Shown here: piece after piece, positions 1 through 64,000 of the stretch
Layout: each line of letters begins with the position of its first letter
How positions within the stretch are numbered: position 1 is the stretch's first letter
Assembly: GCA_028875655.1 (NCBI GenBank)
Contig: JAPPCX010000114.1
Span: 62,001-126,000 of the forward strand
DNA: 64,000 bases
Reading direction: 5' to 3'
From: Chloroflexota bacterium
Lineage (GTDB): Bacteria > Chloroflexota > Dehalococcoidia > Lucifugimonadales > UBA3495
Notes under the pieces: generated by a model
What the model saw: the letters and a program-made list of their open reading frames with translations, nothing else
Databases searched by the model: none
What the model was told of the DNA's origin: nothing
Translations under genes and position numbers: made by a program

Positions 1-711
1 CCGGCGACCGGCGGCGAGATACCCTGGACGTACCGGCACTTTTCGGATCCTTATATGTCGCTGGCGATGGCGGCAGCCGTCACCGACCGCATCAAGCTTT
101 GCACCGGCATCACCCTGGTTCCCGAGCGCAACCCGCTGATCCTTGCCAAGCAGATCTCGGTGCTGGACCGGCACAGCAACGGCCGGTTCGTGTTCGGCAT
201 CGGCGCCGGCTGGAACCGCGAGGAAACCGAGATGATGGGCGGCGACTTCGATCACCGCTGGACGCAGACCGAGGAAGCCATTGGCGCGCTCAAGGAACTC
301 TGGACTCAGGAGCAGGCCGAATTTCACGGGAAGTATTACAACTTCCCGCCCGTGTACATGTATCCCAAGCCGGTGCAGCAGCCTCATCCGCCGGTGCTGT
401 TGGGCGGCAACGCGCGCAACGTCCTGCGGCGAGTGGTGCGCTATGGCGACGGCTGGCTGCCCAACCGGACCACGCCGGCCCAGATCGAGGATAGCCGCCA
501 GCAACTGGACGCCTTGGCTTCGGAACGGGGCCGCGACCCCCAGGCCTTGACCATATCGGTATTCGGCCAGCCGCCGGAAACCACCCGGCAGACGGTGGAT
601 GACTTCCTCAACGCCGGCGCGCTGCGCGTTTGCGTCTGGCCCAACCACACCGACAGCGAGGAGGAGATGGGGCAGCAGTTGGAGCTCATGGCGGAGGAGT
701 TGGTGCGATAA
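1..711 (+). CDS. LLM-class flavin-dependent oxidoreductase (5' end outside window)
   Basis: The frame is open from base 1, so the start lies upstream; the first internal Met is at 55. The visible 236 residues are the C-terminal part of a luciferase-like (bacterial luciferase/F420-dependent) TIM barrel: a stretch on conditions for a known alternative (KLCTGITLVPERNP), then FGIGAGWNREE, the family's typical phosphate/cofactor loop, then PKPVQQPHPPVLLGG near the middle. Such enzymes use FMNH2 or F420H2 to oxidise or reduce small organics; the substrate cannot be read from sequence. It stands alone before a hairpin repeat. Two further paralogues lie at 19475 and 49842. Family assignment is firm, cofactor and substrate open. 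Confidence 0.88.
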   Translation, partial: PATGGEIPWTYRHFSDPYMSLAMAAAVTDRIKLCTGITLVPERNPLILAKQISVLDRHSNGRFVFGIGAGWNREETEMMGGDFDHRWTQTEEAIGALKELWTQEQAEFHGKYYNFPPVYMYPKPVQQPHPPVLLGGNARNVLRRVVRYGDGWLPNRTTPAQIEDSRQQLDALASERGRDPQALTISVFGQPPETTRQTVDDFLNAGALRVCVWPNHTDSEEEMGQQLELMAEELVR

Positions 712-728
712 ATTCTTCTACACGGAGA

Positions 729-756
729 CGTCATTCCGGCGAAAGCCGGAATGACG
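729..756. repeat. Perfect 12-bp hairpin with GAAA tetraloop (CATTCC-type repeat)
   Basis: Arms CGTCATTCCGGC (729-740) and its exact complement (745-756) enclose GAAA. It lies 18 bp after the stop of the flavin oxidoreductase and before the lactonase gene. A related element lies at 50876-50895. It resembles the dispersed extragenic palindromes common in many bacterial genomes and could also act as a weak terminator, although it has no T-tract. Confidence 0.8.
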
Positions 757-800
757 AGCAAGAATCTGGAATGATGGTATGAGGGAAGGAGGTAGCAGAG

Positions 801-1850
801 ATGGCAACTTACGTGTACGTTGCGGCGCAGGATGACAACAAGGTGTCCATATTCACCATGGATGAGGCCAGCGGCGCGTTGACCATCGCGGGGGAAGAGT
901 CGGTATCCGGCGGGCCTTCGCTGCTGGCAATCAGTCCGGACCGGCAGACGCTATACGCCGGGCACCGGGAAGTCCCAGAGATTACCAGCCACAGCATCGA
1001 TCAGCAGACCGGGGAACTCACCCAGACCGGCTCGGTGATTCCGCCGGGTCAGCCGGCGTTCCTGGCCACGGACCGCACCGGCCGGTTCCTGCTGTCGTCG
1101 TACTATGCCGATGGCAAGGCGGCGGTGCATCCGCTGGGCGATGACGGCAGCGTGGGCGGGGCGGCGACCTGCGTGCTCGACACCGACACGGGCGCGCACT
1201 CAATCCAAACCGACCGCTCCAACCGGTATGCCTACGTGCCCCACATCGCCCGCGTACAGGACAACGTGCTGGAGCCGCCCAAGAACATCCCTGGGCCCAA
1301 CATCATCTACCAGTTCCGCTTCGACGAGTCCAGCGGCACGCTGGCGGCCAACGACCCGCTGACACTGGCGCAAGATGACATGATCGGGCCGCGTCATCTC
1401 ACGTATCACCCTTCCCTGGACATTGTGTACTTCTCCAACGAACAGGGATGCAGCGTGTCGTCCTACACCATTGGGGAAGACGGAGCGCTCACTCCGTTGG
1501 AGACGGTTTCCACGTTGCCGGCCGGCGTTACCGAGCGCAACACCTGCTCACAGCTCCAGTTTTCGCCGGACGGCAGCCTGCTGTTCGTGCCGAACCGGGG
1601 GCACAACAGCATCGCCAGTTTCACCGTGGACGGTGAGGGCCGCTTGACTCCCGCTGACCACGCGGCCACTGAGGCAGTGCCCAGCGCGTTCAGCCTGGAC
1701 CCGTCCGGTCGTTACGTATTCGCCGCCGGCTCAGCTACCGGGCAATTGGCGTCCTACAGCATCGACGGCAACACGGGCGCAATGACTCCTCTTGGCACCT
1801 ATGCCGTGGGAGAGCGACCCATGTGGGTGCTGACGACGACGCTGGGGTAG
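801..1850 (+). CDS. Lactonase family beta-propeller protein (6-phosphogluconolactonase-like)
   Basis: This 349-residue protein is built of repeated blades with Y-V/F-Y-x-A, G-x-L-T and S-P-D/DPSGRYVF motifs, as in the seven-bladed YbhE/Pgl lactonase family (usual length 330-350). No signal peptide is visible, so it is probably cytoplasmic. Family members hydrolyse 6-phosphogluconolactone or cyclise/decyclise muconolactones; which one applies is unknown here, and the nearby SDR gene only loosely suggests carbohydrate oxidation. A GGAGG ribosome site lies 9 bases before the ATG. The fold is confident, the substrate is not. Confidence 0.8.
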   Translation: MATYVYVAAQDDNKVSIFTMDEASGALTIAGEESVSGGPSLLAISPDRQTLYAGHREVPEITSHSIDQQTGELTQTGSVIPPGQPAFLATDRTGRFLLSSYYADGKAAVHPLGDDGSVGGAATCVLDTDTGAHSIQTDRSNRYAYVPHIARVQDNVLEPPKNIPGPNIIYQFRFDESSGTLAANDPLTLAQDDMIGPRHLTYHPSLDIVYFSNEQGCSVSSYTIGEDGALTPLETVSTLPAGVTERNTCSQLQFSPDGSLLFVPNRGHNSIASFTVDGEGRLTPADHAATEAVPSAFSLDPSGRYVFAAGSATGQLASYSIDGNTGAMTPLGTYAVGERPMWVLTTTLG

Positions 1851-1912
1851 GCTGTTTCCCAGCGATGCGATACCATGTGCCCGCAACTCACGACAGGTCA
1901 GGGAGGTTCACT

Positions 1913-2695
1913 ATGCGACTGGAAGGCAAGGTAGCGCTCATCAGCGGCGGCGCGCGAGGCCAGGGCGCGGCGGAGGCCAGGCTCTTCGTCAGGGAAGGGG
2001 CCGCCGTGGTCATCGGCGACATCCTGGACGATGAAGGGTTGAAGCTGGAAGCGGAAATTCGCGAGCTGGGCGGGCGTGCAACCTTTGTCCATCTGGACGT
2101 TACCGACGCCGACCAGTGGGCGGATGCTGTCACCGAGGCGGTGAATCGCTACGGCAAGCTGGACATCCTGGTGAACAATGCCGGCATCGGAAGCACTAAC
2201 GTGGGTGGCCTCAACGCGCCGCGCATCCACGAAGCGCCCACCGAGGTGTGGGATCAGATCATGGACGTGAATGGCAAAGGCGTGTTCCTGGGCACTCGGG
2301 CCGCGATCCCGGCGATGCGTACTGCCGGCGGCGGTTCCATTATCAACATCTCGTCCATCGCCGGCCTCGTGGGATTAAGTCCCGGCTCGGGCGCGGGATC
2401 GGCCTACGCCAGCTCCAAGGGCGCGGTGCGTCTGCTGACCAAGGCCACCGCGGTGCAGTACGCCGGAGACGGCATCCGCTGCAACTCCGTGCATCCGGGT
2501 TACATTGACACGGCAATGACCGAGCGCATGATGTCCGACCCTGAGATACGGCAGATGCGCCTCGACGCCACGCCCATCGGCCGTATCGGCACGGTGGACG
2601 ACATCGCCAACGGGGTGCTGTTCCTGGCGTCGGACGAAGCGTCCTTTATGACCGGCAGCGAGCTTGTGATCGACGGAGGCTACACGGCGCAGTAA
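1913..2695 (+). CDS. Short-chain dehydrogenase/reductase (SDR, glucose-1-dehydrogenase-like)
   Basis: A 260-residue classical SDR. The Rossmann dinucleotide loop SGGARGQG is at residues 11-18, the NNAG motif at 88-91, the catalytic Ser in NISS near 147-148, and Y165-x-x-x-K169 as the proton relay. The C-terminus (FLASDEASFMTGSELVIDGG) is typical of the FabG/glucose dehydrogenase branch. GDIL after the second strand (about residues 35-38) favours NAD(H) over NADP(H). The ATG at 1913 follows a GGGAGG site and aligns with the canonical SDR start; an upstream in-frame start at 1823 would overlap the preceding gene and adds nothing recognisable. Substrate unknown. Confidence 0.88.
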   Translation: MRLEGKVALISGGARGQGAAEARLFVREGAAVVIGDILDDEGLKLEAEIRELGGRATFVHLDVTDADQWADAVTEAVNRYGKLDILVNNAGIGSTNVGGLNAPRIHEAPTEVWDQIMDVNGKGVFLGTRAAIPAMRTAGGGSIINISSIAGLVGLSPGSGAGSAYASSKGAVRLLTKATAVQYAGDGIRCNSVHPGYIDTAMTERMMSDPEIRQMRLDATPIGRIGTVDDIANGVLFLASDEASFMTGSELVIDGGYTAQ

Positions 2696-2702
2696 CCACC
2701 CG

Positions 2703-4112
2703 TTACTCAACCGCGTGCAGTTGGCCGTCTTCCGTTCGCACCAGGAGGCGGCCTTCCGCATATACCGGGCTGACGCGGATGGCGTCCGGAAGCTGCAAAC
2801 GCCAGCGTTCAATGCCGTCGGCGCGATTCAGCCCATACAGCAAGCCAGTCTTGTCGCCGAACACCACCAACTCCCCCACAACCACCGGCGACGCTACGAT
2901 GCCGTCTTCGGCCTGGAACTGCCACTGTTCTTCGCCGCTTATCGCGTCCACGCCGTACAGCTTGCCCAACGTGTCGCCGACGTAGAGCCGGTCGCCAGCG
3001 ACGGCCGGGGCCGATATGATGCCCTCCGTCCGCTTCTCCCGGCTGGAGGTGCCTTCCGGATAGTCCGGGCCGAAACGCCAGCGGTCGCCCGGCTGGGACG
3101 GCGGCGATGGCAACGGGAATCCCCACAGCCACAGCTGAGACCAGGTGCGGGTTACCGCGTACTGCCCAGGGTATTCCAGGGCGTTGGCGTCCATAGCATA
3201 AAGTTGGCGGCCAGACACGAAATAAACCTGGTTGTTGGCTGTTACGGGCGCGGCGACCAGCGACGCGCCGGTACGGAACCGAGCGCGCTCCTGGCCGGTA
3301 CGTGCATCCAATGCGTACAGGCTGCGGTCGGCGGACGCGACGTACACGATTTTCTCTCCCTTCGCAACCGGAGAGCGCACCTCGTCCAGGGTCTCGTGCT
3401 GCCAGATCAGTTCGCTCGTTGTGGCGTTCACGGCGTAGGTAACGCCGTCCAGCGCGCCCGCGTACACCATGCCGTCGGCGACGGCGACCGGGCCGGCGGT
3501 GGAGTCGGACATTTCGTACTCCCAGCGAACGTTCTGGGATGATGCTTCCCGGGCCACCAAACGACGGTCTGGCATCGAGTAGTACAGCATGCCGTCGGCC
3601 AGGGCCAGGGAGTTCCCGATGGGGCCGGTGGCGGGCATGGATTCCAGCTCAGCGCCGGTGTCGGCATCCAGCACCGCGATTCGGAAGTGCGCGCCGAGGT
3701 AGATACGACCGTCCGCCACCACCGGTGCGGCCAGCGTAGGCTGACCTGTCGCCACGCTCCAGGCCAGCGTGCCCCGGGGCTCTGAGAGAACGTCGGCAAC
3801 GTGCCTGGTTTGTTCCACGTTGCGGCCGGTCATGGTCCACTGTTCGCCGGTGGACGCGGAGGAAAACGCTACGTCGGGCTGTCGGGCCAGTTTGATCGGA
3901 TCGGGTATGAAGGGAAAGTTCAGCCAGACCAGGATGCCGATGACCAGCGCCGCCAGCGCTGCGATGATTCCGTTGCGCCGGGATATGAAGCGCCGGCGTC
4001 TTGGCGCTTGCTGTGCCCAATCGGGCAGCAAGGGATCCGCCCCAGTTCCGTCGGGCTGGGATTCCGGCGAAGAATCCGACGACGGCGTGCTGTTGGTCGG
4101 TGTGGTGGACAT
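2703..4112 (-). CDS. Membrane-anchored PQQ-like beta-propeller repeat protein (BamB-like fold)
   Basis: 469 residues. A Pro/Ser-rich cytoplasmic N-terminus and an Arg patch precede one transmembrane helix near residues 48-66 (GIIAALAALVIGILVWL). The rest is a propeller with repeated tryptophan-docking blades (VADGRIYLGA, LYALDARTGQERARF, LYGVDAISGEEQWQFQ, GLLYGLNRADGIERWRLQ). Quinoprotein dehydrogenase and BamB-type scaffolds share this fold; I see no clear PQQ-binding catalytic residues, so a structural or binding role is more likely. It follows the two ABC permeases on the same strand by 68 bases, with a hairpin between, and may be their co-transcribed partner. Function unknown. Confidence 0.8.
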   Translation of the reverse strand: MSTTPTNSTPSSDSSPESQPDGTGADPLLPDWAQQAPRRRRFISRRNGIIAALAALVIGILVWLNFPFIPDPIKLARQPDVAFSSASTGEQWTMTGRNVEQTRHVADVLSEPRGTLAWSVATGQPTLAAPVVADGRIYLGAHFRIAVLDADTGAELESMPATGPIGNSLALADGMLYYSMPDRRLVAREASSQNVRWEYEMSDSTAGPVAVADGMVYAGALDGVTYAVNATTSELIWQHETLDEVRSPVAKGEKIVYVASADRSLYALDARTGQERARFRTGASLVAAPVTANNQVYFVSGRQLYAMDANALEYPGQYAVTRTWSQLWLWGFPLPSPPSQPGDRWRFGPDYPEGTSSREKRTEGIISAPAVAGDRLYVGDTLGKLYGVDAISGEEQWQFQAEDGIVASPVVVGELVVFGDKTGLLYGLNRADGIERWRLQLPDAIRVSPVYAEGRLLVRTEDGQLHAVE

Positions 4113-4125
4113 GTAGGCAAAAGGT

Positions 4126-4153
4126 CGGCGGGATGTGTCTGGACACCCCGCCG
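4126..4153 (-). other. Intergenic hairpin between permease and propeller genes
   Basis: CGGCGGG (4126-4132) pairs with CCCGCCG (4147-4153), with inner arms GTGTC/GACAC and a small AT bulge. No T-tract follows on the minus strand, so it looks more like an mRNA-stabilising or processing stem than a strong terminator. Confidence 0.45.
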
Positions 4154-4180
4154 CTGAACATCGGGATTATTGGCAGGCGA

Positions 4181-5098
4181 TTACACGTTGCGCAGTTTCG
4201 GGTCCAGGCGGTCGCGCAGCCAGTCGCCTAGCAGGTTCATGGACAGCACTGTGAGCACGATGGCCATCGTGGGGAAGAAGAACAACCACCAGGCGGTGAC
4301 GATCAGCGCGCGCCCGTCGGCGACCATGAGACCCCAGGCCGGCGTCGGTTTAACGAGGCCGGCGCCCAGGAAGCTCAACGTGGACTCCAAGATGATGACG
4401 TGGCCAACCTCCAGGGTGGCAAGCACGACCACGGTGTTGACGACGTTGGGAAAGATGTGGCGCATCATGATGCGTATCGGAGAGGCGCCGGCGACCTGGG
4501 CGCGCGCGATGAAGTCCTGCTGCTTGATGGCCAGGGCCTCGCCGCGCACCATTCGGGCGAATCTTGCCCAAAGGAGCAGCGCGATGACCAGCACCACCGT
4601 CTGGAACCCGGGCCCGCTCACCGCCACCAGCACCAATGCCAACAGGATGGACGGGAACGCCAGCTTGATATCGACAATCCGCATTATCAGATTATCAACC
4701 CAGCCACCGCCGTAGGCGGCCACCAGGCCGAGGACCGTTCCGACTCCACCGCCCAACGCGATAGCGAGCAGCGAGATGGAGAGGGAGATCCGCGCGCCGT
4801 GGATGATGCGGCTGAGGATGTCAAAACCCTGCCGGTCAGTGCCCAGCACGTATTCCCAGCTGCCGCCTTCCATCCAAGCCGGCGGCATCAGGCGGTCGCG
4901 CAGATTGACGTCCACCGGGTCGTGCGGCGCGATCAGGTTGGCAAAAAGCGCCGGGATGATCAGCATCACCGCGAGGATGATCAATGGGATGATCGGGTAC
5001 TGGCGGACGTTGAACACCACCTGCCCGAACTTGCCGCGCCTGGGTAGAGCGCCGGCAGTTGTTTCGGCGGCGACCGGAGTTGCTGTTGGGGTGGTCAT
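4181..5098 (-). CDS. ABC transporter permease, DppC/OppC type
   Basis: 305 residues with an N-terminal helix, a long periplasmic loop (residues about 60-95, containing [16 protein letters not shown], a hallmark of DppC/OppC), and five further helices. The EAA loop that contacts the ATPase is near residues 195-225 ([20 protein letters not shown]). It forms the inner-membrane channel with the DppB-type protein encoded just upstream (gap 69 bases). An AAGGA site precedes the ATG by 9 bases. Substrates of this family are peptides, nickel or oligosaccharides. Confidence 0.93.
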
Positions 5099-5167
5099 TG
5101 CCTAATTCCTTGCTCAGTTGCTGGGATTCCCACTTTCCGGGGCATGATGGTCAAATTTCAGCGCTGC

Positions 5168-6088
5168 CTAGTAGCGGATCCGGGGGTTCAGATATGCGTA
5201 CATCACGTCAACCAGCAGGTTGATGAAAATGTAGCAGGCGGCGAACAGGATGACGATGCTTTGGATTACCGGAAAGTCGCGGTTGCGGATGGCGTCGATG
5301 GCGAGGTCGCCGAGGCCGGGCCAGACGAAAACCGTCTCGATGACCACGGAGCCGGTGAGGAGGATCGCGCCGATCAATCCCATGTAGGTGAATGGAACGA
5401 TCAGAGCGTTGCGGAAGCAGTGTTTCCAGATGACTTTCCACTCCGGCATACCCTTGATGCGTGCCAGTTTGACGTACTCCGTGTCCAGTACTTCCAGCAT
5501 CGAGGAGCGGGTGAGGCGCATCACGGCGGCTACGTTGTAGTAACCCAGCGCGACGCCGGGCAGGATGATGGACTTGAACCCGTCGTCATTGCCGGAGGTG
5601 GGCAGCCAGCCCAGCAGCACCGCGAACACCCACATCAGGATCAGCCCGATGGCAAAGGAAGGCGCGGATTGACCGATGAGGGCAACAACCTTGCCGGTCC
5701 AGTCAAACACGCTGTCTTTTTTGACGGCCACCAGCACGCCAATGGGCAAGGCGATTGCCGCGCTTACCACCCAAGCGAACGCGGCCAGCATGATGGTGTT
5801 GGGAAGGCGACTGGCGATCAGACCGGTGATAGGAACGCCTCCATAGGCCCAGGCCTCGCCGAAGTCGCCGGTAACGAAGTTGCCGATGTAGCGAGCGTAT
5901 TGAATATAAATGGGCTGGTCCAGCCCCCACTTCTCGCGCACCTGCTCGACAACGGTATCGGGAGCGTCCTCGGGCAGCAGGATTGCCACGGGGTCGCCGG
6001 TAACGCGGGCCAGGGCGAATACCACGGCGCTGATGACCAGCAACGCCGCTATGGACTGGATCACCCGCAGGAAGATAAAACGCTGCAT
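5168..6088 (-). CDS. ABC transporter permease, DppB/OppB type
   Basis: 306 residues, the usual length of the family. The N-terminal helix and the following DPVAILLPEDAP segment, the MRLTRSSMLEVLDTEYVKLA EAA loop (about residues 190-210), and the C-terminal DVMYAYLNPRIRY are family signatures. Six transmembrane segments are predicted by eye. It is the second gene of the operon binding protein - DppB - DppC. No DppD/DppF ATPase gene is present in the window, so the ATPases must be encoded elsewhere. Confidence 0.93.
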   Translation of the reverse strand: MQRFIFLRVIQSIAALLVISAVVFALARVTGDPVAILLPEDAPDTVVEQVREKWGLDQPIYIQYARYIGNFVTGDFGEAWAYGGVPITGLIASRLPNTIMLAAFAWVVSAAIALPIGVLVAVKKDSVFDWTGKVVALIGQSAPSFAIGLILMWVFAVLLGWLPTSGNDDGFKSIILPGVALGYYNVAAVMRLTRSSMLEVLDTEYVKLARIKGMPEWKVIWKHCFRNALIVPFTYMGLIGAILLTGSVVIETVFVWPGLGDLAIDAIRNRDFPVIQSIVILFAACYIFINLLVDVMYAYLNPRIRY

Positions 6089-6136
6089 CGCGGACCTTCG
6101 CTATTTCGCGTGTGTCAAGTTACACGGTCAGTTACA

Positions 6137-6168
6137 CAATCGGGGCGACCGGCCAGCCGCCCCGATTG
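6137..6168 (-). terminator. 11-bp hairpin between binding-protein and permease genes
   Basis: CAATCGGGGCG (6137-6147) pairs perfectly with CGCCCCGATTG (6158-6168) around a 10-base loop. It lies just after the stop of the binding-protein gene. Such stems in ABC importer operons usually protect the upstream mRNA or partly terminate, giving more binding protein than permease. There is no downstream T-tract, so full termination is unlikely. Confidence 0.6.
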
Positions 6169-6178
6169 GATTCGTTGC

Positions 6179-8089
6179 TTACTGGCGCACGACCCTGGTG
6201 TACTCGTGCCCCTTCATGCCGCCAAAGTAGCTGTTGTTGACCGAGTACTCGGCAATAACCTCGGGGTTGATGCCGAATTCAGCGAACAGGAAGCCCAACG
6301 GAATGGTGGCGTTCTGGTCGTACATGTAGTGGCCTGCTTCCTTCATCAGGTTGAGGCGCTCAGTTTCGTCCACGCTGCTCTGCCAGCGGCTGAACAGGTC
6401 TTCGGTTATGGGGTCTTCATACATGAACACCGCGCCGGCCAGCGCCGGGCTGACGAAGTACACGCGCATGTTGCGGCCGGCAGGCCAGAAACCTGTGCGG
6501 TGGGTCCACAGCACGCTGTTCATTTCCCGCGCCCGGTAGCGGGTGCGGATCGGCTGGAATTCGCCGATCTGTGCTTCCACGCTGAAACCAACGTCTTCCA
6601 ACCAGGAAATCATCGGCACCGCGATCTCGGTCAGCTCCGGCACGCCCACCAGCTTGCCGGACATGAACTCTACGCTGGGACCGGAGTCGCCGTAGCCTGC
6701 TTCGGCCAGCAACTCCCGGGACAGGTCGGGGTCGTAGGCCGGGATTTCCCATGCCGGATCGTAGGACGGGTCGGTGGGATGCCAGCCGGTGTTGGCCATC
6801 AACTCCATCTTGTTGTCGAAGAAGGCTTCGTTGAGCGCGTCCCGGTCAATGGCGTGGTTCATGGCGCGGCGCACCAACACGTTGGTGTTGGGGTCGTCGG
6901 CGTTGCGCTTGTCTTCCAGATACTGGCCGCCGATGCCTACCCATACCATGAAAGCGGGGAGAGTGCTCTGGGTGATGGCAAAGCCGGCGTCAACGATCTC
7001 GCCCTGTAGCTCGCGCGGAATCTCGGCGATATCGGCCTCTTTGGCGCGGAGCATGGCCACGCGGGTCAGGTCTTCTTCTGCGAAGAAGAAGGTAAGCGTG
7101 TCGAAGTCAGGGTTGATGCGCCAGTGGTCGTCAAAGGCGCGCTCGTACTCCAGCTTGGCGCCCTGCTGGTAGCTGACGTGGCGCCAGGGGCCGGTACCTA
7201 CGGGACTTTCAGCGTACGCGGCTTCGCCGTTCTTCTCCCAGTAGTCCAGGCTGTAAATCAGCGGGTCGGTGGTGGCTTCCGAAGCGTAGAAGGGAATCCA
7301 CAGTTCGGGCCGGTTCATGTTCCAGACCATTTCGCTGTCGCTGACTTCGGTAACGGTAGCCGCCTGGCCCAAGGTTTCGGTGGTGAAACTGCGCACGTCA
7401 TCGCCTTCCGGTCCCAAAATCTGGTCCCAGAATGCGCCAAAGCCGGTGTTGGCCTCAGGGTGGGACCAGAGCTGGAAGCTGAACACGAAGTCGGAAACGC
7501 CGAAAGTGTCCTCTTCGTGGTGGAAGGGGACGTTCTCGCGCAGGTTAATGGTCCATTCTTTGCCGTCGGGTGAGACGGACCAGGATTCGGCCAGCATGGG
7601 CTTCGCTTCCCAAGTCTGGTAGTCACGCTGGAACAGGGCTTCCTGCATGGGCTGGAGGATGCCCTGGTTGGTGCCGCCAACGCGCCAGCCAAGCAGGTTC
7701 TCGGCGTATGGCGGGGTGATGGCGACCCGCAGGTCGGCCTGCACCGGCTCACCCAGTGTCATCGCGGGCGCTGCAGTGGGTTCGGGCACTGCGGTGGGCG
7801 CGGCTCCGCCGGTACTGGCGTCGGACATGCCCACGGGCTGGGCCGCGGCCGCGGTGGGCGCGGGCGCCTGCGATTGGGCCTGCTGTTGGCCGGATGGCTG
7901 CGACGCCGGCTGTTGCTGCTGTGGCTGCGACTGCGGCTGGGCGGCCGGGGCCTGCTGCGCTGAACTGTCGCCTGACGTCGATTGCGTCGCCGGTTCAGCG
8001 GGCGCTGTGCCGCCGCAGGCGACGACTACGGTCAAAGCCAGGGCAAGAACGCCGAAAATGGCGGTGCGTAACGAAACGGCTTTACTCAA
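6179..8089 (-). CDS. ABC transporter substrate-binding lipoprotein, family 5 (peptide/nickel type)
   Basis: 636 residues from a TTG start at 8089, chosen because a GGAGG site sits 9 bases before it; a longer reading from 8110 would contain that site. The signal peptide (about 20 residues ending VVVAC) has a lipobox, so the protein is lipid-anchored. A Gln/Ser/Pro/Ala-rich tether of about 90 residues follows. The SBP_bac_5 domain then shows MLAESWSVSPDGKEWTINL, the typical early motif, and VRRAMNHAIDRDALN in the middle. It captures the substrate for the two permeases encoded downstream. The substrate is unknown, probably an oligopeptide or glycoside. Confidence 0.93.
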   Translation of the reverse strand: MSKAVSLRTAIFGVLALALTVVVACGGTAPAEPATQSTSGDSSAQQAPAAQPQSQPQQQQPASQPSGQQQAQSQAPAPTAAAAQPVGMSDASTGGAAPTAVPEPTAAPAMTLGEPVQADLRVAITPPYAENLLGWRVGGTNQGILQPMQEALFQRDYQTWEAKPMLAESWSVSPDGKEWTINLRENVPFHHEEDTFGVSDFVFSFQLWSHPEANTGFGAFWDQILGPEGDDVRSFTTETLGQAATVTEVSDSEMVWNMNRPELWIPFYASEATTDPLIYSLDYWEKNGEAAYAESPVGTGPWRHVSYQQGAKLEYERAFDDHWRINPDFDTLTFFFAEEDLTRVAMLRAKEADIAEIPRELQGEIVDAGFAITQSTLPAFMVWVGIGGQYLEDKRNADDPNTNVLVRRAMNHAIDRDALNEAFFDNKMELMANTGWHPTDPSYDPAWEIPAYDPDLSRELLAEAGYGDSGPSVEFMSGKLVGVPELTEIAVPMISWLEDVGFSVEAQIGEFQPIRTRYRAREMNSVLWTHRTGFWPAGRNMRVYFVSPALAGAVFMYEDPITEDLFSRWQSSVDETERLNLMKEAGHYMYDQNATIPLGFLFAEFGINPEVIAEYSVNNSYFGGMKGHEYTRVVRQ

Positions 8090-8178
8090 AATGGTGTACC
8101 TCCGCGCCAACTAGTCCGGATGAGACCGTTGTGAGATGTGAGCGGCCACGCGAGATCATCAGCGTGGCAGCGCGATGG

Positions 8179-8207
8179 ACTTTACTGAAAAGGCATGAGG
8201 TTGTCAA
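8179..8207 (-). promoter_or_regulatory. Sigma70-type promoter of the ABC importer operon
   Basis: Read on the minus strand, TTGACA (8207-8202), a 17-base spacer and TAAAGT (8184-8179). It would start transcription about 80 bases before the TTG start codon of the binding-protein gene. The -35 box is a perfect consensus. Confidence 0.65.
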
Positions 8208-8237
8208 CCGAAACAATGTTTGCGCCCACGTTGCGGC

Positions 8238-9152
8238 TCACTCGTCACGGCCGGCAATGCTCCCCGGATAAAACTTCAGCCAGGCCGAGCGGTAGGCGAT
8301 CATTGTGGGCAGTTCCCGCCCGCCGTCGCCGGTGGTCATCGCCCTGATCGCCCCCGTCGCGGCATCTCGCCACAGGGCTACCGGAGTTTCGCCAACGACG
8401 CCGGCAACCTCGCCGGCAATCACGCTTTCGTAGGGCCAGGCCACGGCCGAGTCGCCAACCACCACTCCCACCACGTGGTTTGAGCCGGGTCGGTTGCCGC
8501 GAAACGCCGGATACGGTTCGCTCACCACCAGCGCCGTAGTCTCAGGATGGGCCTCTGCCCATTTACTCCAGGTGGTAAGTTGCGAGGGAACGAGCGCCAG
8601 CGTCGCGCCAGCCTCCGGTCCGGTAAGCGCCATCCCCAGCGGTTGCGACCAGATGCTGCCCGTCGCGTGGTCGAACCACGTCATGGCACCTTTGTACAGC
8701 GCGCCCTGGTTTCCAAACACGGCCGTGGTTCCTTCAACGCGCCTCTCATGCACCAGGGCCGCGTAGCATCGTGGGCACCAGCTGACCAGCACGGGAACGC
8801 CGCCCACCACGTCGTTCACCAGCTCACGGGTGAACAGGATGCCCGTTGGGTAAGCGCGGGCGTCGCCGTTGATGGACAGCCCGATTACCAATTCGTCGTG
8901 GGGCAGGTCGGCGTCCGCTGCCGGCACGAATCGGGGGGCGTAGATTGGCGGGATGTCGTCGGGCAGCAGCAGCTGGACTAGTTCGGCGTCGGAGAACCCC
9001 GCTGCCGCCGGCCCTCGTGGCCCAATCGTTTCGTCGTATGCCCCGGCGAATTCACCGGCGTAGCTGGGCGGCGCCGGCGGCTGGGACGCGCCGCATCCGC
9101 CCATGGTGGACAGCAGGATGGCGCCCGCTGCGATTATGATGAGAACCGGCAA
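8238..9152 (-). CDS. DUF3179 domain lipoprotein
   Basis: 304 residues. A short signal peptide ending in MGGC gives a lipobox. The rest is one DUF3179 domain: IPPIYAPRFVPAADADL, VIGLSINGDARAYP, LVNDVVGGVPVLVSWCPRC, then FGNQGALYKGAMTWFDHATGS and SIWSQPLGMALTG. The function of the family is not established; the conserved W-C-P-x-C and following His/Asp positions suggest metal or redox chemistry (inference). It begins 7 bases after the stop of the zinc-type permease and so is very likely co-transcribed with the zinc uptake genes. The start is a TTG at 9152; no better codon precedes the signal peptide. Confidence 0.88.
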   Translation of the reverse strand: MPVLIIIAAGAILLSTMGGCGASQPPAPPSYAGEFAGAYDETIGPRGPAAAGFSDAELVQLLLPDDIPPIYAPRFVPAADADLPHDELVIGLSINGDARAYPTGILFTRELVNDVVGGVPVLVSWCPRCYAALVHERRVEGTTAVFGNQGALYKGAMTWFDHATGSIWSQPLGMALTGPEAGATLALVPSQLTTWSKWAEAHPETTALVVSEPYPAFRGNRPGSNHVVGVVVGDSAVAWPYESVIAGEVAGVVGETPVALWRDAATGAIRAMTTGDGGRELPTMIAYRSAWLKFYPGSIAGRDE

Positions 9153-9159
9153 AGTCCGG

Positions 9160-10035
9160 TCAGTCTCCCGCAGCGAGTGGTTCGGGTTGCGGTTCGCGGC
9201 GCCGCAGGAGGGAGAACAAGGCCCAGCGTCGCGGAGAAGCTGCCACGGTAATCAGGAGCAGGGCTACCGATACCACCACGATGGCCGGGCCGGTGGGCAG
9301 GTTGAGGTGGAACGACAGGTACAGCCCAATGACGATAGCGGCCAGTGCGACGACTACGGTAGCAAACATCATGCCGGCCAGGCGGCGGGCCAGCAGACTG
9401 CCCGTGACCGCCGGCACCACCAGCAGCGACATCACCATCACGTTGCCAACCGTTTTCAGCGCGGCCACGGTGGTCAGGGCCACCAGCAGGGGCAGCAGGT
9501 ATTCCAGGAATCTTACCGGAACACCCGACGCCTGCGCGACGGCGGAGTCATACGTGGTGAAAACGAGCTCTTTGTAGAGCAGCCGCACCACCAGCACAAC
9601 GCCGCCGGCCAGCAGCCCCACCGCAAGCACGTCATTCCATGAGGCGCCCAGCACATTGCCGAAGAGGATGCTGAGCAAATCGCCGGAGTAATTGTCGCTC
9701 ATGTTCATCAGGATTATGCCCAAGGCAAATCCGCCGGCGAAGAGCACTCCTATCACCGCGTCCAGACGTACTCCGGCCCGCCGGGACACCAGCGAAATGC
9801 CGAGGGACGCCGGCACTGCCCAGACCAGGGCGCCCAGGAAAATGTTGGCTCCGAACAGGAACGCCACTGCCATGCCGGTCAGGGCCGAGTGTGCTATGGC
9901 ATCCCCCAGGAACGCCATGCCCCGCAGTACGACGAATGTGCCGACCACTCCGCAGGCGGTGGCGGCGAGTGCGGACACCAGCAGCGCGCGCTGCATGAAG
10001 CCGTACTGCATGGGTTCAATGATCAGGTCGAGCAC
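9160..10035 (-). CDS. Zinc/manganese ABC transporter permease (ABC-3 family, ZnuB/AztB-like)
   Basis: 291 residues, eight or nine helices. MQRALLVSALAATACGVVGTFVVLRGMAFLGDAIAHSAL near the N-terminus is diagnostic for ABC-3 permeases, where the GDAIAHS stretch is almost invariant. It transports Zn2+ (or Mn2+) delivered by the binding protein encoded upstream. Start is a GTG at 10035 with AGGAGG 6 bases before it. The ATPase normally encoded between or next to binding protein and permease is absent here; a 28-bp palindromic repeat occupies the gap instead. Confidence 0.92.
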   Translation of the reverse strand: MLDLIIEPMQYGFMQRALLVSALAATACGVVGTFVVLRGMAFLGDAIAHSALTGMAVAFLFGANIFLGALVWAVPASLGISLVSRRAGVRLDAVIGVLFAGGFALGIILMNMSDNYSGDLLSILFGNVLGASWNDVLAVGLLAGGVVLVVRLLYKELVFTTYDSAVAQASGVPVRFLEYLLPLLVALTTVAALKTVGNVMVMSLLVVPAVTGSLLARRLAGMMFATVVVALAAIVIGLYLSFHLNLPTGPAIVVVSVALLLITVAASPRRWALFSLLRRREPQPEPLAAGD

Positions 10036-10055
10036 GGGCTACCTCCTGGCAACGA

Positions 10056-10083
10056 GTAGGGGCGAATAATTATTCGCCCCTAC
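10056..10083. repeat. GTAGGGGCG palindrome, copy 1
   Basis: A perfect 28-bp palindrome with arms GTAGGGGCGAATAA and its complement. It lies between the zinc-binding-protein and permease genes. Three more copies with the same outer arm and different centres are at 13533, 18130 and 45007. Confidence 0.85.
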
Positions 10084-10110
10084 GTCCGGGTTGGCAACAG
10101 CGCAATGCTT

Positions 10111-12555
10111 TCAGTGCAACAAGTCGTGCAGCGCGTCGGCATTCGCCCGCATCATGCCGATGTAGTCCGGGTAGGCATCGGTCGGGAGCGAGTGGATGAT
10201 GCCGACCTGGATGTTGGCATCGCGCGCAACCTGCTGTAGAGCGTCGTCGGAGAACTGCGATTCGGCGAAAACCGCCGGCAGCCCTTCGTCATTCACCAGG
10301 TCCAGCACCCGGGCGATGTCATCGGGCGAAACGTCTCCGCCGTGGCCGCCCACGAACGCCATCACCTCCATGTCGTAACGGGTCCCAAAGTAGCCGAAAG
10401 CGTCGTGGAAGGTGACGATGACCCGGTGTTCCTGCGGGATGTGCGACAGTTCCTCCGCTATGTAAGCGTCCAGAGCTTCCAGCTCGGCGATGTAGGCGGC
10501 GGCATTGTCCATATATTGGCCAGCGTGGTCGGGATCGGCGGCAACGAGGCCGTTGGCGATCTGGTTGACGTAGTGAACGACCATGCGGGGGTTCTGCCAG
10601 AAGTGTGGGTCCCCTGCGCCGTGGTCGTGGCCGTGGTCGTCGTGACCGTGGCCATCCGATGATTCCATCGACCCCGAACCATGCCCATGGTCGTCGTGGC
10701 CCTGCTCGGGGTGATCGCCCTCACCCAGGATACCGACGAAGGCGATTTTGGTGGGCGTCCCGTCAACGTCCCAGTGCCCCACGACTTCGAGGTCGTGGGA
10801 GTCCAGGGCCAGCACCTCTCCGGCGCCCGAGTCGGTGATGAAGATGTGCCCGGGGGCGGTGGCGATATGGGGTCGCGCCCAGAATCCGGGATCAATCTCA
10901 TCGGAAAGGAAACCGGACGCCGACGCCGTGAGATCGGCGTCGTGGGCGTCGTACATGCGGAGTTCTCCGTCGCTCATCACCACCAGCAGGTATTCACCGT
11001 CATAGCTGAGGGCCACCTGAATGGGGCGCAGGTCCTCGGTAGCGGGAATCAACTGGTCCATCTCGCCGTCTTCGGGTTCCACGATGTACAGGCCGACCGC
11101 GGAGCCCAGGGCGAAGAAGTGGTCGAGGCCATGGTAGCCCCAGACCGAAGTGAGCCGAAAATCGTCGGGCGAACCGGCCGGGCCGGCGATGAAATCGTGG
11201 TGGTAGTGTCCGTGGTCGGCCTCTACGACAAGGACGCCGCCGGTGCATCCGAAGACGGCCATGTGCCCGTTGCCGGCGTCGCCGTGCAGGTCGGGGCAGC
11301 CTTCGGCGGTGTACAGCACGTGGCCATCCAGGTCGCGGATTTCCGCGCCGATGGGCAGTCGGTAATCGCTAGGATTTTGCTCGAAATCCGGGTGCTGAAT
11401 GGTCACTGCGAACTTGTCGTCTTCCAGCGGCACCGCGGCGCCGTGGTGTGGGCCGGCGTTCATCATCACCGGGACGAAATCATCGCCCTCGTGCTCTAGT
11501 TCGTGCTCTTCAATCAGCGCGATGTCCCCGGAGCCGTCGTAGTAGATCGTCGCCCATTCCTCTCCGACGTACAGGTGAACCGGGCGGTCGCCGGTCAAGT
11601 TGGTCTGGAGCCGCTGAACGTCGGTTTCCACCAGATCGAAGTGGTCACCGTGTTCTTCCAGGTAGATGCCTCCGTCAAAAATGTGGACGGTGTTGGCGTC
11701 GGAGGACACGGCGATGGCGTAGCGTCCGCTGGCGGTGGGGTAAATGCGGCCGGCTCTCGAACCCAGGTCAAATTCGCCCTGGTGGGCATGGCCGGATTCC
11801 AGGTCGATCACCGAGAGGGAACCGGTTTCTCCGTCGCCGACGAGCAGCCGACCGTGCAGTTCGACCGCCTCTTCGTGCTCGTCATGGCCATGGTCGTCCT
11901 CCGGGAAGGCGAGCTCCACCAATTCCTGCGCATCCAACCCTTCTGACGCAACGACCCGGACTGCATCGGCAGACGCGGCGTTGTCGATCAACCCTTCCAC
12001 TTGCGCGGCCAGATTGGCGCCGTTGCTGACCAGCACCTGGGCCTCCGCGATGCGGACGCTGTCCTGCGGGGTGCTGTTCCAGGTGTGAACGTCGCTCCCG
12101 GTTGGGACGAGAGTATGGATGGCCACGCGGTTTCCGCCAACGTTAGCCACCAGGTCGGCCAGGAGAGCGTTGCCGGCGACCACGTTGATGGGTTCCGCGT
12201 CCGGTTGCGTCGCTGGCGCCGACTGTTGTGGCGCCGATTGCTGCGGGGCGGACTGTTGTGAGGCCGATTGCTGCGGGGCGGACTGTTGTGAGGCCGCAGT
12301 CTGGCCGCCGCTCGGCTGTGCTGGCGCGGTGGCGGATGCTGAACCCGCGGCAGCGTTGTCCGCGGGAGCGCTGGTTGGTGCCGTACCTGCGGGGGCAGAC
12401 GAATCAGCCGGAGGGAGCGCTGAATCGTCGCCTCCGCAGGCGGTCAAGAGGAGCGCGGCTGCCAGCATGGCGGCAAAAAAGGCCGCCAGCAGCAGCCTGC
12501 GAATTGGCGCAGACGATCTGGCAGCAGCGGGTAAAGGGTTGGACCGGTTGCTCAT
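10111..12555 (-). CDS. Zinc-binding lipoprotein (ZnuA/AztC type) with inserted AztD-like beta-propeller
   Basis: 814 residues from ATG 12555 (GGAG 9 bases upstream; 12597 is a longer alternative). The lipobox LTAC puts the lipidated Cys at residue 40, followed by a Gln/Ser-rich tether. The first lobe of a cluster 9 (ZnuA) binding protein starts at about 122 (INVVAGNALLADLV) with zinc ligand His157 in SDVHTW. At about residue 220 a His/Asp stretch opens into a propeller (about 234-609) resembling the zinc chaperone AztD: LHGRLLVGD, EEHGDHFDL, HHGAAVPL, and two cysteines (C420, C437) in CPDLHGDAG/FGC. A second His-rich run leads back into the SBP at DPHFWQNP (His651), then FHDAFGYF (His717). 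ZnuA proteins are normally about 300 residues and AztC and AztD are separate. The split position matches the ZnuA flexible His loop. Confidence 0.88.
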   Translation of the reverse strand: MSNRSNPLPAAARSSAPIRRLLLAAFFAAMLAAALLLTACGGDDSALPPADSSAPAGTAPTSAPADNAAAGSASATAPAQPSGGQTAASQQSAPQQSASQQSAPQQSAPQQSAPATQPDAEPINVVAGNALLADLVANVGGNRVAIHTLVPTGSDVHTWNSTPQDSVRIAEAQVLVSNGANLAAQVEGLIDNAASADAVRVVASEGLDAQELVELAFPEDDHGHDEHEEAVELHGRLLVGDGETGSLSVIDLESGHAHQGEFDLGSRAGRIYPTASGRYAIAVSSDANTVHIFDGGIYLEEHGDHFDLVETDVQRLQTNLTGDRPVHLYVGEEWATIYYDGSGDIALIEEHELEHEGDDFVPVMMNAGPHHGAAVPLEDDKFAVTIQHPDFEQNPSDYRLPIGAEIRDLDGHVLYTAEGCPDLHGDAGNGHMAVFGCTGGVLVVEADHGHYHHDFIAGPAGSPDDFRLTSVWGYHGLDHFFALGSAVGLYIVEPEDGEMDQLIPATEDLRPIQVALSYDGEYLLVVMSDGELRMYDAHDADLTASASGFLSDEIDPGFWARPHIATAPGHIFITDSGAGEVLALDSHDLEVVGHWDVDGTPTKIAFVGILGEGDHPEQGHDDHGHGSGSMESSDGHGHDDHGHDHGAGDPHFWQNPRMVVHYVNQIANGLVAADPDHAGQYMDNAAAYIAELEALDAYIAEELSHIPQEHRVIVTFHDAFGYFGTRYDMEVMAFVGGHGGDVSPDDIARVLDLVNDEGLPAVFAESQFSDDALQQVARDANIQVGIIHSLPTDAYPDYIGMMRANADALHDLLH
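12211..12300 (-). repeat. Three 30-bp tandem units in the lipoprotein tether
   Basis: Units at 12211-12240, 12241-12270 and 12271-12300; the second and third are nearly identical over their first 26 bases and the first is diverged. They encode the repeated S-A-P/S-Q-Q blocks between the lipobox and the zinc-binding domain. The tether length may vary by unit slippage. Confidence 0.75.
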
Positions 12556-12603
12556 TGTGTTCGACTCCATGGTTGCAAGAGTAGGTTCTGGTACCAAGAT
12601 GAA

Positions 12604-12640
12604 GTATCAATAAGATACAAATACCGATATACAGTATCAA
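12604..12640 (-). promoter_or_regulatory. Zur-like operator overlapping the zinc-binding-protein promoter
   Basis: Minus strand: TTGATA (12640-12635) and TATCTT (12617-12612) are spaced by 17 bases and form a plausible sigma70 promoter. The sequence TTGATACTGTATATCGGTAT (from 12640 down) covers it and matches 18 of 20 bases, allowing for the centre, with the element before the Fur-family gene. A further GTATC half-site lies at 12604-12608. Repression by zinc-loaded Zur would block RNA polymerase directly. The assignment to Zur is inference from position. Confidence 0.65.
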
Positions 12641-12684
12641 TTAGGCGTGAAGTTGAGAGAATGACTCGACGGGTTGAGTAGGAT

Positions 12685-13149
12685 TCAGTCAGAGCACTCG
12701 CCGCAGCGACCGTAAACTTCCAGCCAATGCCCGCTCATCCGGAAACCTGACCGGTCAGCGGCGGCGCGAAGTATGTCCTCTACGTCACAGTCTATCAAAT
12801 CGGCGGATGCGCCGCAGATGGCGCAGAGCATGTGGTGATGATGCCCCTGGTGGCTGAGCTGGTATCGCAGTTCCCGATCTTCCAGAAGCACCCGGCAGAC
12901 CTGATCGGTTTCCACCAGCAATCGGAGGCCCCGATACACCGTGGCCCGGCCGACGCATGGCAACGCCGTGCACAGCTCCTCTGCGGTGAAGGGACGTTCC
13001 TGGGCGGCAGCGGCGGCGATGACCAGGCGACGCGGCTCGGTATCCCGGTAGCCTTGATGCGCCAACTGGGCAACAATGTCGTCTACCACGGCAGCGGAGG
13101 CCGGGGTGGGATGGTCATGCCCTTTGTGTTTTGCGGTGCTGGAGATCAT
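12685..13149 (-). CDS. zur: Fur-family transcriptional repressor, probably zinc uptake regulator
   Basis: 154 residues. An N-terminal winged helix (FTAEELCTALPCVGRATVYRGLRLL, recognition helix near residues 60-75) is followed by the dimerisation domain with the H-x-H-H-type metal site (HQGHHHHMLC) and two C-x-x-C pairs (CAIC, CGEC) for structural zinc. It is adjacent to zinc uptake genes on the same strand, which favours Zur over Fur or PerR. The ATG at 13149 has no ribosome site and sits about 20 bases after a good -10 box, so the mRNA is probably leaderless or has a very short leader. Likely autoregulated through the operator at 13151. Confidence 0.85.
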   Translation of the reverse strand: MISSTAKHKGHDHPTPASAAVVDDIVAQLAHQGYRDTEPRRLVIAAAAAQERPFTAEELCTALPCVGRATVYRGLRLLVETDQVCRVLLEDRELRYQLSHQGHHHHMLCAICGASADLIDCDVEDILRAAADRSGFRMSGHWLEVYGRCGECSD

Positions 13150-13150
13150 T

Positions 13151-13196
13151 TTGATACTGCGTATCTGTATTTTATGCCAGGACGCCGGTTTGTCAA
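13151..13196 (-). promoter_or_regulatory. Promoter and operator of the Fur-family gene
   Basis: Minus strand: TTGACA (13196-13191), 16 bases, TAAAAT (13174-13169). Between the -10 box and the start codon lies the operator, read on the plus strand as TTGATACTGCGTATCTGTAT from 13151. It contains the dyad GATAC-TGC-GTATC at 13153-13165. It would cover the transcription start, giving autorepression. Confidence 0.65.
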
Positions 13197-13210
13197 CCCT
13201 GCTTTCCGGC

Positions 13211-13240
13211 TTGACGCTGCGGCGCGCCGGCGTTTATAGT
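13211..13240 (+). promoter_or_regulatory. Sigma70-type promoter of the FmdB-type gene
   Basis: TTGACG (13211-13216), 18-base spacer, TATAGT (13235-13240). The start codon lies 32 bases after the -10 box, giving a leader of about 26 bases with a GGGGAG site. Confidence 0.65.
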
Positions 13241-13272
13241 CGGCAGTACCAACCGACTGGGGAGTGTGTGCC

Positions 13273-13512
13273 ATGCCTATTTACGAGTATTCCTGTCCCA
13301 CCTGTGGCTACAGGTTTGAAAAGTTGCAGTCCATGTCCGCCACCGGCGCCGATTGCCCGCACTGCGAGCAGCCGGCCAAGCGGGCCATATCCGTGTTCGC
13401 CGCGGTCAGCAAGGGCGACAGCTTCGCCAGCGATATGGCTGATCTGGGCGGCTCTCCCATGCCGGCCCCGGTCGGGCACTCACACGGCGGGTTCTGCGGC
13501 TGCGGCCACTGA
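13273..13512 (+). CDS. FmdB-family zinc ribbon protein
   Basis: 79 residues. The N-terminus MPIYEYSCPTCGYRFE is the FmdB/CxxC_CxxC_SSSS signature, with Cys8, Cys11, Cys28 and Cys31 forming a zinc ribbon. The C-terminus is Gly/His/Cys-rich (HSHGGFCGCGH) and may bind another metal. The family was named as a putative regulator of formamidase genes, but its role is not established. Start at the ATG matching the conserved MPIYEY; an in-frame ATG 9 bases earlier is less likely. It is transcribed divergently from the Fur-family gene, so shared regulation by metal is possible. Confidence 0.9.
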   Translation: MPIYEYSCPTCGYRFEKLQSMSATGADCPHCEQPAKRAISVFAAVSKGDSFASDMADLGGSPMPAPVGHSHGGFCGCGH

Positions 13513-13532
13513 TCCATACGGATACCGACTTA

Positions 13533-13560
13533 GTAGGGGCGACGCATGCGTCGCCTCTAC
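13533..13560. repeat. GTAGGGGCG palindrome, copy 2
   Basis: 28 bp, arms GTAGGGGCGACGCA and complement with one mismatch (CGCCTCTAC on the right). It sits exactly between the convergent ends of the zinc ribbon gene and the glycosylase gene, so it could act as a bidirectional stem terminator. Confidence 0.85.
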
Positions 13561-13564
13561 GTAC

Positions 13565-14413
13565 TTAACGGCGCTGCTTCTCCATGCGCCGGCCGTGGAA
13601 CAGGTACTGCTGGGAGTAGCCGGCATATCTCCCAAAATACGCCTGCGCCCACTCGACCATGGCCCGGTCGGGTGGCTTTTTCTGCATCGGAAAGTACCAT
13701 TCGACCAGGGCCCGCCGGACCCACACATCCACCGGAAAGGCTTCGAGCTTTTCCAGAGAAAATACCGCGATGCAGTCCGCGATTTTCGCGCCGATGCCGT
13801 AACAGTCCATGAGGCGGCCCTTCGTTTCAGGATAGGGCAGCCGTATCAGTTCATCCAGGTCCAACTCGCCCCGGCATACCTGCTCGGCGGCGGCCACCAC
13901 GTAGGGCGCGCGAAACCCCAGTCCCAGTTCGCGCAGGAAACCCTCGCCAGCCGACGCCAGCCGTTCCGCTGATGGGAACGTGCAGCGGACTTCCCCGTCC
14001 AGTTCCAGCGGTTCCCCCAGGCTGTCGGCCATGGCCTCCATGTTCTGGTGGATGCGCGGGATGTTGGAAGTAGCGGAACAGATAAATGCGACCGTGCACT
14101 CCCAGGGTTCCTGCCGCAGGATGCGCAGGCCCGGGTATCGGGCGACCATGGCGGCCACGCGCCGGTCCCGGCAGATCTCGCCGTAGATGGACTCGATGTC
14201 GTCGTCCAGCCGGAAGTAGGCCCGCAGCAGACCGTCGGCGCTGGAATCACCCGTAGCCCGGTACTCCAATCCCGCCGGGTTCTGGCGAAGATGCAACAAC
14301 CGGCCACCCAAAACGCCGGAATACCACCCGTCCCCCAGCCGGCGCCAGCGGTGCGCCTGGCCACTCTCCAGGCTTTCGGCCAGGTCAAAGGGCTGGTCTA
14401 TCGACAGGTGCAC
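13565..14413 (-). CDS. OGG1-like DNA glycosylase (helix-hairpin-helix-GPD)
   Basis: 282 residues. The N-terminal OGG_N-type domain contains LESGQAHRWRRLGDGWYSGVL (about residues 16-36), where eukaryotic and archaeal OGG1 have SGQSFRW. The HhH-GPD domain has GIGAKIADCIAVF with the catalytic Lys of the G-x-K-x-A-D-C motif (about residue 218), followed by the catalytic Asp in FPVDVWVRR (about 237). It should excise 8-oxoguanine and nick by beta-lyase action. It is last in a minus-strand group with DinG and a PHP protein, 3 bases after the DinG stop, starting from GTG at 14413. E. coli-type MutM is unrelated to this fold. Confidence 0.88.
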   Translation of the reverse strand: MHLSIDQPFDLAESLESGQAHRWRRLGDGWYSGVLGGRLLHLRQNPAGLEYRATGDSSADGLLRAYFRLDDDIESIYGEICRDRRVAAMVARYPGLRILRQEPWECTVAFICSATSNIPRIHQNMEAMADSLGEPLELDGEVRCTFPSAERLASAGEGFLRELGLGFRAPYVVAAAEQVCRGELDLDELIRLPYPETKGRLMDCYGIGAKIADCIAVFSLEKLEAFPVDVWVRRALVEWYFPMQKKPPDRAMVEWAQAYFGRYAGYSQQYLFHGRRMEKQRR

Positions 14414-14416
14414 GGG

Positions 14417-17299
14417 TCAGGCGGTCCGGGTTAAACCGAGCCATTGGGCGGCCTGCCGGCCGGCGCTGGACACGTTGGACGCCTGGATGGTGCAGGGCGG
14501 CAAAGCGTTAAGGAAACGGTCGCCGTAGTTCGCGGTCTGGATGCGGCGGTCCAGAATTACCACCGCGCCACGGTCCGTCTTGCTGCGGATGAGTCGCCCG
14601 AACCCCTGCCGAAAACGCAGCACGGCGTTGGGTACTTGGTAATCATTGAACGGGTTGTTGTAAAGGTTGCCCCGAGCCTTGACGATGGGATCGTTGGGTA
14701 CCGGGAAAGGCAGGCGACACAGCAGCAGGCCACGCAGGATGCCCGATTCCAGGTCAACGCCCTCCCAGAAGCTGGCGGTGCCCAGCAGTACGGCACGAGG
14801 GTCGGATTGCATCCGGTCGATCAGTTGGCGCGGAGTGCCGTCAATGCCCTGGGCCAGGACGCCAATGCCCTCGGCGCGCAGCCGGCCGCGCACCCGGTAC
14901 GAGGCGTCGCGCAATGCGCTGTGGGATGTGAACAGGGCGAGTAGATGGCCGTCCAGTTCGCGCGCCATGTTGAGAATGATCTCGGCGGCCCCGGCGGCGT
15001 GGTCGGCGGCCCGGCGTGGGTCCGGCAGGTCGTCGGGAACCATTAGCAGGGTATTGCGCCGGTAGTTGAACGGGCTGTCCACCAGCAACTCGTCGCAGTC
15101 TTCCGGGAACCCTACGCGGTCCCGGAGAAAGTCGAACCGGGAATCGGTCGCCAGCGTGGCGCTGGTCAGGATCACCGATTCCTTGCTGGCGAAAAGTTTT
15201 TCGGCCAGGATCGGTCCGACGGCCAGGGGCGTGGAGTGCAGCGTCAAATTGCGGCGCACGAAGTCCAGCCATTGGATGTGCTCTTCTTCATAGCGTCCGA
15301 AGATCGAAGCCAGGTTCTCGTTGATTCCCGCCAGCGCGTCGATGGAGTTGACCAGTTCGCCGGCCGGAGCGTCGTCGGGTAGGTGGAACCACCCGTCGGT
15401 CACGGCCCGCTGCAAAGCGGAAAGGGCGTTGACGCATTCGCTCACAAAAGCCGATAGCGACTCCCACTCGATGGCAGCAACGCTCCAGGGACGAGTTTGT
15501 CGTACGCTGGCGTCCAGCGTTACGGGCTGGCGGTCGTTGTCGGGCCGGCCGCCGTCCGAGGAACGGGCGGCGCTCTGGTACAAGCCGTCCATGGCCTCCC
15601 ACAGGCGCTGCCAGGCCTGGCCGGCCTGGTTGCAGGCGGCGGTGGCGTTGGCCACCGATTCCCGCGCACGCGGCGCTTCCAGGGTGTCGCCCAGCCGTCC
15701 GGCCGCCGCGTTCAGGTGGCTGATCACGCGATAGACGCTTTCCAGTTCCTGCGTCAGCGTGCTGGCGGCGATTTCAAAACCCAATTGCCGGCTCGCTTCT
15801 TCCTCCAGGTGGTGCGCCTCGTCGATGACAAGCCGCTGATAGTCTCCCAGCACGGTGCCGCCCACGGAGAGATCGGCCAGCAGCAGAGCATGGTTGATAA
15901 TGAGCACATGGGCGGCTGCCGCTTGATCGCGGGCCTGGCGCAGGAAACAGGGCGAACCGCCTCGCAGTGCCGGGCATCCCTCCGCGGCGTCGGCGCAAAT
16001 CCGCGACCACGCCGTCCAGTCCTGCATGTGGAGGTTCAGGTGCGTGCGGTCGCCCGATTCGGTTTCGTCCAGCCACACCGCCGTCTTGCCGATGACCCGC
16101 GCCTCGTCCTCGTTGAGCGAATCCGAGTTGCCCAGGTTGTTCCAGCGGTGGAGGCAAACGTAGTTGGAGCGACCCTTGAGCTGAGCGGCCCTGACCACCC
16201 CGGGCTCCAGGATACCGGCCTCTTCCAAAATCCCGATTACGGCCGGGATGTCCTTGTCCATCAACTGTTCCTGCAAGTTGATGGTGTTGGTGGATACCAC
16301 CACGCGCTGCCCGTTGGCGGCGGCGTACAGCACCGCCGGCAGCAGGTACGCGATGCTCTTGCCGATGCCCGTGCCGCCCTCGACGATCAGCTTCCGGCCC
16401 TGGTAGATGGCGCGGGTAACCGCCTTGAGCATCTCGGCCTGCTCGGGCCGGTTCTCGAAGTTGGGAAAGGACTTGGCGAAAATGCCGTCGGGAGCCAGCA
16501 GTTCCTCCACCTGTTGCTCGGTGGGCTGGCGGCGCACGGCGTTGGCGGACGGCCCGTCGGCCGGGCTCGCGGACGGCTGCTCGGTCAGTCTTTCCAGCTT
16601 TAGGCCGGACAAGCCCGTCCAGCCGGCCGGGTTTGCTGCGCCCTCGGCCCGTGCGGAGTTGGCGCCGGCGGCGTGGGGGATCAACCCTTCCAACAGGTCG
16701 GCGACGGGGGCGTTGGCGGCGCGGGCGGCCCGGGCGATGAACGCCACTTTGGTGGCGGGATGGCCGGCCCCGGTTTCCAGCAGGCGGTGGAATACCAGCG
16801 CGGTGATTTCGGCGTCGGCGCTGGCCCGGTGCGCCTGGCTGTGGTCCAGGCCGAGATAGGTAGCCAGCGCGGACAGGTTGTATTCGGGAATGGTGGGCAG
16901 GAATATGGACGCCAGGTCCCAAGTATTGTAGTTGCGGTTGGGCAGCGGGAGATGATGGGAGCGCAAAAAGCCCAGGTCAAAGGCGACGTTGTGGCCGACG
17001 ATGGGCAGCTCGCCGATGAAGTCCGCGAATTGATTTGCCACTCGGTTGAACGTGGGCGCCCGTTCAATCTGTGCCGGGCTGATCGAGGTCAACTGCTGGA
17101 TGAAGGGTGGAATCTTGCGCCCCGGGTTCACGAACGTCTGGTAGCGGTCGAGAATTTCGCCGCCCCGAAATCTGACGGCCCCGAGTTCAATGATGGTGTC
17201 AGAGTTGGCGTTGAGCCCGGTGGTTTCCAGGTCTATGCTGACAAACTCGTGCTCGAAGGGGTCGAGCCGGGTCCCGCCTAAAACGGATGCTTGCGTCAT
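14417..17299 (-). CDS. dinG: DinG-family helicase with N-terminal DnaQ-like 3'-5' exonuclease
   Basis: 960 residues from ATG 17299; a TTG at 17368 would overlap the PHP gene. Residues about 15-180 form a DEDDh exonuclease (FVSIDLETTG with Asp23 and Glu25, VGHNVAFDLGFL, HRASADAEI). The helicase follows: Walker A GGTGIGKS at about 308-315, a four-cysteine Fe-S insertion (C-x-H-R...CADAAEGCPALRGGSPC), DEAH box VIDEAHHLEEEA, and the XPD-type C-terminal motifs TASFWEGVDL and QGFGRLIRS. This architecture is known from Firmicutes and Chloroflexota. It unwinds 5'-3' and removes R-loops or stalled structures. It sits 16 bases after the PHP gene and directly before the OGG-like glycosylase gene. Confidence 0.93.
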   Translation of the reverse strand: MTQASVLGGTRLDPFEHEFVSIDLETTGLNANSDTIIELGAVRFRGGEILDRYQTFVNPGRKIPPFIQQLTSISPAQIERAPTFNRVANQFADFIGELPIVGHNVAFDLGFLRSHHLPLPNRNYNTWDLASIFLPTIPEYNLSALATYLGLDHSQAHRASADAEITALVFHRLLETGAGHPATKVAFIARAARAANAPVADLLEGLIPHAAGANSARAEGAANPAGWTGLSGLKLERLTEQPSASPADGPSANAVRRQPTEQQVEELLAPDGIFAKSFPNFENRPEQAEMLKAVTRAIYQGRKLIVEGGTGIGKSIAYLLPAVLYAAANGQRVVVSTNTINLQEQLMDKDIPAVIGILEEAGILEPGVVRAAQLKGRSNYVCLHRWNNLGNSDSLNEDEARVIGKTAVWLDETESGDRTHLNLHMQDWTAWSRICADAAEGCPALRGGSPCFLRQARDQAAAAHVLIINHALLLADLSVGGTVLGDYQRLVIDEAHHLEEEASRQLGFEIAASTLTQELESVYRVISHLNAAAGRLGDTLEAPRARESVANATAACNQAGQAWQRLWEAMDGLYQSAARSSDGGRPDNDRQPVTLDASVRQTRPWSVAAIEWESLSAFVSECVNALSALQRAVTDGWFHLPDDAPAGELVNSIDALAGINENLASIFGRYEEEHIQWLDFVRRNLTLHSTPLAVGPILAEKLFASKESVILTSATLATDSRFDFLRDRVGFPEDCDELLVDSPFNYRRNTLLMVPDDLPDPRRAADHAAGAAEIILNMARELDGHLLALFTSHSALRDASYRVRGRLRAEGIGVLAQGIDGTPRQLIDRMQSDPRAVLLGTASFWEGVDLESGILRGLLLCRLPFPVPNDPIVKARGNLYNNPFNDYQVPNAVLRFRQGFGRLIRSKTDRGAVVILDRRIQTANYGDRFLNALPPCTIQASNVSSAGRQAAQWLGLTRTA

Positions 17300-17315
17300 C
17301 GCTGCCGCCAGACGG

Positions 17316-18020
17316 TTACACGGAACGCAGACGGTAAGGACGCAATGCACCCTGGCGCAGCCCTTCAAGGGGGCGGAAATCGCCCCGGTGCAGCGCAGCG
17401 AGGAATTGCGCCTCGTCGAAAATCTCGTCGGGGAACTCGGTGACGAACTTGCCCAGTCCGTGAGTGCTGTGGGCGTCGCTGCCGCCGGTCACCGGAAGGT
17501 TGAGCCGGTGGGCGACCTCGGCGGCGAAGCGGTTTTCCTCGTCGGAGGTGCCGCCGTTGGCGATCTCGATAGCGTCGGCGAGTTGAAAGACCCGGTGCTG
17601 CATGGCCTCATCCGGTTCCGTGGGGATTGGCTCGTTGGGATCGGGGTAGAGGTACGGGCGCGTTCGGTGATGCTGACCCAGGACGCCACGGAAGGGATGG
17701 GCTGAAACAACGTATCCGCCAACGGAGTGGGCCGCTTTGCTCAGTTCTTCCGCATGATTGAAACCGCTCTGGTAGCGGTCAACCCCGAAGCAGAGGATGT
17801 GGCCCATGTCGGTATCGGCTTCCATGGCGCGGATGAGGACCACGTTGTGCTGCGCGGCGAAGGCGGCGAATTCGTGGCGATCCCAGGGGCCGGAGTGCTC
17901 GGTTATGCAGAGGCCGCGCAGGCCAAGCCTTTCAGCTTCGAGAATGAGGTCTTCGGGAGTCAGGCTTGAATCGGCGCTGCCCTTGGTGGTGTGGATGTGA
18001 AGGTCAAAAAGGCGAGCCAT
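17316..18020 (-). CDS. PHP-domain metal-dependent phosphoesterase
   Basis: 234 residues from ATG 18020, chosen because the PHP domain starts at once (MARLFDLHIHTTKGS); 18080 is a longer alternative. The metal site is built from FDLHIH, the second motif ITEHSGPWDRHEF, the GMEAD-equivalent MEADTDMGH, SAHPFRG and the C-terminal GGSDAHSTHGLG. Such stand-alone PHP proteins hydrolyse phosphoester bonds in nucleotides or short oligonucleotides. It heads a probable repair operon with DinG and the glycosylase. Confidence 0.88.
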   Translation of the reverse strand: MARLFDLHIHTTKGSADSSLTPEDLILEAERLGLRGLCITEHSGPWDRHEFAAFAAQHNVVLIRAMEADTDMGHILCFGVDRYQSGFNHAEELSKAAHSVGGYVVSAHPFRGVLGQHHRTRPYLYPDPNEPIPTEPDEAMQHRVFQLADAIEIANGGTSDEENRFAAEVAHRLNLPVTGGSDAHSTHGLGKFVTEFPDEIFDEAQFLAALHRGDFRPLEGLRQGALRPYRLRSV

Positions 18021-18129
18021 AAGCCCAACCAGTGTATGCGGCAAGACCGCTGTCGTCAACGGGCCAGGCGGGTGCGCCATTGGCGCAATGCAGACGGTTC
18101 AAGGCAGAATTGACGTGGCTGGCTACTGG

Positions 18130-18158
18130 GTAGGGGCGGGTTTCAAACCCGCCCCTAC
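18130..18158. repeat. GTAGGGGCG palindrome, copy 3
   Basis: 29 bp with arms GTAGGGGCGGGTTT and complement around a single central C. It lies between the PHP gene and the downstream end of the hydrolase gene, next to a second stem at 18166. Confidence 0.85.
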
Positions 18159-18165
18159 TACGGAA

Positions 18166-18195
18166 CAGCGGAGGGCAACCACTAGGGTTGCCGCT
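18166..18195. repeat. Second palindromic stem next to copy 3
   Basis: AGCGG and GGCAACC (18174-18180) pair with GGTTGCC (18186-18192) and CCGCT around a short loop. Only about 7 bases separate it from the GTAGGGGCG palindrome, so the two form a composite extragenic element. Confidence 0.6.
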
Positions 18196-18216
18196 ACATA
18201 CTTGCGGTGGTCTCGG

Positions 18217-18975
18217 TTAGCGCCCGGCCCCCACCGGCTGGTGAGCCTTGAGGAACTCGATGACCTGGTTGATGGTCTGGGCCTTGATGTCCGGGTCTTC
18301 CTTCCAGGGATAGACCGTTGCCTGGGCATTCGGGGCCAGTTCCGCCATCGCCATTGCCGCTTCCAGCGAGTGGGACGGCGTGTCGTCGGGCATCACCAGC
18401 AGGGGTGTCTGGCACGAACGGGCAAAGTCCCGGGACACGCTGTACATAAAGTCCGGCTGGATTCGGTACAGGTTGTGCAGGTACTGCTCGATGGTCTCCA
18501 TCGTTAGATCCGGTCTATTGGCCAGCAGCGCGGGAGCCCAGACATCCACTCCGGAGTCGTACATCGCGTCCGGAGTCGCGTCGGCATGCCCCACCGGCTG
18601 GCACAGCACGGCGGCCGCGACCCGGCCGGGCGCCTTCTTTATCAGCGTCATCGCGAAAGGCCCGCCGATGCAGAAGCCGATAAAGCCGAACTCCCGTATC
18701 CCCAGGTGGTCCATCAGGCCAAGCTGGTCGTCCGCGAATGCGCCCCAGGGATCCTCGACCTGCACCGGACCGGTGGACTGGCCGCCGTTGGCGTTGCGCT
18801 GGTCCATGGTGATGACGCGGAAATGGTCCTTGAAGGCATCCACGGCATTGAAAACCTGGTTGGGCCAGCCGGCCATTATGGAGTTCAAGCCCCCGCCCGG
18901 CGTGGCCAGGATCGGGAAACCGGAACCTGTATCTTCATAGTGGATGGTGACGTCGCCTCGAGTATAAAACGGCAT
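18217..18975 (-). CDS. Alpha/beta hydrolase with a cysteine nucleophile position
   Basis: 252 residues with the alpha/beta-hydrolase order: oxyanion segment ATPGGGLNS (24-32), MDQRNANGGQS after strand 4, and the nucleophile elbow IGFCIGG, where Cys102 stands in place of Ser. The acid is probably Asp197 or Asp198 in MPDDTPSH. A canonical C-terminal His is not obvious; His202 lies close to the acid. Dienelactone hydrolases also use Cys. AAGGAG precedes the ATG by 7 bases. Monocistronic and divergent from dodecin. The substrate is unknown. Confidence 0.82.
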   Translation of the reverse strand: MPFYTRGDVTIHYEDTGSGFPILATPGGGLNSIMAGWPNQVFNAVDAFKDHFRVITMDQRNANGGQSTGPVQVEDPWGAFADDQLGLMDHLGIREFGFIGFCIGGPFAMTLIKKAPGRVAAAVLCQPVGHADATPDAMYDSGVDVWAPALLANRPDLTMETIEQYLHNLYRIQPDFMYSVSRDFARSCQTPLLVMPDDTPSHSLEAAMAMAELAPNAQATVYPWKEDPDIKAQTINQVIEFLKAHQPVGAGR

Positions 18976-19078
18976 TTTAGTTTCTCCTTGATGGGCCGGG
19001 TGTCGGCTTTTGAGCCGATTGTAACTTGGGCTATTGGGATGTCAAGGCAATACATCGACCCCGAGGCTCCACTCACGG

Positions 19079-19107
19079 TTGCCCTATCCGAACCATGCGC
19101 TTATCAT
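19079..19107 (+). promoter_or_regulatory. Sigma70-type promoter of the dodecin gene
   Basis: TTGCCC (19079-19084), 17-base spacer, TATCAT (19102-19107). The start codon is 67 bases further on with GGAG in front of it. Confidence 0.55.
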
Positions 19108-19173
19108 ACGTTGCCCCTGCGACTGGGAGAACGAAACGTATCTTCGGCAGGAAACAAAACAGTGGAGATAGAC

Positions 19174-19407
19174 ATGGCAATCGGCAGCACTTACAAGGTA
19201 GTTGAGCTGGTCGGGTCGTCCAGCGAGAGCGTACAGCAGGCCATCGACGGCGCAATCGCCCGCGCCGGGCAGACGATTCGCAACCTGGACTGGTTCGAGG
19301 TTCGGGAAATCCGCGGAACCATCGACGGCGACAAGGCCAACTGGTACCAGGTCAAGGTCGGCGTGGGCTTCCGCGTCGATTCCGGAGAAGACATCACTGA
19401 GGACTAA
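19174..19407 (+). CDS. Dodecin family protein
   Basis: 77 residues: TYKVVELVGSSSESVQQAI, then IRNLDWFEVREIRGTI and WYQVKVGVGFRV. The Trp in LDWFEV is the residue that stacks on flavin in bacterial dodecins. Twelve subunits form a hollow sphere that stores FMN/FAD (or CoA in some homologues), which fits a genome with many flavin oxidoreductases. The start is the ATG at 19174 with GGAG upstream; it is short and easily missed. Confidence 0.92.
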   Translation: MAIGSTYKVVELVGSSSESVQQAIDGAIARAGQTIRNLDWFEVREIRGTIDGDKANWYQVKVGVGFRVDSGEDITED

Positions 19408-19474
19408 TCCCGTAGGAATGCCCTCTGCGTTCGACCCACGGAACTCCTGACGCAAGACCGACGGAGGTTCCCTG

Positions 19475-20602
19475 TTACGGCAGGAAGGCCGGCATGACCT
19501 TGGTTCCGAAATTCTCCAGGTTGTTCAGGGTCTTGCGCAGGGGGATGCCCGAATGAGCGAATTCCACCAGCAGGTATTCCAGGTTGCACACCTCCCGCAG
19601 TTCCTGAATCCTCTCGGTTACGTGGTCGGGCGAACCCACCAGGAGCGTGCGGGGTTGCAGAAAATCCCAGTCCAACTTCGCGTCATCGGGCAGCTCTTCC
19701 CCAGGGTTGGTGAACACCTGCCGCCCGCGAAACGGGTCGTTGAATATGAACGCCGACATGATGCCGGCCTCGGCGTCCCTCCGCGCCTCCTCCATTGAGG
19801 ACGCCACGTAGGTCGAACGCATCACTCCCTGGTCCTCTCCCACTCCAAACGGACGGCCTTCAAGTCGTGAACGCGCTTCGGCGTAGGTTTCCATCCGCTG
19901 CCGGATTCGGAGCGCCGGAGGTTGCCAGTAGCACGCCTTCAGGCCCATCTCGGCCGCCGTCGCCACCGAGCGGTCTGTGGATACCGTCATCCACAACGGC
20001 GGGTGCGGTTGCTGGTAGGGACGCGGCGTTACCCGCAGCTTGGTGACCCGCTCGCCATCGTGCCACGCCGCATCGGTTTTGTAGGTCGGGTGGGAGTATT
20101 GGGTGCCGTGCGCCGGAAACGTGTAGTTGGTTCCCTGGTGGGAGAAGTATTCCTGCGTCCAGATTTTCCGGACGATTTCCACGGTCTCCTGGAATAATTC
20201 CCGATTCTCCCGGTCCTTGCGTGGGTCGGCGTTGGGGTGGAACTGCGGGCCCTCGTAGGGCCAGATTCCCCGGCCGAAACCCACGTCGATGCGCCCTCGG
20301 GTCATGTTGTCCAGGATGGCCAAATCCTCGGCCAGCCGTATCGGGTGCCACCAGGTCGCTATGTTGGCCATTTGGCCGATGCGGATTCTGGACGTGCGGG
20401 CCGCCAGGTCGGCTCCCAGCAGTATCGGATTGGGGATGTTTCCCAGTCCGTACGGGCTGAAGTGATGCTCCCCGAGCCAGATTGCCTCGAAGCCGAGCTC
20501 TTCCGCCATCAGGGCCTGCTGCCGCAAGTTGTCCAGGAAGTCTGCCGCGTTGACAGCCTCCCCCGCCGACGCCGACACGGTTGTGAAAGCTGCGAATCGC
20601 AT
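19475..20602 (-). CDS. LLM-class flavin-dependent oxidoreductase
   Basis: 375 residues of luciferase-like TIM barrel: AEELGFEAIWLGEHHFSPYG (about residues 33-52), NPILLGADLAARTSRIRIG, GRIDVGFGRGIWPYEG for the phosphate region, and QPHPPLWMTVSTD in the second half. The EHHF motif is the active-site stretch of the bacterial luciferase/alkanal monooxygenase branch, favouring FMN. AGGAGG lies 5-6 bases before the ATG. Monocistronic. The substrate is unknown. Confidence 0.9.
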   Translation of the reverse strand: MRFAAFTTVSASAGEAVNAADFLDNLRQQALMAEELGFEAIWLGEHHFSPYGLGNIPNPILLGADLAARTSRIRIGQMANIATWWHPIRLAEDLAILDNMTRGRIDVGFGRGIWPYEGPQFHPNADPRKDRENRELFQETVEIVRKIWTQEYFSHQGTNYTFPAHGTQYSHPTYKTDAAWHDGERVTKLRVTPRPYQQPHPPLWMTVSTDRSVATAAEMGLKACYWQPPALRIRQRMETYAEARSRLEGRPFGVGEDQGVMRSTYVASSMEEARRDAEAGIMSAFIFNDPFRGRQVFTNPGEELPDDAKLDWDFLQPRTLLVGSPDHVTERIQELREVCNLEYLLVEFAHSGIPLRKTLNNLENFGTKVMPAFLP

Positions 20603-20700
20603 TGCTGACCTCCTATCACCCGGCTCTCCGACGGACTGCCTTCCCAGTCAGTGCCACGCCTATCGTAAACGGCAAATCCATCGAATCTCCACTATGCTCG

Positions 20701-21894
20701 CTAATTGGTCAAGCGGTAAATGCCGGACTTCTGCGAGAGCAGGTACAGTTCGCCATCGTTGTCCTCGGCGAACGACACGATGCGCAGCCCAGTGTCGGCC
20801 AGTTGCTCGTGTCCTGTCACCTTGCCGTCCTCATAGCGCAGCCCAAAGACCTTGCCGGAGCAGAAGTCGCCGTACACGTAAGTTCCGTTCAACCACGGGA
20901 TCCGGGTTCCGCGATAGACGTAGCCGCCGATCACCGAGCAGGGTTCGCCGCTCAACGAGTACTCCCACACAGGCGGCGTCATTCCCTCCTGTTCACAACC
21001 GTCGCCGACGGCGAAGCAATGGCTGCCCTCCAACACGTTCCAACCGTAGTTGCCGCCCCGTTCGATAAAGTCGATCTCCTCCCAACGGTTCTGCCCCACG
21101 TCGCCGGCCCATAGCGCCCCGGTGTCGCGGTCGAAACTGAACCGCCACGGGTTGCGCAGGCCATAAGCCCAGATTTCTCCGCGCCCACGGGTTTCCGGCG
21201 CGTCGATGAACGGGTTGTCCGCCGGGATGGCGTAGCGACGTTCCCGGGTGGCCTGGGATACGTCGATGCGCAGGATGGTCCCCAGCAGCGTTGAGACATC
21301 CTGGCCGTGGCCCTGCGGGTCGCCGGCCGCCCCACCATCGCCCAGGCCGATGTACAGGTAGCCGTCCGGCCCAAAGGCGATTTGCCCGCCGTTGTGATTG
21401 GCGAATGGCTGCTCAACTTCCAGGATGACCAGTTCACTGTCCCGGTCGGCAGAAGCATGGTCGGGGGAAATGATGAAACGCGAGACTATTGACCGCCGCG
21501 GGTCCGCCGTCGAGTAGTACAGGTACAGGCGCCGTTCGTCTGTCGGATCCAACGCCATGCCCAGCAGCCCCTCTTCCGTGCGACGGCTGCTCACGCGATC
21601 GGTGATGTCCAGGGCCGCCATGACCGGAGCATTATCACCGTGGATTCCGCCAAATACCCATACTCGTCCGGCTTGCTCGGTTACCCACACCCGGCCATCC
21701 TTCGCCTGGACCAGGTTGGTGGGAGACTGAAACCCTTTAGCCGTCACTGCCGGGTCCAGGGCCAGGGTCCCTATGTTCGGCAAGGAAGCTGGCGATGGGA
21801 ACGTCGGGGCCGCCGTTTGCGCCGGACCCGCGCCGCCGCATCCCCCAGCCAGCGCCACGAGTAAAATAGTCAGGATTGTCGCGATTACTAACAC
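20701..21894 (-). CDS. PQQ-dependent sugar dehydrogenase-type lipoprotein (GSDH fold)
   Basis: 397 residues from GTG 21894. A signal peptide ending LAGGC makes it a lipoprotein. The six-bladed glucose/sorbosone dehydrogenase fold follows: RRTEEGLLGMALDP, ANHNGGQIAFGPDGYLYIG with the catalytic-type His, GLGDGGAAGDP, YGLRNPWRFSFD, and GGNYGWNVLEG. It should oxidise an aldose with pyrroloquinoline quinone outside the membrane. No PQQ biosynthesis gene is in the window. Divergent from the methyltransferase gene, 36 bases apart. Confidence 0.88.
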   Translation of the reverse strand: MLVIATILTILLVALAGGCGGAGPAQTAAPTFPSPASLPNIGTLALDPAVTAKGFQSPTNLVQAKDGRVWVTEQAGRVWVFGGIHGDNAPVMAALDITDRVSSRRTEEGLLGMALDPTDERRLYLYYSTADPRRSIVSRFIISPDHASADRDSELVILEVEQPFANHNGGQIAFGPDGYLYIGLGDGGAAGDPQGHGQDVSTLLGTILRIDVSQATRERRYAIPADNPFIDAPETRGRGEIWAYGLRNPWRFSFDRDTGALWAGDVGQNRWEEIDFIERGGNYGWNVLEGSHCFAVGDGCEQEGMTPPVWEYSLSGEPCSVIGGYVYRGTRIPWLNGTYVYGDFCSGKVFGLRYEDGKVTGHEQLADTGLRIVSFAEDNDGELYLLSQKSGIYRLTN

Positions 21895-21930
21895 ATTCCC
21901 AAGATACTACACCGATTCGGAGCAACCGCT

Positions 21931-22749
21931 ATGAAAGCAATCGAAACCTGGGGCGAAATGGTGCGTGTCGAGCACGAGCAGTCGGACCGGATGCGAGGAG
22001 CGCGGCCCGCCGACCACTGGACGCAGGACGCCCGGAACTTCAAAGCCGACCCCCACCGGACCGACGATGAATTGGTCGAGGAACTGCGTTCCCGCTTGTC
22101 GCCGGGTGAGACCCTGCTGGACGTCGGCGCGGGTGGCGGACGTCTGGCCCTCCCGCTGGCGCTCACCTGCGGAAGGGTAACGGCAGTGGAACCGTCCCCC
22201 AGCATGTGCGCGGTGCTGCGGGAAACCGCCCTGGAACACGGCATCGCCAACGTTTCGATTGTCGAATCAGGCTGGCTGGAAGCCTCCGTTCAACCCGCCG
22301 ACGCGGTTCTGTGCAGTCACGTGGTGTACGTGGTTGAGGACATCGAACCCTTTGTCCGTAAGATGGATCGCTGCGCCCGCCGCATCGTCCTGATGGTTTT
22401 GTTCCAGGCTCCGCCCCAGTCGCAAATGTACGCACTCTGGGAGCAGGTTCATGGCGAAAAACGCCACGGGCTGCCCGCGCTGCCGCAGTTCCTGCCGGTC
22501 CTGGACGAGTTGGGCATCAGGCCGGAAGTGTTCGAGCTGGACGTGCAGCCGCCCCAGGGGTTCGACAGTTTTGAGAATGCCAGGGAGATGATCGCCCGCC
22601 GGCTCTACGTTGCCGCCGGCACCGAAGCAATGTCCCGATTGGACCGGGTGCTGGAGGCATCGCTGCGGGAAGAGTCTGGCGTCTGGATGATTGAGGGCGC
22701 GCAGCCCATACGCCCCTGCATCGTGGCCTGGGAAACTGCCGGCCGTTAG
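21931..22749 (+). CDS. Class I SAM-dependent methyltransferase
   Basis: 272 residues. Motif I LLDVGAGGGRLALPLAL (about residues 65-81), motif II VTAVEPSPSM with the acidic Glu that binds SAM ribose, and DAVLCSHVVYVVEDIEPF as motif IV. The N-terminus contains WTQDARNFKADPHRTDDE. It stands alone with a GGAG site 9 bases upstream; the substrate is unknown. It ends one base before the convergent Lhr gene. Confidence 0.85.
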   Translation: MKAIETWGEMVRVEHEQSDRMRGARPADHWTQDARNFKADPHRTDDELVEELRSRLSPGETLLDVGAGGGRLALPLALTCGRVTAVEPSPSMCAVLRETALEHGIANVSIVESGWLEASVQPADAVLCSHVVYVVEDIEPFVRKMDRCARRIVLMVLFQAPPQSQMYALWEQVHGEKRHGLPALPQFLPVLDELGIRPEVFELDVQPPQGFDSFENAREMIARRLYVAAGTEAMSRLDRVLEASLREESGVWMIEGAQPIRPCIVAWETAGR

Positions 22750-22750
22750 C

Positions 22751-25700
22751 CTAAATGGTGCCCGGCATGGCTGCGACGGCAAGCTCGAATTCGACCGAAT
22801 ATGCCATGGCGCCGGAGTCGGCGTCGGAGCGATTCACCACGATGCCCTTTTCCAGCGACGCCACCGGAACGCCGTCGCGGAACACGACCCGGTTGCCGGG
22901 CTGGGATGGCACGCGCTCCCCCGGTGTCACGATGCCGACCAGGTTCAGCGGGTCGCATGCGGACACGACTTCCAGTGCGCCGGCGGCCGGCGCGCGGTGC
23001 GCCTCCCGCAGGGCTGATACGGCATCCGGCAGTGCGAACTGTTCCCCCACGAAACCGGAAACGAACCGCCCGCCCCTGATCTCCCCCTTGGCCTCCAGCC
23101 GGCGATAGACCCGCACCAAGTCCCGCCAGCGTGGCGCCATTCTCTCCCTGGCCAGCAACTCGGGAAAAACCATGCCGTAGCGGTGGAGCAGTTGCATGGC
23201 TTTCGCTTCCTGCGGATCCGCCACTGGGTCAAGAGATTCCAGCAATGACCACCGTCCGGCGCTGCCTCGGCGCTGCGAATGAGGACGCCGGGACGGTGGC
23301 GGCTGGCTGGCGCTGATGCGGGCGCGCAGGGGTCCCGGTTCCGCTTTGCCATTGCGCCGGCTGCCCCTCCGGTCCGGCCGGCTTCTGTGAGGCTTTGTGT
23401 TGATGCGAGCGCGGAGGGGGATGACGCTGTCCGACGTCACCAGCCCGTTGGCTGCCAGCATCCACAGGGCTTCCTCCACGTCCGACGGCAGGCGCCGGGT
23501 GTGGGCGATCAGGTCGCTCTGGAAGCACGCGCCCCGGCCGGACAGGACTTCCAGTATCTCGGCCATCGCTCCCGCCAGGCTGTCGGTGTTCTCGGTGGCC
23601 GGGTCCAACAGCCAGTCCAGGGACTCGCGCAGGGCCAGGGTGATGTTCGAGGACCGAGTCAGGGCCGCGGCTCGCAGGCCCGACCCGTTGCCGGATGCCG
23701 GACTGTTTCCTCTGCTGAAACGCCCCCAGGCCACCTCGCCGCCGGTACATAGACTATCCAGCAGCGCCGGCTTGTAGTCCGAGACGCGCCGGGCCAGCAG
23801 TTCCGACTCCCACGCGGCGGCGGCAGTCTCGAACCCCTGCAGCTTGTCGATAACGTCCAGCAATCCGCCCTCGCCGGCGGTTTGCCAGCCGGTCGCCGCA
23901 TATTGCCACCGGAACAGGAAGCGCATGAAGGACGCTTGAGGCACCGGTTCGATCTCCCGCCGCAGCCGGCCCACGGTGGCTCGGTGAATGCGGGCCAGAA
24001 TGCGCCGGTCACAAAACTCCTCTTCGTCAATGCCGGTTCGGAAACTCCCGCGCAACACCATCCCTTCGTTCTCCAATCCCAACACAGCGGTATCGACATC
24101 GGATAAAGACAGGCCGAGCAGTGCGGCCATCTCGCCGGCGGTAAATGGGCCGGAGCACTCGGCCCAGCCGCGCACCAGGTGCGGCGCCGCGTCCTCGCGC
24201 TCTATTTCGTCCCCGCGGTGTCCGGTGGCACAGGGCAGCAGGCTCACCCTCCCTTCCAGCTCGGTCTCCGGGTAGGCGGCGGAAACCGTGTCGGCCTGTT
24301 CGGCGGCCAGCCAGAGGACTGCGCCCTCCGATGGTGCAATACTCAGTACGCGTCCCGCTTTGGCCAGGTCTTCAAGCCACCCGAGCAGCATATCCCGGGA
24401 AGCCATCTCGGTGCGGGATACCAACTCGTCCGCTGGAGCGACGCCCAGGGTCAGTAGCGCGTCGTGCAACTCGTCTACGTCGCGGATGGCCGGCCAGGCG
24501 TAAGCCGATTCCTGTCGGATGGCTTCTGGGTCCAGCGCGGACAGGTCGCGGGCATCCTCCGGCAGGGCGCGACGCAGGGATACGGCCCGGGCCCGCCGCT
24601 CCTCCAACGGCGCGTCGTCCAGGAAGGCGTAGGGCATGGCGTTGAGAATCTGGTGGGCGAACACCGAGGGCTGAACTGTATCTTTGGCGAACACCTCGAT
24701 CTCGCCGGAGCGGATGGACGCCAGCACATCCTTCAGTCCTTCCAGGCTCATGGCCTCGGTGAGGCAGTCGCGGGTGGTCTCGAACACCAGCGGGTGATCC
24801 GGCGGCTCGATGTCGCCGGGCTCGGCGTTGTCCTGGCACTGTACCTGGGCCGGGAACAAGGCGGCCAGCAGGTCGTCGGAGCGCATCCGTTGCAGTGGAG
24901 CGGGCACCTTTTTGCCGCCGCTGTGCCGCAAGAGAGCCAGAAAGCGCGAAGCGTTCCAACGCCAGCGGGTGCCGTACAACGGTGCCTGGAACACCGCTTG
25001 GGTCAGCACCTCGTCCACTGTGTTGGGCGAAAGGTAGTTGAAAACGTCGCCCAGCGGGAAAGCCATGCTCGGCCCGAGGGAAAAGTTCAGTCCGTCGTCG
25101 GTGGCGCTGGCTTGTAGCTCGAAGTCGAAGGTGCGGCAGATGCGCTTGCGCAGCGCCATGCCCCAGGCCCGGTTGATGGCCGCGCCGAAGGGAGCGTGGA
25201 TCACCAACTGCATCCCGCCGCTCTCGTCGAAGAACCTTTCCGCAACCACCCGGCTGGCGGTGGGAACGACGCCCAGAACGCGCTTTCCCTCTACGATATA
25301 TGCCACCAGCTGCCGGGCGACTTCCGGCGACACACCCGCTTCAGACACCAACCACGCTTCGGCGTCCTCAGGATTGTCTAACCGCCGGTCGATGCCGTCC
25401 CGAAGTTGGGTAATCTCGTCCGAAAGCTCCCAGGTGCGTCCGGGCGCTTCGCCCAGCCAGAAAGGGATGGTCGGCAGATTGCCTTGGGCGTCTTCCACCC
25501 GGACCCGTCCGCTCTCCACCCGTCGGATCTTCCAGGGAGTGTTGCCCAGCAGGAAGATGTCCCCGGCCATGCTCTCGATGGCGAAGTCCTCGTTGACGGT
25601 TCCCACGAAAGTGCCTTCCGGGTCGGCCACCACGTCGTAGTCGGCGTTGTCGGGAATCGCCCCGCCGCTGGTCAGCGCGGCGAGGCGCGCGCCCCGGCGT

Positions 25701-27151
25701 CCCTTGACCCGGTGGTTGATGCCGTCCCGGTGCAGGTGCGCCCCGTTCCGTCCCAACCGTGGCGCGAATCCCTGGGATAGAGACTCTACCACCTGGTCGA
25801 ACTTGTCCCGGGGCAGCTCCCGGTAGGGGTAGGCCCGCCGGCACAGCTCAAACAACCCGTCCTCGTCCCAGTCTTCGGAAGCGCATTCGGCCACTATCTG
25901 TTGCGCCATCACGTCCAGCGGCCAGGACGGAATTACGAAGGTATCCAGGTTGCCCTGTCGGATCGCTCGAGACAGGGCGGCGCACTCCAGCATCTCATCC
26001 CTGGTCAGGGGGAACAGCTTGCCTTTCGGCACGCCGCCGACGGTGTGTCCCGACCGACCCACCCGCTGCACCAGCAACCCGATGGAGCGGGGCGAGCCAA
26101 TCTGGCACACCAGATCAATCTCCCCGATGTCGATGCCCAGCTCCAGCGAAGCGGTAGCGACGCAGACCTTGACCTGCCCGTTTTTCAGCTTCTGCTCGGC
26201 GTCCCACCGCCGTTCCCGCGAGAGGCTGCCGTGGTGGGCGACCACTGCCCCCTCGCCCAGCCGCGCCGAAAGCTGGTGGGCCACCCGCTCCACCAGCCTC
26301 CGGGTGTTTACGAACACCAGCGTGATGGCGTGGGTCTCGGTGAGGCCGGCGATGGCGTCCAGTGTCTCGCCCCAGATTTCGTGGGTGGCGATGGGGCCAA
26401 GTTCCTGCTCCGGCAGCTCTACGGAAAGGTCAACCTTCCGTCGGCTGCCCGTGTCCACCACGACGCAATCGGGGCTTCCCTCGGCGTCGATGTACCGGTT
26501 GCCGACCAGGAAGCGGGCCATTTCCGACAGCGGCCGCTGGGTTGCGGACAAGCCGATGCGGGTGATGGGCTCCTCGGAAAGCTGGCATAAGCGCTCCACC
26601 GACAGCGTCAGGTGCGCGCCGCGCTTGTCGTCGGCCACCGCGTGAATCTCGTCCAGGATCAGCGTCCTGACGTTTTTCAGTCCCCGCCGCCCGCTCTCCG
26701 AGGTCAGCAGGATGTATAGCGACTCCGGGGTCGTGATGAGAATATGCGGCGGTCGCTTGGCCAGCTTCTGCCGTTCCGACGCCGGTGTGTCCCCGGTGCG
26801 CACCGCCGTGGTGATCTGCGGTATGGGCGCGCCCGTCTCCTCGGCCAGCGCCGCGATCTCTTCCAGTGGAGTCGCCAGGTTCTTCTGGATGTCGTTGGAC
26901 AGGGCTTTCAGCGGCGAAACGTACACCACCTGCGTTGCGTCGGGCAGCCCCGTCTTCATTCCCTGCCGCACCAGTTGATCGATGCACGTCAGGAACGCGG
27001 TGAGGGTTTTGCCTGAACCGGTGGGCGCGGCGATGAGCGTGTGCCGACCCTGCGCGATGGCCGGCCAGCCGGCGGCCTGCGCCTTCGTCGGCGCGTCGAA
27101 CCGGCTGCGGAACCACCGTTGAATGAAGGGATGAAACGAGGACAGGGACAT
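22751..27151 (-). CDS. lhr: Lhr-family ATP-dependent helicase (large helicase-related)
   Basis: 1466 residues, normal for bacterial Lhr. RecA1: AAPTGSGKTLTAFLTC (Walker A, about residue 42), TTPESLYILLTS, and the hallmark LDEIHAVADDKRGAHL. RecA2: FVNTRRLVERVAHQL and LVQRVGRSGH. The winged-helix and Lhr-specific beta-barrel domains follow. An Arg/Pro-rich, probably disordered linker sits near residues 1260-1320. Lhr is a 3'-5' translocase that unwinds RNA-DNA hybrids and acts in DNA repair. The ATG at 27151 has no ribosome site; TAAAAT with TG in front (27163-27158) ends 6 bases before it, so the mRNA may be leaderless. Confidence 0.93.
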   Translation of the reverse strand: MSLSSFHPFIQRWFRSRFDAPTKAQAAGWPAIAQGRHTLIAAPTGSGKTLTAFLTCIDQLVRQGMKTGLPDATQVVYVSPLKALSNDIQKNLATPLEEIAALAEETGAPIPQITTAVRTGDTPASERQKLAKRPPHILITTPESLYILLTSESGRRGLKNVRTLILDEIHAVADDKRGAHLTLSVERLCQLSEEPITRIGLSATQRPLSEMARFLVGNRYIDAEGSPDCVVVDTGSRRKVDLSVELPEQELGPIATHEIWGETLDAIAGLTETHAITLVFVNTRRLVERVAHQLSARLGEGAVVAHHGSLSRERRWDAEQKLKNGQVKVCVATASLELGIDIGEIDLVCQIGSPRSIGLLVQRVGRSGHTVGGVPKGKLFPLTRDEMLECAALSRAIRQGNLDTFVIPSWPLDVMAQQIVAECASEDWDEDGLFELCRRAYPYRELPRDKFDQVVESLSQGFAPRLGRNGAHLHRDGINHRVKGRRGARLAALTSGGAIPDNADYDVVADPEGTFVGTVNEDFAIESMAGDIFLLGNTPWKIRRVESGRVRVEDAQGNLPTIPFWLGEAPGRTWELSDEITQLRDGIDRRLDNPEDAEAWLVSEAGVSPEVARQLVAYIVEGKRVLGVVPTASRVVAERFFDESGGMQLVIHAPFGAAINRAWGMALRKRICRTFDFELQASATDDGLNFSLGPSMAFPLGDVFNYLSPNTVDEVLTQAVFQAPLYGTRWRWNASRFLALLRHSGGKKVPAPLQRMRSDDLLAALFPAQVQCQDNAEPGDIEPPDHPLVFETTRDCLTEAMSLEGLKDVLASIRSGEIEVFAKDTVQPSVFAHQILNAMPYAFLDDAPLEERRARAVSLRRALPEDARDLSALDPEAIRQESAYAWPAIRDVDELHDALLTLGVAPADELVSRTEMASRDMLLGWLEDLAKAGRVLSIAPSEGAVLWLAAEQADTVSAAYPETELEGRVSLLPCATGHRGDEIEREDAAPHLVRGWAECSGPFTAGEMAALLGLSLSDVDTAVLGLENEGMVLRGSFRTGIDEEEFCDRRILARIHRATVGRLRREIEPVPQASFMRFLFRWQYAATGWQTAGEGGLLDVIDKLQGFETAAAAWESELLARRVSDYKPALLDSLCTGGEVAWGRFSRGNSPASGNGSGLRAAALTRSSNITLALRESLDWLLDPATENTDSLAGAMAEILEVLSGRGACFQSDLIAHTRRLPSDVEEALWMLAANGLVTSDSVIPLRARINTKPHRSRPDRRGSRRNGKAEPGPLRARISASQPPPSRRPHSQRRGSAGRWSLLESLDPVADPQEAKAMQLLHRYGMVFPELLARERMAPRWRDLVRVYRRLEAKGEIRGGRFVSGFVGEQFALPDAVSALREAHRAPAAGALEVVSACDPLNLVGIVTPGERVPSQPGNRVVFRDGVPVASLEKGIVVNRSDADSGAMAYSVEFELAVAAMPGTI

Positions 27152-27157
27152 GGCGAG

Positions 27158-27163
27158 ATTTTA
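27158..27163 (-). promoter_or_regulatory. Extended -10 element for a leaderless lhr mRNA
   Basis: TGT-TAAAAT on the minus strand ends 6 bases before the ATG, which would put transcription start at or next to the start codon. No -35 match is evident. Confidence 0.4.
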
Positions 27164-27202
27164 ACACAACTGCGCTCATGTCTCGCGGCGCGTCGATTCG
27201 CG

Positions 27203-27208
27203 TACAAT
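27203..27208 (+). promoter_or_regulatory. -10 element (TACAAT) for the CMD-family gene
   Basis: TACAAT ends 40 bases before the ATG at 27249. No convincing -35 box is seen at 16-18 bases. Confidence 0.35.
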
Positions 27209-27248
27209 GCTCGCCATCGGTAAACCCGGAGTCCACTGGAGTCAAACA

Positions 27249-28025
27249 ATGAACAATCGCGAGGAACTCAGGCGCAAGGGCAATGAGATACGAGAGCGTC
27301 TGCAACACGGCGCTTACCCAGCACGGGAGCGTCCCCGGGCGACGGCAAGTATCCCCGGCCTGAGAAACTTCACCGGGGAGTCCATCTTCGGCGCGGTGTG
27401 GGCCCGCCCCGGCCTGGACATCCGCTACCGGATGTTGGCCACCCTGTCCGTCCTGACCACTCTCCAGCGCCTTTCCCAGTTCCAGACCTACGTCCACAGC
27501 GCGCTGAGCATGGGTTTGAACCCGGAGGAAATCCAGGAAGTGCCAATCCATTGCTCCCTTTACGCCGGCTTCCCCTCGGCGGTGAACTCCCTGGAAGTGG
27601 TGCGCGAGGCATTTAGCGAGCGAGGCATCGACCCGCCCCAAACGGAAATCCCCGAGCTGAGCCTTGAGCAGATGGAGGCGCGGGGCCGCGAACTGCGGGA
27701 TCAACTCTTCGGCCCTGAGGGACAGGGTGGTTACAACAGCGCGCTGATGGACCTTGCCCCGGACTTGCGAACGCTCACCTACCAGTACGGCTTCGGCGAG
27801 ATTTTCTTCCGCCCCGGCCTGGACCTGAAATCCAGGGTGGTGTGCGCCACCGCCGCGCTGGCGGCGCTCCGGGCCGACGGCCAGTTGCGCAACTTCCTGC
27901 GGGCCGGCCCTCGCGTGGGCCTTTCCCGGGAGGAAATGGTTGAGGTGCTTATCCAGACCGGAGGGTACGCGGGCTATCCGGCGGCGCTGAACGCCATCTC
28001 CATCGCCGCCGAGGTCTATAGCTGA
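27249..28025 (+). CDS. Carboxymuconolactone decarboxylase family protein, two tandem domains
   Basis: 258 residues with two CMD helical domains in one chain. Domain 1 (about 35-125) has IFGAVWARPGLDIRYRML and IHCSLYAGFPSAVNSL; domain 2 (about 165-255) has IFFRPGLDLKSRVVCATAAL and IQTGGYAGYPAALNAI. Neither carries the C-x-x-C of AhpD-type peroxidases, which favours the gamma-carboxymuconolactone decarboxylase/PcaC side or an unknown hydratase-like role. The start at 27249 has GGAG upstream; an earlier in-frame start lacks one. Divergent from lhr. Confidence 0.88.
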   Translation: MNNREELRRKGNEIRERLQHGAYPARERPRATASIPGLRNFTGESIFGAVWARPGLDIRYRMLATLSVLTTLQRLSQFQTYVHSALSMGLNPEEIQEVPIHCSLYAGFPSAVNSLEVVREAFSERGIDPPQTEIPELSLEQMEARGRELRDQLFGPEGQGGYNSALMDLAPDLRTLTYQYGFGEIFFRPGLDLKSRVVCATAALAALRADGQLRNFLRAGPRVGLSREEMVEVLIQTGGYAGYPAALNAISIAAEVYS

Positions 28026-28054
28026 TCCAACGCCGGCTACTGGTGGCCGGTCTT

Positions 28055-29149
28055 CTAAATGTCGTTTTCGGTACGGAAAGGCCCCCACTCACGGGGGATG
28101 TTGAGCAGCCGTTCTTCCAGATTGTCCACACTGTTCTGGCCGCAATAGGCCATGGCGCGATCAAACTCCTCGCGCAGAATCTCCAGCATGTGGTGCACGC
28201 CCTCGGCTCCGTTCACTGCCAGGCCCCAATATAGCGGCCGGCCGACTGCCACCGCAGTTGCGCCCAGGGCCAACGCCTTGAGCACGTCGCTGCCCCGCCG
28301 GACGCCGGAATCCACGTACACCTCCGCCTTTCCGCCGGTCGCCGCTACGATTCCGGGCACCATTTCAATGCTGGACATGGTGCTGTCAAACCGGCGCCCG
28401 CCGTGAGTGGAAACCAAAATGCCGTTGACGCCATGCTCGACTGCCTTGCGCGCGTCTTCGGCCACTCGGAGACCCTTCAGCACCAGGGGCAGGCCGGTGA
28501 GGCTACGCAACCACTCCAACTCCCGCCACGTGATCGGCGGGCATTCCTGGGCTTCCCACGGCGGTGGTTCGCCGGACTCAGACGCGAGCTTCAGTTGTTC
28601 GCGGAAATTCCCGTATTCGCCCGGACGCTCGTAGCGATTGCGAATATCCCGTTCCTTGGGGCTGGGAAACGGTGCGTCGATGGTCAGCACGATAGCCCGG
28701 TAACCGGCTGCCTCCGCACGCTTCACCAGGTTTTCCGTGAGGTCGTAACTGCGGTGCGAAAGCTGGAACCAGAGCGGGCCGGTAGCGGCGTGGGCGACTT
28801 CTTCCATGCTGCAATTGGAATTGGTGCTGCACATCATCAGCGTGTTGGACATCCCGGCGCCGCGCGCGGTGGCGCATTCCGCATCCGGGTGCGCGTTGCT
28901 GTGAGCGTCCGTTGGCGAAATCATTACCGGGAAGCTGATGTCCGTGCCCAGGACAGTGGTCGCGATTTTACGCTCGGCGGTATCCCGCATGAACCGAGGC
29001 CGCATCGTCAGCGCCTCAAATGCGGCGCGGTTGCGGGCCGTGGCGATCTCGTCCATCGCGCCGGCCTCGATAAACTCCCAATAGTTGTGGGGCAGAACTT
29101 CTCTGGCCCGCGCCTCATAATCATAGAGGCTGATAGGATCCATTCGCAC
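28055..29149 (-). CDS. FMN-dependent alpha-hydroxy-acid oxidizing protein
   Basis: About 364 residues, normal for the glycolate oxidase/lactate dehydrogenase family. Visible: LYDYEARAREVLPHNYWEFIEAGA, ISPTDAHSNAHPDAE, VLKGLRVAEDA with the FMN-binding Lys, STHGGRRFD with the catalytic His and substrate Arg, and DSGVRRGSDVLKALALGATAVAVGRP for the phosphate site. It oxidises a 2-hydroxy acid to a 2-oxo acid. GAGGAG sits 7 bases before a GTG at 29149; an ATG two codons later (29143) is also possible. Divergent from the aminotransferase gene. Confidence 0.9.
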   Translation of the reverse strand: MRMDPISLYDYEARAREVLPHNYWEFIEAGAMDEIATARNRAAFEALTMRPRFMRDTAERKIATTVLGTDISFPVMISPTDAHSNAHPDAECATARGAGMSNTLMMCSTNSNCSMEEVAHAATGPLWFQLSHRSYDLTENLVKRAEAAGYRAIVLTIDAPFPSPKERDIRNRYERPGEYGNFREQLKLASESGEPPPWEAQECPPITWRELEWLRSLTGLPLVLKGLRVAEDARKAVEHGVNGILVSTHGGRRFDSTMSSIEMVPGIVAATGGKAEVYVDSGVRRGSDVLKALALGATAVAVGRPLYWGLAVNGAEGVHHMLEILREEFDRAMAYCGQNSVDNLEERLLNIPREWGPFRTENDI

Positions 29150-29219
29150 GGTCGCACTCCTCACAATAACGGCTTATTGGCAAGAGAATTTTACACCGCG
29201 CGGCACGATCGCGCGCCTG

Positions 29220-29250
29220 TTGACGGGTTTCAATCCATCAGTGTTAGACT
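29220..29250 (+). promoter_or_regulatory. Probable promoter of the aminotransferase gene
   Basis: TTGACG (29220-29225), 19-base spacer, TAGACT (29245-29250), 55 bases before the ATG. The spacing is at the long end. Confidence 0.45.
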
Positions 29251-29304
29251 GACTTGTAACGAACACTCCCGATTCCGCGCTCACAACGTCTCCCGGAGGA
29301 AACT

Positions 29305-30684
29305 ATGGCTACCCATTCTGAAACCACACTCCAGGACTTGCAAAGGACTGCCCTGGAAAATCTCTGGGTGTACCTGCGGGAACCCAGCGACATGGCCGAG
29401 AAGGGCGAGCCCCAGATTTTCGTCGAGGGCAAAGGTTGCCAGGTTACCGACTCGCTGGGCAACACCTACATCGACGCCATGTCCGGCCTGTGGTTGAAGA
29501 ACGTCGGTTACGGTCAGAAGGAAATCGCCGACGCCGCCTATGAGCAGATGCTCAAGATCACCTACATGCCCCTGGGCACCACCACCGAGCCCACCGTCGT
29601 GCTGTCGGAAAAAATCGCGTCCATGATGCCGGGTGATCTTTCCCGCTGCTTTTTCACCAGCGGCGGCTCCGAGTCGGTGGAAACGGCGTTAAAGTTGTCC
29701 CGCGCCTACTTCAAGCGGATCGGCGAACCGCAGCGCACCAAGTTCATCAGCCGCCGGGACTCCTACCACGGCGCCACCATGGGCGCGATGGCCCTGGGCG
29801 GCAACTATCTCTACCCCAGGGAAGACTACGAACCCCTGATGCCCAATACCTTCCACGCGCCGCAGCCCAACTTCTACCGCTGCGAGTTCAAGAGCGAATC
29901 GCCGGAAGAATGCGGCCAGCGGTGCGTGGATGCCATCGAGAGCATCATCCAGTTCCAGGGGCCGGACACCGTCGCGGCGGTCATTGCCGAACCCATCTCC
30001 AGCCCCATGGGAGCGGTGGTGCCGCCGGACAACTACTGGCCACTGCTGCGCGAAGTCTGCAACAAGTACGGCTGCTTGCTGATCGCCGATGAGGTGATTA
30101 CCGGTTTCGGGCGCACCGGCAAGTGGTTCGGGTGCAACCACTGGGACATTACGCCCGACATGATGACCGTGGCCAAGGGCATCACCAGCGGGTATATCCC
30201 CATGGGTGGCGCCATCCTCCGCAAACCCATCGCCGATGCCTTTGTGGGCAGCCCCTCGGCAGCCTTCCGGCACGTCATCACCTTCGGCGGCCATCCGGTA
30301 GCCGCCGCAGCCTCCCTGAAGAACCTGGAAATCATGGAGCGGGAAGGTATGGTTGAAAATTCGGCCCGGATGGGACGCTACCTGCTGGACGGCCTGGAAG
30401 AACTCAAGGAAAAACACTCCATCATCGGCAACGTCCGCGGCCTGGGTCTCATGTGCGGCCTGGAAATGGTGAAGGACCGGGAGACCAGGGAGCACTTCCC
30501 GGCCGACGCCGGACTGAGCCCCCGGTTGACCCAGGGCTTTGCCGACCAGGGCCTCTTCCTGCGCGGCGGCGACCTCATGAACATCATGCCTCCCCTCTGC
30601 GTCACGCCCGGCGAGATTGAGCAGATCGTATCCACCATGGACAACGTGATCGGTCGCGTGGCGTCGGACCTGGGAGCGGCCTAG
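29305..30684 (+). CDS. Class III pyridoxal-phosphate aminotransferase
   Basis: 459 residues, fold type I subgroup II. GSESVETALKLSRAYFKR (about residues 117-134) and SRRDSYHGATMGAMALGG bind the PLP phosphate and ring. IADEVITGFGRTGKWFG is the fold-defining Asp motif, and the Schiff-base Lys lies in MTVAKGITSGYIPMGG (about residue 291). The family covers omega-amino acid:pyruvate, taurine and beta-alanine aminotransferases; the exact amino donor is not readable. GGAGG precedes the ATG by 5 bases. Followed by a strong bidirectional terminator. Confidence 0.92.
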   Translation: MATHSETTLQDLQRTALENLWVYLREPSDMAEKGEPQIFVEGKGCQVTDSLGNTYIDAMSGLWLKNVGYGQKEIADAAYEQMLKITYMPLGTTTEPTVVLSEKIASMMPGDLSRCFFTSGGSESVETALKLSRAYFKRIGEPQRTKFISRRDSYHGATMGAMALGGNYLYPREDYEPLMPNTFHAPQPNFYRCEFKSESPEECGQRCVDAIESIIQFQGPDTVAAVIAEPISSPMGAVVPPDNYWPLLREVCNKYGCLLIADEVITGFGRTGKWFGCNHWDITPDMMTVAKGITSGYIPMGGAILRKPIADAFVGSPSAAFRHVITFGGHPVAAAASLKNLEIMEREGMVENSARMGRYLLDGLEELKEKHSIIGNVRGLGLMCGLEMVKDRETREHFPADAGLSPRLTQGFADQGLFLRGGDLMNIMPPLCVTPGEIEQIVSTMDNVIGRVASDLGAA

Positions 30685-30705
30685 CCGCTCAGCCGGCAAG
30701 ATAGC

Positions 30706-30734
30706 AAAAACGGCCCCAAAACGGGGCCGTTTTT
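30706..30734. terminator. Bidirectional intrinsic terminator
   Basis: ACGGCCCC (30710-30717) pairs with GGGGCCGT (30723-30730) around AAAAC, preceded by an A-run and followed by a T-run. It can end both the plus-strand aminotransferase mRNA and the minus-strand tRNA-Phe transcript. Confidence 0.9.
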
Positions 30735-30753
30735 GAGTTTAGAATCGGGAAAA

Positions 30754-30830
30754 TGGTGCCGAGGGGCGGATTCGAACCACCGACACCGGCATTTTCAGTG
30801 CCGTGCTCTACCAGGCTGAGCTACCTCGGC
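30754..30830 (-). tRNA. tRNA-Phe (anticodon GAA), CCA encoded
   Basis: On the minus strand the acceptor arm is GCCGAGG/CCTCGGC, the D arm contains AGCTCAGCCTGGTAGAGC, the anticodon stem CGGCA/TGCCG encloses CTGAAAA with GAA at positions 34-36, and the T arm has GGTTCGAATCC. The discriminator A and CCA (30754-30756) are encoded. All stems pair, so the gene looks functional. Confidence 0.97.
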
Positions 30831-30844
30831 TAACAGGGCATTCG

Positions 30845-30873
30845 ATGATAAGCAACGTCGGAAACATTGTCAA
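30845..30873 (-). promoter_or_regulatory. Promoter of tRNA-Phe
   Basis: Minus strand: TTGACA (30873-30868), 17-base spacer, TATCAT (30850-30845), with transcription expected a few bases before the tRNA 5' end. Perfect -35, 5 of 6 at -10. Confidence 0.75.
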
Positions 30874-30916
30874 TCCAAAATTCGCGGCGGCCCGGTTTCC
30901 AGCGCTCCGTAAGACG

Positions 30917-32284
30917 TCAATTGCGTTGCAGGTCGGATAGGTCGTCCGTCAGGGTCCGCATTGTCTCGGGGTCGGGGTCGCCGGGTTGAGGCCCGTAGTG
31001 GTAGCGCTCAAATTCCCCGACGATGCGCTCCACGGGCGGGTCAGGGAGGGCCTGGTTCGCTTCCTGGCGGTGTTCCTGCGGAGTTTGCCAGGTGTGGCGA
31101 GAGAACCCCACGGCCCGGGCGATGTCCAGCATCCGGTAATACACCTCGCGCGGATTGGTGGGTGGCGGCCGGCGGCGGCTCAGGTTGGAGGCCCAGTTGA
31201 ACCAGCCGGCCAGAGCGTCCGCGACGTCCTGACCGGCTGCCTGCAGCGTGAACGTTGATTCGCGGGTTTCCGCTTCGGAATAGTTGTTGCCCATGAGACG
31301 GCGGCGACGGAACATCCGGAACAGGACCCAGCCGGCCAAAGATACCGCCAGCAGGAAAGCGAGCCACTTGATGACGGTGAGTATCACGTTGGGAGGTCCG
31401 TCGCCCTCTACCTCGCGCAGGCTCTCGTGGAACTCCTCGATTTGCAGCCGTGCCAGCTCCAGGCCGCTGAGGTCGCCGCCCCCGAAGAAACTGGAAATCC
31501 AGTTGCCGATAGCGACCAGCCCGGCGGCAAGCAGCCCCAGCAGGAGGAGGATTGGTCGCAGGGTCCACAAGCCAATGAAGCCGATGCCACGAACGATAGC
31601 CCTGGCGACGTCATCCAGGCCGCCCACTCCAATGGCTCCCAGGATCAGGGCCAACAGCAGCACCGCGCCTACGCTAACGACGATGGCCATTAGCCACCTG
31701 CGGCTGATCTGACCAACGCCGCTGTCGATGGCGAAACGACTCAGCGCCAGGCCGCCCAGTCCGATGGCGAAATAGATGACCAGAATCGGCAGTCGGATGA
31801 TGTGCGCGGGCATCAACGGGTCAGCCGCCGCGGCGACCAACACGATAATGACGCCACGAACGAAGGCGTTCCTGATTACGTCGAGAGTTACGTCATCACG
31901 GGCGATTGTGGTGCCGCGCCACCAGAGCAGCAGCAACAGCGCGGAGGCCAGGCTGAGGCCGGCGATGGCGTTCAAATCTCCGGAGAACACGAGGCCGATG
32001 GGAAACCACCCTGCGCCCATGCTGACGCCGGCCAGCGCCAGCACCGACAACGCGCTGACGAACAGCCCGATAACGCCCCGCAGGTTCAGCGAAAAGCGGA
32101 TATTCTGCACATACCAGGAAAGGACGAATGACCAGGTGATGGCCACCATTGCGATGCCCAGGGGAACCCCCGCCTCAGGGAGGCGAATGGCGTTGGAAAG
32201 CAGCTTGCCGATCAGATAGATGGCGAAGCCCTCCAGAAAGAGGGTAACGCTGGTGACCAGCGCGGAGCGGGCGAAGGTGGTCAT
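30917..32284 (-). CDS. DUF4129-domain integral membrane protein
   Basis: 455 residues from ATG 32284, which overlaps the TGA of the DUF58 gene as ATGA, indicating translational coupling. About nine hydrophobic segments fill residues 10-330, a last helix lies near 340-355, and the cytoplasmic C-terminus (YYRMLDIARAVGFSRHTWQT ... FERYHYG) is the DUF4129 domain. DUF4129 proteins usually accompany DUF58, MoxR ATPase and transglutaminase-like proteins; only DUF58 is here. A role in cell-envelope proteolysis or assembly is guessed from such loci, not shown. Confidence 0.85.
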   Translation of the reverse strand: MTTFARSALVTSVTLFLEGFAIYLIGKLLSNAIRLPEAGVPLGIAMVAITWSFVLSWYVQNIRFSLNLRGVIGLFVSALSVLALAGVSMGAGWFPIGLVFSGDLNAIAGLSLASALLLLLWWRGTTIARDDVTLDVIRNAFVRGVIIVLVAAAADPLMPAHIIRLPILVIYFAIGLGGLALSRFAIDSGVGQISRRWLMAIVVSVGAVLLLALILGAIGVGGLDDVARAIVRGIGFIGLWTLRPILLLLGLLAAGLVAIGNWISSFFGGGDLSGLELARLQIEEFHESLREVEGDGPPNVILTVIKWLAFLLAVSLAGWVLFRMFRRRRLMGNNYSEAETRESTFTLQAAGQDVADALAGWFNWASNLSRRRPPPTNPREVYYRMLDIARAVGFSRHTWQTPQEHRQEANQALPDPPVERIVGEFERYHYGPQPGDPDPETMRTLTDDLSDLQRN

Positions 32285-33558
32285 TCCGAACTCTCCGCAA
32301 CGGTGGCGGCGACGGATGCGTCGTCCAGCCAGTCGTCCCGCCACATTTCCTCCAGGCCGGCGAGCGAAGGCCCGGCCATGAACAGCGGCACTTCGGGCGG
32401 AAGCAGGCGCGCAATGGGGCCAGGGTCGCCGTCGCCGGCGTAGAAGATCATGACGTGGTGCCCGCGGCGCCGGATTTCTTCGGTCTCGTTCACTACGACC
32501 TGAGACAGCAGAGCGGTTACCAGCACCACGGTTGCGCCGGATACGAGCGAGTTGGACTCTTCGCGCAGAACCGAGGACAGTTCGGTGACCCAGAAAGGGC
32601 CCGCCATGGCCAGGGACTCCAAAACAGACTCCAGTTGCAGGCTGCCGGAACCGGGCGGTACCGACATCCACTTGCTGGAATAGGAGGCGATGGCGTTGCT
32701 CACCAGGCTGAAGGTGTAATCTTCGCGGCAGGCGTGCTCGGCGACGGACGCAGCAACGGTTACCGCGCGCTCGAACAGGCGGCGGTTGCTGCCCTGCCAG
32801 GCGGCATCGCCGGTGCGCGCGTTGAGGGCGATGAGCATGTAACGGGTGGCGGCCGGTTCAAAAACGCGGGATTCCAACTTGCTGTGCCGGGCCGTAGCTT
32901 TCCAGTCAATGCGCTTCAAAGGATCGGACGGCAGGTAGTCGCGGAGGCCTACGAAACGGCTGGGGTCGTCCTGAATGAATCTCTGTCCCCGGCTGACGCC
33001 CAGAGGCCGCTCCCAAAGGTTCATCATTTGGCGCACATCTACGATACGTGGATAGACCAGCAAGTAGTCCACATTGGTCACATGCTGCTCAGCCGAGGTC
33101 AGGCCGAACATATCGCCGCTGCGCAAACGGGCCGGGCCGATGCGATGGTAGCCGCGAACGCGACACCGTATCCGGTAGCGCCAGGTAACCCGTTGATAGG
33201 GGAGCAGGGAAGTCGTGATGCGGTGGTCAAGTTCGGCTTCCGCGCCGACGCCGCGCCGGAACGTGCCGCCGGTCTGGAGACCTAGGGGAAAGGTGTCGGA
33301 AATGTCCAGCCAGATCATGGGCAGGATCTTGTCGTTGTCCACCGTGATGTAGTAATCGAGGACGTCTCCAATGAAAGCGCGGCGACGCTCCAGCCGCCGG
33401 GAATAGGTGAGCCGGCGAAACGCGTAGCGCGGCCAGTGTTTCCCCGTAATCCAGATGAGCAGAACCAGCACGCCGACCACAATAAGCAGCGCCTGGCTGG
33501 CAAGGAGGCCGGCGACGATGGCGATGGCGGCGGCGATAACCCAAAGGTCGCTTATCAT
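32281..33558 (-). CDS. DUF58 domain-containing protein
   Basis: 425 residues. Two adjacent N-terminal helices (about residues 5-40) anchor it, a beta-rich region follows, and the conserved DUF58 core is FVGLRDYLPSDPLKRIDWKATARHSKL (in segments, about residues 205-230) with VFEPAATRYMLIAL, a von Willebrand A-like fold. DUF58 proteins are partners of MoxR AAA+ ATPases; none is found next door. First gene of a two-gene unit with the DUF4129 protein, sharing a 4-base overlap. Confidence 0.9.
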   Translation of the reverse strand: MISDLWVIAAAIAIVAGLLASQALLIVVGVLVLLIWITGKHWPRYAFRRLTYSRRLERRRAFIGDVLDYYITVDNDKILPMIWLDISDTFPLGLQTGGTFRRGVGAEAELDHRITTSLLPYQRVTWRYRIRCRVRGYHRIGPARLRSGDMFGLTSAEQHVTNVDYLLVYPRIVDVRQMMNLWERPLGVSRGQRFIQDDPSRFVGLRDYLPSDPLKRIDWKATARHSKLESRVFEPAATRYMLIALNARTGDAAWQGSNRRLFERAVTVAASVAEHACREDYTFSLVSNAIASYSSKWMSVPPGSGSLQLESVLESLAMAGPFWVTELSSVLREESNSLVSGATVVLVTALLSQVVVNETEEIRRRGHHVMIFYAGDGDPGPIARLLPPEVPLFMAGPSLAGLEEMWRDDWLDDASVAATVAESSE

Positions 33559-33671
33559 GGTCGCAGGATAACCGATTTGACGAGCCAGTGGTAAGCCGTC
33601 CGACGGTGGCCCTATGGTATTCTTTTCGGTAATGGAGGGGTAATAGTTCCCAATTTTAGGAGGATGGCAAA

Positions 33672-33929
33672 GTGAATCGTTACAAGCTGTCTTACGTCAT
33701 GTACGATCCCAGCGAAAGCACGGAAGATGACAAGTACATGGCCGAAATACCCGCGCTGCCGGGATGTCGAGTTTGGGGGGATACGCCGGCGGAAACGTTA
33801 CACATTCTTCAGGGCGTGGCCGAGGCCTTTATACAATCTTACCTGGACCATGGGGACGAACTACCGCCTGGAGTCGTGGCAACGCCGGTTGAGCTCAGTC
33901 CCGTCGGGGAGATGACGGTGATAGCGTGA
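33672..33929 (+). CDS. hicB: HicB-family antitoxin
   Basis: 85 residues. The partial RNase H-like HicB fold shows YMAEIPALPGCRVWGDTPAETLHI and a C-terminal helix; no helix-turn-helix or ribbon DNA-binding domain is appended, so it may need HicA or another factor to bind DNA. GTG start with AGGAGG 8 bases upstream. It precedes hicA and overlaps it by 4 bases (GTGA). In this hicB-first order the antitoxin is made before the toxin. Confidence 0.9.
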   Translation: MNRYKLSYVMYDPSESTEDDKYMAEIPALPGCRVWGDTPAETLHILQGVAEAFIQSYLDHGDELPPGVVATPVELSPVGEMTVIA

Positions 33930-34135
33930 CTTACCGGGAATTCACGCGAAAGTTACGCAGGTTAAGCTGCCAGTTCGACCGTCAGGGCAGCGGTTCCCAT
34001 GAAATATGGATGAATACGGAGAATCGTGCAAGGGCGTCGATACCTAACTGGGGCGGCCAAGATTTAAAAATCGGAACGATGCGAGGAATCCTGCGGGATT
34101 TGGGTATATCCAGAGATGATTTTGAACGAGCGTAA
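33926..34135 (+). CDS. hicA: HicA-family mRNA interferase toxin
   Basis: 69 residues, double-stranded-RNA-binding-like fold. The catalytic His is His25 in the G-S-x-S-H motif (QGSGSHEIW), and RASIPNWGGQDLKIGTMRGILRDLGIS is the family C-terminus in outline. It cleaves mRNA and tmRNA when HicB is lost. GTG start overlapping the hicB stop. Its 3' end overlaps the TPR gene by 20 bases. Confidence 0.9.
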   Translation: MTYREFTRKLRRLSCQFDRQGSGSHEIWMNTENRARASIPNWGGQDLKIGTMRGILRDLGISRDDFERA

Positions 34136-35321
34136 CAACGACTCCGCTGTTGACAAATTGCTGGGCCGTCTGGCCGGCCTGCTGGAATGGCAGGGTTTGG
34201 GTACAGCAGCGTTGACGCCGAGACCCCGCGGCGGCCGTTTGCACGGAGCGGACGCCGAAGAGGTTGCATCGCTGCTTGAGGAACTGGCCGCCGCCGACGC
34301 CGAATTGCCCGCTGGACGCCGGCCCCGCAGCCTCATCTTTGGCAACGGGTGTTTCGCCATCGGGAGATACGCCGAGGCGCTCACGGTGTACCAGGCATTG
34401 GTTGGCGAGCGGCCCAATGATTTTGCGGTGCACTTCAACCTGGGCGTAACATTTCTGCGGCGACGCCAGCCGGAAGAAGCGGTTCGCGTCCTGACCAGGG
34501 CCCTGGAACTGGATGCCTTTTCCGCGCCAGCCTACTACCAGCGCGGCAATGCGCGGGACGATATGGGGGACGGCGACGGGGCCCTGGACGATTATGCGAC
34601 GGCCATCGGATTGAATCCGGATTATCTTCAGGCGCACTACAATCGCGGGATCGTGTTGAACAAGATGGGGAGATATCCTGAGGCCATTGAAGCGTTTAAT
34701 GATGTGATGGCTCTGCGGCCCGACATAGCCAACGCCTATTTGAACCGGGGCGTGGCGAGAGATGAAGTAGGGGACACGGACGCTGCCGTGGCCGATTACG
34801 ACGCTGCGCTGCGCTGCGACCCGGACAACGCCGACGCGCGTTTCAACAGGGCGCGGATACGTTATCGGGTGGGCCGGTACCGGGAAGCGGTGGAGGACTA
34901 CACGGCGGCGATTGGGGTGCGTCCTGATGACGTGGAGGCAATAAACAACCGGGGCCTAGCCTACGATGCGCTGGGGCAGTATGAGGACGCTATTGCCGAT
35001 TACGACGCCGCGTTGAAGCTGCAACCGGATTTCGCGGAAGTGTTGAGCAACCGGGGCGCCGCGCTGGAGAGCCTGGGGGATGTTAACGCGGCGCTGGTCA
35101 ATTACCTCGAGGCGCAGAAAGCGCTGCCGGAATTTGCCGCCGCGTATTACAACGCCGCCCGCCTGTATGCCGACCGCGGCGACATCGCCGGGTGCGCGGA
35201 GCAGTTGGCGGAGGCGGTCCGGCTTCAGCCGGGGTTATATGCGGAAGCCGAGTCCGACGAGACGCTGGGCTGGGTGCTGGATCTGTCGCGGATGAGAGAC
35301 GAGCGGCAGGGGGTTGAGTAA
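34116..35321 (+). CDS. Tetratricopeptide repeat (TPR) protein
   Basis: 401 residues made of about nine 34-residue TPR units from residue 75 on (VHFNLGVTFLRRRQPEEAVR, AYYQRGNARDDMGDGDGALDDY, AHYNRGIVLNKMGRYPEAIEA, ADARFNRARIRYRVGRYREAV and so on). No signal peptide or membrane helix, so a cytoplasmic scaffold. The start is inside the end of hicA, which suggests co-transcription with the toxin-antitoxin pair. Ribosome site weak; a start further downstream is possible. Confidence 0.85.
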   Translation: MILNERNNDSAVDKLLGRLAGLLEWQGLGTAALTPRPRGGRLHGADAEEVASLLEELAAADAELPAGRRPRSLIFGNGCFAIGRYAEALTVYQALVGERPNDFAVHFNLGVTFLRRRQPEEAVRVLTRALELDAFSAPAYYQRGNARDDMGDGDGALDDYATAIGLNPDYLQAHYNRGIVLNKMGRYPEAIEAFNDVMALRPDIANAYLNRGVARDEVGDTDAAVADYDAALRCDPDNADARFNRARIRYRVGRYREAVEDYTAAIGVRPDDVEAINNRGLAYDALGQYEDAIADYDAALKLQPDFAEVLSNRGAALESLGDVNAALVNYLEAQKALPEFAAAYYNAARLYADRGDIAGCAEQLAEAVRLQPGLYAEAESDETLGWVLDLSRMRDERQGVE

Positions 35322-35342
35322 TCGTCAGTCACCGCGGTGGGA

Positions 35343-36083
35343 TTAGCGGTTGACCTGGGTTTCGTCGTCTTGGGGAATGACCTGGCGAAGGATGGCTTCC
35401 TCGCTTAGGCCGGCGGCCTCGTTATGCACTTCCGGCGTGTCGGCAATGAGCAGGTCGGGATCTATGGCCGCCGGAACTTTTTCCGGTTTGTGGTCGGCGT
35501 GGGTGAGGATGTTGTGGGTGATGACGACCAACGCCAGAGCGGTCAGGCCTAGCATCACGTCCAGGCCCCTATGGTGTATGACCTGGTTCAGCGCCAGCAT
35601 CACTCCGTAGCCGAAAAAGATGCCAATGGAGGAACGGAACACGGAACGGCGGAACAGGACGACGAAGGCGATGCCAACGGCAATCCCGATCAATACGAAC
35701 CAGTTCAGGTAGCCTAACGACACACCCACCAGCACTACCATACCGTCTCCGCCCTTGAATCCGGTGAAGATGCTCTTCCAGTGGCCGGCGATGGCGGCAG
35801 CGCCCGCGACTAGGCCCAGCAGTTCGTGCTGTCCGAACATCGAGGCTACGTACACGGCGGCCGCGCCTTTCAGGACGTCGCAGGCGAATACCATCATGCC
35901 GCGACGGCGTCCGACGTGCCAGAAGACGTTGGCGGTGCCGGCGCGACGGCTGCCGGTGGCGAAAATGTCCACGCCCTTCCAGCGGGCCACCAGGTAGGCA
36001 AACGGGATGCTGCCTAGCAGGTAGCCGACCAATGCCGCTGCCAGGATGCGGGTTATGAGGGGGGCAAAATCGGCAAGAGGCAT
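35343..36083 (-). CDS. PlsY-like glycerol-3-phosphate acyltransferase (divergent)
   Basis: 246 residues with six or seven helices. It begins like PlsY (GYLLGSIPFAYLVARW, about residues 18-33) and carries DVLKG and a GHWKSIFTGFKGGDG loop. PlsY transfers acyl from acyl-phosphate to glycerol-3-phosphate. The canonical first motif G-N-x-G-A-T-N is here GSRRAGTANVFW, and G-G-K-G is G-G-D-G, so activity or substrate may differ. A hydrophilic C-terminal tail of about 45 residues is extra. It follows the methyltransferase and Tes-like genes on the same strand. No ribosome site; ATG 36083 preferred over TTG 36098. Confidence 0.8.
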   Translation of the reverse strand: MPLADFAPLITRILAAALVGYLLGSIPFAYLVARWKGVDIFATGSRRAGTANVFWHVGRRRGMMVFACDVLKGAAAVYVASMFGQHELLGLVAGAAAIAGHWKSIFTGFKGGDGMVVLVGVSLGYLNWFVLIGIAVGIAFVVLFRRSVFRSSIGIFFGYGVMLALNQVIHHRGLDVMLGLTALALVVITHNILTHADHKPEKVPAAIDPDLLIADTPEVHNEAAGLSEEAILRQVIPQDDETQVNR

Positions 36084-36153
36084 GTGGTGAAGTCGCAATT
36101 AGGACGAATTTAAAAATTGGTAAAGAATGATACCACAGCGCAGCGTATCGAGT

Positions 36154-36942
36154 TTATTCAGGCCTGTGGGCGACGTACATCCAATAGCCGATCTCACCTT
36201 GCCGGACCAGATTTTCTACGCGCTCCAGCAGCCCTGGAACGAACTCAACCAGGTCGCCAGCGACGGGCGGCGCAGCGTGCGCAAGGCTGCCCCGGACCGG
36301 CATTTTGCCGCGCAGTTCAGCCAGCAGCGTCAGTACCTCGTCTGACCAGTCGGCCCGCTCGGTTACGGTGAAACCACCGGCTGCCAGGAGGTCCGGGTAG
36401 CCGTCGGCGGTCAGCGCATCGGCGAGGCAAAGCATCATGCCCACGGTTCCGTCCAACTCGGGCGGCAGGCTGCCCGTTTCAACGGTTACGTCGGAAAGGC
36501 CGATGACTCCCCCGGGCCGCAGCAGCCGGTAAACCTCGGTGATGGCGGCCGGCTTGTCGGCGAAAAGGCTGGTGGCGCATTCGATAATCACGGCGTCGAA
36601 CGCGCCGGAACGGAACGGCGGCATCTCCGCGTCCCCGCGAACAAAACCCACGTTGGCCGGTATGGGTTCGCTGAGCGCCCGCTGACGGGAATCTACGACG
36701 GCCTCAACTCCCAGCTCTAGGCCGGTTACACGGCAGCGGAACACGCGGGAAATCGCGGTGGCCCCGGTTCCCAGGCCGCAGGCGAGGTCCAGGACGCCCC
36801 AACCGGGTTGCAGTCCCATGGCGCGGCCCAGGCGGTTGGTGGCTCTCAGGCCGCCGGGATGCAGGCTGTCGCCGAGGATGAGGCGCGCCAGCTCCGAGGA
36901 GTACAGGTCGGCGCAGCAGATTTTGGCGGAGTATGTGGAGAG
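36154..36942 (-). CDS. Class I SAM-dependent methyltransferase (UbiE/ArsM-like)
   Basis: 262 residues from ATG 36942; ATG 36978 would overlap the upstream gene by 20 bases. The N-terminus YSAKICCADLYSSELARLIL with paired Cys and GDSLHPGGLRATNRLG precedes motif I VLDLACGLGTGATAIS (about residue 50), GLELGVEAV as motif II, and IIECATSLFADKPA as motif IV. It resembles arsenite/UbiE-type methyltransferases, but the three-Cys ArsM pattern is not clear. Co-transcribed with the radical SAM gene, which suggests they modify the same product. Confidence 0.82.
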   Translation of the reverse strand, partial: LSTYSAKICCADLYSSELARLILGDSLHPGGLRATNRLGRAMGLQPGWGVLDLACGLGTGATAISRVFRCRVTGLELGVEAVVDSRQRALSEPIPANVGFVRGDAEMPPFRSGAFDAVIIECATSLFADKPAAITEVYRLLRPGGVIGLSDVTVETGSLPPELDGTVGMMLCLADALTADGYPDLLAAGGFTVTERADWSDEVLTLLAELRGKMPVRGSLAHAAPPVAGDLVEFVPGLLERVENLVRQGEIGYWMYVAHRPE

Positions 36943-36958
36943 CATCGGGGAGTCACTC

Positions 36959-38419
36959 TCACGCCTGCCCTCTTCCATCGAAGGGGAGAGACTTGATTCT
37001 ATGGTGGCCCTGCTGCTGGATGAGTTGGTCGCGCACCTGCTCCCGGTAGCCGACGGAGTTGTAGGCGCAGAAAGGTATGGCGCGGCCGTCGGGGGTCAGG
37101 ATGCCGACGCAGCACTTCATCACCTGCTTGACGTTGAACGTCCAGGCGTCCAGAAAGTCCTTGATGGCGATCTGGAAAATGTGGTCCTTGAGGTGGTTGA
37201 TCTCGTAGGGCAGGTCCAGGCCCGGGCCGCAGGCACACTCGAATTGGCCGGCGGTTTGCTCGGTGCCCGCGACGGCGGAGGCTGACCACAAACCTTCGAG
37301 CGCAGCCTGAACGTCGGCGGCGTTGGGAGGCTTGGGCAGGGCGCGGTTGGTGATGTAGTCCAGGTACTGGTCGATGTCGAGCAGCCTGGGCAGCGGAGTG
37401 ACCTTGTCCCCATCTACGAACAGGTAGGAATTGACCTGGCAGGTGGGGAAGCAGCAGGGTACAGGGACAAAGTCTTCCAGAACGAAGCGTCCGTTGGTCT
37501 GGTCAACGATGCCGTGGATAATGTCGGGGATGGTGACGCGGGTCATGGGGTCGAATTCGATGTGCCGTCCAACGTGGGTAACGGGCTGGAACACGACGCC
37601 CCGAACGGCGGGATGTTTCAGTCCAAATTCCAAAATGGGGCCGACCTCGTCTGTATTAACGTCGCGCTCGATAGCCGCCACCAGGACGGCGGTCATGCCA
37701 GCCTCAGCGAGGCGGTCCAGGGCACGCATCTTGGTGTCCAGCAGCGGTTCGCCGCGTATGGTGCGATAGGTTTCCTCGCGCAGCCCGTCGAACTGGAAAT
37801 AGACTACTGGATCCAATGCGGCCATCTGGGAAAGAAATTTGTCATCGTGGGCGAGGCGCACACCGTTGGTGTTGATCATCACCTGCCGGATGCCGCGGTC
37901 CTTGGCAGCCTGAATCATCTCCGGCAGTCGCGGGTGGATGGTGGGTTCCCCGCCGCTGAACTGGACTACCTCGGGGTCGCCCTCAATCTCGACGAATCGG
38001 TCGAGCATGGACTCAACCTGTTCCAGCGTAAGGCTGTAGCCGATGCCGGCGTCGGCAAAGCAGATGGGGCAATCGAGGTTGCAGGCGGTGTTGACCTCAA
38101 TGAGGGCGAGGCAAATGTGCTGCTTGTGCTCAGGGCAGAGACCACAATCCAGAGGGCAGCCGTTCTCAACCTCGGTGCTGAAATCCAGGGGGATGGTGCC
38201 TGGTTTGTTGAAACGCACGCTGCCGACGTACATCTCGGCGTCAGAGCTGATGATGCCCTCGAACCAGCCATGCTCGGGGCATCGCTTCCGCATATAGACC
38301 TTGTTGTCGCGGATGATTACCTGCGCGTCGATGACCGCCTTGCATTCCGGGCAAATGGAGCGGGTGAGTTCGTGAAAGATGAAATCGGTGCCCTGCTTGG
38401 TCTGGCTAGTTGTGGCCAA
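36959..38419 (-). CDS. Radical SAM protein resembling tetraether synthase (Tes) family
   Basis: 486 residues from a TTG at 38419 with AAGGAG 9 bases upstream. N-terminal cysteines: CPEC (23, 26) and KRCPEHG (47), then GCPLDCGLCPEHKQHICL (88, 92, 95, 103), directly followed by the radical SAM motif CNLDCPIC (113, 117, 120) binding the SAM-cleaving 4Fe-4S cluster. FSGGEPTIHPRL is the GGE motif. C-terminal CCFPTC, ECACGP and MKCC can hold further clusters. This arrangement is that of the archaeal Tes/MJ0619-like group, where Tes joins lipid chain ends to make tetraethers. Bacterial homologues have unknown products. It overlaps the DNA methyltransferase gene by 14 bases. Confidence 0.82.
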   Translation of the reverse strand: MATTSQTKQGTDFIFHELTRSICPECKAVIDAQVIIRDNKVYMRKRCPEHGWFEGIISSDAEMYVGSVRFNKPGTIPLDFSTEVENGCPLDCGLCPEHKQHICLALIEVNTACNLDCPICFADAGIGYSLTLEQVESMLDRFVEIEGDPEVVQFSGGEPTIHPRLPEMIQAAKDRGIRQVMINTNGVRLAHDDKFLSQMAALDPVVYFQFDGLREETYRTIRGEPLLDTKMRALDRLAEAGMTAVLVAAIERDVNTDEVGPILEFGLKHPAVRGVVFQPVTHVGRHIEFDPMTRVTIPDIIHGIVDQTNGRFVLEDFVPVPCCFPTCQVNSYLFVDGDKVTPLPRLLDIDQYLDYITNRALPKPPNAADVQAALEGLWSASAVAGTEQTAGQFECACGPGLDLPYEINHLKDHIFQIAIKDFLDAWTFNVKQVMKCCVGILTPDGRAIPFCAYNSVGYREQVRDQLIQQQGHHRIKSLPFDGRGQA

Positions 38420-39239
38420 CTGGGGATGCTCCTTGAAGTGTTGCTAGTAGTCTTTCGCGCATAATGCGCACCGCCACCGGGTTGTTGTCAATCAGTGTGA
38501 AGTTGCGCCCCTCACGGTACGCCGCTTCGCCAAGCGTCCCGCTCCCGGCGAAAAAGTCCAGCACGCGGTCGCCGGGGTTGGAGTGGACGCGGACGATTCG
38601 GCTGATGATGTGCAAGGGCTTCTGCGTCGCGTAGCCGGTTTTCTCCTTGCCGGTAACGATGGTGCGCCACCAGACATCGGTGGGGGTTTTGCCCCGAGCG
38701 GCTTTTTCGGGGCCGACCAAGCCGGGGGCCATGTAGGGGATGCGGTCAATGGCGTCGTAGTTGAAGGTGTAGTTATTGGGATCTTTGGCGTACCAGAGGA
38801 TGTTGTCGTGCTTGGCGGGCCAGCGCGTCTTGGGCCGTCCGCCGTAGTCATAGGCCCAGATGATTTCGTTGATGAAGGATTCGCGTCCGAAAATCTCGTC
38901 CAACATCACCTTGCAGTAATGGACTTCGCGGTAGTCGATATGGAAGAAGAGGCTGCCGTGGTCGTCCAACACTCGGTATGCTTCCTCCATGCGGGGCCAC
39001 AGGAACCCGATGTATTCGTCGAAATTGTCGGCGTAGCGACTGCTACTGACTATCTCTGTGAGGTAGCGACGGCCCTGGAATCCGGTGCGGTCGCCGTCGG
39101 CGTCGGGCGTGACCTTGATCCGTGTGCGGGACTGTGGCTTGCCGGTGTTGAAGGGCGGATCGACGTAGATCAGTTGGAACGCGCCATCGGGCAAAGTGGG
39201 CAGGACATCGAGATTGTCGCCAAGTATAATTTCGCCCAT
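38406..39239 (-). CDS. Site-specific DNA methyltransferase, beta class (N4-cytosine/N6-adenine)
   Basis: 277 residues. Catalytic motif IV DPPF is at residues 27-30 (YVDPPFNTGKPQ), ahead of the SAM-binding motif I DFFAGSGTLGEAA near residue 244, the beta-class circular order. GYATQKPLHIISRIVRVHSNPGD is the typical motif X-like stretch before it. No restriction endonuclease gene is adjacent, so it looks like an orphan methylase. GGAGG precedes the ATG. It is the first gene in the run with the Tes-like protein, a pairing with no obvious functional logic. Confidence 0.9.
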   Translation of the reverse strand: MGEIILGDNLDVLPTLPDGAFQLIYVDPPFNTGKPQSRTRIKVTPDADGDRTGFQGRRYLTEIVSSSRYADNFDEYIGFLWPRMEEAYRVLDDHGSLFFHIDYREVHYCKVMLDEIFGRESFINEIIWAYDYGGRPKTRWPAKHDNILWYAKDPNNYTFNYDAIDRIPYMAPGLVGPEKAARGKTPTDVWWRTIVTGKEKTGYATQKPLHIISRIVRVHSNPGDRVLDFFAGSGTLGEAAYREGRNFTLIDNNPVAVRIMRERLLATLQGASPVGHN

Positions 39240-39280
39240 CGTGTGCCTCCGGCAGTGGAGGCATTATACAGGTGATTGAC

Positions 39281-40492
39281 ATGACTAAAGGCAATCATTC
39301 CAACGGGGCGCTGGCCGGCGTCAAGGTGCTGGATTTGACGCAGATCATGGCGGGGCCGATGTGTACGATGCTGCTGGCCGACATGGGCGCGGACGTGATC
39401 AAGATCGAGCGGCCCGGCGGCGGCGACGACACCCGGCGGATGGGGTCGCGTTTATCGGAGCGGTTCGCCGCTGGCTTCCTCGCGCTGAATCGCAACAAGC
39501 GCAGCATCGCGCTGGACCTGCGGGCTGACGCCGGGAAAGCCGTTTTCAAGCGAATGGCGGAGACCACGGATATCGTCGTGGAGAACTTCCGGCCCGGGGT
39601 GATGGACCGCTTGGGTCTGGGTTATGAAACGTTGGCGGAGATCAACCCCAAGCTGGTGTACGCCAGCATATCGGGGTTCGGCGGCACCGGGCCATACCGG
39701 AACCGGGGCGGGTTCGACCTGGTGGCGCAGGGCATGAGCGGGTTGATGTCGGTAACGGGTTTTCCGGGAGGGCCGCCGGCCAAGGTGGGCGTCCCCATCA
39801 CCGACATCGGCGCGGGGAGTTTCACCGCCGTGGGCATCCTGGCGGCGTACATCCACGCGCAACGGACGGGTCAAGGGCAGCAGGTCGACGGCTCTCTCAT
39901 GGAGGCCGGCATCGCCTACACCGTTTGGGAGTCGTCGGAGTACTTCGCCACCGGAGAGATACCGGGTCCCTTGGGGTCGGCGCACCGGGTAAACGCGCCG
40001 TACCAGGCATTGCGCACCAGCGACGGCTACATCAACATCGGAGCGGCGTCTCAACCAACCTGGGAACAGTTCTGCCGGGCCATCGACAGGGAAGAGCTGA
40101 TAGAGGACGCAAGGTACAAAAAACCCAATGACCGTAAGGCGCGAGAAAAGGAACTGGCCGAGTTGTTGGAAGGTATCCTGGCCGAACACACGACGGCCCA
40201 CTGGATGGAGCAACTGGAAGCTGCCGGAGTGGTCGCCGGCCCAATCTACGACATGGAGCAGGTGTACTCCGACGAACAGGTGCTGGCCCGGGAAATGCTG
40301 GTAGAACTGGAAGACGCGGAACTGGGCAAGGTGAAGAACATCGGCGTGCCGGTGAAACTATCGGCGACGCCAGGGCGAATCCGACATCGCGGCCCGGCCC
40401 TTGGAGAGCACAGCCGGGAGGTGCTGCTAGAACACGGGTACACAGCGGCGGAGGCCGAGGAGTTGGTTGCAGCGGGGGTGGTGACGGTATAA
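39281..40492 (+). CDS. CaiB/BaiF (family III) CoA transferase
   Basis: 403 residues. VKVLDLTQIMAGPMCTMLLADMGADVIKIERP at the N-terminus is diagnostic, RNKRSIALDL follows, and the catalytic Asp is in QQVDGSLMEAG (about residue 204), forming a glutamyl-free aspartyl-CoA intermediate. The enzyme moves CoA between carboxylic acids, commonly in carnitine, oxalate or aromatic acid metabolism. AGGTGA lies 5 bases before the ATG at 39281; a GTG three codons earlier is less likely. Confidence 0.92.
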   Translation: MTKGNHSNGALAGVKVLDLTQIMAGPMCTMLLADMGADVIKIERPGGGDDTRRMGSRLSERFAAGFLALNRNKRSIALDLRADAGKAVFKRMAETTDIVVENFRPGVMDRLGLGYETLAEINPKLVYASISGFGGTGPYRNRGGFDLVAQGMSGLMSVTGFPGGPPAKVGVPITDIGAGSFTAVGILAAYIHAQRTGQGQQVDGSLMEAGIAYTVWESSEYFATGEIPGPLGSAHRVNAPYQALRTSDGYINIGAASQPTWEQFCRAIDREELIEDARYKKPNDRKAREKELAELLEGILAEHTTAHWMEQLEAAGVVAGPIYDMEQVYSDEQVLAREMLVELEDAELGKVKNIGVPVKLSATPGRIRHRGPALGEHSREVLLEHGYTAAEAEELVAAGVVTV

Positions 40493-40591
40493 CTTGAGGA
40501 AATATAAGGTGATAAACAGTATGATCTTCACCCACTTGCGCACATTGTTGCCGCACCTGCTTTTGCCCTCCTTTCCGGCGTAATTACGTCC

Positions 40592-40822
40592 GTGATCTTG
40601 CTAGGCGCTTTACTTGTCGGGCTTGACAGTATGGAGTCGGTCTTGGCTCTCATGACACAACCTCGTGCGGAGTCAGTCCGAACTGATCCCGCCATGCAGT
40701 ACGTGGCGGTTGCAGTCCTCATTGCATCGCTGCTTGCTACTGCGCCCCTCATCGGGTGGTGGTACAATTTCCTCCTACGCATGTTCAACGTGGATCAGCC
40801 CATTGAGGAGGTGCCGCGGTGA
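40592..40822 (+). CDS. Small two-helix membrane protein, unknown
   Basis: 76 residues from GTG 40592. Hydrophobic segments at about 1-12 and 37-58, the second ending in GWWYNFLLRMFNV. The reading frame stays open and hydrophobic upstream to 40507 (LAHIVAAPAFALLSGVITS) but offers no usual start codon there, while an ATG at 40521 with an AAGGTGA site reads only 20 codons in another frame. The 5' end may thus be frameshifted, or translation may begin at GTG or a rare start. No family recognised. Confidence 0.55.
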   Translation: MILLGALLVGLDSMESVLALMTQPRAESVRTDPAMQYVAVAVLIASLLATAPLIGWWYNFLLRMFNVDQPIEEVPR

Positions 40823-40929
40823 AAGTGAATGACAAAAAACGCCACAGATTGATTGTTTTGACGATCTCTTATGCTATGGCCATCCCAATCTCCGTCTATG
40901 TGGTGGGGTTGGTAGTTGGATGGTGGTAA
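40819..40929 (+). CDS. 36-residue single-helix membrane protein, unknown
   Basis: GTG start overlaps the TGA of the 76-residue protein gene (GTGA). The N-terminus is basic (KVNDKKRHR) and the rest is one hydrophobic helix of about 25 residues ending VVGLVVGWW. The coupling and the positive-inside layout support a real small protein, perhaps an accessory subunit of its neighbour. No family recognised. Confidence 0.5.
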   Translation: MKVNDKKRHRLIVLTISYAMAIPISVYVVGLVVGWW

Positions 40930-40962
40930 TATCTGGGCTGTGACTTCGTGAGCGGATGCACC

Positions 40963-41796
40963 CTACATGGTCCGCCAGGTGTAACCCTCGGTCATGCTCA
41001 GAAACTGGTCCATCAGCGCGGGCCTGGCGATAATCAGACCCGGCGAGAATAAGGTAGCGTTATTTAGCGTGGCGCGGTCTAGGACGCGGGCGCCGGCCTC
41101 GCTCGCCAGTAAAATGCCGGACGCGATATCCCAGGAGGAAAGGCTGTGGTGAGCGTAGAGGTCGATACGTCCCGCTGCGGTGTAAGCTATGCTCAGAGCG
41201 CTGGAACCCATCAGGCGGTAGCCGGAAGTTTGAGGCCAGATACCCGCCACCATTTCCATCAGGTGCTTGGCCTGGCTGAAATCGTAGCCGAGGTCGAAGC
41301 CCAGGATGGCATCGTCGATATTCTGCCGGTCTGATGCCCGCATGCGTTGACCGTTCAGGTGAGCGCCGGCTCCCTGTTGGGCTGAAAACAGTTCTTCCCG
41401 AACCGGGTCGTAAGTTACGCCGGCCACGACATTCTCCCCGTCAGCGATGGCCACGACGATGCAGAAATGAGGAATGCCCTCGGCAAAGTTGCGGGTCCCG
41501 TCAATGGGGTCAACAACCCAGGTGTAGGGCGCTGCTCCGGCGACCGGAGCCGATTCCTCCGACAGGACGCCGAAATCCGGGTATTCGCCGGTTACGTAAT
41601 CCAGAATCAACCGCTCCGACGCCAGATCGGCGTCGGTGACCACGTTGGCCCTACCCTTGAGGCTGACTTCGACGTCAGTGCGGAATCGACCCAATACCAA
41701 CTCGCCGGCCCGGCGCGCGGCGGTTTCACAGACTTCAAGGGCGGTTTGTCCGGAGCGAGACCGGGGCAGTTCGACCGGAGCCAGGTATTCCGACAT
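40963..41796 (-). CDS. Inositol monophosphatase family protein
   Basis: 277 residues from ATG 41796, with GAGGAGG 8 bases upstream. The Mg2+ site is formed by LSEES (about residue 82), WVVDPIDGTRNFAEGIPHF (about 95-113), and SSWDIASGILLASEAGA near the C-terminus. Members dephosphorylate myo-inositol-1-phosphate, histidinol phosphate, PAP or fructose-1,6-bisphosphate; which applies here is not readable. Divergent from the Nudix gene. Confidence 0.9.
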   Translation of the reverse strand: MSEYLAPVELPRSRSGQTALEVCETAARRAGELVLGRFRTDVEVSLKGRANVVTDADLASERLILDYVTGEYPDFGVLSEESAPVAGAAPYTWVVDPIDGTRNFAEGIPHFCIVVAIADGENVVAGVTYDPVREELFSAQQGAGAHLNGQRMRASDRQNIDDAILGFDLGYDFSQAKHLMEMVAGIWPQTSGYRLMGSSALSIAYTAAGRIDLYAHHSLSSWDIASGILLASEAGARVLDRATLNNATLFSPGLIIARPALMDQFLSMTEGYTWRTM

Positions 41797-41863
41797 GCGG
41801 GGGCCTCCTCTAGTGGCAAGCCGCCGCAGTCTAGCATCCGCAGTAGGCGCGGACAACCGATGA

Positions 41864-41869
41864 TATACT
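41864..41869 (+). promoter_or_regulatory. Extended -10 element for a leaderless Nudix mRNA
   Basis: TGA-TATACT ends 6 bases before the GTG start codon at 41876, placing transcription start on or beside the codon. No ribosome site can fit. Confidence 0.5.
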
Positions 41870-41875
41870 GCTGGG

Positions 41876-42313
41876 GTGAGTACGCAGTCGAATAGACCGT
41901 TGGTCGGTGTGGGGGTGGTGTTCGTGCGCCGTGGCGAAGTGTTTCTAGCCAGGCGAAGGGGAGCCCACGGTGAGGATAGCTGGGCCTCCGCAGGCGGACA
42001 CCTGGAGTTCGGGGAAACGTTGGAGGAGTGCGCCCGTCGCGAGGCGATGGAAGAGCTTGGCGTAAGGGTTGGCGAGTTGCGCGTTCTCTGCCTCAGCAAC
42101 ATCGTTGCCTACGGGCGCCATTACCTCGATGTGGAATTTCTTGGCGATATCGGGGATCAGGAACCGGTTCCGACGGCATCCGACGGGTCGCTTGGAGAGT
42201 ACGGGTGGTATCCGCTGTCCGGGCCGCCGCAGCCGCTGTTTGAACCCATGCGCCTGGCCATCGAGAGCCTGCGGACGGGCCAATGGTATTATCCCTCTAT
42301 ATCAGAACAATAG
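41876..42313 (+). CDS. Nudix hydrolase
   Basis: 145 residues. The Nudix box is GGHLEFGETLEE...REAMEELG (about residues 38-61), with all catalytic Glu present. GVGVVFVRRGEVFLARRRGAHG precedes it, resembling MutT/NUDT15-type nucleotide pyrophosphatases that act on dNTPs or modified nucleotides. Short leaderless-type start GTG. Upstream of gyrB, 171 bases apart. Confidence 0.9.
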   Translation: MSTQSNRPLVGVGVVFVRRGEVFLARRRGAHGEDSWASAGGHLEFGETLEECARREAMEELGVRVGELRVLCLSNIVAYGRHYLDVEFLGDIGDQEPVPTASDGSLGEYGWYPLSGPPQPLFEPMRLAIESLRTGQWYYPSISEQ

Positions 42314-42340
42314 ACATAATCCAGTTAAATTATTTCAAAA

Positions 42341-42395
42341 AATCGCGTATTTTCGTACTGAAAACGTGGTACGAAAGTGGCGATTATGCTATAAT
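42341..42395 (+). promoter_or_regulatory. gyrB promoter with nested inverted repeat
   Basis: Extended -10 TGC-TATAAT (42390-42395). Upstream, TTTCGTAC (42351-42358) and GTACGAAA (42369-42376) form an 8-bp dyad with a 10-base centre, and outside them AATCGC (42341-42346) pairs with GCGATT (42380-42385). The right arms overlap the -35 position. A dimeric repressor or supercoiling-sensitive structure is possible. Confidence 0.6.
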
Positions 42396-42430
42396 TAGTT
42401 CTACACCAACAGTATTATGAATCGCAATAA

Positions 42431-44476
<2,046 letters not shown>

Positions 44477-45010
44477 ATGCTCTCCGGCGGGTTGACTCTG
44501 CTGATCTCCGAAGCAGATCTGAAATCAGCCGTCGCCGAACTGGCCCGGCAGATCGACCGGGACTACGCCGGCGTTGACCTGGTGCTGGTCTGCGTGCTCA
44601 AGGGCGCGGCCATATTCGCCTCCGACTTACTGCGGAAACTGCATACCGGCGTGCGCAGCGTGGAATACGTGCGGGCTAGCAGCTACGGCAGCGGAACCGA
44701 ACCCTCGGGTTCTGTCCACATTTCCGGAACGCTGGACGCCCAACGCATCACAGGCCAGCACGTCCTGATAGTCGATGACATTGCCGATACCGGGCACACT
44801 TGCGCCGGCGTCAGCGATTTTCTCCAGGAGATGAACCCCGCCTCCCGGCGCTACTGCACCCTGCTGGACAAGCCATCGCGCCGGGAGGTGTCGGTTCAGT
44901 ACGATTATGTGGGCTTTACCATACCCAACCACTTCGTAGTCGGGTACGGCATGGACCTGGATGAGCGCTACCGGGGGCTGCCGGCGGTTTACTACTTCCC
45001 TGATGCGTAG
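44477..45010 (+). CDS. hpt: Hypoxanthine phosphoribosyltransferase
   Basis: 177 residues. VLVCVLKGAAIFASDLLRKL (about residues 36-55), YGSGTEPSG, and the PRPP-binding loop VLIVDDIADTGHTC (about 96-109) followed by KPSRREVSVQYDYVGF identify the family. It salvages hypoxanthine and guanine to IMP and GMP. Its ATG directly follows the gyrB stop, so the two are co-translated. The TAG stop lies inside a GTAGGGGCG palindromic repeat. Confidence 0.95.
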   Translation: MLSGGLTLLISEADLKSAVAELARQIDRDYAGVDLVLVCVLKGAAIFASDLLRKLHTGVRSVEYVRASSYGSGTEPSGSVHISGTLDAQRITGQHVLIVDDIADTGHTCAGVSDFLQEMNPASRRYCTLLDKPSRREVSVQYDYVGFTIPNHFVVGYGMDLDERYRGLPAVYYFPDA

Positions 45011-45034
45011 GGGCGAGGCATGCCTCGCCCCTAA
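45007..45034. repeat. GTAGGGGCG palindrome, copy 4
   Basis: 28 bp with arms GTAGGGGCGAGGCA and complement, mismatched at one end base. It supplies the TAG stop codon of hpt and lies before the convergent gamma-glutamyltransferase gene. Confidence 0.85.
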
Positions 45035-45041
45035 TGGTGTA

Positions 45042-46679
45042 CTAAAACCCCACCGCTTGCCCATCGCCCCGGGGGTCGGACGCGCCGGTGAGCACGCTCC
45101 GGCGGCCATCGCGTACGATCAACTGCACGCAACCGTGATGTGAGCCTAGGGCGTTCTGAACGACGTTGTGTCCCATGCGCTTCAAATCGCGGATGGTATC
45201 GTCCGGCATTCCCATTTCCACGCGCAATTCGCCGGCGCGGTTGATGGTGGCGGGATCAGTGCCGGGAAAGCTGAACCAGCGGGGCGACTCGACGGCGTCC
45301 TGGGGCTGGAGTCCGCCGTCAATCAGCTTGGTGAGCATCTGGATTCCGACCTGGGGCTGGAGATCGCCGCCGGGCGTGCCACCGACGATGGAGACCTCGC
45401 CGTTCACGGTGGTGAGGTAGCAATTCAGCGTGTGCATGGTGCGCTTGCCCGGGGCGATGACGTTGGGATGATCCGGCTCCAGGCTGAAACCGCGCCCGCC
45501 GCGATTGTTGAACAGGACGCCGGTTCCCGGAGCCACGACGCCGGAACCGAAGCCGTTGGACAGGCTGTGAATCCAGCTGACGGCGTTGCCTGCGCCGTCG
45601 GCGACGCAGAAATAGGTGGTATCGCCGAGGCCGTTGGTGGGCACCAGTGGACGTACCTCCGTGCCGGCCTGGAAAGGATGGATTTGGTCCCGGCGCATGT
45701 CGGCGTACTCCATGGAGAGCAGCCCGTCCAGCGGCCATTCGACGAAATTGGGGTCGCCGGCCAGCCGGTTGCGGTCGGAGTACGCGATTTTCTTGGCCTC
45801 GACCAGCAGGTGAATGGCATCCGCCGAGTTGGGCGTCATGGACGTGAGGTCGTGCCCGGCAACGATATTGAGCATCTCCAGCAGCAGGAACCCCTGGGAC
45901 GGTGGGCGGGTCTGGTAAACCGTGTGCTGCCGGTAAGTGGCGCTGATGGGTTCGCACACGTCCGCCTGATGACCGGCGAAATCGCCCTCCGTGAACAGAC
46001 CGCCGTCCGATGTGGCCTGATTGAGTCCTGCGACCAGCCGAGCGGTGAGGTCGCTGCGGTAGTAAGCGTCCGCGCCGCCCTCAGCCACGCGGCGGATGGA
46101 GTTGGCGAGGTCAGAATTGACTAGGATTTCACCCTCGCGCGGCGGACGGCCGTTGCGCAGGTAGATGTCCGCGGTGGCAGTGTGCCTGGCCAGAAGTTCC
46201 GCGTTGCCGGCAAACGAGCGGGCGATGCCTGCCGGCACGGGGAATCCCTGCTCGGCGTATCGAATGGCCGGCGCCACCAGATCCGGCATTGGGATGGTGC
46301 AGAAATTGCGGTGCATCGCCTCCCACGCCGCGGCTTCACCGGGCACGGTGACGGAGTGGGCGCCGGTTATAGGCATGAGCGCCAGGCCCTGGTTGCGATA
46401 GTAATCGGGCTCGGCGCCGGAGCCGGCCACCCCGCTGCTGTTGATGTTGGTGACCTTGCCGGTGGTGGCGTCGTAGGCCAGGATGAACGAGTCGCCGCCC
46501 AGACCGCACTTCGGAACGATGGTAACGCACTCCACGGCGGCGACGGCCAGGGCGGCGTCGAACGCGGTGCCGCCGTCCTGAAGCACGCGCAAGCCGGCCG
46601 CCGCTGCCAACGGCGAATCGGAACACACCATGCCATTCTGACCGTGCACGGCGCTGCGGGTAAGGTTGGTGATTGACAT
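45042..46679 (-). CDS. Gamma-glutamyltransferase family protein
   Basis: 545 residues, the usual length. N-terminal nucleophile hydrolase fold: AAAAGLRVLQDGGTAFDAALA, GLGGDSFIL, autoprocessing site at the Thr of GDTTYFCVAD (about residue 355), giving large and small subunits, then SNGFGSGVV and PGGDLQPQVGIQM for the oxyanion part. No signal peptide is visible, unlike secreted GGT, so it may be cytoplasmic or the substrate may be an amide such as cephalosporin- or capsule-type compounds. Single gene, convergent with hpt. Confidence 0.9.
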   Translation of the reverse strand: MSITNLTRSAVHGQNGMVCSDSPLAAAAGLRVLQDGGTAFDAALAVAAVECVTIVPKCGLGGDSFILAYDATTGKVTNINSSGVAGSGAEPDYYRNQGLALMPITGAHSVTVPGEAAAWEAMHRNFCTIPMPDLVAPAIRYAEQGFPVPAGIARSFAGNAELLARHTATADIYLRNGRPPREGEILVNSDLANSIRRVAEGGADAYYRSDLTARLVAGLNQATSDGGLFTEGDFAGHQADVCEPISATYRQHTVYQTRPPSQGFLLLEMLNIVAGHDLTSMTPNSADAIHLLVEAKKIAYSDRNRLAGDPNFVEWPLDGLLSMEYADMRRDQIHPFQAGTEVRPLVPTNGLGDTTYFCVADGAGNAVSWIHSLSNGFGSGVVAPGTGVLFNNRGGRGFSLEPDHPNVIAPGKRTMHTLNCYLTTVNGEVSIVGGTPGGDLQPQVGIQMLTKLIDGGLQPQDAVESPRWFSFPGTDPATINRAGELRVEMGMPDDTIRDLKRMGHNVVQNALGSHHGCVQLIVRDGRRSVLTGASDPRGDGQAVGF

Positions 46680-46762
46680 GGCGGCCTCCGGTGTGGTTCG
46701 TAGTCGGCGCGGTCTGTTACTGTGCCCATAATCCTATACGTCGCGCCAACTGGCAAGCATGG

Positions 46763-47281
46763 TTACTCCAGGGGAATTCCATCGCCCCAACGGACAACCC
46801 CTTCTACTCCGTCCGCTCTTGATAGCAGTTGTGGTGCCTGCTTGCCCAATCCCGGCACAATGGTATCCGCCGCTATCTCCGCCAGTGGAACCAGCACGAA
46901 AGCCCGTTGCGTCATGCGAGGGTGTGGTATCTGCAGGTCGGGATCCGCCACGCTCACCACTTGGTCGCCGTAGAGCAGGATGTCAACGTCAATGAGCCGC
47001 GGCCCCCATCGGTAGCTTTCGGTACGACCAACCTGGGATTCGACCTGCTTGCTAGCGGCTAGTAAGTCCACTGCCGCCAGCGTCGTCTCAAAAGCGGCAA
47101 CCAGGTTCAGGAAGCTGGGCTGGTCGGTAATCCCCCACGGTTCGGTTTCATAAACCGACGAACACGCGACGCGGCGCATCCCCGGCGTGGCGTCGAGAAA
47201 CCGCAGCGCCTCGGTTAAAGCCGCCAGCCGGTCCCCCAGGTTGCTGCCCAAACCCAGGTAGGCGGTTACCGATTCGGCCAT
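46763..47281 (-). CDS. folK: 2-amino-4-hydroxy-6-hydroxymethyldihydropteridine diphosphokinase
   Basis: 172 residues. AYLGLGSNLGDRLAAL at the N-terminus, SSVYETEPWG, RWGPRLIDVDILLYGD with the Mg2+-binding Asp pair (about residues 93-100) and IPHPRMTQRAFVLVPLAEIA are the family motifs. It activates the pterin for DHPS by pyrophosphate transfer from ATP. ATG 47281 overlaps the end of folP, so both are translated from one folP-folK mRNA. Confidence 0.93.
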   Translation of the reverse strand: MAESVTAYLGLGSNLGDRLAALTEALRFLDATPGMRRVACSSVYETEPWGITDQPSFLNLVAAFETTLAAVDLLAASKQVESQVGRTESYRWGPRLIDVDILLYGDQVVSVADPDLQIPHPRMTQRAFVLVPLAEIAADTIVPGLGKQAPQLLSRADGVEGVVRWGDGIPLE

Positions 47282-48141
47282 CCCTCCGGCCTCCATCCCC
47301 GCTCAACGGCGTCGGTAATGCGGGCCACGCGCACCATCTCCTTGACGTCATGGACGCGCACGATGTCCGCGCCGCCGGCGATGCTCATGGCAACTGCCGC
47401 CGCGGTACCCTCCAGCCTCTCCTCCGGCGGCAGGTTGAGTACGCGCCCGATCGTGGACTTGCGGGAAACTCCGAGCAGCAAGGGAAATCCCAACTCCCTG
47501 AACTCCGGGAGCCGGCGTAATATCTCGAGGTTATGATCAGCGGTCTTGCCAAAACCGATGCCGGGGTCAAGGATGATGTTGTGGTGTGCGATGCCGGCGG
47601 CTTTGGCAATGCCGGCAATTCTGCTCAAACCGGCGATCACGTCCGGCACCAGATCTTCGTAATGCGCCTGACTCTGGTTGTGCATCAGGATTGCCGGAAC
47701 GCCGGCGCCAGCGATGACCGGCGCCATTGCGCCGTCGGCGAGGCATCCCCATACGTCGTTGACCAGGGCGGCGCCGGCGTCGATGGCGCGTCGGGCCACG
47801 GGCGCTTTGTAGGTGTCCACGCTGACCGGAATGCTGACCGATTCGCAGATTGCGGAGAGCGCAGGGAGCAGGCGGGCCGTTTCTGCTGCTGCCGAGATTG
47901 GCTGGGTCCCCGGTCGGGTGGACTCTGCCCCCACGTCGATGATGTCCGCGCCGTCGGCTTCCATGCGCTGCGCCAGCTCCACCGCCGCCCGTGGGTCGTC
48001 GGCGAGACCGTCGCCGGAGAACGAGTCAGGCGTCAGATTGATGATGCCCATGATGTACGTGCGGCGGCCCCATGCCAGCGGCTCGCCGCCGGCGACCGTC
48101 AGGCTCGGGTTACATTCGGAAGTTGTCTGGCTGGATGACAA
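47266..48141 (-). CDS. folP: Dihydropteroate synthase
   Basis: 291 residues from a TTG at 48141 with GGAG 10 bases upstream; the frame is open much further but that extension is antisense to the carboxylase gene. IMGIINLTPDSFSGDG is the pterin-pyrophosphate loop, DVGAESTRPGTQPIS loop 2, then NDVWG, DPGIGFGKTADHN, GVSRKSTIG and VRVHDVKEM. It joins the pterin to para-aminobenzoate and is the sulfonamide target. Overlaps folK by 16 bases. Confidence 0.94.
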   Translation of the reverse strand: MSSSQTTSECNPSLTVAGGEPLAWGRRTYIMGIINLTPDSFSGDGLADDPRAAVELAQRMEADGADIIDVGAESTRPGTQPISAAAETARLLPALSAICESVSIPVSVDTYKAPVARRAIDAGAALVNDVWGCLADGAMAPVIAGAGVPAILMHNQSQAHYEDLVPDVIAGLSRIAGIAKAAGIAHHNIILDPGIGFGKTADHNLEILRRLPEFRELGFPLLLGVSRKSTIGRVLNLPPEERLEGTAAAVAMSIAGGADIVRVHDVKEMVRVARITDAVERGWRPEGWPNR

Positions 48142-48182
48142 GCGCGTGAATCTCCATTCCGCAAGCAACAAGCGGCGAATGC

Positions 48183-48188
48183 TATTAT
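48183..48188 (+). promoter_or_regulatory. Extended -10 element for the carboxylase gene
   Basis: TGC-TATTAT, 31 bases before the TTG start. No convincing -35 box. It sits in the 78-base divergent gap with folP. Confidence 0.4.
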
Positions 48189-48219
48189 ACCGACCAACCG
48201 ACTGCCGCTGGAGGCCGAT

Positions 48220-49800
<1,581 letters not shown>

Positions 49801-49841
49801 TGGCGTTTCCAACCCCTTCGCGCGGTCGGGAGTGATAAACA

Positions 49842-50867
49842 ATGGAATTCGGCGTTTTCTACCAGATCCCTTGCGGTGAGGATCAGACCCCGGCCGGACG
49901 CTATGCGGACGCCATGGCGCAGGTCCAGCTTGCGGATAAGTTGGGCTATGACATGGCGTGGCTGGCTGAGCTGCACTTTGCCCGGCGCTTCTCGGTGATG
50001 CCGGCGCCACTGCTGATGGCCTCCGCTTTGTCTCAGACTACCGAGCGCATCATGCTGGGCACCGCCGTCAACCTGCTGCCCCTGCATCACCCCCTGCGAA
50101 TTGCCGAGGAAGTTGCGACGCTGGACGTGCTTTCGGGCGGGCGCGCCGTTTTCGGCATCGGACGCGGCTCCAACCCGAACCACTACCGAGGGTATGGCAT
50201 TCCAATCGAGGAACGGAACGACCGATTCGTGGAGGGGTTGGACTTGGCATTGCGGGCCTGGACGGAAGATGAGCTGGATTATCACGGCCGGTTCTACCAG
50301 GCGCAGGGAATTCGTCTGGAACCCAAGCCCATACAGCAGCCATATCCGCCCGTGTACGTCGCATCCAACGGCGCCGACACCTTCCCGCTGGTGGGCAGCC
50401 TGGGGCACAGCATACTGGTTACGCCGTTGATCATCACGGTGCCGGGCGTGAGTGATGGCTTGGCAGTGTATCGTGAAACACTGGCCGAGCATGGGCACGA
50501 CGAGTCCAAAGTGAAAGTGGTGGTGAATGTGCCGGTGTACGTTGGCGAAACCGCCGAGTCCGCCAAAGCCGGTTTCGCCCCCACCGTGAACAATTACCTG
50601 GGGACCCTGCGGAGCATGCAGAATAACTCCCGTGGCTCGGGGCGGGCTTTCCAGATCAGCTACGACGACATTTACAACGAGCTCGGAGCCGTGGGGACGC
50701 CGGAACAGGTCATAGACCGGTTGCAGGGATTTAAAGAGCTGTACCAACCGCAGGAGTTCATGTGCTGGTTCAACATCGGCGGCATCCTGACCAACGAAGA
50801 AGTAGCCCGTTCCATGCAGTTGTTCGCCGACGAGGTGATACCCCACTTCAAAAACCGGACGGCATAG
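49842..50867 (+). CDS. LLM-class flavin-dependent oxidoreductase
   Basis: 341 residues of luciferase-like barrel: LADKLGYDMAWLAELHFARR (about residues 29-48), HPLRIAEEVATLDVLSGGRA, FGIGRGSNPNHYRGYG, QPYPPVYVASNG, and a C-terminal GTPEQVIDRLQGFKELY. Only 36% of such motif positions coincide in my reading with the paralogue at 19475 judged informally, so treat them as distinct subgroups. GGGAG precedes the ATG by 10 bases. The substrate is unknown. Confidence 0.9.
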   Translation: MEFGVFYQIPCGEDQTPAGRYADAMAQVQLADKLGYDMAWLAELHFARRFSVMPAPLLMASALSQTTERIMLGTAVNLLPLHHPLRIAEEVATLDVLSGGRAVFGIGRGSNPNHYRGYGIPIEERNDRFVEGLDLALRAWTEDELDYHGRFYQAQGIRLEPKPIQQPYPPVYVASNGADTFPLVGSLGHSILVTPLIITVPGVSDGLAVYRETLAEHGHDESKVKVVVNVPVYVGETAESAKAGFAPTVNNYLGTLRSMQNNSRGSGRAFQISYDDIYNELGAVGTPEQVIDRLQGFKELYQPQEFMCWFNIGGILTNEEVARSMQLFADEVIPHFKNRTA

Positions 50868-50875
50868 CGCTCTGG

Positions 50876-50895
50876 ATTCCCGCGAAAGCGGGAAT
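50876..50895. repeat. CATTCC-type hairpin with GAAA loop, second copy
   Basis: ATTCCCGC (50876-50883) pairs with GCGGGAAT (50888-50895) around GAAA. It is followed by GACG like the copy at 729. It lies between the flavin oxidoreductase and rarA, whose GTG start is 3 bases further. Confidence 0.8.
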
Positions 50896-50898
50896 GAC

Positions 50899-52272
50899 GT
50901 GAAGGAATTGACAGGCAGGCACAACACCGGAGGCCTGTTTGAGCACGGGCAGCAGCAGTACGCCCGCGACACCGCGCCGTTGGCGGAGCGCATGCGGCCG
51001 GCCTCGTTCGACGAGTTCGTGGGACAGGAGCACATCCTCGCCGAGGATAAGGTGCTTCGCCGCTCCATCGCCACCGACCGCGTCCCGTCCATATTGTTCT
51101 GGGGGCCGCCCGGATCCGGCAAGACTACGCTGGCGCGACTGATCGCCACGGTTACCCGGGCCCACTTTGAACCCGTTTCGGCGGTGTCGGCCGGCGTGGC
51201 CGATCTCCGCAAGGCCGTTGCTGGAGCGCAGGAACGGCGGTCCTTTTACCAGCAGCCTACCATCCTGTTCGTGGACGAGATCCACCGGTTCAACAAGGCG
51301 CAGCAGGACGTGATTCTGCCCCACGTGGAGGACGGCACGGTCACATTCATCGGCGCCACCACGGAAAATCCCTCCTTCGAGGTCAACGCGCCGCTCTTGT
51401 CGCGCTGTCGGGTATTCACCCTGCAGGCCCTCGCCCCGGAGGATGTGGCGAGTATTGTGGAGCGCGCCCTGGAGGATGACCGCCGCGGCTTGGGCATAAT
51501 GCGCCCGCGGCTGGCGCCGGACGCCCTGGATCTCCTGGTCAACATTGCCAACGGCGACGCGCGGGTCGCCCTGAACGCCCTGGAAATGGCTACCGTGGCC
51601 TCCGAACCGGGGCCGGATGGGCTGCGTCAGGTCGGCGTGGACGCCATTTCGGACGCGCTTCAAAGGCGCACGCCGTTGTATGACAAGGCCGGCGACGGCC
51701 ACTACGACACCATATCGGCGTTCATCAAGTCGGTTCGAGGGTCATCGCCCGACGGGGCGCTCTACTGGCTGGCGCGTATGCTGGAGTCTGGGGAGGATCC
51801 GCTGTTCATAGCGCGCCGGTTAGTGATACTGGCCGCCGAGGACATCGGGTTGGCCAATCCTGGCGCGCTGCCAGTGGCCGTTGCCGCGCAGCAGGCGGTG
51901 CATTTTATCGGGCTGCCCGAAGGTCGTATCCCGTTGGCCGAGGCGACGGTGTACCTGGCGACCTCGCCCAAGAGCAACGCCGCCTACATGGCGCTGGAGC
52001 GGGCAATCGATGACGTGCGCAATGCTCCCCACGAACCGGTGCCTCTGCACCTGCGCAACGCGGTCACGGGCTTGATGCGCGGCCTGGGCTATGGGTCAGG
52101 CTACAAGTACAGCCACGACTACGAGGGCCACTTCGAGCGCCAGGAATACCTGCCTCCAGGTTTGTCCGACCGACGGTATTACCAGCCGTCCGATCAGGGC
52201 TCGGAGGCCGCAATCGCCGAACGGCTGCGCCGTTGGTGGGGCGACTACAGCCCTTCGACAGGTTCAGGATGA
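50899..52272 (+). CDS. rarA: Replication-associated recombination protein A (RarA/MgsA AAA+ ATPase)
   Basis: 457 residues. ERMRPASFDEFVGQEHIL at the start of the AAA+ core, Walker A GPPGSGKTTLA (about residue 74), Walker B LFVDEIHRFNKAQQD, sensor IGATTENPSFEVN, then the tetramerisation/C-terminal domain DKAGDGHYDTISAFIKS and YKYSHDYEGHF. Acts at stalled forks. Start is uncertain: GTG 50899 abuts a hairpin repeat and lacks a ribosome site. The last residues (YSPSTGSG and stop) are encoded by a short dispersed-type repeat. Confidence 0.93.
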   Translation: MKELTGRHNTGGLFEHGQQQYARDTAPLAERMRPASFDEFVGQEHILAEDKVLRRSIATDRVPSILFWGPPGSGKTTLARLIATVTRAHFEPVSAVSAGVADLRKAVAGAQERRSFYQQPTILFVDEIHRFNKAQQDVILPHVEDGTVTFIGATTENPSFEVNAPLLSRCRVFTLQALAPEDVASIVERALEDDRRGLGIMRPRLAPDALDLLVNIANGDARVALNALEMATVASEPGPDGLRQVGVDAISDALQRRTPLYDKAGDGHYDTISAFIKSVRGSSPDGALYWLARMLESGEDPLFIARRLVILAAEDIGLANPGALPVAVAAQQAVHFIGLPEGRIPLAEATVYLATSPKSNAAYMALERAIDDVRNAPHEPVPLHLRNAVTGLMRGLGYGSGYKYSHDYEGHFERQEYLPPGLSDRRYYQPSDQGSEAAIAERLRRWWGDYSPSTGSG

Positions 52273-52276
52273 GCGG
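52250..52276 (+). repeat. CCCTTCGACAGG-type repeat forming the rarA stop
   Basis: The sequence CCCTTCGACAGGTTCAGGAT then GAGCGGA matches a short repeat I know to be widespread in environmental bacterial genomes. Here it encodes the last residues of RarA and its TGA. I found one copy in this window. Confidence 0.55.
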
Positions 52277-52307
52277 ACAGTGCAGGATCAGGGCAGCGGG
52301 CGTTTTG

Positions 52308-53237
52308 TCAGGGAGACGTGTAAACCTGCACTATCTGGGTCACGCTGAGATTGGGACGCAGCGTTCGGTCAATGATGGCCCTGACCTGCCATCCGACGAA
52401 AGTGTGTTGACCCAGCACCGAAGGCATCAGCCGGTCCGGAACCGGCAGGTGAAAAGCCCAATCGGTCCGCTCGCCGGCGTCCTGAATGGCCGGACGTTGT
52501 AGAATCTGCCGGCTCTCCACGACCCGGGCCTGCTTGTTGACCGAACGTTCCCAGCGAGCCAGCTCCACCCGCAATTCTCGCGCTTTGACCGGCGTTTGCG
52601 TGGTAACGGACAAATTGCCTTCAATCGCGCCGCCGTTCACTGCCAGACCCGAGTCAAGGGATAAGTCCATGCCGACGTTCCTGAACTGCCGGTTGATGGT
52701 AGGTTGGTCCGGCAGTCGTTCGCCGCCGATGTTCGCGGCGTCGGCGTGAGCAAACACCACTACCTCCTGGGTGATCTCACCGACCTTGCCCAGAGTCAGG
52801 TTCGCCAGCAATCCCTTGCCGGACGGCATCCAGTCGGACTTGGCCAGGATAGATGCGGAAAGCTGCCATGTGATGTGGGCGTACTTGCCCTTGACGGTAG
52901 GGGGCGCTGGAACGGGAAGCCGGAACTGTACCGGGAATTTGTGCAGAACACCGCCTTCCAGCAGCCTGTCTTCGATAAAGACATGGTCCACTTGCACCGG
53001 TTCCCCGAACCGCGACCTCCCTCTTCTCCCCTGCATCATCATCTGGGGCACTGCGTCCCGCGCCGAGTCGATGCGCAATACCTCGGTCTGGGATAGCCGA
53101 ACGTAGCCGACCGACGCCAGGAAAGAGGCGTGCGGAGTCACTGACACCTCTGCCTCGACGGTATCGCCCGGGTACAATGGTCGGGAACCGATTGAAACCG
53201 AGATATCGGCGGCGGGCGGTGCGGAACGGCGTAGCAT
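52308..53237 (-). CDS. Arrestin-like beta-sandwich protein (Spo0M/Vps26-like)
   Basis: 309 residues, all-beta by appearance, without signal peptide or helices. DISVSIGSRPLYPGDTVEAEVSV at the N-terminus and FPVQFRLPVPAPPTVKGKYAHITWQLSASI in the middle recall sporulation-control Spo0M and arrestin domains, which have two such sandwiches; the second begins near residue 185 (MDLSLDSGLAVNGGAIEGNL) and ends WQVRAIIDRTLRPN. No enzymatic motif. The function is unknown; the fold call is by pattern only. Confidence 0.55.
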   Translation of the reverse strand: MLRRSAPPAADISVSIGSRPLYPGDTVEAEVSVTPHASFLASVGYVRLSQTEVLRIDSARDAVPQMMMQGRRGRSRFGEPVQVDHVFIEDRLLEGGVLHKFPVQFRLPVPAPPTVKGKYAHITWQLSASILAKSDWMPSGKGLLANLTLGKVGEITQEVVVFAHADAANIGGERLPDQPTINRQFRNVGMDLSLDSGLAVNGGAIEGNLSVTTQTPVKARELRVELARWERSVNKQARVVESRQILQRPAIQDAGERTDWAFHLPVPDRLMPSVLGQHTFVGWQVRAIIDRTLRPNLSVTQIVQVYTSP

Positions 53238-53294
53238 AAACCAAAGCCTGCCTTATGCCTGCCGATTGGAAAGACCGGTGGGTGGCGACCCGCT

Positions 53295-53885
53295 TCAGCC
53301 GCCCCGTATGGCCGCCATCGCGTCTTCCGCCGACACTATGTCGGCCTGCCGGTTGAGGATGCGGCTGACCAGAAAGTCGTGTACGTCCGGCTCGCTGTCG
53401 GCGCAGCAGTCCTCAACGATGTAAAGCCGGTAGTCCCGGTCGGCGGCAAAGCGCGTGGTTGACAGTACAACGCCGCTGGTGGCGTAGCCCAGCAGGATGA
53501 TGGTGTCGATGTTGTTGCCGGTCAGGGCGACGCCCAGCCCGGTGCCGAACAGCGCGTTGACCCGGTGCTTGCCCACAACGACCTCGCCGTCCCGCGGGCG
53601 AACGTCGGGGTGAATGACCTCCAACGGGTCCAACACCGCCGGCTGCCCTGATGCTTTGCGGGCGCTGAATGTCTTGTTGCGCTCGCTGATTTCGGGATAC
53701 CCGGGGCGGAACACGGTGGCGCAGTAGCACACCATCAACCCGGCGTCTCGCGCCGTGGCCTGCAATTCGACCGTGCGCGCGACTACCCCACGCTCCACGG
53801 CGTGGGGCAGGTTGCCCATGGCCTCGGCGTAGAAGTCCGCGATGAGCAGGGCCGTGGTGTCTCGGTTGATGGTGAAGTCTGCCAT
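53295..53885 (-). CDS. Isochorismatase-fold hydrolase lacking the usual Cys
   Basis: 196 residues. The Asp of the triad is Asp17 in LLIADFY, Lys106 in VGKHRVNALFGTGL is the second member, and the cis-peptide region is GYATSGVVLSTTR, where nicotinamidases and N-carbamoylsarcosine amidases have Cys; here Val139 stands at that position. PhzD/EntB-type isochorismatases also lack Cys and act on vinyl ethers. It is 8 bases downstream of the threonine aldolase gene and probably co-transcribed. Confidence 0.88.
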   Translation of the reverse strand: MADFTINRDTTALLIADFYAEAMGNLPHAVERGVVARTVELQATARDAGLMVCYCATVFRPGYPEISERNKTFSARKASGQPAVLDPLEVIHPDVRPRDGEVVVGKHRVNALFGTGLGVALTGNNIDTIILLGYATSGVVLSTTRFAADRDYRLYIVEDCCADSEPDVHDFLVSRILNRQADIVSAEDAMAAIRGG

Positions 53886-53893
53886 ATCAGCCC

Positions 53894-54952
53894 CTAGACC
53901 GCCGCCGCCAGCCGCCGCACCGTCCCGTTGACGCGGGACAACGCTTCGTCCACGTCGGCGGATGAGACTTGCCGGTGAGTTACCATACGCAGCGACTGTT
54001 CCCGGCTGTGGCTGACCAGCACGCCGTCCTCGCGCAGGGCGGCGATTACCGTTCGGGCCTCTCCCACCTTTTCGCGGTCAACCTCAAAGATGACGATGTT
54101 GGTGTGAATGCTGTCCGGATCCACCGTCAGCCCGTCGATGTTGGCGAGGCCGTTAGCCAGCCGTCGGGCGTTGGCGTGGTCGTCGGCCAACCGCTCAACC
54201 ATCGTGTCCAGGGCCACCAGGCCGGCGGCTGCGAGGACTCCGGCCTGGCGCATTCCGCCGCCCACCATCTTCCTCCACTTGCGCGCCCTGGTGATGAATT
54301 CCTGGGAGCCGCACAGCACGGAACCGACCGGACAGGACAGCGCCTTGGAAAGGCAGAAGCTCACGTCGTCAACGTCCTTGGTCAACTCGGCGGCGGGCAC
54401 TTCTAGGGCTACCGCCGCGTTGAAAATACGCGCGCCGTCTAGGTGAACCGCTGCGCCGGCGGCATGGGCCACCTCAACCACGTCCTTCGTATCTTGCGGC
54501 GTCATCACCCCTCCGCTGCAGCGGTTGTGGGTGTTTTCCAAACAGACCAGGGTGGTTGCCGGGACGTGGATGTTGGAGGCGTCGCGGATGGCGGCCTGCA
54601 CGTCTTCGGGAGCGATGCGTCCGTTGGCGTCGTTGGGAACCAGGCGCACCTGCGCGCCGGACAGCGCCGTGGGGCCGCCGGACTCGTTCCAGAACATGTG
54701 GGCCTCCTGCCCCATGATCATCTCGTCGCCGCGGCTGCACCAGGCCAGCGTGGAGATGAGGTTGCTCATGGTCCCGCTGGCGGTGAGCAGACCGGCCTCT
54801 TGGCCCATCATCTCTGCTGCGCGTTCCTGCAGAGCATTGATCGTGGGGTCCTCGCCGAACACGTCGTCTCCGACTTCGGCCGCAGCCATCGCCCGACGCA
54901 TCTCGTCGGTGGGGTGCGTGATGGTGTCGCTCCGCAGGTCGATAGCAGCCAT
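53894..54952 (-). CDS. ltaE: Low-specificity L-threonine aldolase
   Basis: 352 residues, PLP fold type I. DLRSDTITHPTDEMRRAMAAAEVGDDVFGEDP is the family N-terminus, LTASGTMSNLIS binds PLP phosphate, ENTHNRCSGGV, AVHLDGARIFNAAV with the ring-binding Asp, and the Schiff-base Lys in FCLSKALSCPVGS (about residue 202). It cleaves L-threonine or L-allo-threonine to glycine and acetaldehyde. GAGGAGG lies 4 bases before the ATG. Confidence 0.94.
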   Translation of the reverse strand: MAAIDLRSDTITHPTDEMRRAMAAAEVGDDVFGEDPTINALQERAAEMMGQEAGLLTASGTMSNLISTLAWCSRGDEMIMGQEAHMFWNESGGPTALSGAQVRLVPNDANGRIAPEDVQAAIRDASNIHVPATTLVCLENTHNRCSGGVMTPQDTKDVVEVAHAAGAAVHLDGARIFNAAVALEVPAAELTKDVDDVSFCLSKALSCPVGSVLCGSQEFITRARKWRKMVGGGMRQAGVLAAAGLVALDTMVERLADDHANARRLANGLANIDGLTVDPDSIHTNIVIFEVDREKVGEARTVIAALREDGVLVSHSREQSLRMVTHRQVSSADVDEALSRVNGTVRRLAAAV

Positions 54953-55092
54953 GTCGCCTCCTCGGGGCAGTAGGGTAACTTAGTCGTGGTGGGGGCCATT
55001 CTAGCATCAACTGGCCAGCGACACTACCGGGCCGCTGGCCGGCAAACCTGTTATGATAATTGCGGCGATTCAGACTGAACGGAGGGGCAATC

Positions 55093-55737
55093 ATGCGGCA
55101 AAGCGCGGTCAGCTTCATCACCAAGGGTTTGACCTTGGAGGGCATTATCGCTCTGCCCGACGGCGAAGGCCCCTTTCCCGGCGTGGTGATGTGCCACCCC
55201 CATCCTTTGATGGGCGGCAACATGGACAACAACGTGGTGGTTGCCGTCACCTTCGGCTTGGCCGACGCCGGCATCGCGTCGCTCCGGTTCAACTTCCGTG
55301 GCGTGGGCAACAGCCAGGGCGAGCACGCCAAGGGCGAAAAGGAACATGAAGAGGCCCTCATGGCCATGGAATTCCTCGGCGCGTTGCCCGACGTGGACGA
55401 CGACCGCATCGGCCTCGGTGGCTATTCGTTCAGCACCCGCGTTATCTGCGCGCACAAGCAGCTTTACAAAAAGCCCGGGGCCATTGTCCTGGTCGCTCCC
55501 TCCATCGATGCCATCACCGACAGCCCGTTGCAGCAGGACAAGACCCCTCGCCTGATCATCACCGGCGACCGCGACCGTTTGGTTGCCGCCGAGGGAGTGG
55601 ACGAGCAACTGGCAAAATTCGACCCGCCGGCCGAATACCATGTTGTTGCCGGCGCCGATCACTTTTGGGTTGGCCAAGAGCGCGAAATGGCGGATACCGT
55701 AGTGCAGTTCTTCCTGAGGCATCTCGCCACTCCCTGA
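55093..55737 (+). CDS. Alpha/beta hydrolase (COG2945-like)
   Basis: 214 residues from ATG 55093, GGAGGGG 6 bases upstream. MCHPHPLMGGNMDNNVV forms the oxyanion loop, RFNFRGVGNSQG follows strand 4, the nucleophile elbow is GGYSFST with Ser near 112, acid in ITGDRDR and His in GADHFWVG. These proteins are small esterase/dienelactone-hydrolase relatives. First of a close-packed run with lspA (2-base gap) and rluD. Confidence 0.88.
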   Translation: MRQSAVSFITKGLTLEGIIALPDGEGPFPGVVMCHPHPLMGGNMDNNVVVAVTFGLADAGIASLRFNFRGVGNSQGEHAKGEKEHEEALMAMEFLGALPDVDDDRIGLGGYSFSTRVICAHKQLYKKPGAIVLVAPSIDAITDSPLQQDKTPRLIITGDRDRLVAAEGVDEQLAKFDPPAEYHVVAGADHFWVGQEREMADTVVQFFLRHLATP

Positions 55738-55739
55738 AC

Positions 55740-56372
55740 ATGCTCCGATTCCTCAAAGGCCGCACCCCGATTTACAGGGACTGGACCCTCCTCCAACTCG
55801 CGGCGCTGGCGCTGGCGCTGGACCAGCTCACCAAGTTCGTCGTCCGGCAAACCCTGGAGTGGCATTATTCGTGGCCGGCGACGGGCTTTTTCCGATTTAC
55901 CCACATCCACAATACGGGCAGCGCCTTCGGTCTGTTCCAGGACCAGAATTTGCCGCTGCTCTTTGTATCCCTGGTCGGCGTCGTCGTCCTGGCCTGCATC
56001 TACCAGAGCCAGGAACGGCCTACCCGTCTGCTTCGCTTCAGCATTGCCCTGATGCTGGGCGGCGCGCTGGGTAACCTTATCGACCGGATCCACCAGGGGC
56101 ACGTTACGGACTTTATCGACGTTGGGCCTTGGCCGGTTTTCAACCTCGCTGATTCCGCCATTGTCGTCGGCCTGGTCATGATGGGCTGGCTGCTGGTGAT
56201 GCAGCGGGATCAATCCGTTACGGCCGGAACATCGCCCGCCGCCATGGCGGACGACGCGACCTGCCCGCTCTGCGATGGCCTCATGATTTCGTTGCCCAAC
56301 GGGGCGCGGTGCGCCGATTGTGGTGTGCGCGAGCGCATTCTAGCCCGTCATAATCAGGACTTGCCGGATTAG
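55740..56372 (+). CDS. lspA: Lipoprotein signal peptidase with C-terminal zinc ribbon
   Basis: 210 residues; usual LspA is about 160. Four helices, LDQLTKFVVRQTL near residue 28, HIHNTGSAFGLF at 55-66, and the catalytic aspartates Asp124 (HVTDFIDV) and Asp138 (FNLADS) are present. It removes signal peptides of the many lipoproteins seen here. After residue 160 a cytoplasmic tail carries CPLC (175, 178) and CADC (191, 194), a zinc-ribbon addition not part of LspA. Starts 2 bases after the hydrolase stop. Confidence 0.93.
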   Translation: MLRFLKGRTPIYRDWTLLQLAALALALDQLTKFVVRQTLEWHYSWPATGFFRFTHIHNTGSAFGLFQDQNLPLLFVSLVGVVVLACIYQSQERPTRLLRFSIALMLGGALGNLIDRIHQGHVTDFIDVGPWPVFNLADSAIVVGLVMMGWLLVMQRDQSVTAGTSPAAMADDATCPLCDGLMISLPNGARCADCGVRERILARHNQDLPD

Positions 56373-56386
56373 AGGATTTTCAGGAT

Positions 56387-57325
56387 TTGGGCGGCGACCG
56401 GTACGAGTTCATTGTCGGGGATATTCCGCAGTCCTCCCGCCTGGACGCCTGGCTGGCCGGACAACCGGAATTGGCCGAGGCCGGCCTGTCGCGCAGCCGC
56501 TTGCAGTCGCTGGCCGTTGACGGCAGCATAACCGTCAACGGAGCGTCCGCCCGTCCCTCTCAACGCCTGCGCCCTGGTGATGTCGTCATAGCCTGCGTCC
56601 CGCCGGCCCGGCCGCCGGAAGACTTGATCCCGCAGGACATTCCCCTGTCGGTGGTCTATGAGGATGGCGACGTTGTCGTGGTGGACAAGCCGGCCGGGCT
56701 GCCGGTGCATCCCGGGCCGGGCCACCCGGACGGCACGTTGGTCAACGCCCTGCTGGCGCAGTGTCCCGAGATTGGCCAAGAATCCGGCGGCGGAATTGGG
56801 GGCGAGCTTCGACCCGGCATCGTGCACCGGCTTGATATGGACACGTCCGGCCTGCTGGTGGTGGCCAAGACCCAACTCGCGCATCAGAAACTCACCGAGC
56901 AGATGAAGCGCCGGCAGATTCTCAAGGAATACGCGGCCGTCGCAGTGGGACTGGTCACGCCGGATTCGGGCGTCATCGACGCGCCCATCGGTAGGGATCC
57001 ACGCCACCGGCAGCGTATGGCGGTCACCGCAGGAGGCCGCGTCGCCCGCACGCGCTACGAGACACAAGAAGAACTACCGGGGAATACTCTGCTGGCAGTG
57101 CGACTGGAGACAGGTCGAACCCACCAGATACGGGTCCATCTGGCGTACCTGGGCTATCCGGTTCTGGGGGATGACGTGTACGGCAAGCCCAGCCCGCTGC
57201 TTGACCGCCAGTTCCTCCATGCCGCGCGGCTGGGATTCCGGCATCCCACTACGGACCGGTGGATGGAACATTGGGCCGAGCTGCCGGCAGACTTGGCGGA
57301 GGTTCTGGCTCTGTTGCGGAGATAA
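56387..57325 (+). CDS. RluD-family 23S rRNA pseudouridine synthase
   Basis: 312 residues from TTG 56387. S4-like RNA-binding domain (SRLDAWLAGQPELAEAGLSR, about 17-36), then the RluA/RluD catalytic loop IVHRLDMDTSGLLVVAK with Asp near 148, and the C-terminal ETGRTHQIRVHLAYLGYPVLGDDVYG. RluD modifies helix 69 of 23S rRNA; the family also includes RluC, so exact sites are open. The stretch before the start contains GGATT repeats, which makes the start uncertain. Confidence 0.92.
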   Translation: MGGDRYEFIVGDIPQSSRLDAWLAGQPELAEAGLSRSRLQSLAVDGSITVNGASARPSQRLRPGDVVIACVPPARPPEDLIPQDIPLSVVYEDGDVVVVDKPAGLPVHPGPGHPDGTLVNALLAQCPEIGQESGGGIGGELRPGIVHRLDMDTSGLLVVAKTQLAHQKLTEQMKRRQILKEYAAVAVGLVTPDSGVIDAPIGRDPRHRQRMAVTAGGRVARTRYETQEELPGNTLLAVRLETGRTHQIRVHLAYLGYPVLGDDVYGKPSPLLDRQFLHAARLGFRHPTTDRWMEHWAELPADLAEVLALLRR

Positions 57326-57602
57326 GGGCCGGTACTGCAACCCACGATCCCGTCGCAAGGTCCGCCTCCGGCGAGTCACCATCCAGTGACACCTCCCCCT
57401 TGCCCTAACCCTCTACCCATCCGTACCATTTAACTATCTAACCACCCGTCCCTCGCTCATGGTGATCCAGTCGAACCATCACCCCCAAACTCTCTCAAGT
57501 GCCCGCCAAAACCACCGATATCACCCCCATTACGCTCCCATCATCCGCCTACGCCCTACTCAAACGAACGGAAATGAGCGGAAATAAGCGCGAAATCCCA
57601 TA
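57326..57602. other. Pyrimidine-rich intergenic stretch without a gene
   Basis: The plus strand is strongly C-rich (many CCC runs, few G) between rluD and the repeat at 57603. I find no start-codon-supported frame, RNA gene or terminator stem. It differs in composition from surrounding genes. Confidence 0.5.
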
Positions 57603-57638
57603 ATCCCGTCCATCCTGTTCATCCCGTTTATCCCTGTA
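57603..57638 (+). repeat. Four tandem 9-bp units ATCC(C/T)GTxx
   Basis: Units ATCCCGTCC, ATCCTGTTC, ATCCCGTTT and ATCCCTGTA follow one another exactly, preceded by a partial unit at 57595. They lie 24 bases before the start of the 117-residue protein gene. In opposite sense, GGATT repeats precede rluD near 56365-56388. Confidence 0.75.
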
Positions 57639-57662
57639 AATTCTCCCTTCCGAGGTAATCCC

Positions 57663-58016
57663 ATGACCATCTCCGAACTCCGCCGCCGCGTCAACGCCCT
57701 CAAGCGCAAGTTCGCCGCCGAACTCGCCATCATCAAGCTCCGCCGCCTCGCCCAAGCCGTCAGCAACGACTGGGACCCCAACGAACCTCCCGAGCCCCAC
57801 GACGTCATCCAGCGTGTCGCCAAAGCCGGCTTCCGCCTCTCTACCTTCATGCGACTGCGCCGTTATCTTGACAACACCATACGTCAGGGTGATGTACCCG
57901 AGCCTGAGTGCATCGTCCTCGACCTGCTGCCCTGGGCCGGCAAGGACCGCTACCGCGCATTCTTCCGCTGCGAACTTCCGCCTCAGCCCTCTGGTCACCC
58001 GCTTTTGCCCGTCTAG
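57663..58016 (+). CDS. Conserved-looking 117-residue protein of unknown function
   Basis: Basic N-terminus ([27 protein letters not shown], amphipathic helix), then [21 protein letters not shown] and [18 protein letters not shown]. No helices for membranes, no cysteines to hold metals. GAGG 8 bases before the ATG. Codon use fits the neighbours. I do not recognise a family. It may be a small nucleic-acid-binding protein (guess). The repeat immediately upstream suggests a mobile or multi-copy context. Confidence 0.6.
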
Positions 58017-58076
58017 ACTGACAATCGAAAAGCCCTCCGAGACCCTCCCCCCGGGGAGAGCCGATAAATGGTGCGC

Positions 58077-58082
58077 TATAAT
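58077..58082 (+). promoter_or_regulatory. -10 element (TATAAT) for glnS
   Basis: Perfect TATAAT 50 bases before the glnS ATG. No clear -35 box. No T-box or other leader structure is visible in the short leader. Confidence 0.45.
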
Positions 58083-58131
58083 CAACTGGTGGACTGCTTT
58101 AGCAGCGAATCTCAATGTCAAGCGACGGAAA

Positions 58132-59838
58132 ATGAGCGATAGCCAATCTACGCCCGCCGGGGACAATCCCACCGATTTCATCCGCAGCATCATCACCGAA
58201 GACCAGGCGTCCGGCGCCTATGGCGGCCGGGTGGTTACCCGCTTTCCACCTGAGCCGAACGGCTACCTTCACATCGGGCATGCCAAGTCCATCTGCCTCA
58301 ATTTCGGCGTGGGCGAGCAGTATCCCGGCGCTCGCTGCCACATGCGGTTCGACGACACCAACCCCACGCGCGAAGATATCGAATACGTCGAGTCCATACT
58401 GGCTGACGTCAAGTGGTTGGGATTCGACTGGGGCGAGCACCTGTATTACGCGTCGGATTACTTTGAGCAGTTGTACCAGTACGCCGAGCAACTCATCCTC
58501 GACGGCAATGCCTACGTTGACGGCCTGACCGCCGACGAAATGCGCAAGTATCGCGGCACGCTGACGGAACCCGGACGCGAGAGCCCCGACCGGAATCGTT
58601 CCACCGAGGAAAGCCTGGACCTGTTCCGCCGGATGCGGGCCGGCGAGTTCGCCGATGGCGAATACGTGCTGCGGGCCAAAATCGACATGGCGTCGCCCAA
58701 CGTGAACATGCGCGACCCGGTGCTCTACCGGATTCGCCACGCCGAACACCACCGCACCGGCGACGACTGGTGCATCTACCCCATGTACGACTACGCTCAC
58801 TCGCTGTCCGACTCCATTGAGGGCATCACTCACTCGCTATGCACTCTGGAGTTTGAGGACCACCGCCCGCTGTACGATTGGTGCCAGGAAGTCCTGGGCA
58901 TCTACCGTAGCCGTCAAATCGAGTTCGCCCGCCTGAATTTGACCCACACGGTGATGAGCAAACGGATGCTGCGGCGACTGGTGGAAGACAACTACGTGGC
59001 GGGCTGGGACGACCCGCGCATGCCCACCATCAGTGCCCTGCGCCGCCGGGGCTATACGCCCGAATCCATCCGCGACATGTGCGACCGGGTCGGCGTCGCC
59101 CGGCGCAACACCGTAACCGAACTGGCGCTGCTGGAACATTGCCTGCGCGATGACCTGAATCGTCGGGCCCAGCGGCGTATGACCGTCCTTGATCCGCTGA
59201 AAGTGGTGATTACCAACTACCCGGAGCAGCAGAGCGAAGAATTCGAGGCCGTCAACAACCCCGAAGATGACAGCATGGGCGCCCGCAGCGTGCCTTTCGG
59301 GCGCGAGATTTACATCGAGCGGGACGATTTCATGGAAAACCCGCCGCGACGGTTCTACCGGCTGGCGCCGGGCCAGGAAGTCCGGCTGCGCTATGCCTGC
59401 CTGATTACCTGTACCGACGTAGTGAAGGACGCACACGGTAACGTCACCGAAGTGCATTGCGCCTACGACCCCGACAGCAGGGGCGGCAACGCCCCCGACG
59501 GGCGACGGGTACGCGGCACGATCCATTGGGTTTCGGCTGCCCACGCCGTGCCGTTGGAGGTACGGCTGTACGACAACCTGTTCAGCGATCCCGACCCGGC
59601 CGGCGCTGCGGCCGGCTCCGGCGACGATTTCGTGGACCTCATCAACTCCGACTCGCTCCAAGTGGTAACCGCCATGGCGGAACCGGCCCTCTCCAAAGCT
59701 GAACCGGGCGAGCGCTACCAGTTCGAACGGCTTGGTTACTTCTGCGCCGACCCCGATTCGCAGCCTGGAAAGCCGGTGTTCAACCGCACCACCACCCTGC
59801 GGGACAGCTGGGCCCGCATCAGCCGACAGCAGGGATGA
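58132..59838 (+). CDS. glnS: Glutamine--tRNA ligase
   Basis: 568 residues from ATG 58132. Class I synthetase: [18 protein letters not shown] with the HIGH motif (about residues 36-53), [15 protein letters not shown], and the KMSKS equivalent VMSKRML (about 281). The C-terminal double beta-barrel anticodon domain follows ([24 protein letters not shown]). It charges tRNA-Gln directly; many bacteria lack this enzyme and use Glu-tRNA(Gln) amidation instead. Next to gltX on the same strand. Confidence 0.95.
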
Positions 59839-59930
59839 CGAAGTAGCTACAATCCTGTAACGTTGATGACCCCGCGATTCACGGCGCGCTGCTCATTGTC
59901 CGGAATCGTGGCTTGAGGAGGCCATCCACC

Positions 59931-61403
59931 ATGCCCGACACCGTCCGCGTTCGCTACGCGCCCAGCCCTACCGGGAATCCGCACATCGGCAACATCCGCA
60001 CCGCGATGTTCAACTGGCTGTTCGCTCGCCGACACGGGGGGCAGTTCGTCGTGCGGGTGGAGGACACCGACCAGGGCCGCATCACCGAGGGCGCGGTGGA
60101 CCATATCCTCGACGGCCTGGAGTGGCTGGGGATCGATTGGGACGAAGGCCCCCGAGTGGGCGGTCCCTATGGGCCTTATTTCCAATCCGAGCGGTTGGAA
60201 CGCTACAACGCCGCCGCCGACAAGTTGCTGGCTTCCGGGAACGCCTACCGCTGTTACTGTTCGCCGGAGCGCGTGGCCGAGCTGCGCAAGGAACAGGCCC
60301 GCAACAAACAGCGGCAGGGATACGACAGCCATTGCCGGCATCTTTCCGGTGAGGAGCGTGAAGCCAACGAAACGGCCGGTTTGCCGTCAGTCGTGCGGTT
60401 CGCCATGCCGCAATCCGGCGTAACGTCGGTGGAGGACGAGATACGTGGGCACGTGGAATGGCAGAACGAGTTGACCGACGACTTCGTGCTGGTCAAGACG
60501 GACGGTTTCCCCACCTATCACATGGCAGTGGTCGTGGACGATCACGCCATGGCGATCAGCCATGTGCTGAGGGCGGAGGAATGGCTGCCCAGCACGCCGC
60601 GCCACGTGCAATTGTACCGTGCGCTGGAACTCCCGATGCCGCAGTTTGGGCATCTGCCCATGATCCTGGGGTCGGACCGGGCCAAGCTGTCGAAGCGGCA
60701 CGGCGCGACCTCGCTGATGGAATACCGGGACGACGGGTTTTTGCCGGAAGCGTTGATCAACTTCATGGTGCTGCTCGGCTGGTCGCTGGATGGCGAAACG
60801 GAAGTTATGAGCGTTGATACCATCAGGGATCATTTCACGCTGGAGCGGGTGGGCAAGCCGGCGGCCATCTTTGACTTGGACAAGCTGCAATGGATGAACG
60901 GCGTGTACATCCGCTTGGCGGATACGGACGACCTGGCCGACCGCGTGTTGCCATTCTTGGAGCGCGCCTATCCCGACCACCTGCTTCCAATCAACCAGGA
61001 CTACCTGCTGCGTATCATGCCGCTGGTGCAGCAACGATTAAAGACGCTGGCCGATGCTCCCGATATGCTTTCGTACTTCTTCGAGGATACCCTCCAGTAC
61101 GAACCTGAAGGCGTCGTGCAGCGAGGGATGAACGTTCCCGGCACGCTGGCCGCGCTGCAACGCGCTGAGGCCGACCTCTCCCGGGTTGCAGAGGATGATT
61201 TCCACCATGAAGACCTGGAATCCCTGTTGCGAGCCACCGGCCAGGAGTTGGAACTGTCGGGCCGTCAATTTTTCGGCGCGCTGCGTACCGCCATCACCGG
61301 ACGCACCGCAACCCCGCCCCTTTTCGAGATGATGGAAGTGATGGGGCGGGATAGAGTTGTCCAGCGACTGGCCGCGGCGGTGGCAAAACTCTCGGCCCTC
61401 TAG
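59931..61403 (+). CDS. gltX: Glutamate--tRNA ligase
   Basis: 490 residues from ATG 59931 with GAGGAGG 8 bases upstream. RYAPSPTGNPHIGNIRTA holds the HIGH-type motif, RVEDTDQGRITE, and KLSKRHGATSLMEY the KMSKS-type loop (about residue 250). The C-terminal alpha-helical anticodon-binding domain is complete. It charges tRNA-Glu; with glnS present it is expected to be discriminating. Ends in a 4-base overlap with the convergent channel gene. Confidence 0.96.
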   Translation: MPDTVRVRYAPSPTGNPHIGNIRTAMFNWLFARRHGGQFVVRVEDTDQGRITEGAVDHILDGLEWLGIDWDEGPRVGGPYGPYFQSERLERYNAAADKLLASGNAYRCYCSPERVAELRKEQARNKQRQGYDSHCRHLSGEEREANETAGLPSVVRFAMPQSGVTSVEDEIRGHVEWQNELTDDFVLVKTDGFPTYHMAVVVDDHAMAISHVLRAEEWLPSTPRHVQLYRALELPMPQFGHLPMILGSDRAKLSKRHGATSLMEYRDDGFLPEALINFMVLLGWSLDGETEVMSVDTIRDHFTLERVGKPAAIFDLDKLQWMNGVYIRLADTDDLADRVLPFLERAYPDHLLPINQDYLLRIMPLVQQRLKTLADAPDMLSYFFEDTLQYEPEGVVQRGMNVPGTLAALQRAEADLSRVAEDDFHHEDLESLLRATGQELELSGRQFFGALRTAITGRTATPPLFEMMEVMGRDRVVQRLAAAVAKLSAL

Positions 61404-62341
61404 CCGGTGTTGGGGCGCTCACCTTCCGGATTCGCCGGCATTGGCTGGCCGCAGTGCGGACAGATGTCGCCGTCCGCTGGAGGAACGTTCCGGCGCACAA
61501 CCCGGTTCGGGTAGGCCGCGTCGGCCTCCATCAAACCCGCGCTAAGAATCCCCGCTGGCAAGGCAAACAGGCCAATACCCAGCACGGCAATCACAGCGGC
61601 AAGGACGCGGCCGGGCCCGGTGACCGGCACCGTATCCCCGTAGCCGACGGTGGTAAGCGTTACCACGCTCCACCACATCGCGGCCGGAATGCTGGGGAAA
61701 ACGTCCGGCTGGGCCCGCGTTTCCGCAAAGTACATCAACGCCGCGGCAACCACCAGCGCCAACAGCAGCCCTGCCACAGTGGTGAGCAGTTGGCTGCTTT
61801 TCAGGCGCAACGCCATCCCCAGCCTGCGGGCCGCCGGAAAATACCGGGCCAGCTTCGCGGTGCGCGTGATCAGGCGAACCGTCAGCAGGAAGGACAGGCT
61901 TGGGCCCGTGCCGTTGGTCAACAGGACTATCACGGCTATGGCTGACGGGGCCAGCGCGGTAGCGTCCACCAGGGCGTTGGGGGAGCGAACGTAACGCCAG
62001 CGCTGGCTCCAGTCCGATGCGTTGCCGTCGCTATTGGCCTCGGGGGCGGCCCAGAATCGCAGCGCGTACTCGATGAGAAATATGGCGACGGTGCAGTATT
62101 CGATCAGGTGGAAACCCTCCGCGAACGAGGCGGCGAACCTGGGGACCGTCCAGAGGATCAGAGAAGCTGAATTGAGAAAGATTACCGCGACCAGCCCCAT
62201 TTCCACCAGGAAGGCCGGATTAACGTTCCCCGGCCTCAGCGTCTGGTACCCGGAACCGGCGACTGTAGGCTCCAGCAGGGAATATAGGCGCCGGCGAAGC
62301 GTCGGCCGGGTGGTTCGCTCAATGGGTTCCATGTTGCTCAT
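61400..62341 (-). CDS. Voltage-gated-type ion channel (potassium channel) with C-terminal Cys pair
   Basis: 313 residues. Six helices; S4-like segment RLITRTAKLARYFPAARR with Arg/Lys spacing (about residues 150-167), pore loop VVTLTTVGYGDTVPVTG with the K+ selectivity filter TVGYGD (about 238-243), and S6 ending in GLFALPAGILSAGL. The C-terminus has CPHCGQP, half of a zinc ribbon, so metal binding would need a second subunit. It forms tetramers for K+ flux. ATG 62341; Met at 62332 is an alternative. Confidence 0.9.
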   Translation of the reverse strand: MSNMEPIERTTRPTLRRRLYSLLEPTVAGSGYQTLRPGNVNPAFLVEMGLVAVIFLNSASLILWTVPRFAASFAEGFHLIEYCTVAIFLIEYALRFWAAPEANSDGNASDWSQRWRYVRSPNALVDATALAPSAIAVIVLLTNGTGPSLSFLLTVRLITRTAKLARYFPAARRLGMALRLKSSQLLTTVAGLLLALVVAAALMYFAETRAQPDVFPSIPAAMWWSVVTLTTVGYGDTVPVTGPGRVLAAVIAVLGIGLFALPAGILSAGLMEADAAYPNRVVRRNVPPADGDICPHCGQPMPANPEGERPNTG

Positions 62342-62670
62342 ATTATCAGCGCCAACTGGTCTGCAGTCGGACAGCCTATCCGGATCTTCCAGTCATGGAG
62401 GTATAAGTAAGCCGGGTTGCGATGATGGTAAAAATTCAAAAATTTTCCGTAAAAAAGCCAAATTTAGTATTGACTGCGCTTGCTTGGCGGGATGTACAGT
62501 ATAGGCGGCCCGAAATCGGGTCAACCACATGATAACTAAGATTCTTGGCGTAGTTCCGGTATGAGTCAGCCTCTGAACGTCTCATGCCGGGCATCCCAGC
62601 GATAGCAGGTGCAAACTTGCGACGAGTGGGGCGGACGGGCGGGCTGGAAGCTGATAGGGAAGGAAGTGCA
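62342..62670. other. 329-bp intergenic region with a promoter and AT-rich core
   Basis: It separates divergent genes. The part around 62430-62470 is AT-rich, unlike its surroundings. I see no small gene with a good ribosome site and no RNA gene. The only feature found is the promoter at 62470. Confidence 0.5.
62470..62500 (+). promoter_or_regulatory. Probable promoter of the MBL-fold hydrolase gene
   Basis: TTGACT (62470-62475), 19-base spacer, TACAGT (62495-62500); the leader would be about 165 bases. Confidence 0.4.
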
Positions 62671-63507
62671 ATGTCGGTAACTGACGTAACGGTGATGAGC
62701 GATGGCGTGTTCAAGGTGGACTGCGGCGCGGTTTTCGGCCGCATCCCCAAGATGATGTGGGAGAACCTGGTCACGACCGACCGGAAGAACCGGCTAACCA
62801 TGGGGTTGAACTGCCTGCTGTTGCAGTGCGAGGGACGCAACATTCTGGTGGATACGGGCGTTGGCCCGAAGGACAACCTCCGCGACAAAGAGATGTACGG
62901 GCTGGTTCCCAGCCGGCTGATGCGGAGCTTGAAGGCCTTGGGATTGGGGCCTCGGGACATTGACGGCGTGGTGCTTTCGCACCTTCACTTCGGGCACGCC
63001 GGGGGATCGACCCGCATGGATCGACTGGGAGACATGGTGCCATCCTTCCCTAAGGCGACTTACTACGTGCAGCGGGCGGCGTGGGAAGACGCTCAAAAAC
63101 CCTCGGTGCGTCAAGCTGACGTCTTTCGTGTGGATGATTTCGCGCCCATTGCCGAACGGGGCCAATTGGAAATGATCGACGGGGACTGCGAGCTGTTTCC
63201 CGGACTGAATCTGATAGTTACCGACGGGCATTCCAAAGGACACCAGATTGTGGTGTTCAGCCACGGCGGCGAGCGGATCGTTTATCTGGGCGATCTGGTT
63301 CCGACGCCCCACCACCTGTGGCCGACCGTGCTGTCCTCCTTCGACTACGAACCGGAGAGGACGATGGATCAAAAGCGCGACATCCTGTCCGACGTGGAGA
63401 AGCGGGGTTGGTTGATGGTGTTCGCCCACGGCAACGAAACGAGGGCGGGCTACCTGCAGCGAGGCAAGGACAACGACATGACGTATCTGCGCCCGGTGGA
63501 GCTTTAG
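62671..63507 (+). CDS. MBL-fold metallo-hydrolase with an altered metal motif
   Basis: 278 residues, AHL-lactonase-like branch. VDTGVGPKDNL at about 60-70, then SHLHFGHAGG: His104, His106 and His109 are kept, but Gly108 stands where H-x-H-x-D-H enzymes have the Asp that binds the second metal. Later TDGHSKGHQ, YLGDLVPTPHH and FAHGNE give the remaining ligands. GGAAGG lies 6 bases before the ATG at 62671. The role is unknown: lactonase, sulfatase-like or glyoxalase-like; one-metal or structural variants are possible. Confidence 0.85.
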   Translation: MSVTDVTVMSDGVFKVDCGAVFGRIPKMMWENLVTTDRKNRLTMGLNCLLLQCEGRNILVDTGVGPKDNLRDKEMYGLVPSRLMRSLKALGLGPRDIDGVVLSHLHFGHAGGSTRMDRLGDMVPSFPKATYYVQRAAWEDAQKPSVRQADVFRVDDFAPIAERGQLEMIDGDCELFPGLNLIVTDGHSKGHQIVVFSHGGERIVYLGDLVPTPHHLWPTVLSSFDYEPERTMDQKRDILSDVEKRGWLMVFAHGNETRAGYLQRGKDNDMTYLRPVEL

Positions 63508-64000
63508 GTCTGGACCGTTGCCAGCATCGCTTTCCCGTCCTGGCGGAGCAGCCGCGCCTCCGTGATGCGATTGGCGAGGTCCAGCCCGGTTTCCGCCACT
63601 ACCCGCACGTAGTTATCGGTGAGGCCGCTCCAGCGCAGCGTCGCGCCTGGATTCCCCCTTTCACCGGAATCGCCGAGGGTGATTGATCGGGCCGTTTCCC
63701 ATAGCACTGGGCGCGTTTGGCCTGCCAGACGGTTCCGGTACTCGTTAAAGCCGTTCTCCCCAACGGTGGACATCTCGGCAGCCCGGCGGCGTTTCTCGGT
63801 GCCGTCAACTTGGTCGGGCAGATAGTGCGCGGTGGTTCCGGGTCGCTGCGAGTATGGGAACACGTGGATGTCGGCGAAGCCGATTTCGGCAGCGAAGGCC
63901 AGACTTGCGGCGTGGGCGCTGGCGTCCTCGCCCGGGAATCCCACGATGACGTCTGTGGTTATGCCGGCGTCGGGCACATTTCTGCGAATCAAATCAACGG
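63504..64000 (-). CDS. Methylthiotransferase of the MtaB/MiaB family (5' end outside window)
   Basis: The last 165 residues are visible; the frame is open to the window edge. ITTDVIVGFPGEDASAHAAS and GFADIHVFPYSQRPGT are the late radical SAM barrel motifs of MtaB (threonylcarbamoyladenosine tRNA methylthiotransferase); the linker with KRRRAAEM and a C-terminal TRAM-like domain (GQTRPVLWE ... GLTDNYVRVVAE) follow. It thiomethylates t6A37 in ANN-decoding tRNAs. Overlaps the MBL gene by 4 bases at the 3' ends. The cluster-binding Cys motifs lie upstream, not seen. Confidence 0.9.
   Translation of the reverse strand, partial: VDLIRRNVPDAGITTDVIVGFPGEDASAHAASLAFAAEIGFADIHVFPYSQRPGTTAHYLPDQVDGTEKRRRAAEMSTVGENGFNEYRNRLAGQTRPVLWETARSITLGDSGERGNPGATLRWSGLTDNYVRVVAETGLDLANRITEARLLRQDGKAMLATVQT

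Follow-up and report, generated by a model that had tools for sequence, protein, structure and literature searches.

An AztD-type beta-propeller interrupts the His-rich loop of a zinc-type binding lipoprotein in Dehalococcoidia

In the AztABCD system of Paracoccus denitrificans (PDB 5w56/5w57, 6ck1, 6cmk), AztD is a separate, secreted protein. It gives zinc only from its site 2, which the terminal strands build together with a hairpin; a loop of AztC is essential for AztD-to-AztC transfer, and in the published docking model this loop enters the AztD pore (PMC6689063, PMC7463823). AdcA of Streptococcus pneumoniae joins a zinc substrate-binding protein (SBP) to an accessory zinc-binding domain in one lipoprotein, with a His-rich loop at the domain interface; its fused ZinT domain and the His-rich loop aid under zinc limitation, and transfer in cis has been suggested (PMC7858048). 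SBPs of the TIGR03772 anchored-repeat type, found in Actinobacteria, are AztC-like and carry a foreign extracellular domain in the same loop, before a DPHxW motif. The AdcA fusion and the TIGR03772 proteins are precedents in principle for zinc SBPs equipped with a further domain.

We analyzed a window of 64,000 nucleotides from a Chloroflexota bacterium of the class Dehalococcoidia (assembly GCA_028875655.1, contig JAPPCX010000114.1, positions 62,001 to 126,000). A sequence-only reading had claimed an open reading frame at 10111-12555 encoding a cluster 9 binding protein split at its His-rich loop by a propeller of about 375 residues, with His/Asp runs on both sides. Our analysis confirmed that the minus-strand gene at 10111-12555 encodes a lipoprotein in which a beta-propeller of the AztD type interrupts the His-rich loop of a cluster A-I metal-binding protein. 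The frame is present at those coordinates, the insert measures about 379 residues, and the flanking runs, found at residues 231-245 and 625-659, are Glu-rich as well. Residues are numbered on the 828-aa form starting at TTG 12597; numbers on the ATG form are lower by 14. The features of the locus are as follows.

8238..9152, minus strand: DUF3179 protein, directly behind the permease
9160..10035, minus strand: ABC-3 metal permease, AztB-like (AztB 205 bits, cut-off 280), downstream of the fusion
10111..12555, minus strand: fused lipoprotein gene (open frame, homologues), 814 codons from ATG 12555
10114..10620, minus strand: SBP C-terminal half, residues 660-828 (ZnuA/AztC profiles)
10603-10605 and 10405-10407, minus strand: SBP ligands H665 and H731, both invariant in 68/68 homologues
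10621..10725, minus strand: right His-rich linker, residues 625-659, with nine His, including H629 and H634 (sequence)
10726..11862, minus strand: AztD-type beta-propeller, residues 246-624 (NF038015, 6ck1, fold Z 42.0)
11284..11286, minus strand: zinc site 1 ligand H438 (P. denitrificans AztD H218), 64/68
11443..11445, minus strand: zinc site 1 ligand H385 (AztD H167), 65/68
11575..11577, minus strand: zinc site 1 ligand H341 (AztD H124), 67/68
11635..11652, minus strand: zinc site 2 motif HGDHFD with H316, H319 and D321 (AztD H99, H102 and D104), kept in 67-68/68
11863..11907, minus strand: left His/Asp/Glu-rich linker, residues 231-245, with three His (sequence; pLDDT under 50 in the model)
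11908..12204, minus strand: SBP N-terminal half, residues 132-230 (ZnuA/AztC profiles; locally confident model)
12085-12087, minus strand: SBP metal ligand H171, within the N-terminal half
12436..12555, minus strand: lipoprotein signal peptide ending in LLTAC, Cys54 codon at 12436-12438 (sequence)
12626..12638, plus strand: Fur-family operator-like palindrome GATATACAGTATC, one mismatch, before the fusion
12685..13149, minus strand: Fur-family regulator (Pfam FUR, E 1e-18), upstream of the fusion
13153..13165, plus strand: Fur-family operator-like palindrome GATACTGCGTATC, before the regulator

The minus-strand frame 10111-12597 is open over 828 codons, the TTG giving the longest frame. Starting at ATG 12555, with a Shine-Dalgarno-like GGAG 9 nt upstream, the protein has 814 aa. 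The lipobox Cys is kept in 63 of the 68 fused homologues described below, and a Ser/Ala/Gln-rich stretch separates Cys54 from the SBP.

Both SBP halves fall consecutively on a single ZnuA or AztC profile, which bears out the claimed split of one binding protein. Pfam ZnuA (PF01297) matches the fusion in two stretches (E 1e-72), which in the whole-genome scan cover, in order, positions 1-100 and 87-261 of 263. On the NCBIfam AztC profile (NF040870; 186.7 bits, below the curated cut-off of 350), the first flank corresponds to positions 1-85 and the second to 96-275 of 277. Given this split at 85/96, little or no SBP sequence is missing. As judged from the alignments, the break sits in the metal-sampling loop before DPHFW. 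Since the Foldseek rows for the SBP part spanned only about 170 columns and the VIA list was filled by propellers, the joining of the lobes is drawn from the sequence and from the contiguous homologue L046, at the same locus in a congener, where the flanks run unbroken as one SBP. The protein has three SBP His ligands, as in zinc-type members; besides H665 and H731, H171 is invariant in both alignments. No residue of the fusion aligns with Asp279, the fourth ligand of AztC, and this position varies across the 68 homologues. The N-terminal flank alone scored best with MntC. Manganese specificity is less likely, given the His at the third SBP ligand position and the His-rich loops.

The insert had been taken for a relative of AztD, and sequence match, predicted fold and metal ligands agree on this. 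Residues 246-624 match positions 1-354 of 356 of the NCBIfam AztD profile NF038015 (E 4e-39); the score, about 134.3 bits, is below the curated cut-off of 400, though it extends over the full profile length. The insert also matches the AztD of PDB 6ck1 (E 6e-34). When the predicted propeller was aligned on 6ck1 with VIA, 365 residues were superimposed at 2.7 rmsd with a Z score of 42.0, as opposed to 25 for the next family, and the predicted fold is that of an AztD-type eight-bladed propeller. Ligands were mapped through a residue alignment of the fusion to 6ck1, and their conservation was counted among the 68 fused homologues. All six side-chain ligands of sites 1 and 2 within the folded domain are kept, as is the disulfide C434-C451, and the residues of both sites and the disulfide are conserved in 64-68 of 68. 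The C-terminal AztD ligand H408 maps to about residue 628, so that H629 (44/68) and H634 (63/68), early in the right linker, are only approximate counterparts. The propeller is under purifying selection, with dN/dS of 0.07-0.26 over nine pairs, similar to the SBP.

An AlphaFold model built from 22 fused sequences reached a pLDDT of 80.7 and a pTM of 0.57, and a second one built from 64 sequences reached 87.2 and 0.59, with SBP halves and propeller locally confident. Both linkers are disordered in both models. The structural check proposed earlier is borne out in part: the propeller is predicted to fold as AztD, and the SBP halves are locally confident. The relative orientation of propeller and SBP, and with it the facing of the propeller His sites toward the SBP cleft, is not confidently predicted.

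With AztABCD, the locus has in common both protein families, both AztD zinc sites and the disulfide, the three SBP His ligands, an AztB-like permease, and a Fur-family neighbor. In contrast to that system, the AztD-type domain is nested in the AztC-type loop, the fusion and the permease score below the NCBIfam cut-offs for AztC, AztD, and AztB, AztC Asp279 is unaligned, and a linked ATPase is missing in the window's genus. AdcA carries a lipocalin-like ZinT at its C-terminus via an 11-residue linker, whereas here an AztD propeller lies inside the loop and is exchanged between SBPs. There is no AdcA-type C-terminal ZinT in the fusion, whose sequence ends with the SBP C-lobe and matches NF033605 in the SBP part only. 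In TIGR03772 proteins the insert is a choice-of-anchor M/TIGR03769 domain, and in the example L143 it has no long flanking His-rich linkers, unlike the fusion, which scores 150.6 bits against TIGR03772 (curated cut-off, 350.45) and whose insert is AztD. The loop-inserted domain of L143 (1372-2982; Phytoactinopolyspora) recurs in the next gene, a surface protein.

The regulator upstream of the fusion is probably Zur-like. We searched near gene starts for the palindrome GATACN3GTATC with at most one mismatch. It was found at 27 of 65 fused genes (0.3 in dinucleotide shuffles) and at 31 of 60 unfused SBPs; for both groups the comparison is with starts of control ORFs from these loci, where 16 of 320 had it. 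These boxes point to Fur-family control. At the only near-match inspected elsewhere in the genome (C56), there was no zinc gene. An ATPase is not adjacent to the fusion in the window's genus; in sister lineages, ATPase and permease follow right behind it. The best ATPase candidate (C34) is unlinked, 52% identical to a linked one, and has counterparts in three congeners; the region of the first candidate (L155) held no other zinc gene. The genome has a second ZnuA-family SBP (L001). The DUF3179 gene is also found beside the unfused SBP of a congener (G003), and a metal-handling role for it would be a guess.

We evaluated how widespread the fusion is. It had been treated as a single case and proved to be a recurrent architecture: a count with three profiles yielded 68 distinct fused ORFs, 60 SBPs without a propeller, and 21 propellers outside SBPs. 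The fused ORFs come mostly from Dehalococcoidia and from many assemblies, single-contig genomes included, and all 68 have His-rich linkers on both sides; the survey found orthologous junctions. Of the 14 species genomes in the window's genus, 12 have the fusion or its propeller, and so do other genera and families. Across the class, 39 of 393 genomes gave 45 propeller matches: 31 are in frames at least 763 aa long, and 14 are in shorter frames that encode AztD only. A phylum scan matched 5 of 400 genomes, two of them outside the class (L141, L142). Among 84,980 species genomes, more fused loci were found, nearly all in Dehalococcoidia/SAR202 or unclassified Chloroflexota; AztD outside an SBP occurred in Poribacteria, Gammaproteobacteria, and one actinobacterium. 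Open-access papers on AztD fusions, TIGR03772, SAR202 zinc uptake, and loop insertions contained nothing on this architecture. The architecture is real, recurrent, and undescribed in the open-access literature searched.

The propeller is dispensable for some species, since propeller-free SBPs occur at the same locus. In G003, a single-contig genome of the same genus, the locus (fur, SBP, permease, DUF3179) encodes a 379-aa SBP without a propeller, 56 and 70% identical to the two flanks in the window. In G236, a fused 779-aa SBP adjoins an unfused 368-aa paralogue in tandem; the two align collinearly on both sides, and the insert lies within a DEHGHEDE-type repeat.

Propeller and SBP have separate histories. 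On the SBP tree, the fused state changes 10 times, at least 6 of them forced by well supported branches, and the SBPs of the window's genus are sister to 12 unfused SBPs. The propellers of this genus belong to a 100%-supported clade whose other members sit on SBPs only about 34% identical. Holding together the fused members of that propeller clade was rejected by the SBP data (p 2.6e-5), holding together one SBP clade was rejected by the propeller data (p 2.5e-126), and a single clade of all fused propellers was rejected as well (p 7e-4); the groups were named after the trees had been seen, which makes all three values optimistic. The SBPs of L133 and L081 are 79% identical and their propellers 34%; for L123 and L130 the values are 32 and 82%. 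In such discordant pairs, the identity switch falls at the His-rich linkers. Faster SBP evolution was rejected as the cause, because the modules evolve alike within the genus (window versus L010, 78/77%; versus L013, 73/73%) and the discordance goes both ways. The L170 propeller clusters with AztD of Poribacteria, which suggests an independent insertion, although the branches involved are long.

Judged from these sequences, the His-rich loop acts as a slot in which a zinc-chaperone cassette can be exchanged. Chaperone-equipped zinc SBPs are known, and this history of exchange is the most surprising part. Identical DNA words common to the two linkers are longer than those of control windows (median 10 versus 6.8 nt), an excess due in part simply to the shared His-rich code; in the window, a 15/16-nt match lies across the propeller. 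Such likeness offers a possible route for cassette exchange. A broader and tentative proposal is that zinc SBPs in general use their His-rich loop as a plug-in slot, in which metal-capturing modules would be repeatedly inserted, swapped, and lost by recombination within His-rich coding repeats, and in which the same repeats would relay metal from module to receptor with no co-adapted interface needed. In Chloroflexota, these modules would include AztD propellers from two or more distant lineages; in Actinobacteria, the TIGR03769-type domain.

In L026, L175, and L179, the SBP loop holds short helical-looking repeats (IHEVEEGEIS type) and no propeller, as other occupants of the slot. AztD propellers also occur in other contexts. 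L071:5224-8001 (OY282457.1, labelled Candidatus Binatia) has a propeller about 67% identical to that of the window, with His-rich linkers, in a 925-aa host with no ZnuA match whose C-terminal flank weakly matches a YVTN propeller (1l0q); it is perhaps a propeller nested in a propeller. L097:4246-7221 encodes a 991-aa lipoprotein that has a Val/Glu-rich repeat stalk and two tandem AztD propellers. In Poribacteria (L101:5824-8178, L102, L107), AztD has a C-terminal type IX secretion-like tail and is encoded about 1.6 kb from an unfused SBP.

The fusion is read most economically as handing over zinc in cis, a plausible transfer that the sequence-only reading had also proposed and to which we assign a probability of roughly 55%. 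The protein would be a zinc-uptake receptor anchored in the membrane, with an AztD-type metallochaperone tethered within the loop of a cluster A-I SBP by flexible His-rich linkers on either side. The propeller would capture zinc at site 2. Since the insertion is made through the propeller's own N- and C-termini, whose strands form site 2, this site would lie beside both junctions at the SBP mouth, tied by the nine-His tract to H665. From there, zinc would reach the SBP site either directly or by way of the tract on the right, H629 to H659, which ends just before H665, and the SBP would then feed the ABC-3 permease. The loop had earlier been proposed as a co-adapted docking site. This is disfavored, given propellers about 34% identical in SBPs 79% identical and the reverse, the disordered linkers, and the low pTM of both models, which agree better with a flexible tether or a His relay. 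Because diverged SBPs exchange propellers, a finely co-adapted interface is probably not what transfer depends on; the tether, by raising the local concentration, and the His-rich linkers would suffice. For the cis reading speak the AztD match and fold, the conserved ligands of propeller and SBP, the His-rich linkers of all 68 homologues, purifying selection, the Fur-family boxes, the permease and, in sister lineages, the ATPase of the operon, as well as the published roles of AztD site 2 and the AztC loop. Against the cis reading count the unpredicted orientation, AztC Asp279 without an aligned counterpart, and the propeller-free SBPs at the same locus. By analogy with the docking model, a loop that carries the propeller may also be unable to enter its own propeller's pore.

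Buffering without direct transfer is a serious rival, although we consider it less likely. Propeller and linkers would enlarge zinc capture and storage at the cell surface, and zinc would simply dissociate and rebind to load the SBP. In favor of this, many linkers are of great length and rich in His, with up to 18 His, propellers are exchanged without SBP co-adaptation, and each accessory region of AdcA is dispensable by itself and helps to recruit zinc only when zinc is limiting (PMC7858048). Against it, the published donor site 2 is conserved in 67-68 of 68 homologues, and the insertion is always in the single loop with a known part in AztD-to-AztC transfer and never at a terminus.

Transfer in trans is less probable still. 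Here the propeller would donate to the SBP of another molecule or to the cell's other zinc SBP (L001), and the fusion would merely co-localize donor and acceptor. A possible misfit between a propeller-bearing loop and the pore of that propeller would favor this, as do the second ZnuA-family SBP and two genomes (G290, G252) that each keep a fused and an AztD-only protein. Yet long flexible tethers would make encounters in cis far more frequent, and most fused genomes have no standalone AztD; in the window's own, a genome profile search found no second AztD match. Finally, misassembly or an accidental fusion in a single genome is ruled out by the survey: although one same-genus assembly (L014/L060) has a frame broken between the SBP N-terminal half and the propeller, G022 has these parts in separate ORFs, and some contigs end within the fused gene, there are 68 distinct fused ORFs, single-contig genomes among them, with orthologous junctions and purifying selection. 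The G022 locus (L053:7912-11464), where the ORF of the SBP N-terminal half lies 1.2 kb from an ORF with the propeller and the SBP C-terminal half, is a broken or interrupted second copy.

Direct protein-to-protein zinc transfer is hard to study, as donor and acceptor meet slowly and transiently. The fusion ties donor and acceptor together in one molecule and would let direct hand-over be studied intramolecularly, with natural controls at hand in the propeller-free versions of G003 and G236 and in the natural propeller swaps. In the little-known SAR202-type Dehalococcoidia, the sampling loop of a zinc receptor acts as an evolutionary slot for chaperone modules.

Follow-up and report, generated by a model that had tools for sequence, protein, structure and literature searches.

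Candidate Zur operators and regularly spaced box arrays at zinc-uptake promoters in a SAR202 lineage of the Chloroflexota

Genes and operator-like elements at the zur-aztC locus

The window analysed here is a stretch of 64,000 nucleotides from a Chloroflexota/Dehalococcoidia (SAR202) genome, a lineage of sponge- and ocean-dwelling bacteria. The features listed here are all on its minus strand.

9160-10035, minus strand: ABC-3/AztB-type permease, the next gene after aztC
10111-12555, minus strand: zinc-binding protein AztC/ZnuA with an internal AztD-type beta-propeller; the probable start is the ATG at 12555, the mechanical open reading frame running from 12597
12595-12609, minus strand: box B of the candidate znuA/aztC operator (30 bp downstream of box A), TGATACTTCATCTTG, with the TGATAC half alone conserved
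12612-12640, minus strand: predicted znuA/aztC promoter, TTGATA/17/TATCTT, 9/12 (-35 at 12640-12635, -10 at 12617-12612)
12625-12639, minus strand: box A of the candidate znuA/aztC operator, TGATACTGTATATCG, whose TTGATA is also the -35
12685-13149, minus strand: zur, Fur-family metalloregulator of 154 aa with CxxC...CxxC and GHHHH motifs
13152-13166, minus strand: candidate zur operator, AGATACGCAGTATCA, 11/12 to TGATACNNNGTATCA, spanning the predicted transcription start and ending 3 bases before the ATG (13149)
13169-13196, minus strand: predicted zur promoter, TTGACA/16/TAAAAT, 11/12 (-35 at 13196-13191, -10 at 13174-13169)

The first-pass annotation had reported two near-identical elements, at 13151 on the plus strand and 12640 on the minus strand, and both matched exactly. 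The window contains the sequence TTGATACTGNNTATCNGTAT twice (13151-13170, plus; 12640-12621, minus), compared with 0.00 occurrences expected from 100 shuffles, and there was no third match in the window even when 3 mismatches were allowed. The longer forms at zur and znuA, TTGATACTGCGTATCTGTATTT and TTGATACTGTATATCGGTATTT, share 19 of 22 positions and differ at the other 3. The symmetric unit is a 15-mer, located at 13152-13166 before zur and at 12625-12639 before znuA. The dyad GATAC-TGC-GTATC, annotated for both elements, is perfect at the zur site only, whereas the znuA site reads GATAC-TGT-ATATC.

A sigma-70-like search yielded 4 promoter-like sites in 761 bases versus 0.3 in shuffles, and a -10/-35 pair overlaps each of the two elements, as had been annotated. 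For znuA, the expected transcription start coincides with box B (12609-12595). In the zur promoters of the genus, the box comes 30 bases after the start of TTGACA and directly behind a TAATAT-like -10; the ATG is 2 bases further on, so that the leader is very short and the centre of the box lies at about the transcription start. The box also comes after a TTGACA promoter at the COG0523 genes. In loci L037-L080, the first znuA box is preceded, at 10-20 bases, by a conserved T run (often GTCTCTTTTTTT), which may be an UP element or mark where the zur transcript ends.

Shape of the box

Comparison of relatives gave the 15-bp dyad TGATACNNNGTATCA, often in the form TGA[TG]AC-NNN-GT[AC]TCA. It shares the 7-1-7 palindromic layout of Gram-positive Zur boxes but has C/G in place of A/T at positions 6/10; the classical box, with A/T at positions 6 and 10, is of the TGATAATNATTATCA type. 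At the zur promoters of groups A, B and C, the letters G2, A3, A5, C6, G10, T11, T13, C14 and A15 were conserved at 0.86-1.00, and both C6 and G10 reached 0.94-1.00 in the zur boxes, so that the classical A/T is missing from these two positions. The information content rose to 2.0 bits within the boxes and was far lower in most of the surrounding sequence. The 15-bp palindrome with outer TGA/TCA and a one-base centre was present, TGATACCTGGTATCA being a perfect example, and TGATACGGAGTATCA is palindromic except for its three central bases. Some znuA boxes, box A of the window among them, are 2 or 3 mismatches away from the consensus.

The operator had been described as unlike the classical Zur box, which holds for the C/G at positions 6/10 but not for the layout, since the 7-1-7 arrangement is retained. 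As far as the excerpts of the Streptomyces coelicolor study go, the Zur box in that species is likewise a 15-bp 7-1-7 palindrome, tGaNNatSatNNtCa, with outer TGA...TCA and two copies at znuA, while the boxes here have C/G at positions 6/10, are spaced 29-30 bp apart in many loci and number up to four (PMC5472717). The core GATAC-NNN-GTATC also fits RNNNYxxxRNNNY, which the E. coli text passages assign to a single Zur dimer; a box there takes two overlapping dimers, whereas the boxes here are separate, with about 15 bp between them (PMC4219657). The difference is a lineage-specific change of letters within a known Zur box.

Conservation of the box among relatives

The first-pass annotation had proposed a comparison with the upstream regions of related genomes, and this comparison bore the motif out; absence upstream of orthologues, named there as a refuting result, was not what we saw. 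We used 53 loci (L037-L089) with close Zur proteins from Chloroflexi/Chloroflexota, Dehalococcoidia or SAR202; the split at these loci, the thresholds of 9 and 10 of 12 and the groups A, B and C were all chosen post hoc on data already seen. At least 10 of the 12 consensus letters were found upstream of zur (-100 to +10) in 45/52 orthologues (shuffled, 39/10,400; L076, with 12 bases upstream, was omitted) and downstream of zur, that is upstream of znuA/aztC, in 46/53 loci (shuffled, 51/10,600), counts that are not independent because the loci come from related species, many of them the same species as the genomes of our G series. Below the threshold were L048, L060, L069, L071, L078, L085 and L089 upstream of zur (7/52) and L071, L074, L081, L085, L086, L088 and L089 before znuA (7/53). 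No box was seen on either side of zur in L071, whose Zur protein is 57% identical.

An out-of-sample set of 20 loci new to the analysis contained 18 Zur-like genes from the same order with 36-47% identity, and a box of at least 10 was present in 12/18 of these more distant orthologues, three times in perfect form. Outside the clade (L090-L116, 27 loci, on which four known consensuses were also tried), a box of at least 10 within 220 bp occurred in 2 loci only, L100 and L110. A chance origin of the box is rejected; chance occurrence is ruled out by the window shuffles, the orthologue counts, the out-of-sample loci and the reversed-pattern control described below.

Several genomes of the genus contain a second zur-aztC locus (G010:C1:3835684-3836197, G008:C98 (L159), G004:C19 (L167), G001:C51, G005:C97 and G012:C32). 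Some of these zur copies are broken or almost lost, and the boxes and the aztC gene persist.

Target genes

A scan of 14 genomes of the genus identified 68 sites with at most 1 mismatch, compared with 6 for the reversed-pattern control. Zinc-uptake-type or zur genes accounted for 40/68 sites (12 zur, 15 ZnuA/AztC, 5 COG0523/CobW and 8 SBP_bac_5, the latter being Ni/peptide-type binding proteins similar to Opp5A/NikA/CntA). Another 5/68 were at surface-type proteins (one with a TIGR03769 match below the cut-off, three with no zinc-related model and one in a remnant region), and 23/68 were unrelated, mostly within coding sequence. Sites away from the zur-znuA loci were sorted by hand from about 4 kb of surrounding sequence, plus product scans for part of them; further COG0523 and SBP_bac_5 copies were assigned by reading the sequence, G008:C98:3830, which precedes a zur remnant, was counted as zur, and L167:2001 was counted as unrelated. 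The motif is thus found mainly at zinc-uptake and zur genes rather than at unrelated ones, which had been named as the observation that would speak against a Zur operator, although the 23 unrelated sites exceed the 6 control sites and count against the Zur reading. The annotation had suggested scanning before zinc, ribosomal-protein-paralogue and metal genes; zinc and metal targets were recovered, but none of the 68 genus-wide sites was at a ribosomal-protein paralogue.

The set of targets resembles the Zur regulon of Paracoccus denitrificans, where, according to passages of the study, the motif precedes zur, znuA, aztA, a COG0523 gene and a Ni/dipeptide ABC operon, and two motifs are present at zur/znuA (PMC5387054). 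The same passages show differences: the motif there is of the GTAATGTAATAACAT type, zur and znuA are divergent rather than co-directional as here, and AztD is a separate protein rather than a domain within AztC/ZnuA (PMC5387054).

The genome of the window (3.45 Mb, 123 contigs) contained one further match to the 20-mer with 2 mismatches (G000:C83:2064-2083), located between a TTGACA promoter upstream and a TIGR03769/choice-of-anchor-M surface protein downstream, for which both models scored below the cut-off, and one with 3 mismatches (L004), within a gene-dense stretch. The scan of this genome at up to 2 mismatches gave 65 matches versus 11 for the control and was too noisy for naming targets; L183 and L184 were used from among the matches listed. 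Two places in the same genome, L005:2068-2082 on C83 and L171:2001-2015 on C56, share an alike upstream stretch with a TTGACA promoter and a box; the former leads to a TIGR03769-like surface protein, and the latter, flanked by transposase-like genes, has the appearance of a remnant. At several SBP_bac_5 genes (L136, L144, L150, L156, L164, L169 and L172) the box lies within the first codons, often as TTG-ATA, and the operator therefore seems to be written into the signal peptide.

Identity of the Fur-family protein

The protein encoded at 12685-13149 matched the FUR domain PF01475 with 67.8 bits (cut-off 23.1). The cysteines C109, C112, C149 and C152 of the putative structural Cys4 site are invariant in 18 sequences and align with the Cys pairs of FurB, whose aligned residues we take to be zinc ligands. 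The equivalents of the D-site, H103, H105, E124 and H141, are kept, the three histidines being invariant and E124 nearly so. The M-site, which is the main regulatory zinc site in actinobacterial Zur, has changed: C85 replaces the FurB Asp and S99 the FurB Cys. The choice of FurB ligands is supported by the zinc-site residues of ScZur, given in an excerpt as C79/H87 and H84/E105 (PMC11077047).

The Zur equivalog NF008646 scored 34.7 bits, short of its cut-off of 167. This model was presumably built on enterobacteria. Among the NCBIfam models, Fur and PerR come closest, all far under their cut-offs; since none of the Fur or PerR models reached its cut-off, the low NF008646 score does not indicate another subfamily. 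Sequence models neither prove nor rule out a Zur identity, and the function was assigned because of the targets of the box. As expected for zur, the gene precedes genes for zinc uptake and is linked to them.

Were the protein instead a regulator of the Fur or PerR type, responding to iron, manganese or peroxide, the boxes would be its operators and the link to zinc would arise from shared metal transport alone. The top PDB matches by sequence are Fur proteins, the nearest NCBIfam models point the same way from far below their cut-offs, and the main regulatory site is unlike that of FurB. We nevertheless consider this very improbable, given that the targets include ZnuA/AztC, an AztD-like domain and a COG0523/ZigA-type GTPase, that the Zur D-site residues are conserved and that each genome has 1-4 other Fur-family genes, 18/19 of which lack the box. 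The last figure comes from a control of all genes with a FUR domain above the cut-off in 7 genomes, leaving out the sub-threshold fragment L220: a box of at least 10 was present at 5/7 zur genes (one more scores 9, and G038 has none) versus 1/19 other Fur-family genes. A box general to the Fur family is ruled out by the 18/19 paralogues without it, and the sole box-bearing paralogue, in G028, may be a second Zur.

Taken together, the sites, the promoter matches, the conservation and the targets give good support to the zinc-responsive, autoregulated Zur circuit first proposed from this locus, and the two elements are very probably Zur boxes, the operators through which the Fur-family protein encoded between them would exert zinc-dependent repression. 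From the sites, their targets and the family of the protein we infer Zur binding, zinc as the signal and a repressive effect, to which cooperation between dimers may be added. Under this scheme, a zinc-loaded Zur dimer would sit on GATAC-NNN-GTATC and block RNA polymerase. At the zur promoter, the box across the transcription start, nearly reaching the ATG, would mediate autorepression; at the aztC/znuA promoter, box A would cover the -35 and box B, 30 bp further on, the start region, with neighbouring dimers presumably helping each other. Zinc shortage would release Zur from the DNA and switch on the zinc-uptake genes.

The boxes provide a candidate operator and a first list of targets for zinc control in SAR202/Dehalococcoidia; our literature search found no work joining Zur with the name of this lineage.

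Box arrays at the zinc-uptake promoters

The first-pass account of the znuA promoter was incomplete in that it missed the second box and the fixed spacing of 29-30 bp. In many loci, znuA promoters carry two to four boxes, and the distance from box A to box B in the window agrees with that in relatives. Neighbouring boxes of at least 9/12 formed 41 pairs in 26 loci, 37/41 of which were exactly 29 or 30 bp apart, the four exceptions being 42, 57, 60 and 60. Random placement of the boxes gave a mean of 1.6 pairs at 29-30 bp and a maximum of 7 in 5,000 trials. Partners of at least 8 were almost confined to the offsets 29 (31 cases) and 30 (30 cases), and their number rose again at 58-60. When half-sites were counted, two or more boxes were present in 33 loci (25 with two, 1 with three and 7 with four). 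Among 22 promoter-type sites elsewhere, 5/13 weak partner boxes were at 29-30 bp, with clear cases at L151, L160 and L161, and among 20 unrelated sites the fraction was 1/8.

Promoters with two Zur boxes are known from Synechococcus, Bacillus and Streptomyces; the passages of these papers share with our loci more than one Zur box per promoter but make no mention of a fixed spacing or four-box arrays (PMC9337993, PMC6103462). Nor was a fixed Zur-box spacing mentioned in the titles, abstract openings and text passages of the literature searched. What is new here, to a moderate degree, is the unusually regular array along with the lineage-specific letter change, several Zur boxes per promoter having been known before.

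The pitch may come from contacts between dimers, from the distance between the -35 and the transcription start, or from both. We tentatively suggest, as something less than a probable reading, that zinc-uptake promoters in this order are two-to-four-box arrays with a stereospecific spacing of 29-30 bp, on which dimers would stack and the number of boxes would set the zinc level at which the genes are released. If true, zur would have a single box and the main importer an array, each box also serving as a promoter element for the next. The pitch would then encode a graded response to zinc in readable form, in contrast to E. coli Zur with its overlapping pairs of dimers. The strict spacing, retained although the intervening sequence has changed, is a natural experiment on the cooperation of Fur-family dimers.

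Promoter geometry could produce the same repeat: with TTGATAC as the -35 and the next box at +1, a distance of 29-30 bp would follow with no dimer contacts at all. This explanation is a serious possibility, if short of a likely one. It is consistent with the single-box zur promoters of the genus, where the TTGACA -35 lies 30 bases ahead of the box, the same distance as from box to box, and with the window, where box A provides the -35 and box B is near +1. A four-box array would however require three overlapping promoters, and a good -10 was found in some gaps only; pairs at 29-30 bp also occur at the surface-protein genes L151, L160 and L161, at which no promoter was identified.

The second TGATAC of many SAR202 znuA genes might, in turn, be partly coding, in that NTG-ATA-C would be the start and first codons of the lipoprotein rather than a Zur half-site. 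About a dozen group-B loci do have the TTG or ATG of the second TGATAC as the first start codon of their znuA frame, and the right half of this second box is poorly conserved. We consider this unlikely, since the four-box arrays found in the genus and in L069 are outside coding DNA and mostly retain both halves, and TTG and ATA are odd choices in GC-rich genes.

The zinc-binding protein and neighbouring genes

The protein at 10111-12597 matched the ZnuA model with 245 bits, and the AztC and AztD models match it as well. The AztD-type beta-propeller is inserted between two AztC halves, just before the His-rich loop; the insertion also occurs in L040, L049, L069 and L072 and is absent from L047 and L063. 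The only fusion mentioned in two AztD structure papers is ZinT-ZnuA. An AlphaFold model of the AztC-AztD fusion had a mean pLDDT of 51 and was set aside. No ABC ATPase gene adjoins the permease gene (window 9160-10111); the best match in this genome to the zinc ATPase of a relative is on another contig (C34:14767-15363, 41%). An FmdB-type zinc-ribbon gene (window 13211-13512, plus strand), with its own promoter-like pair at 13211-13240, is divergent from zur, and an oppositely directed FmdB-like gene is located upstream of zur, at varying distances, in 9/16 loci of the genus.
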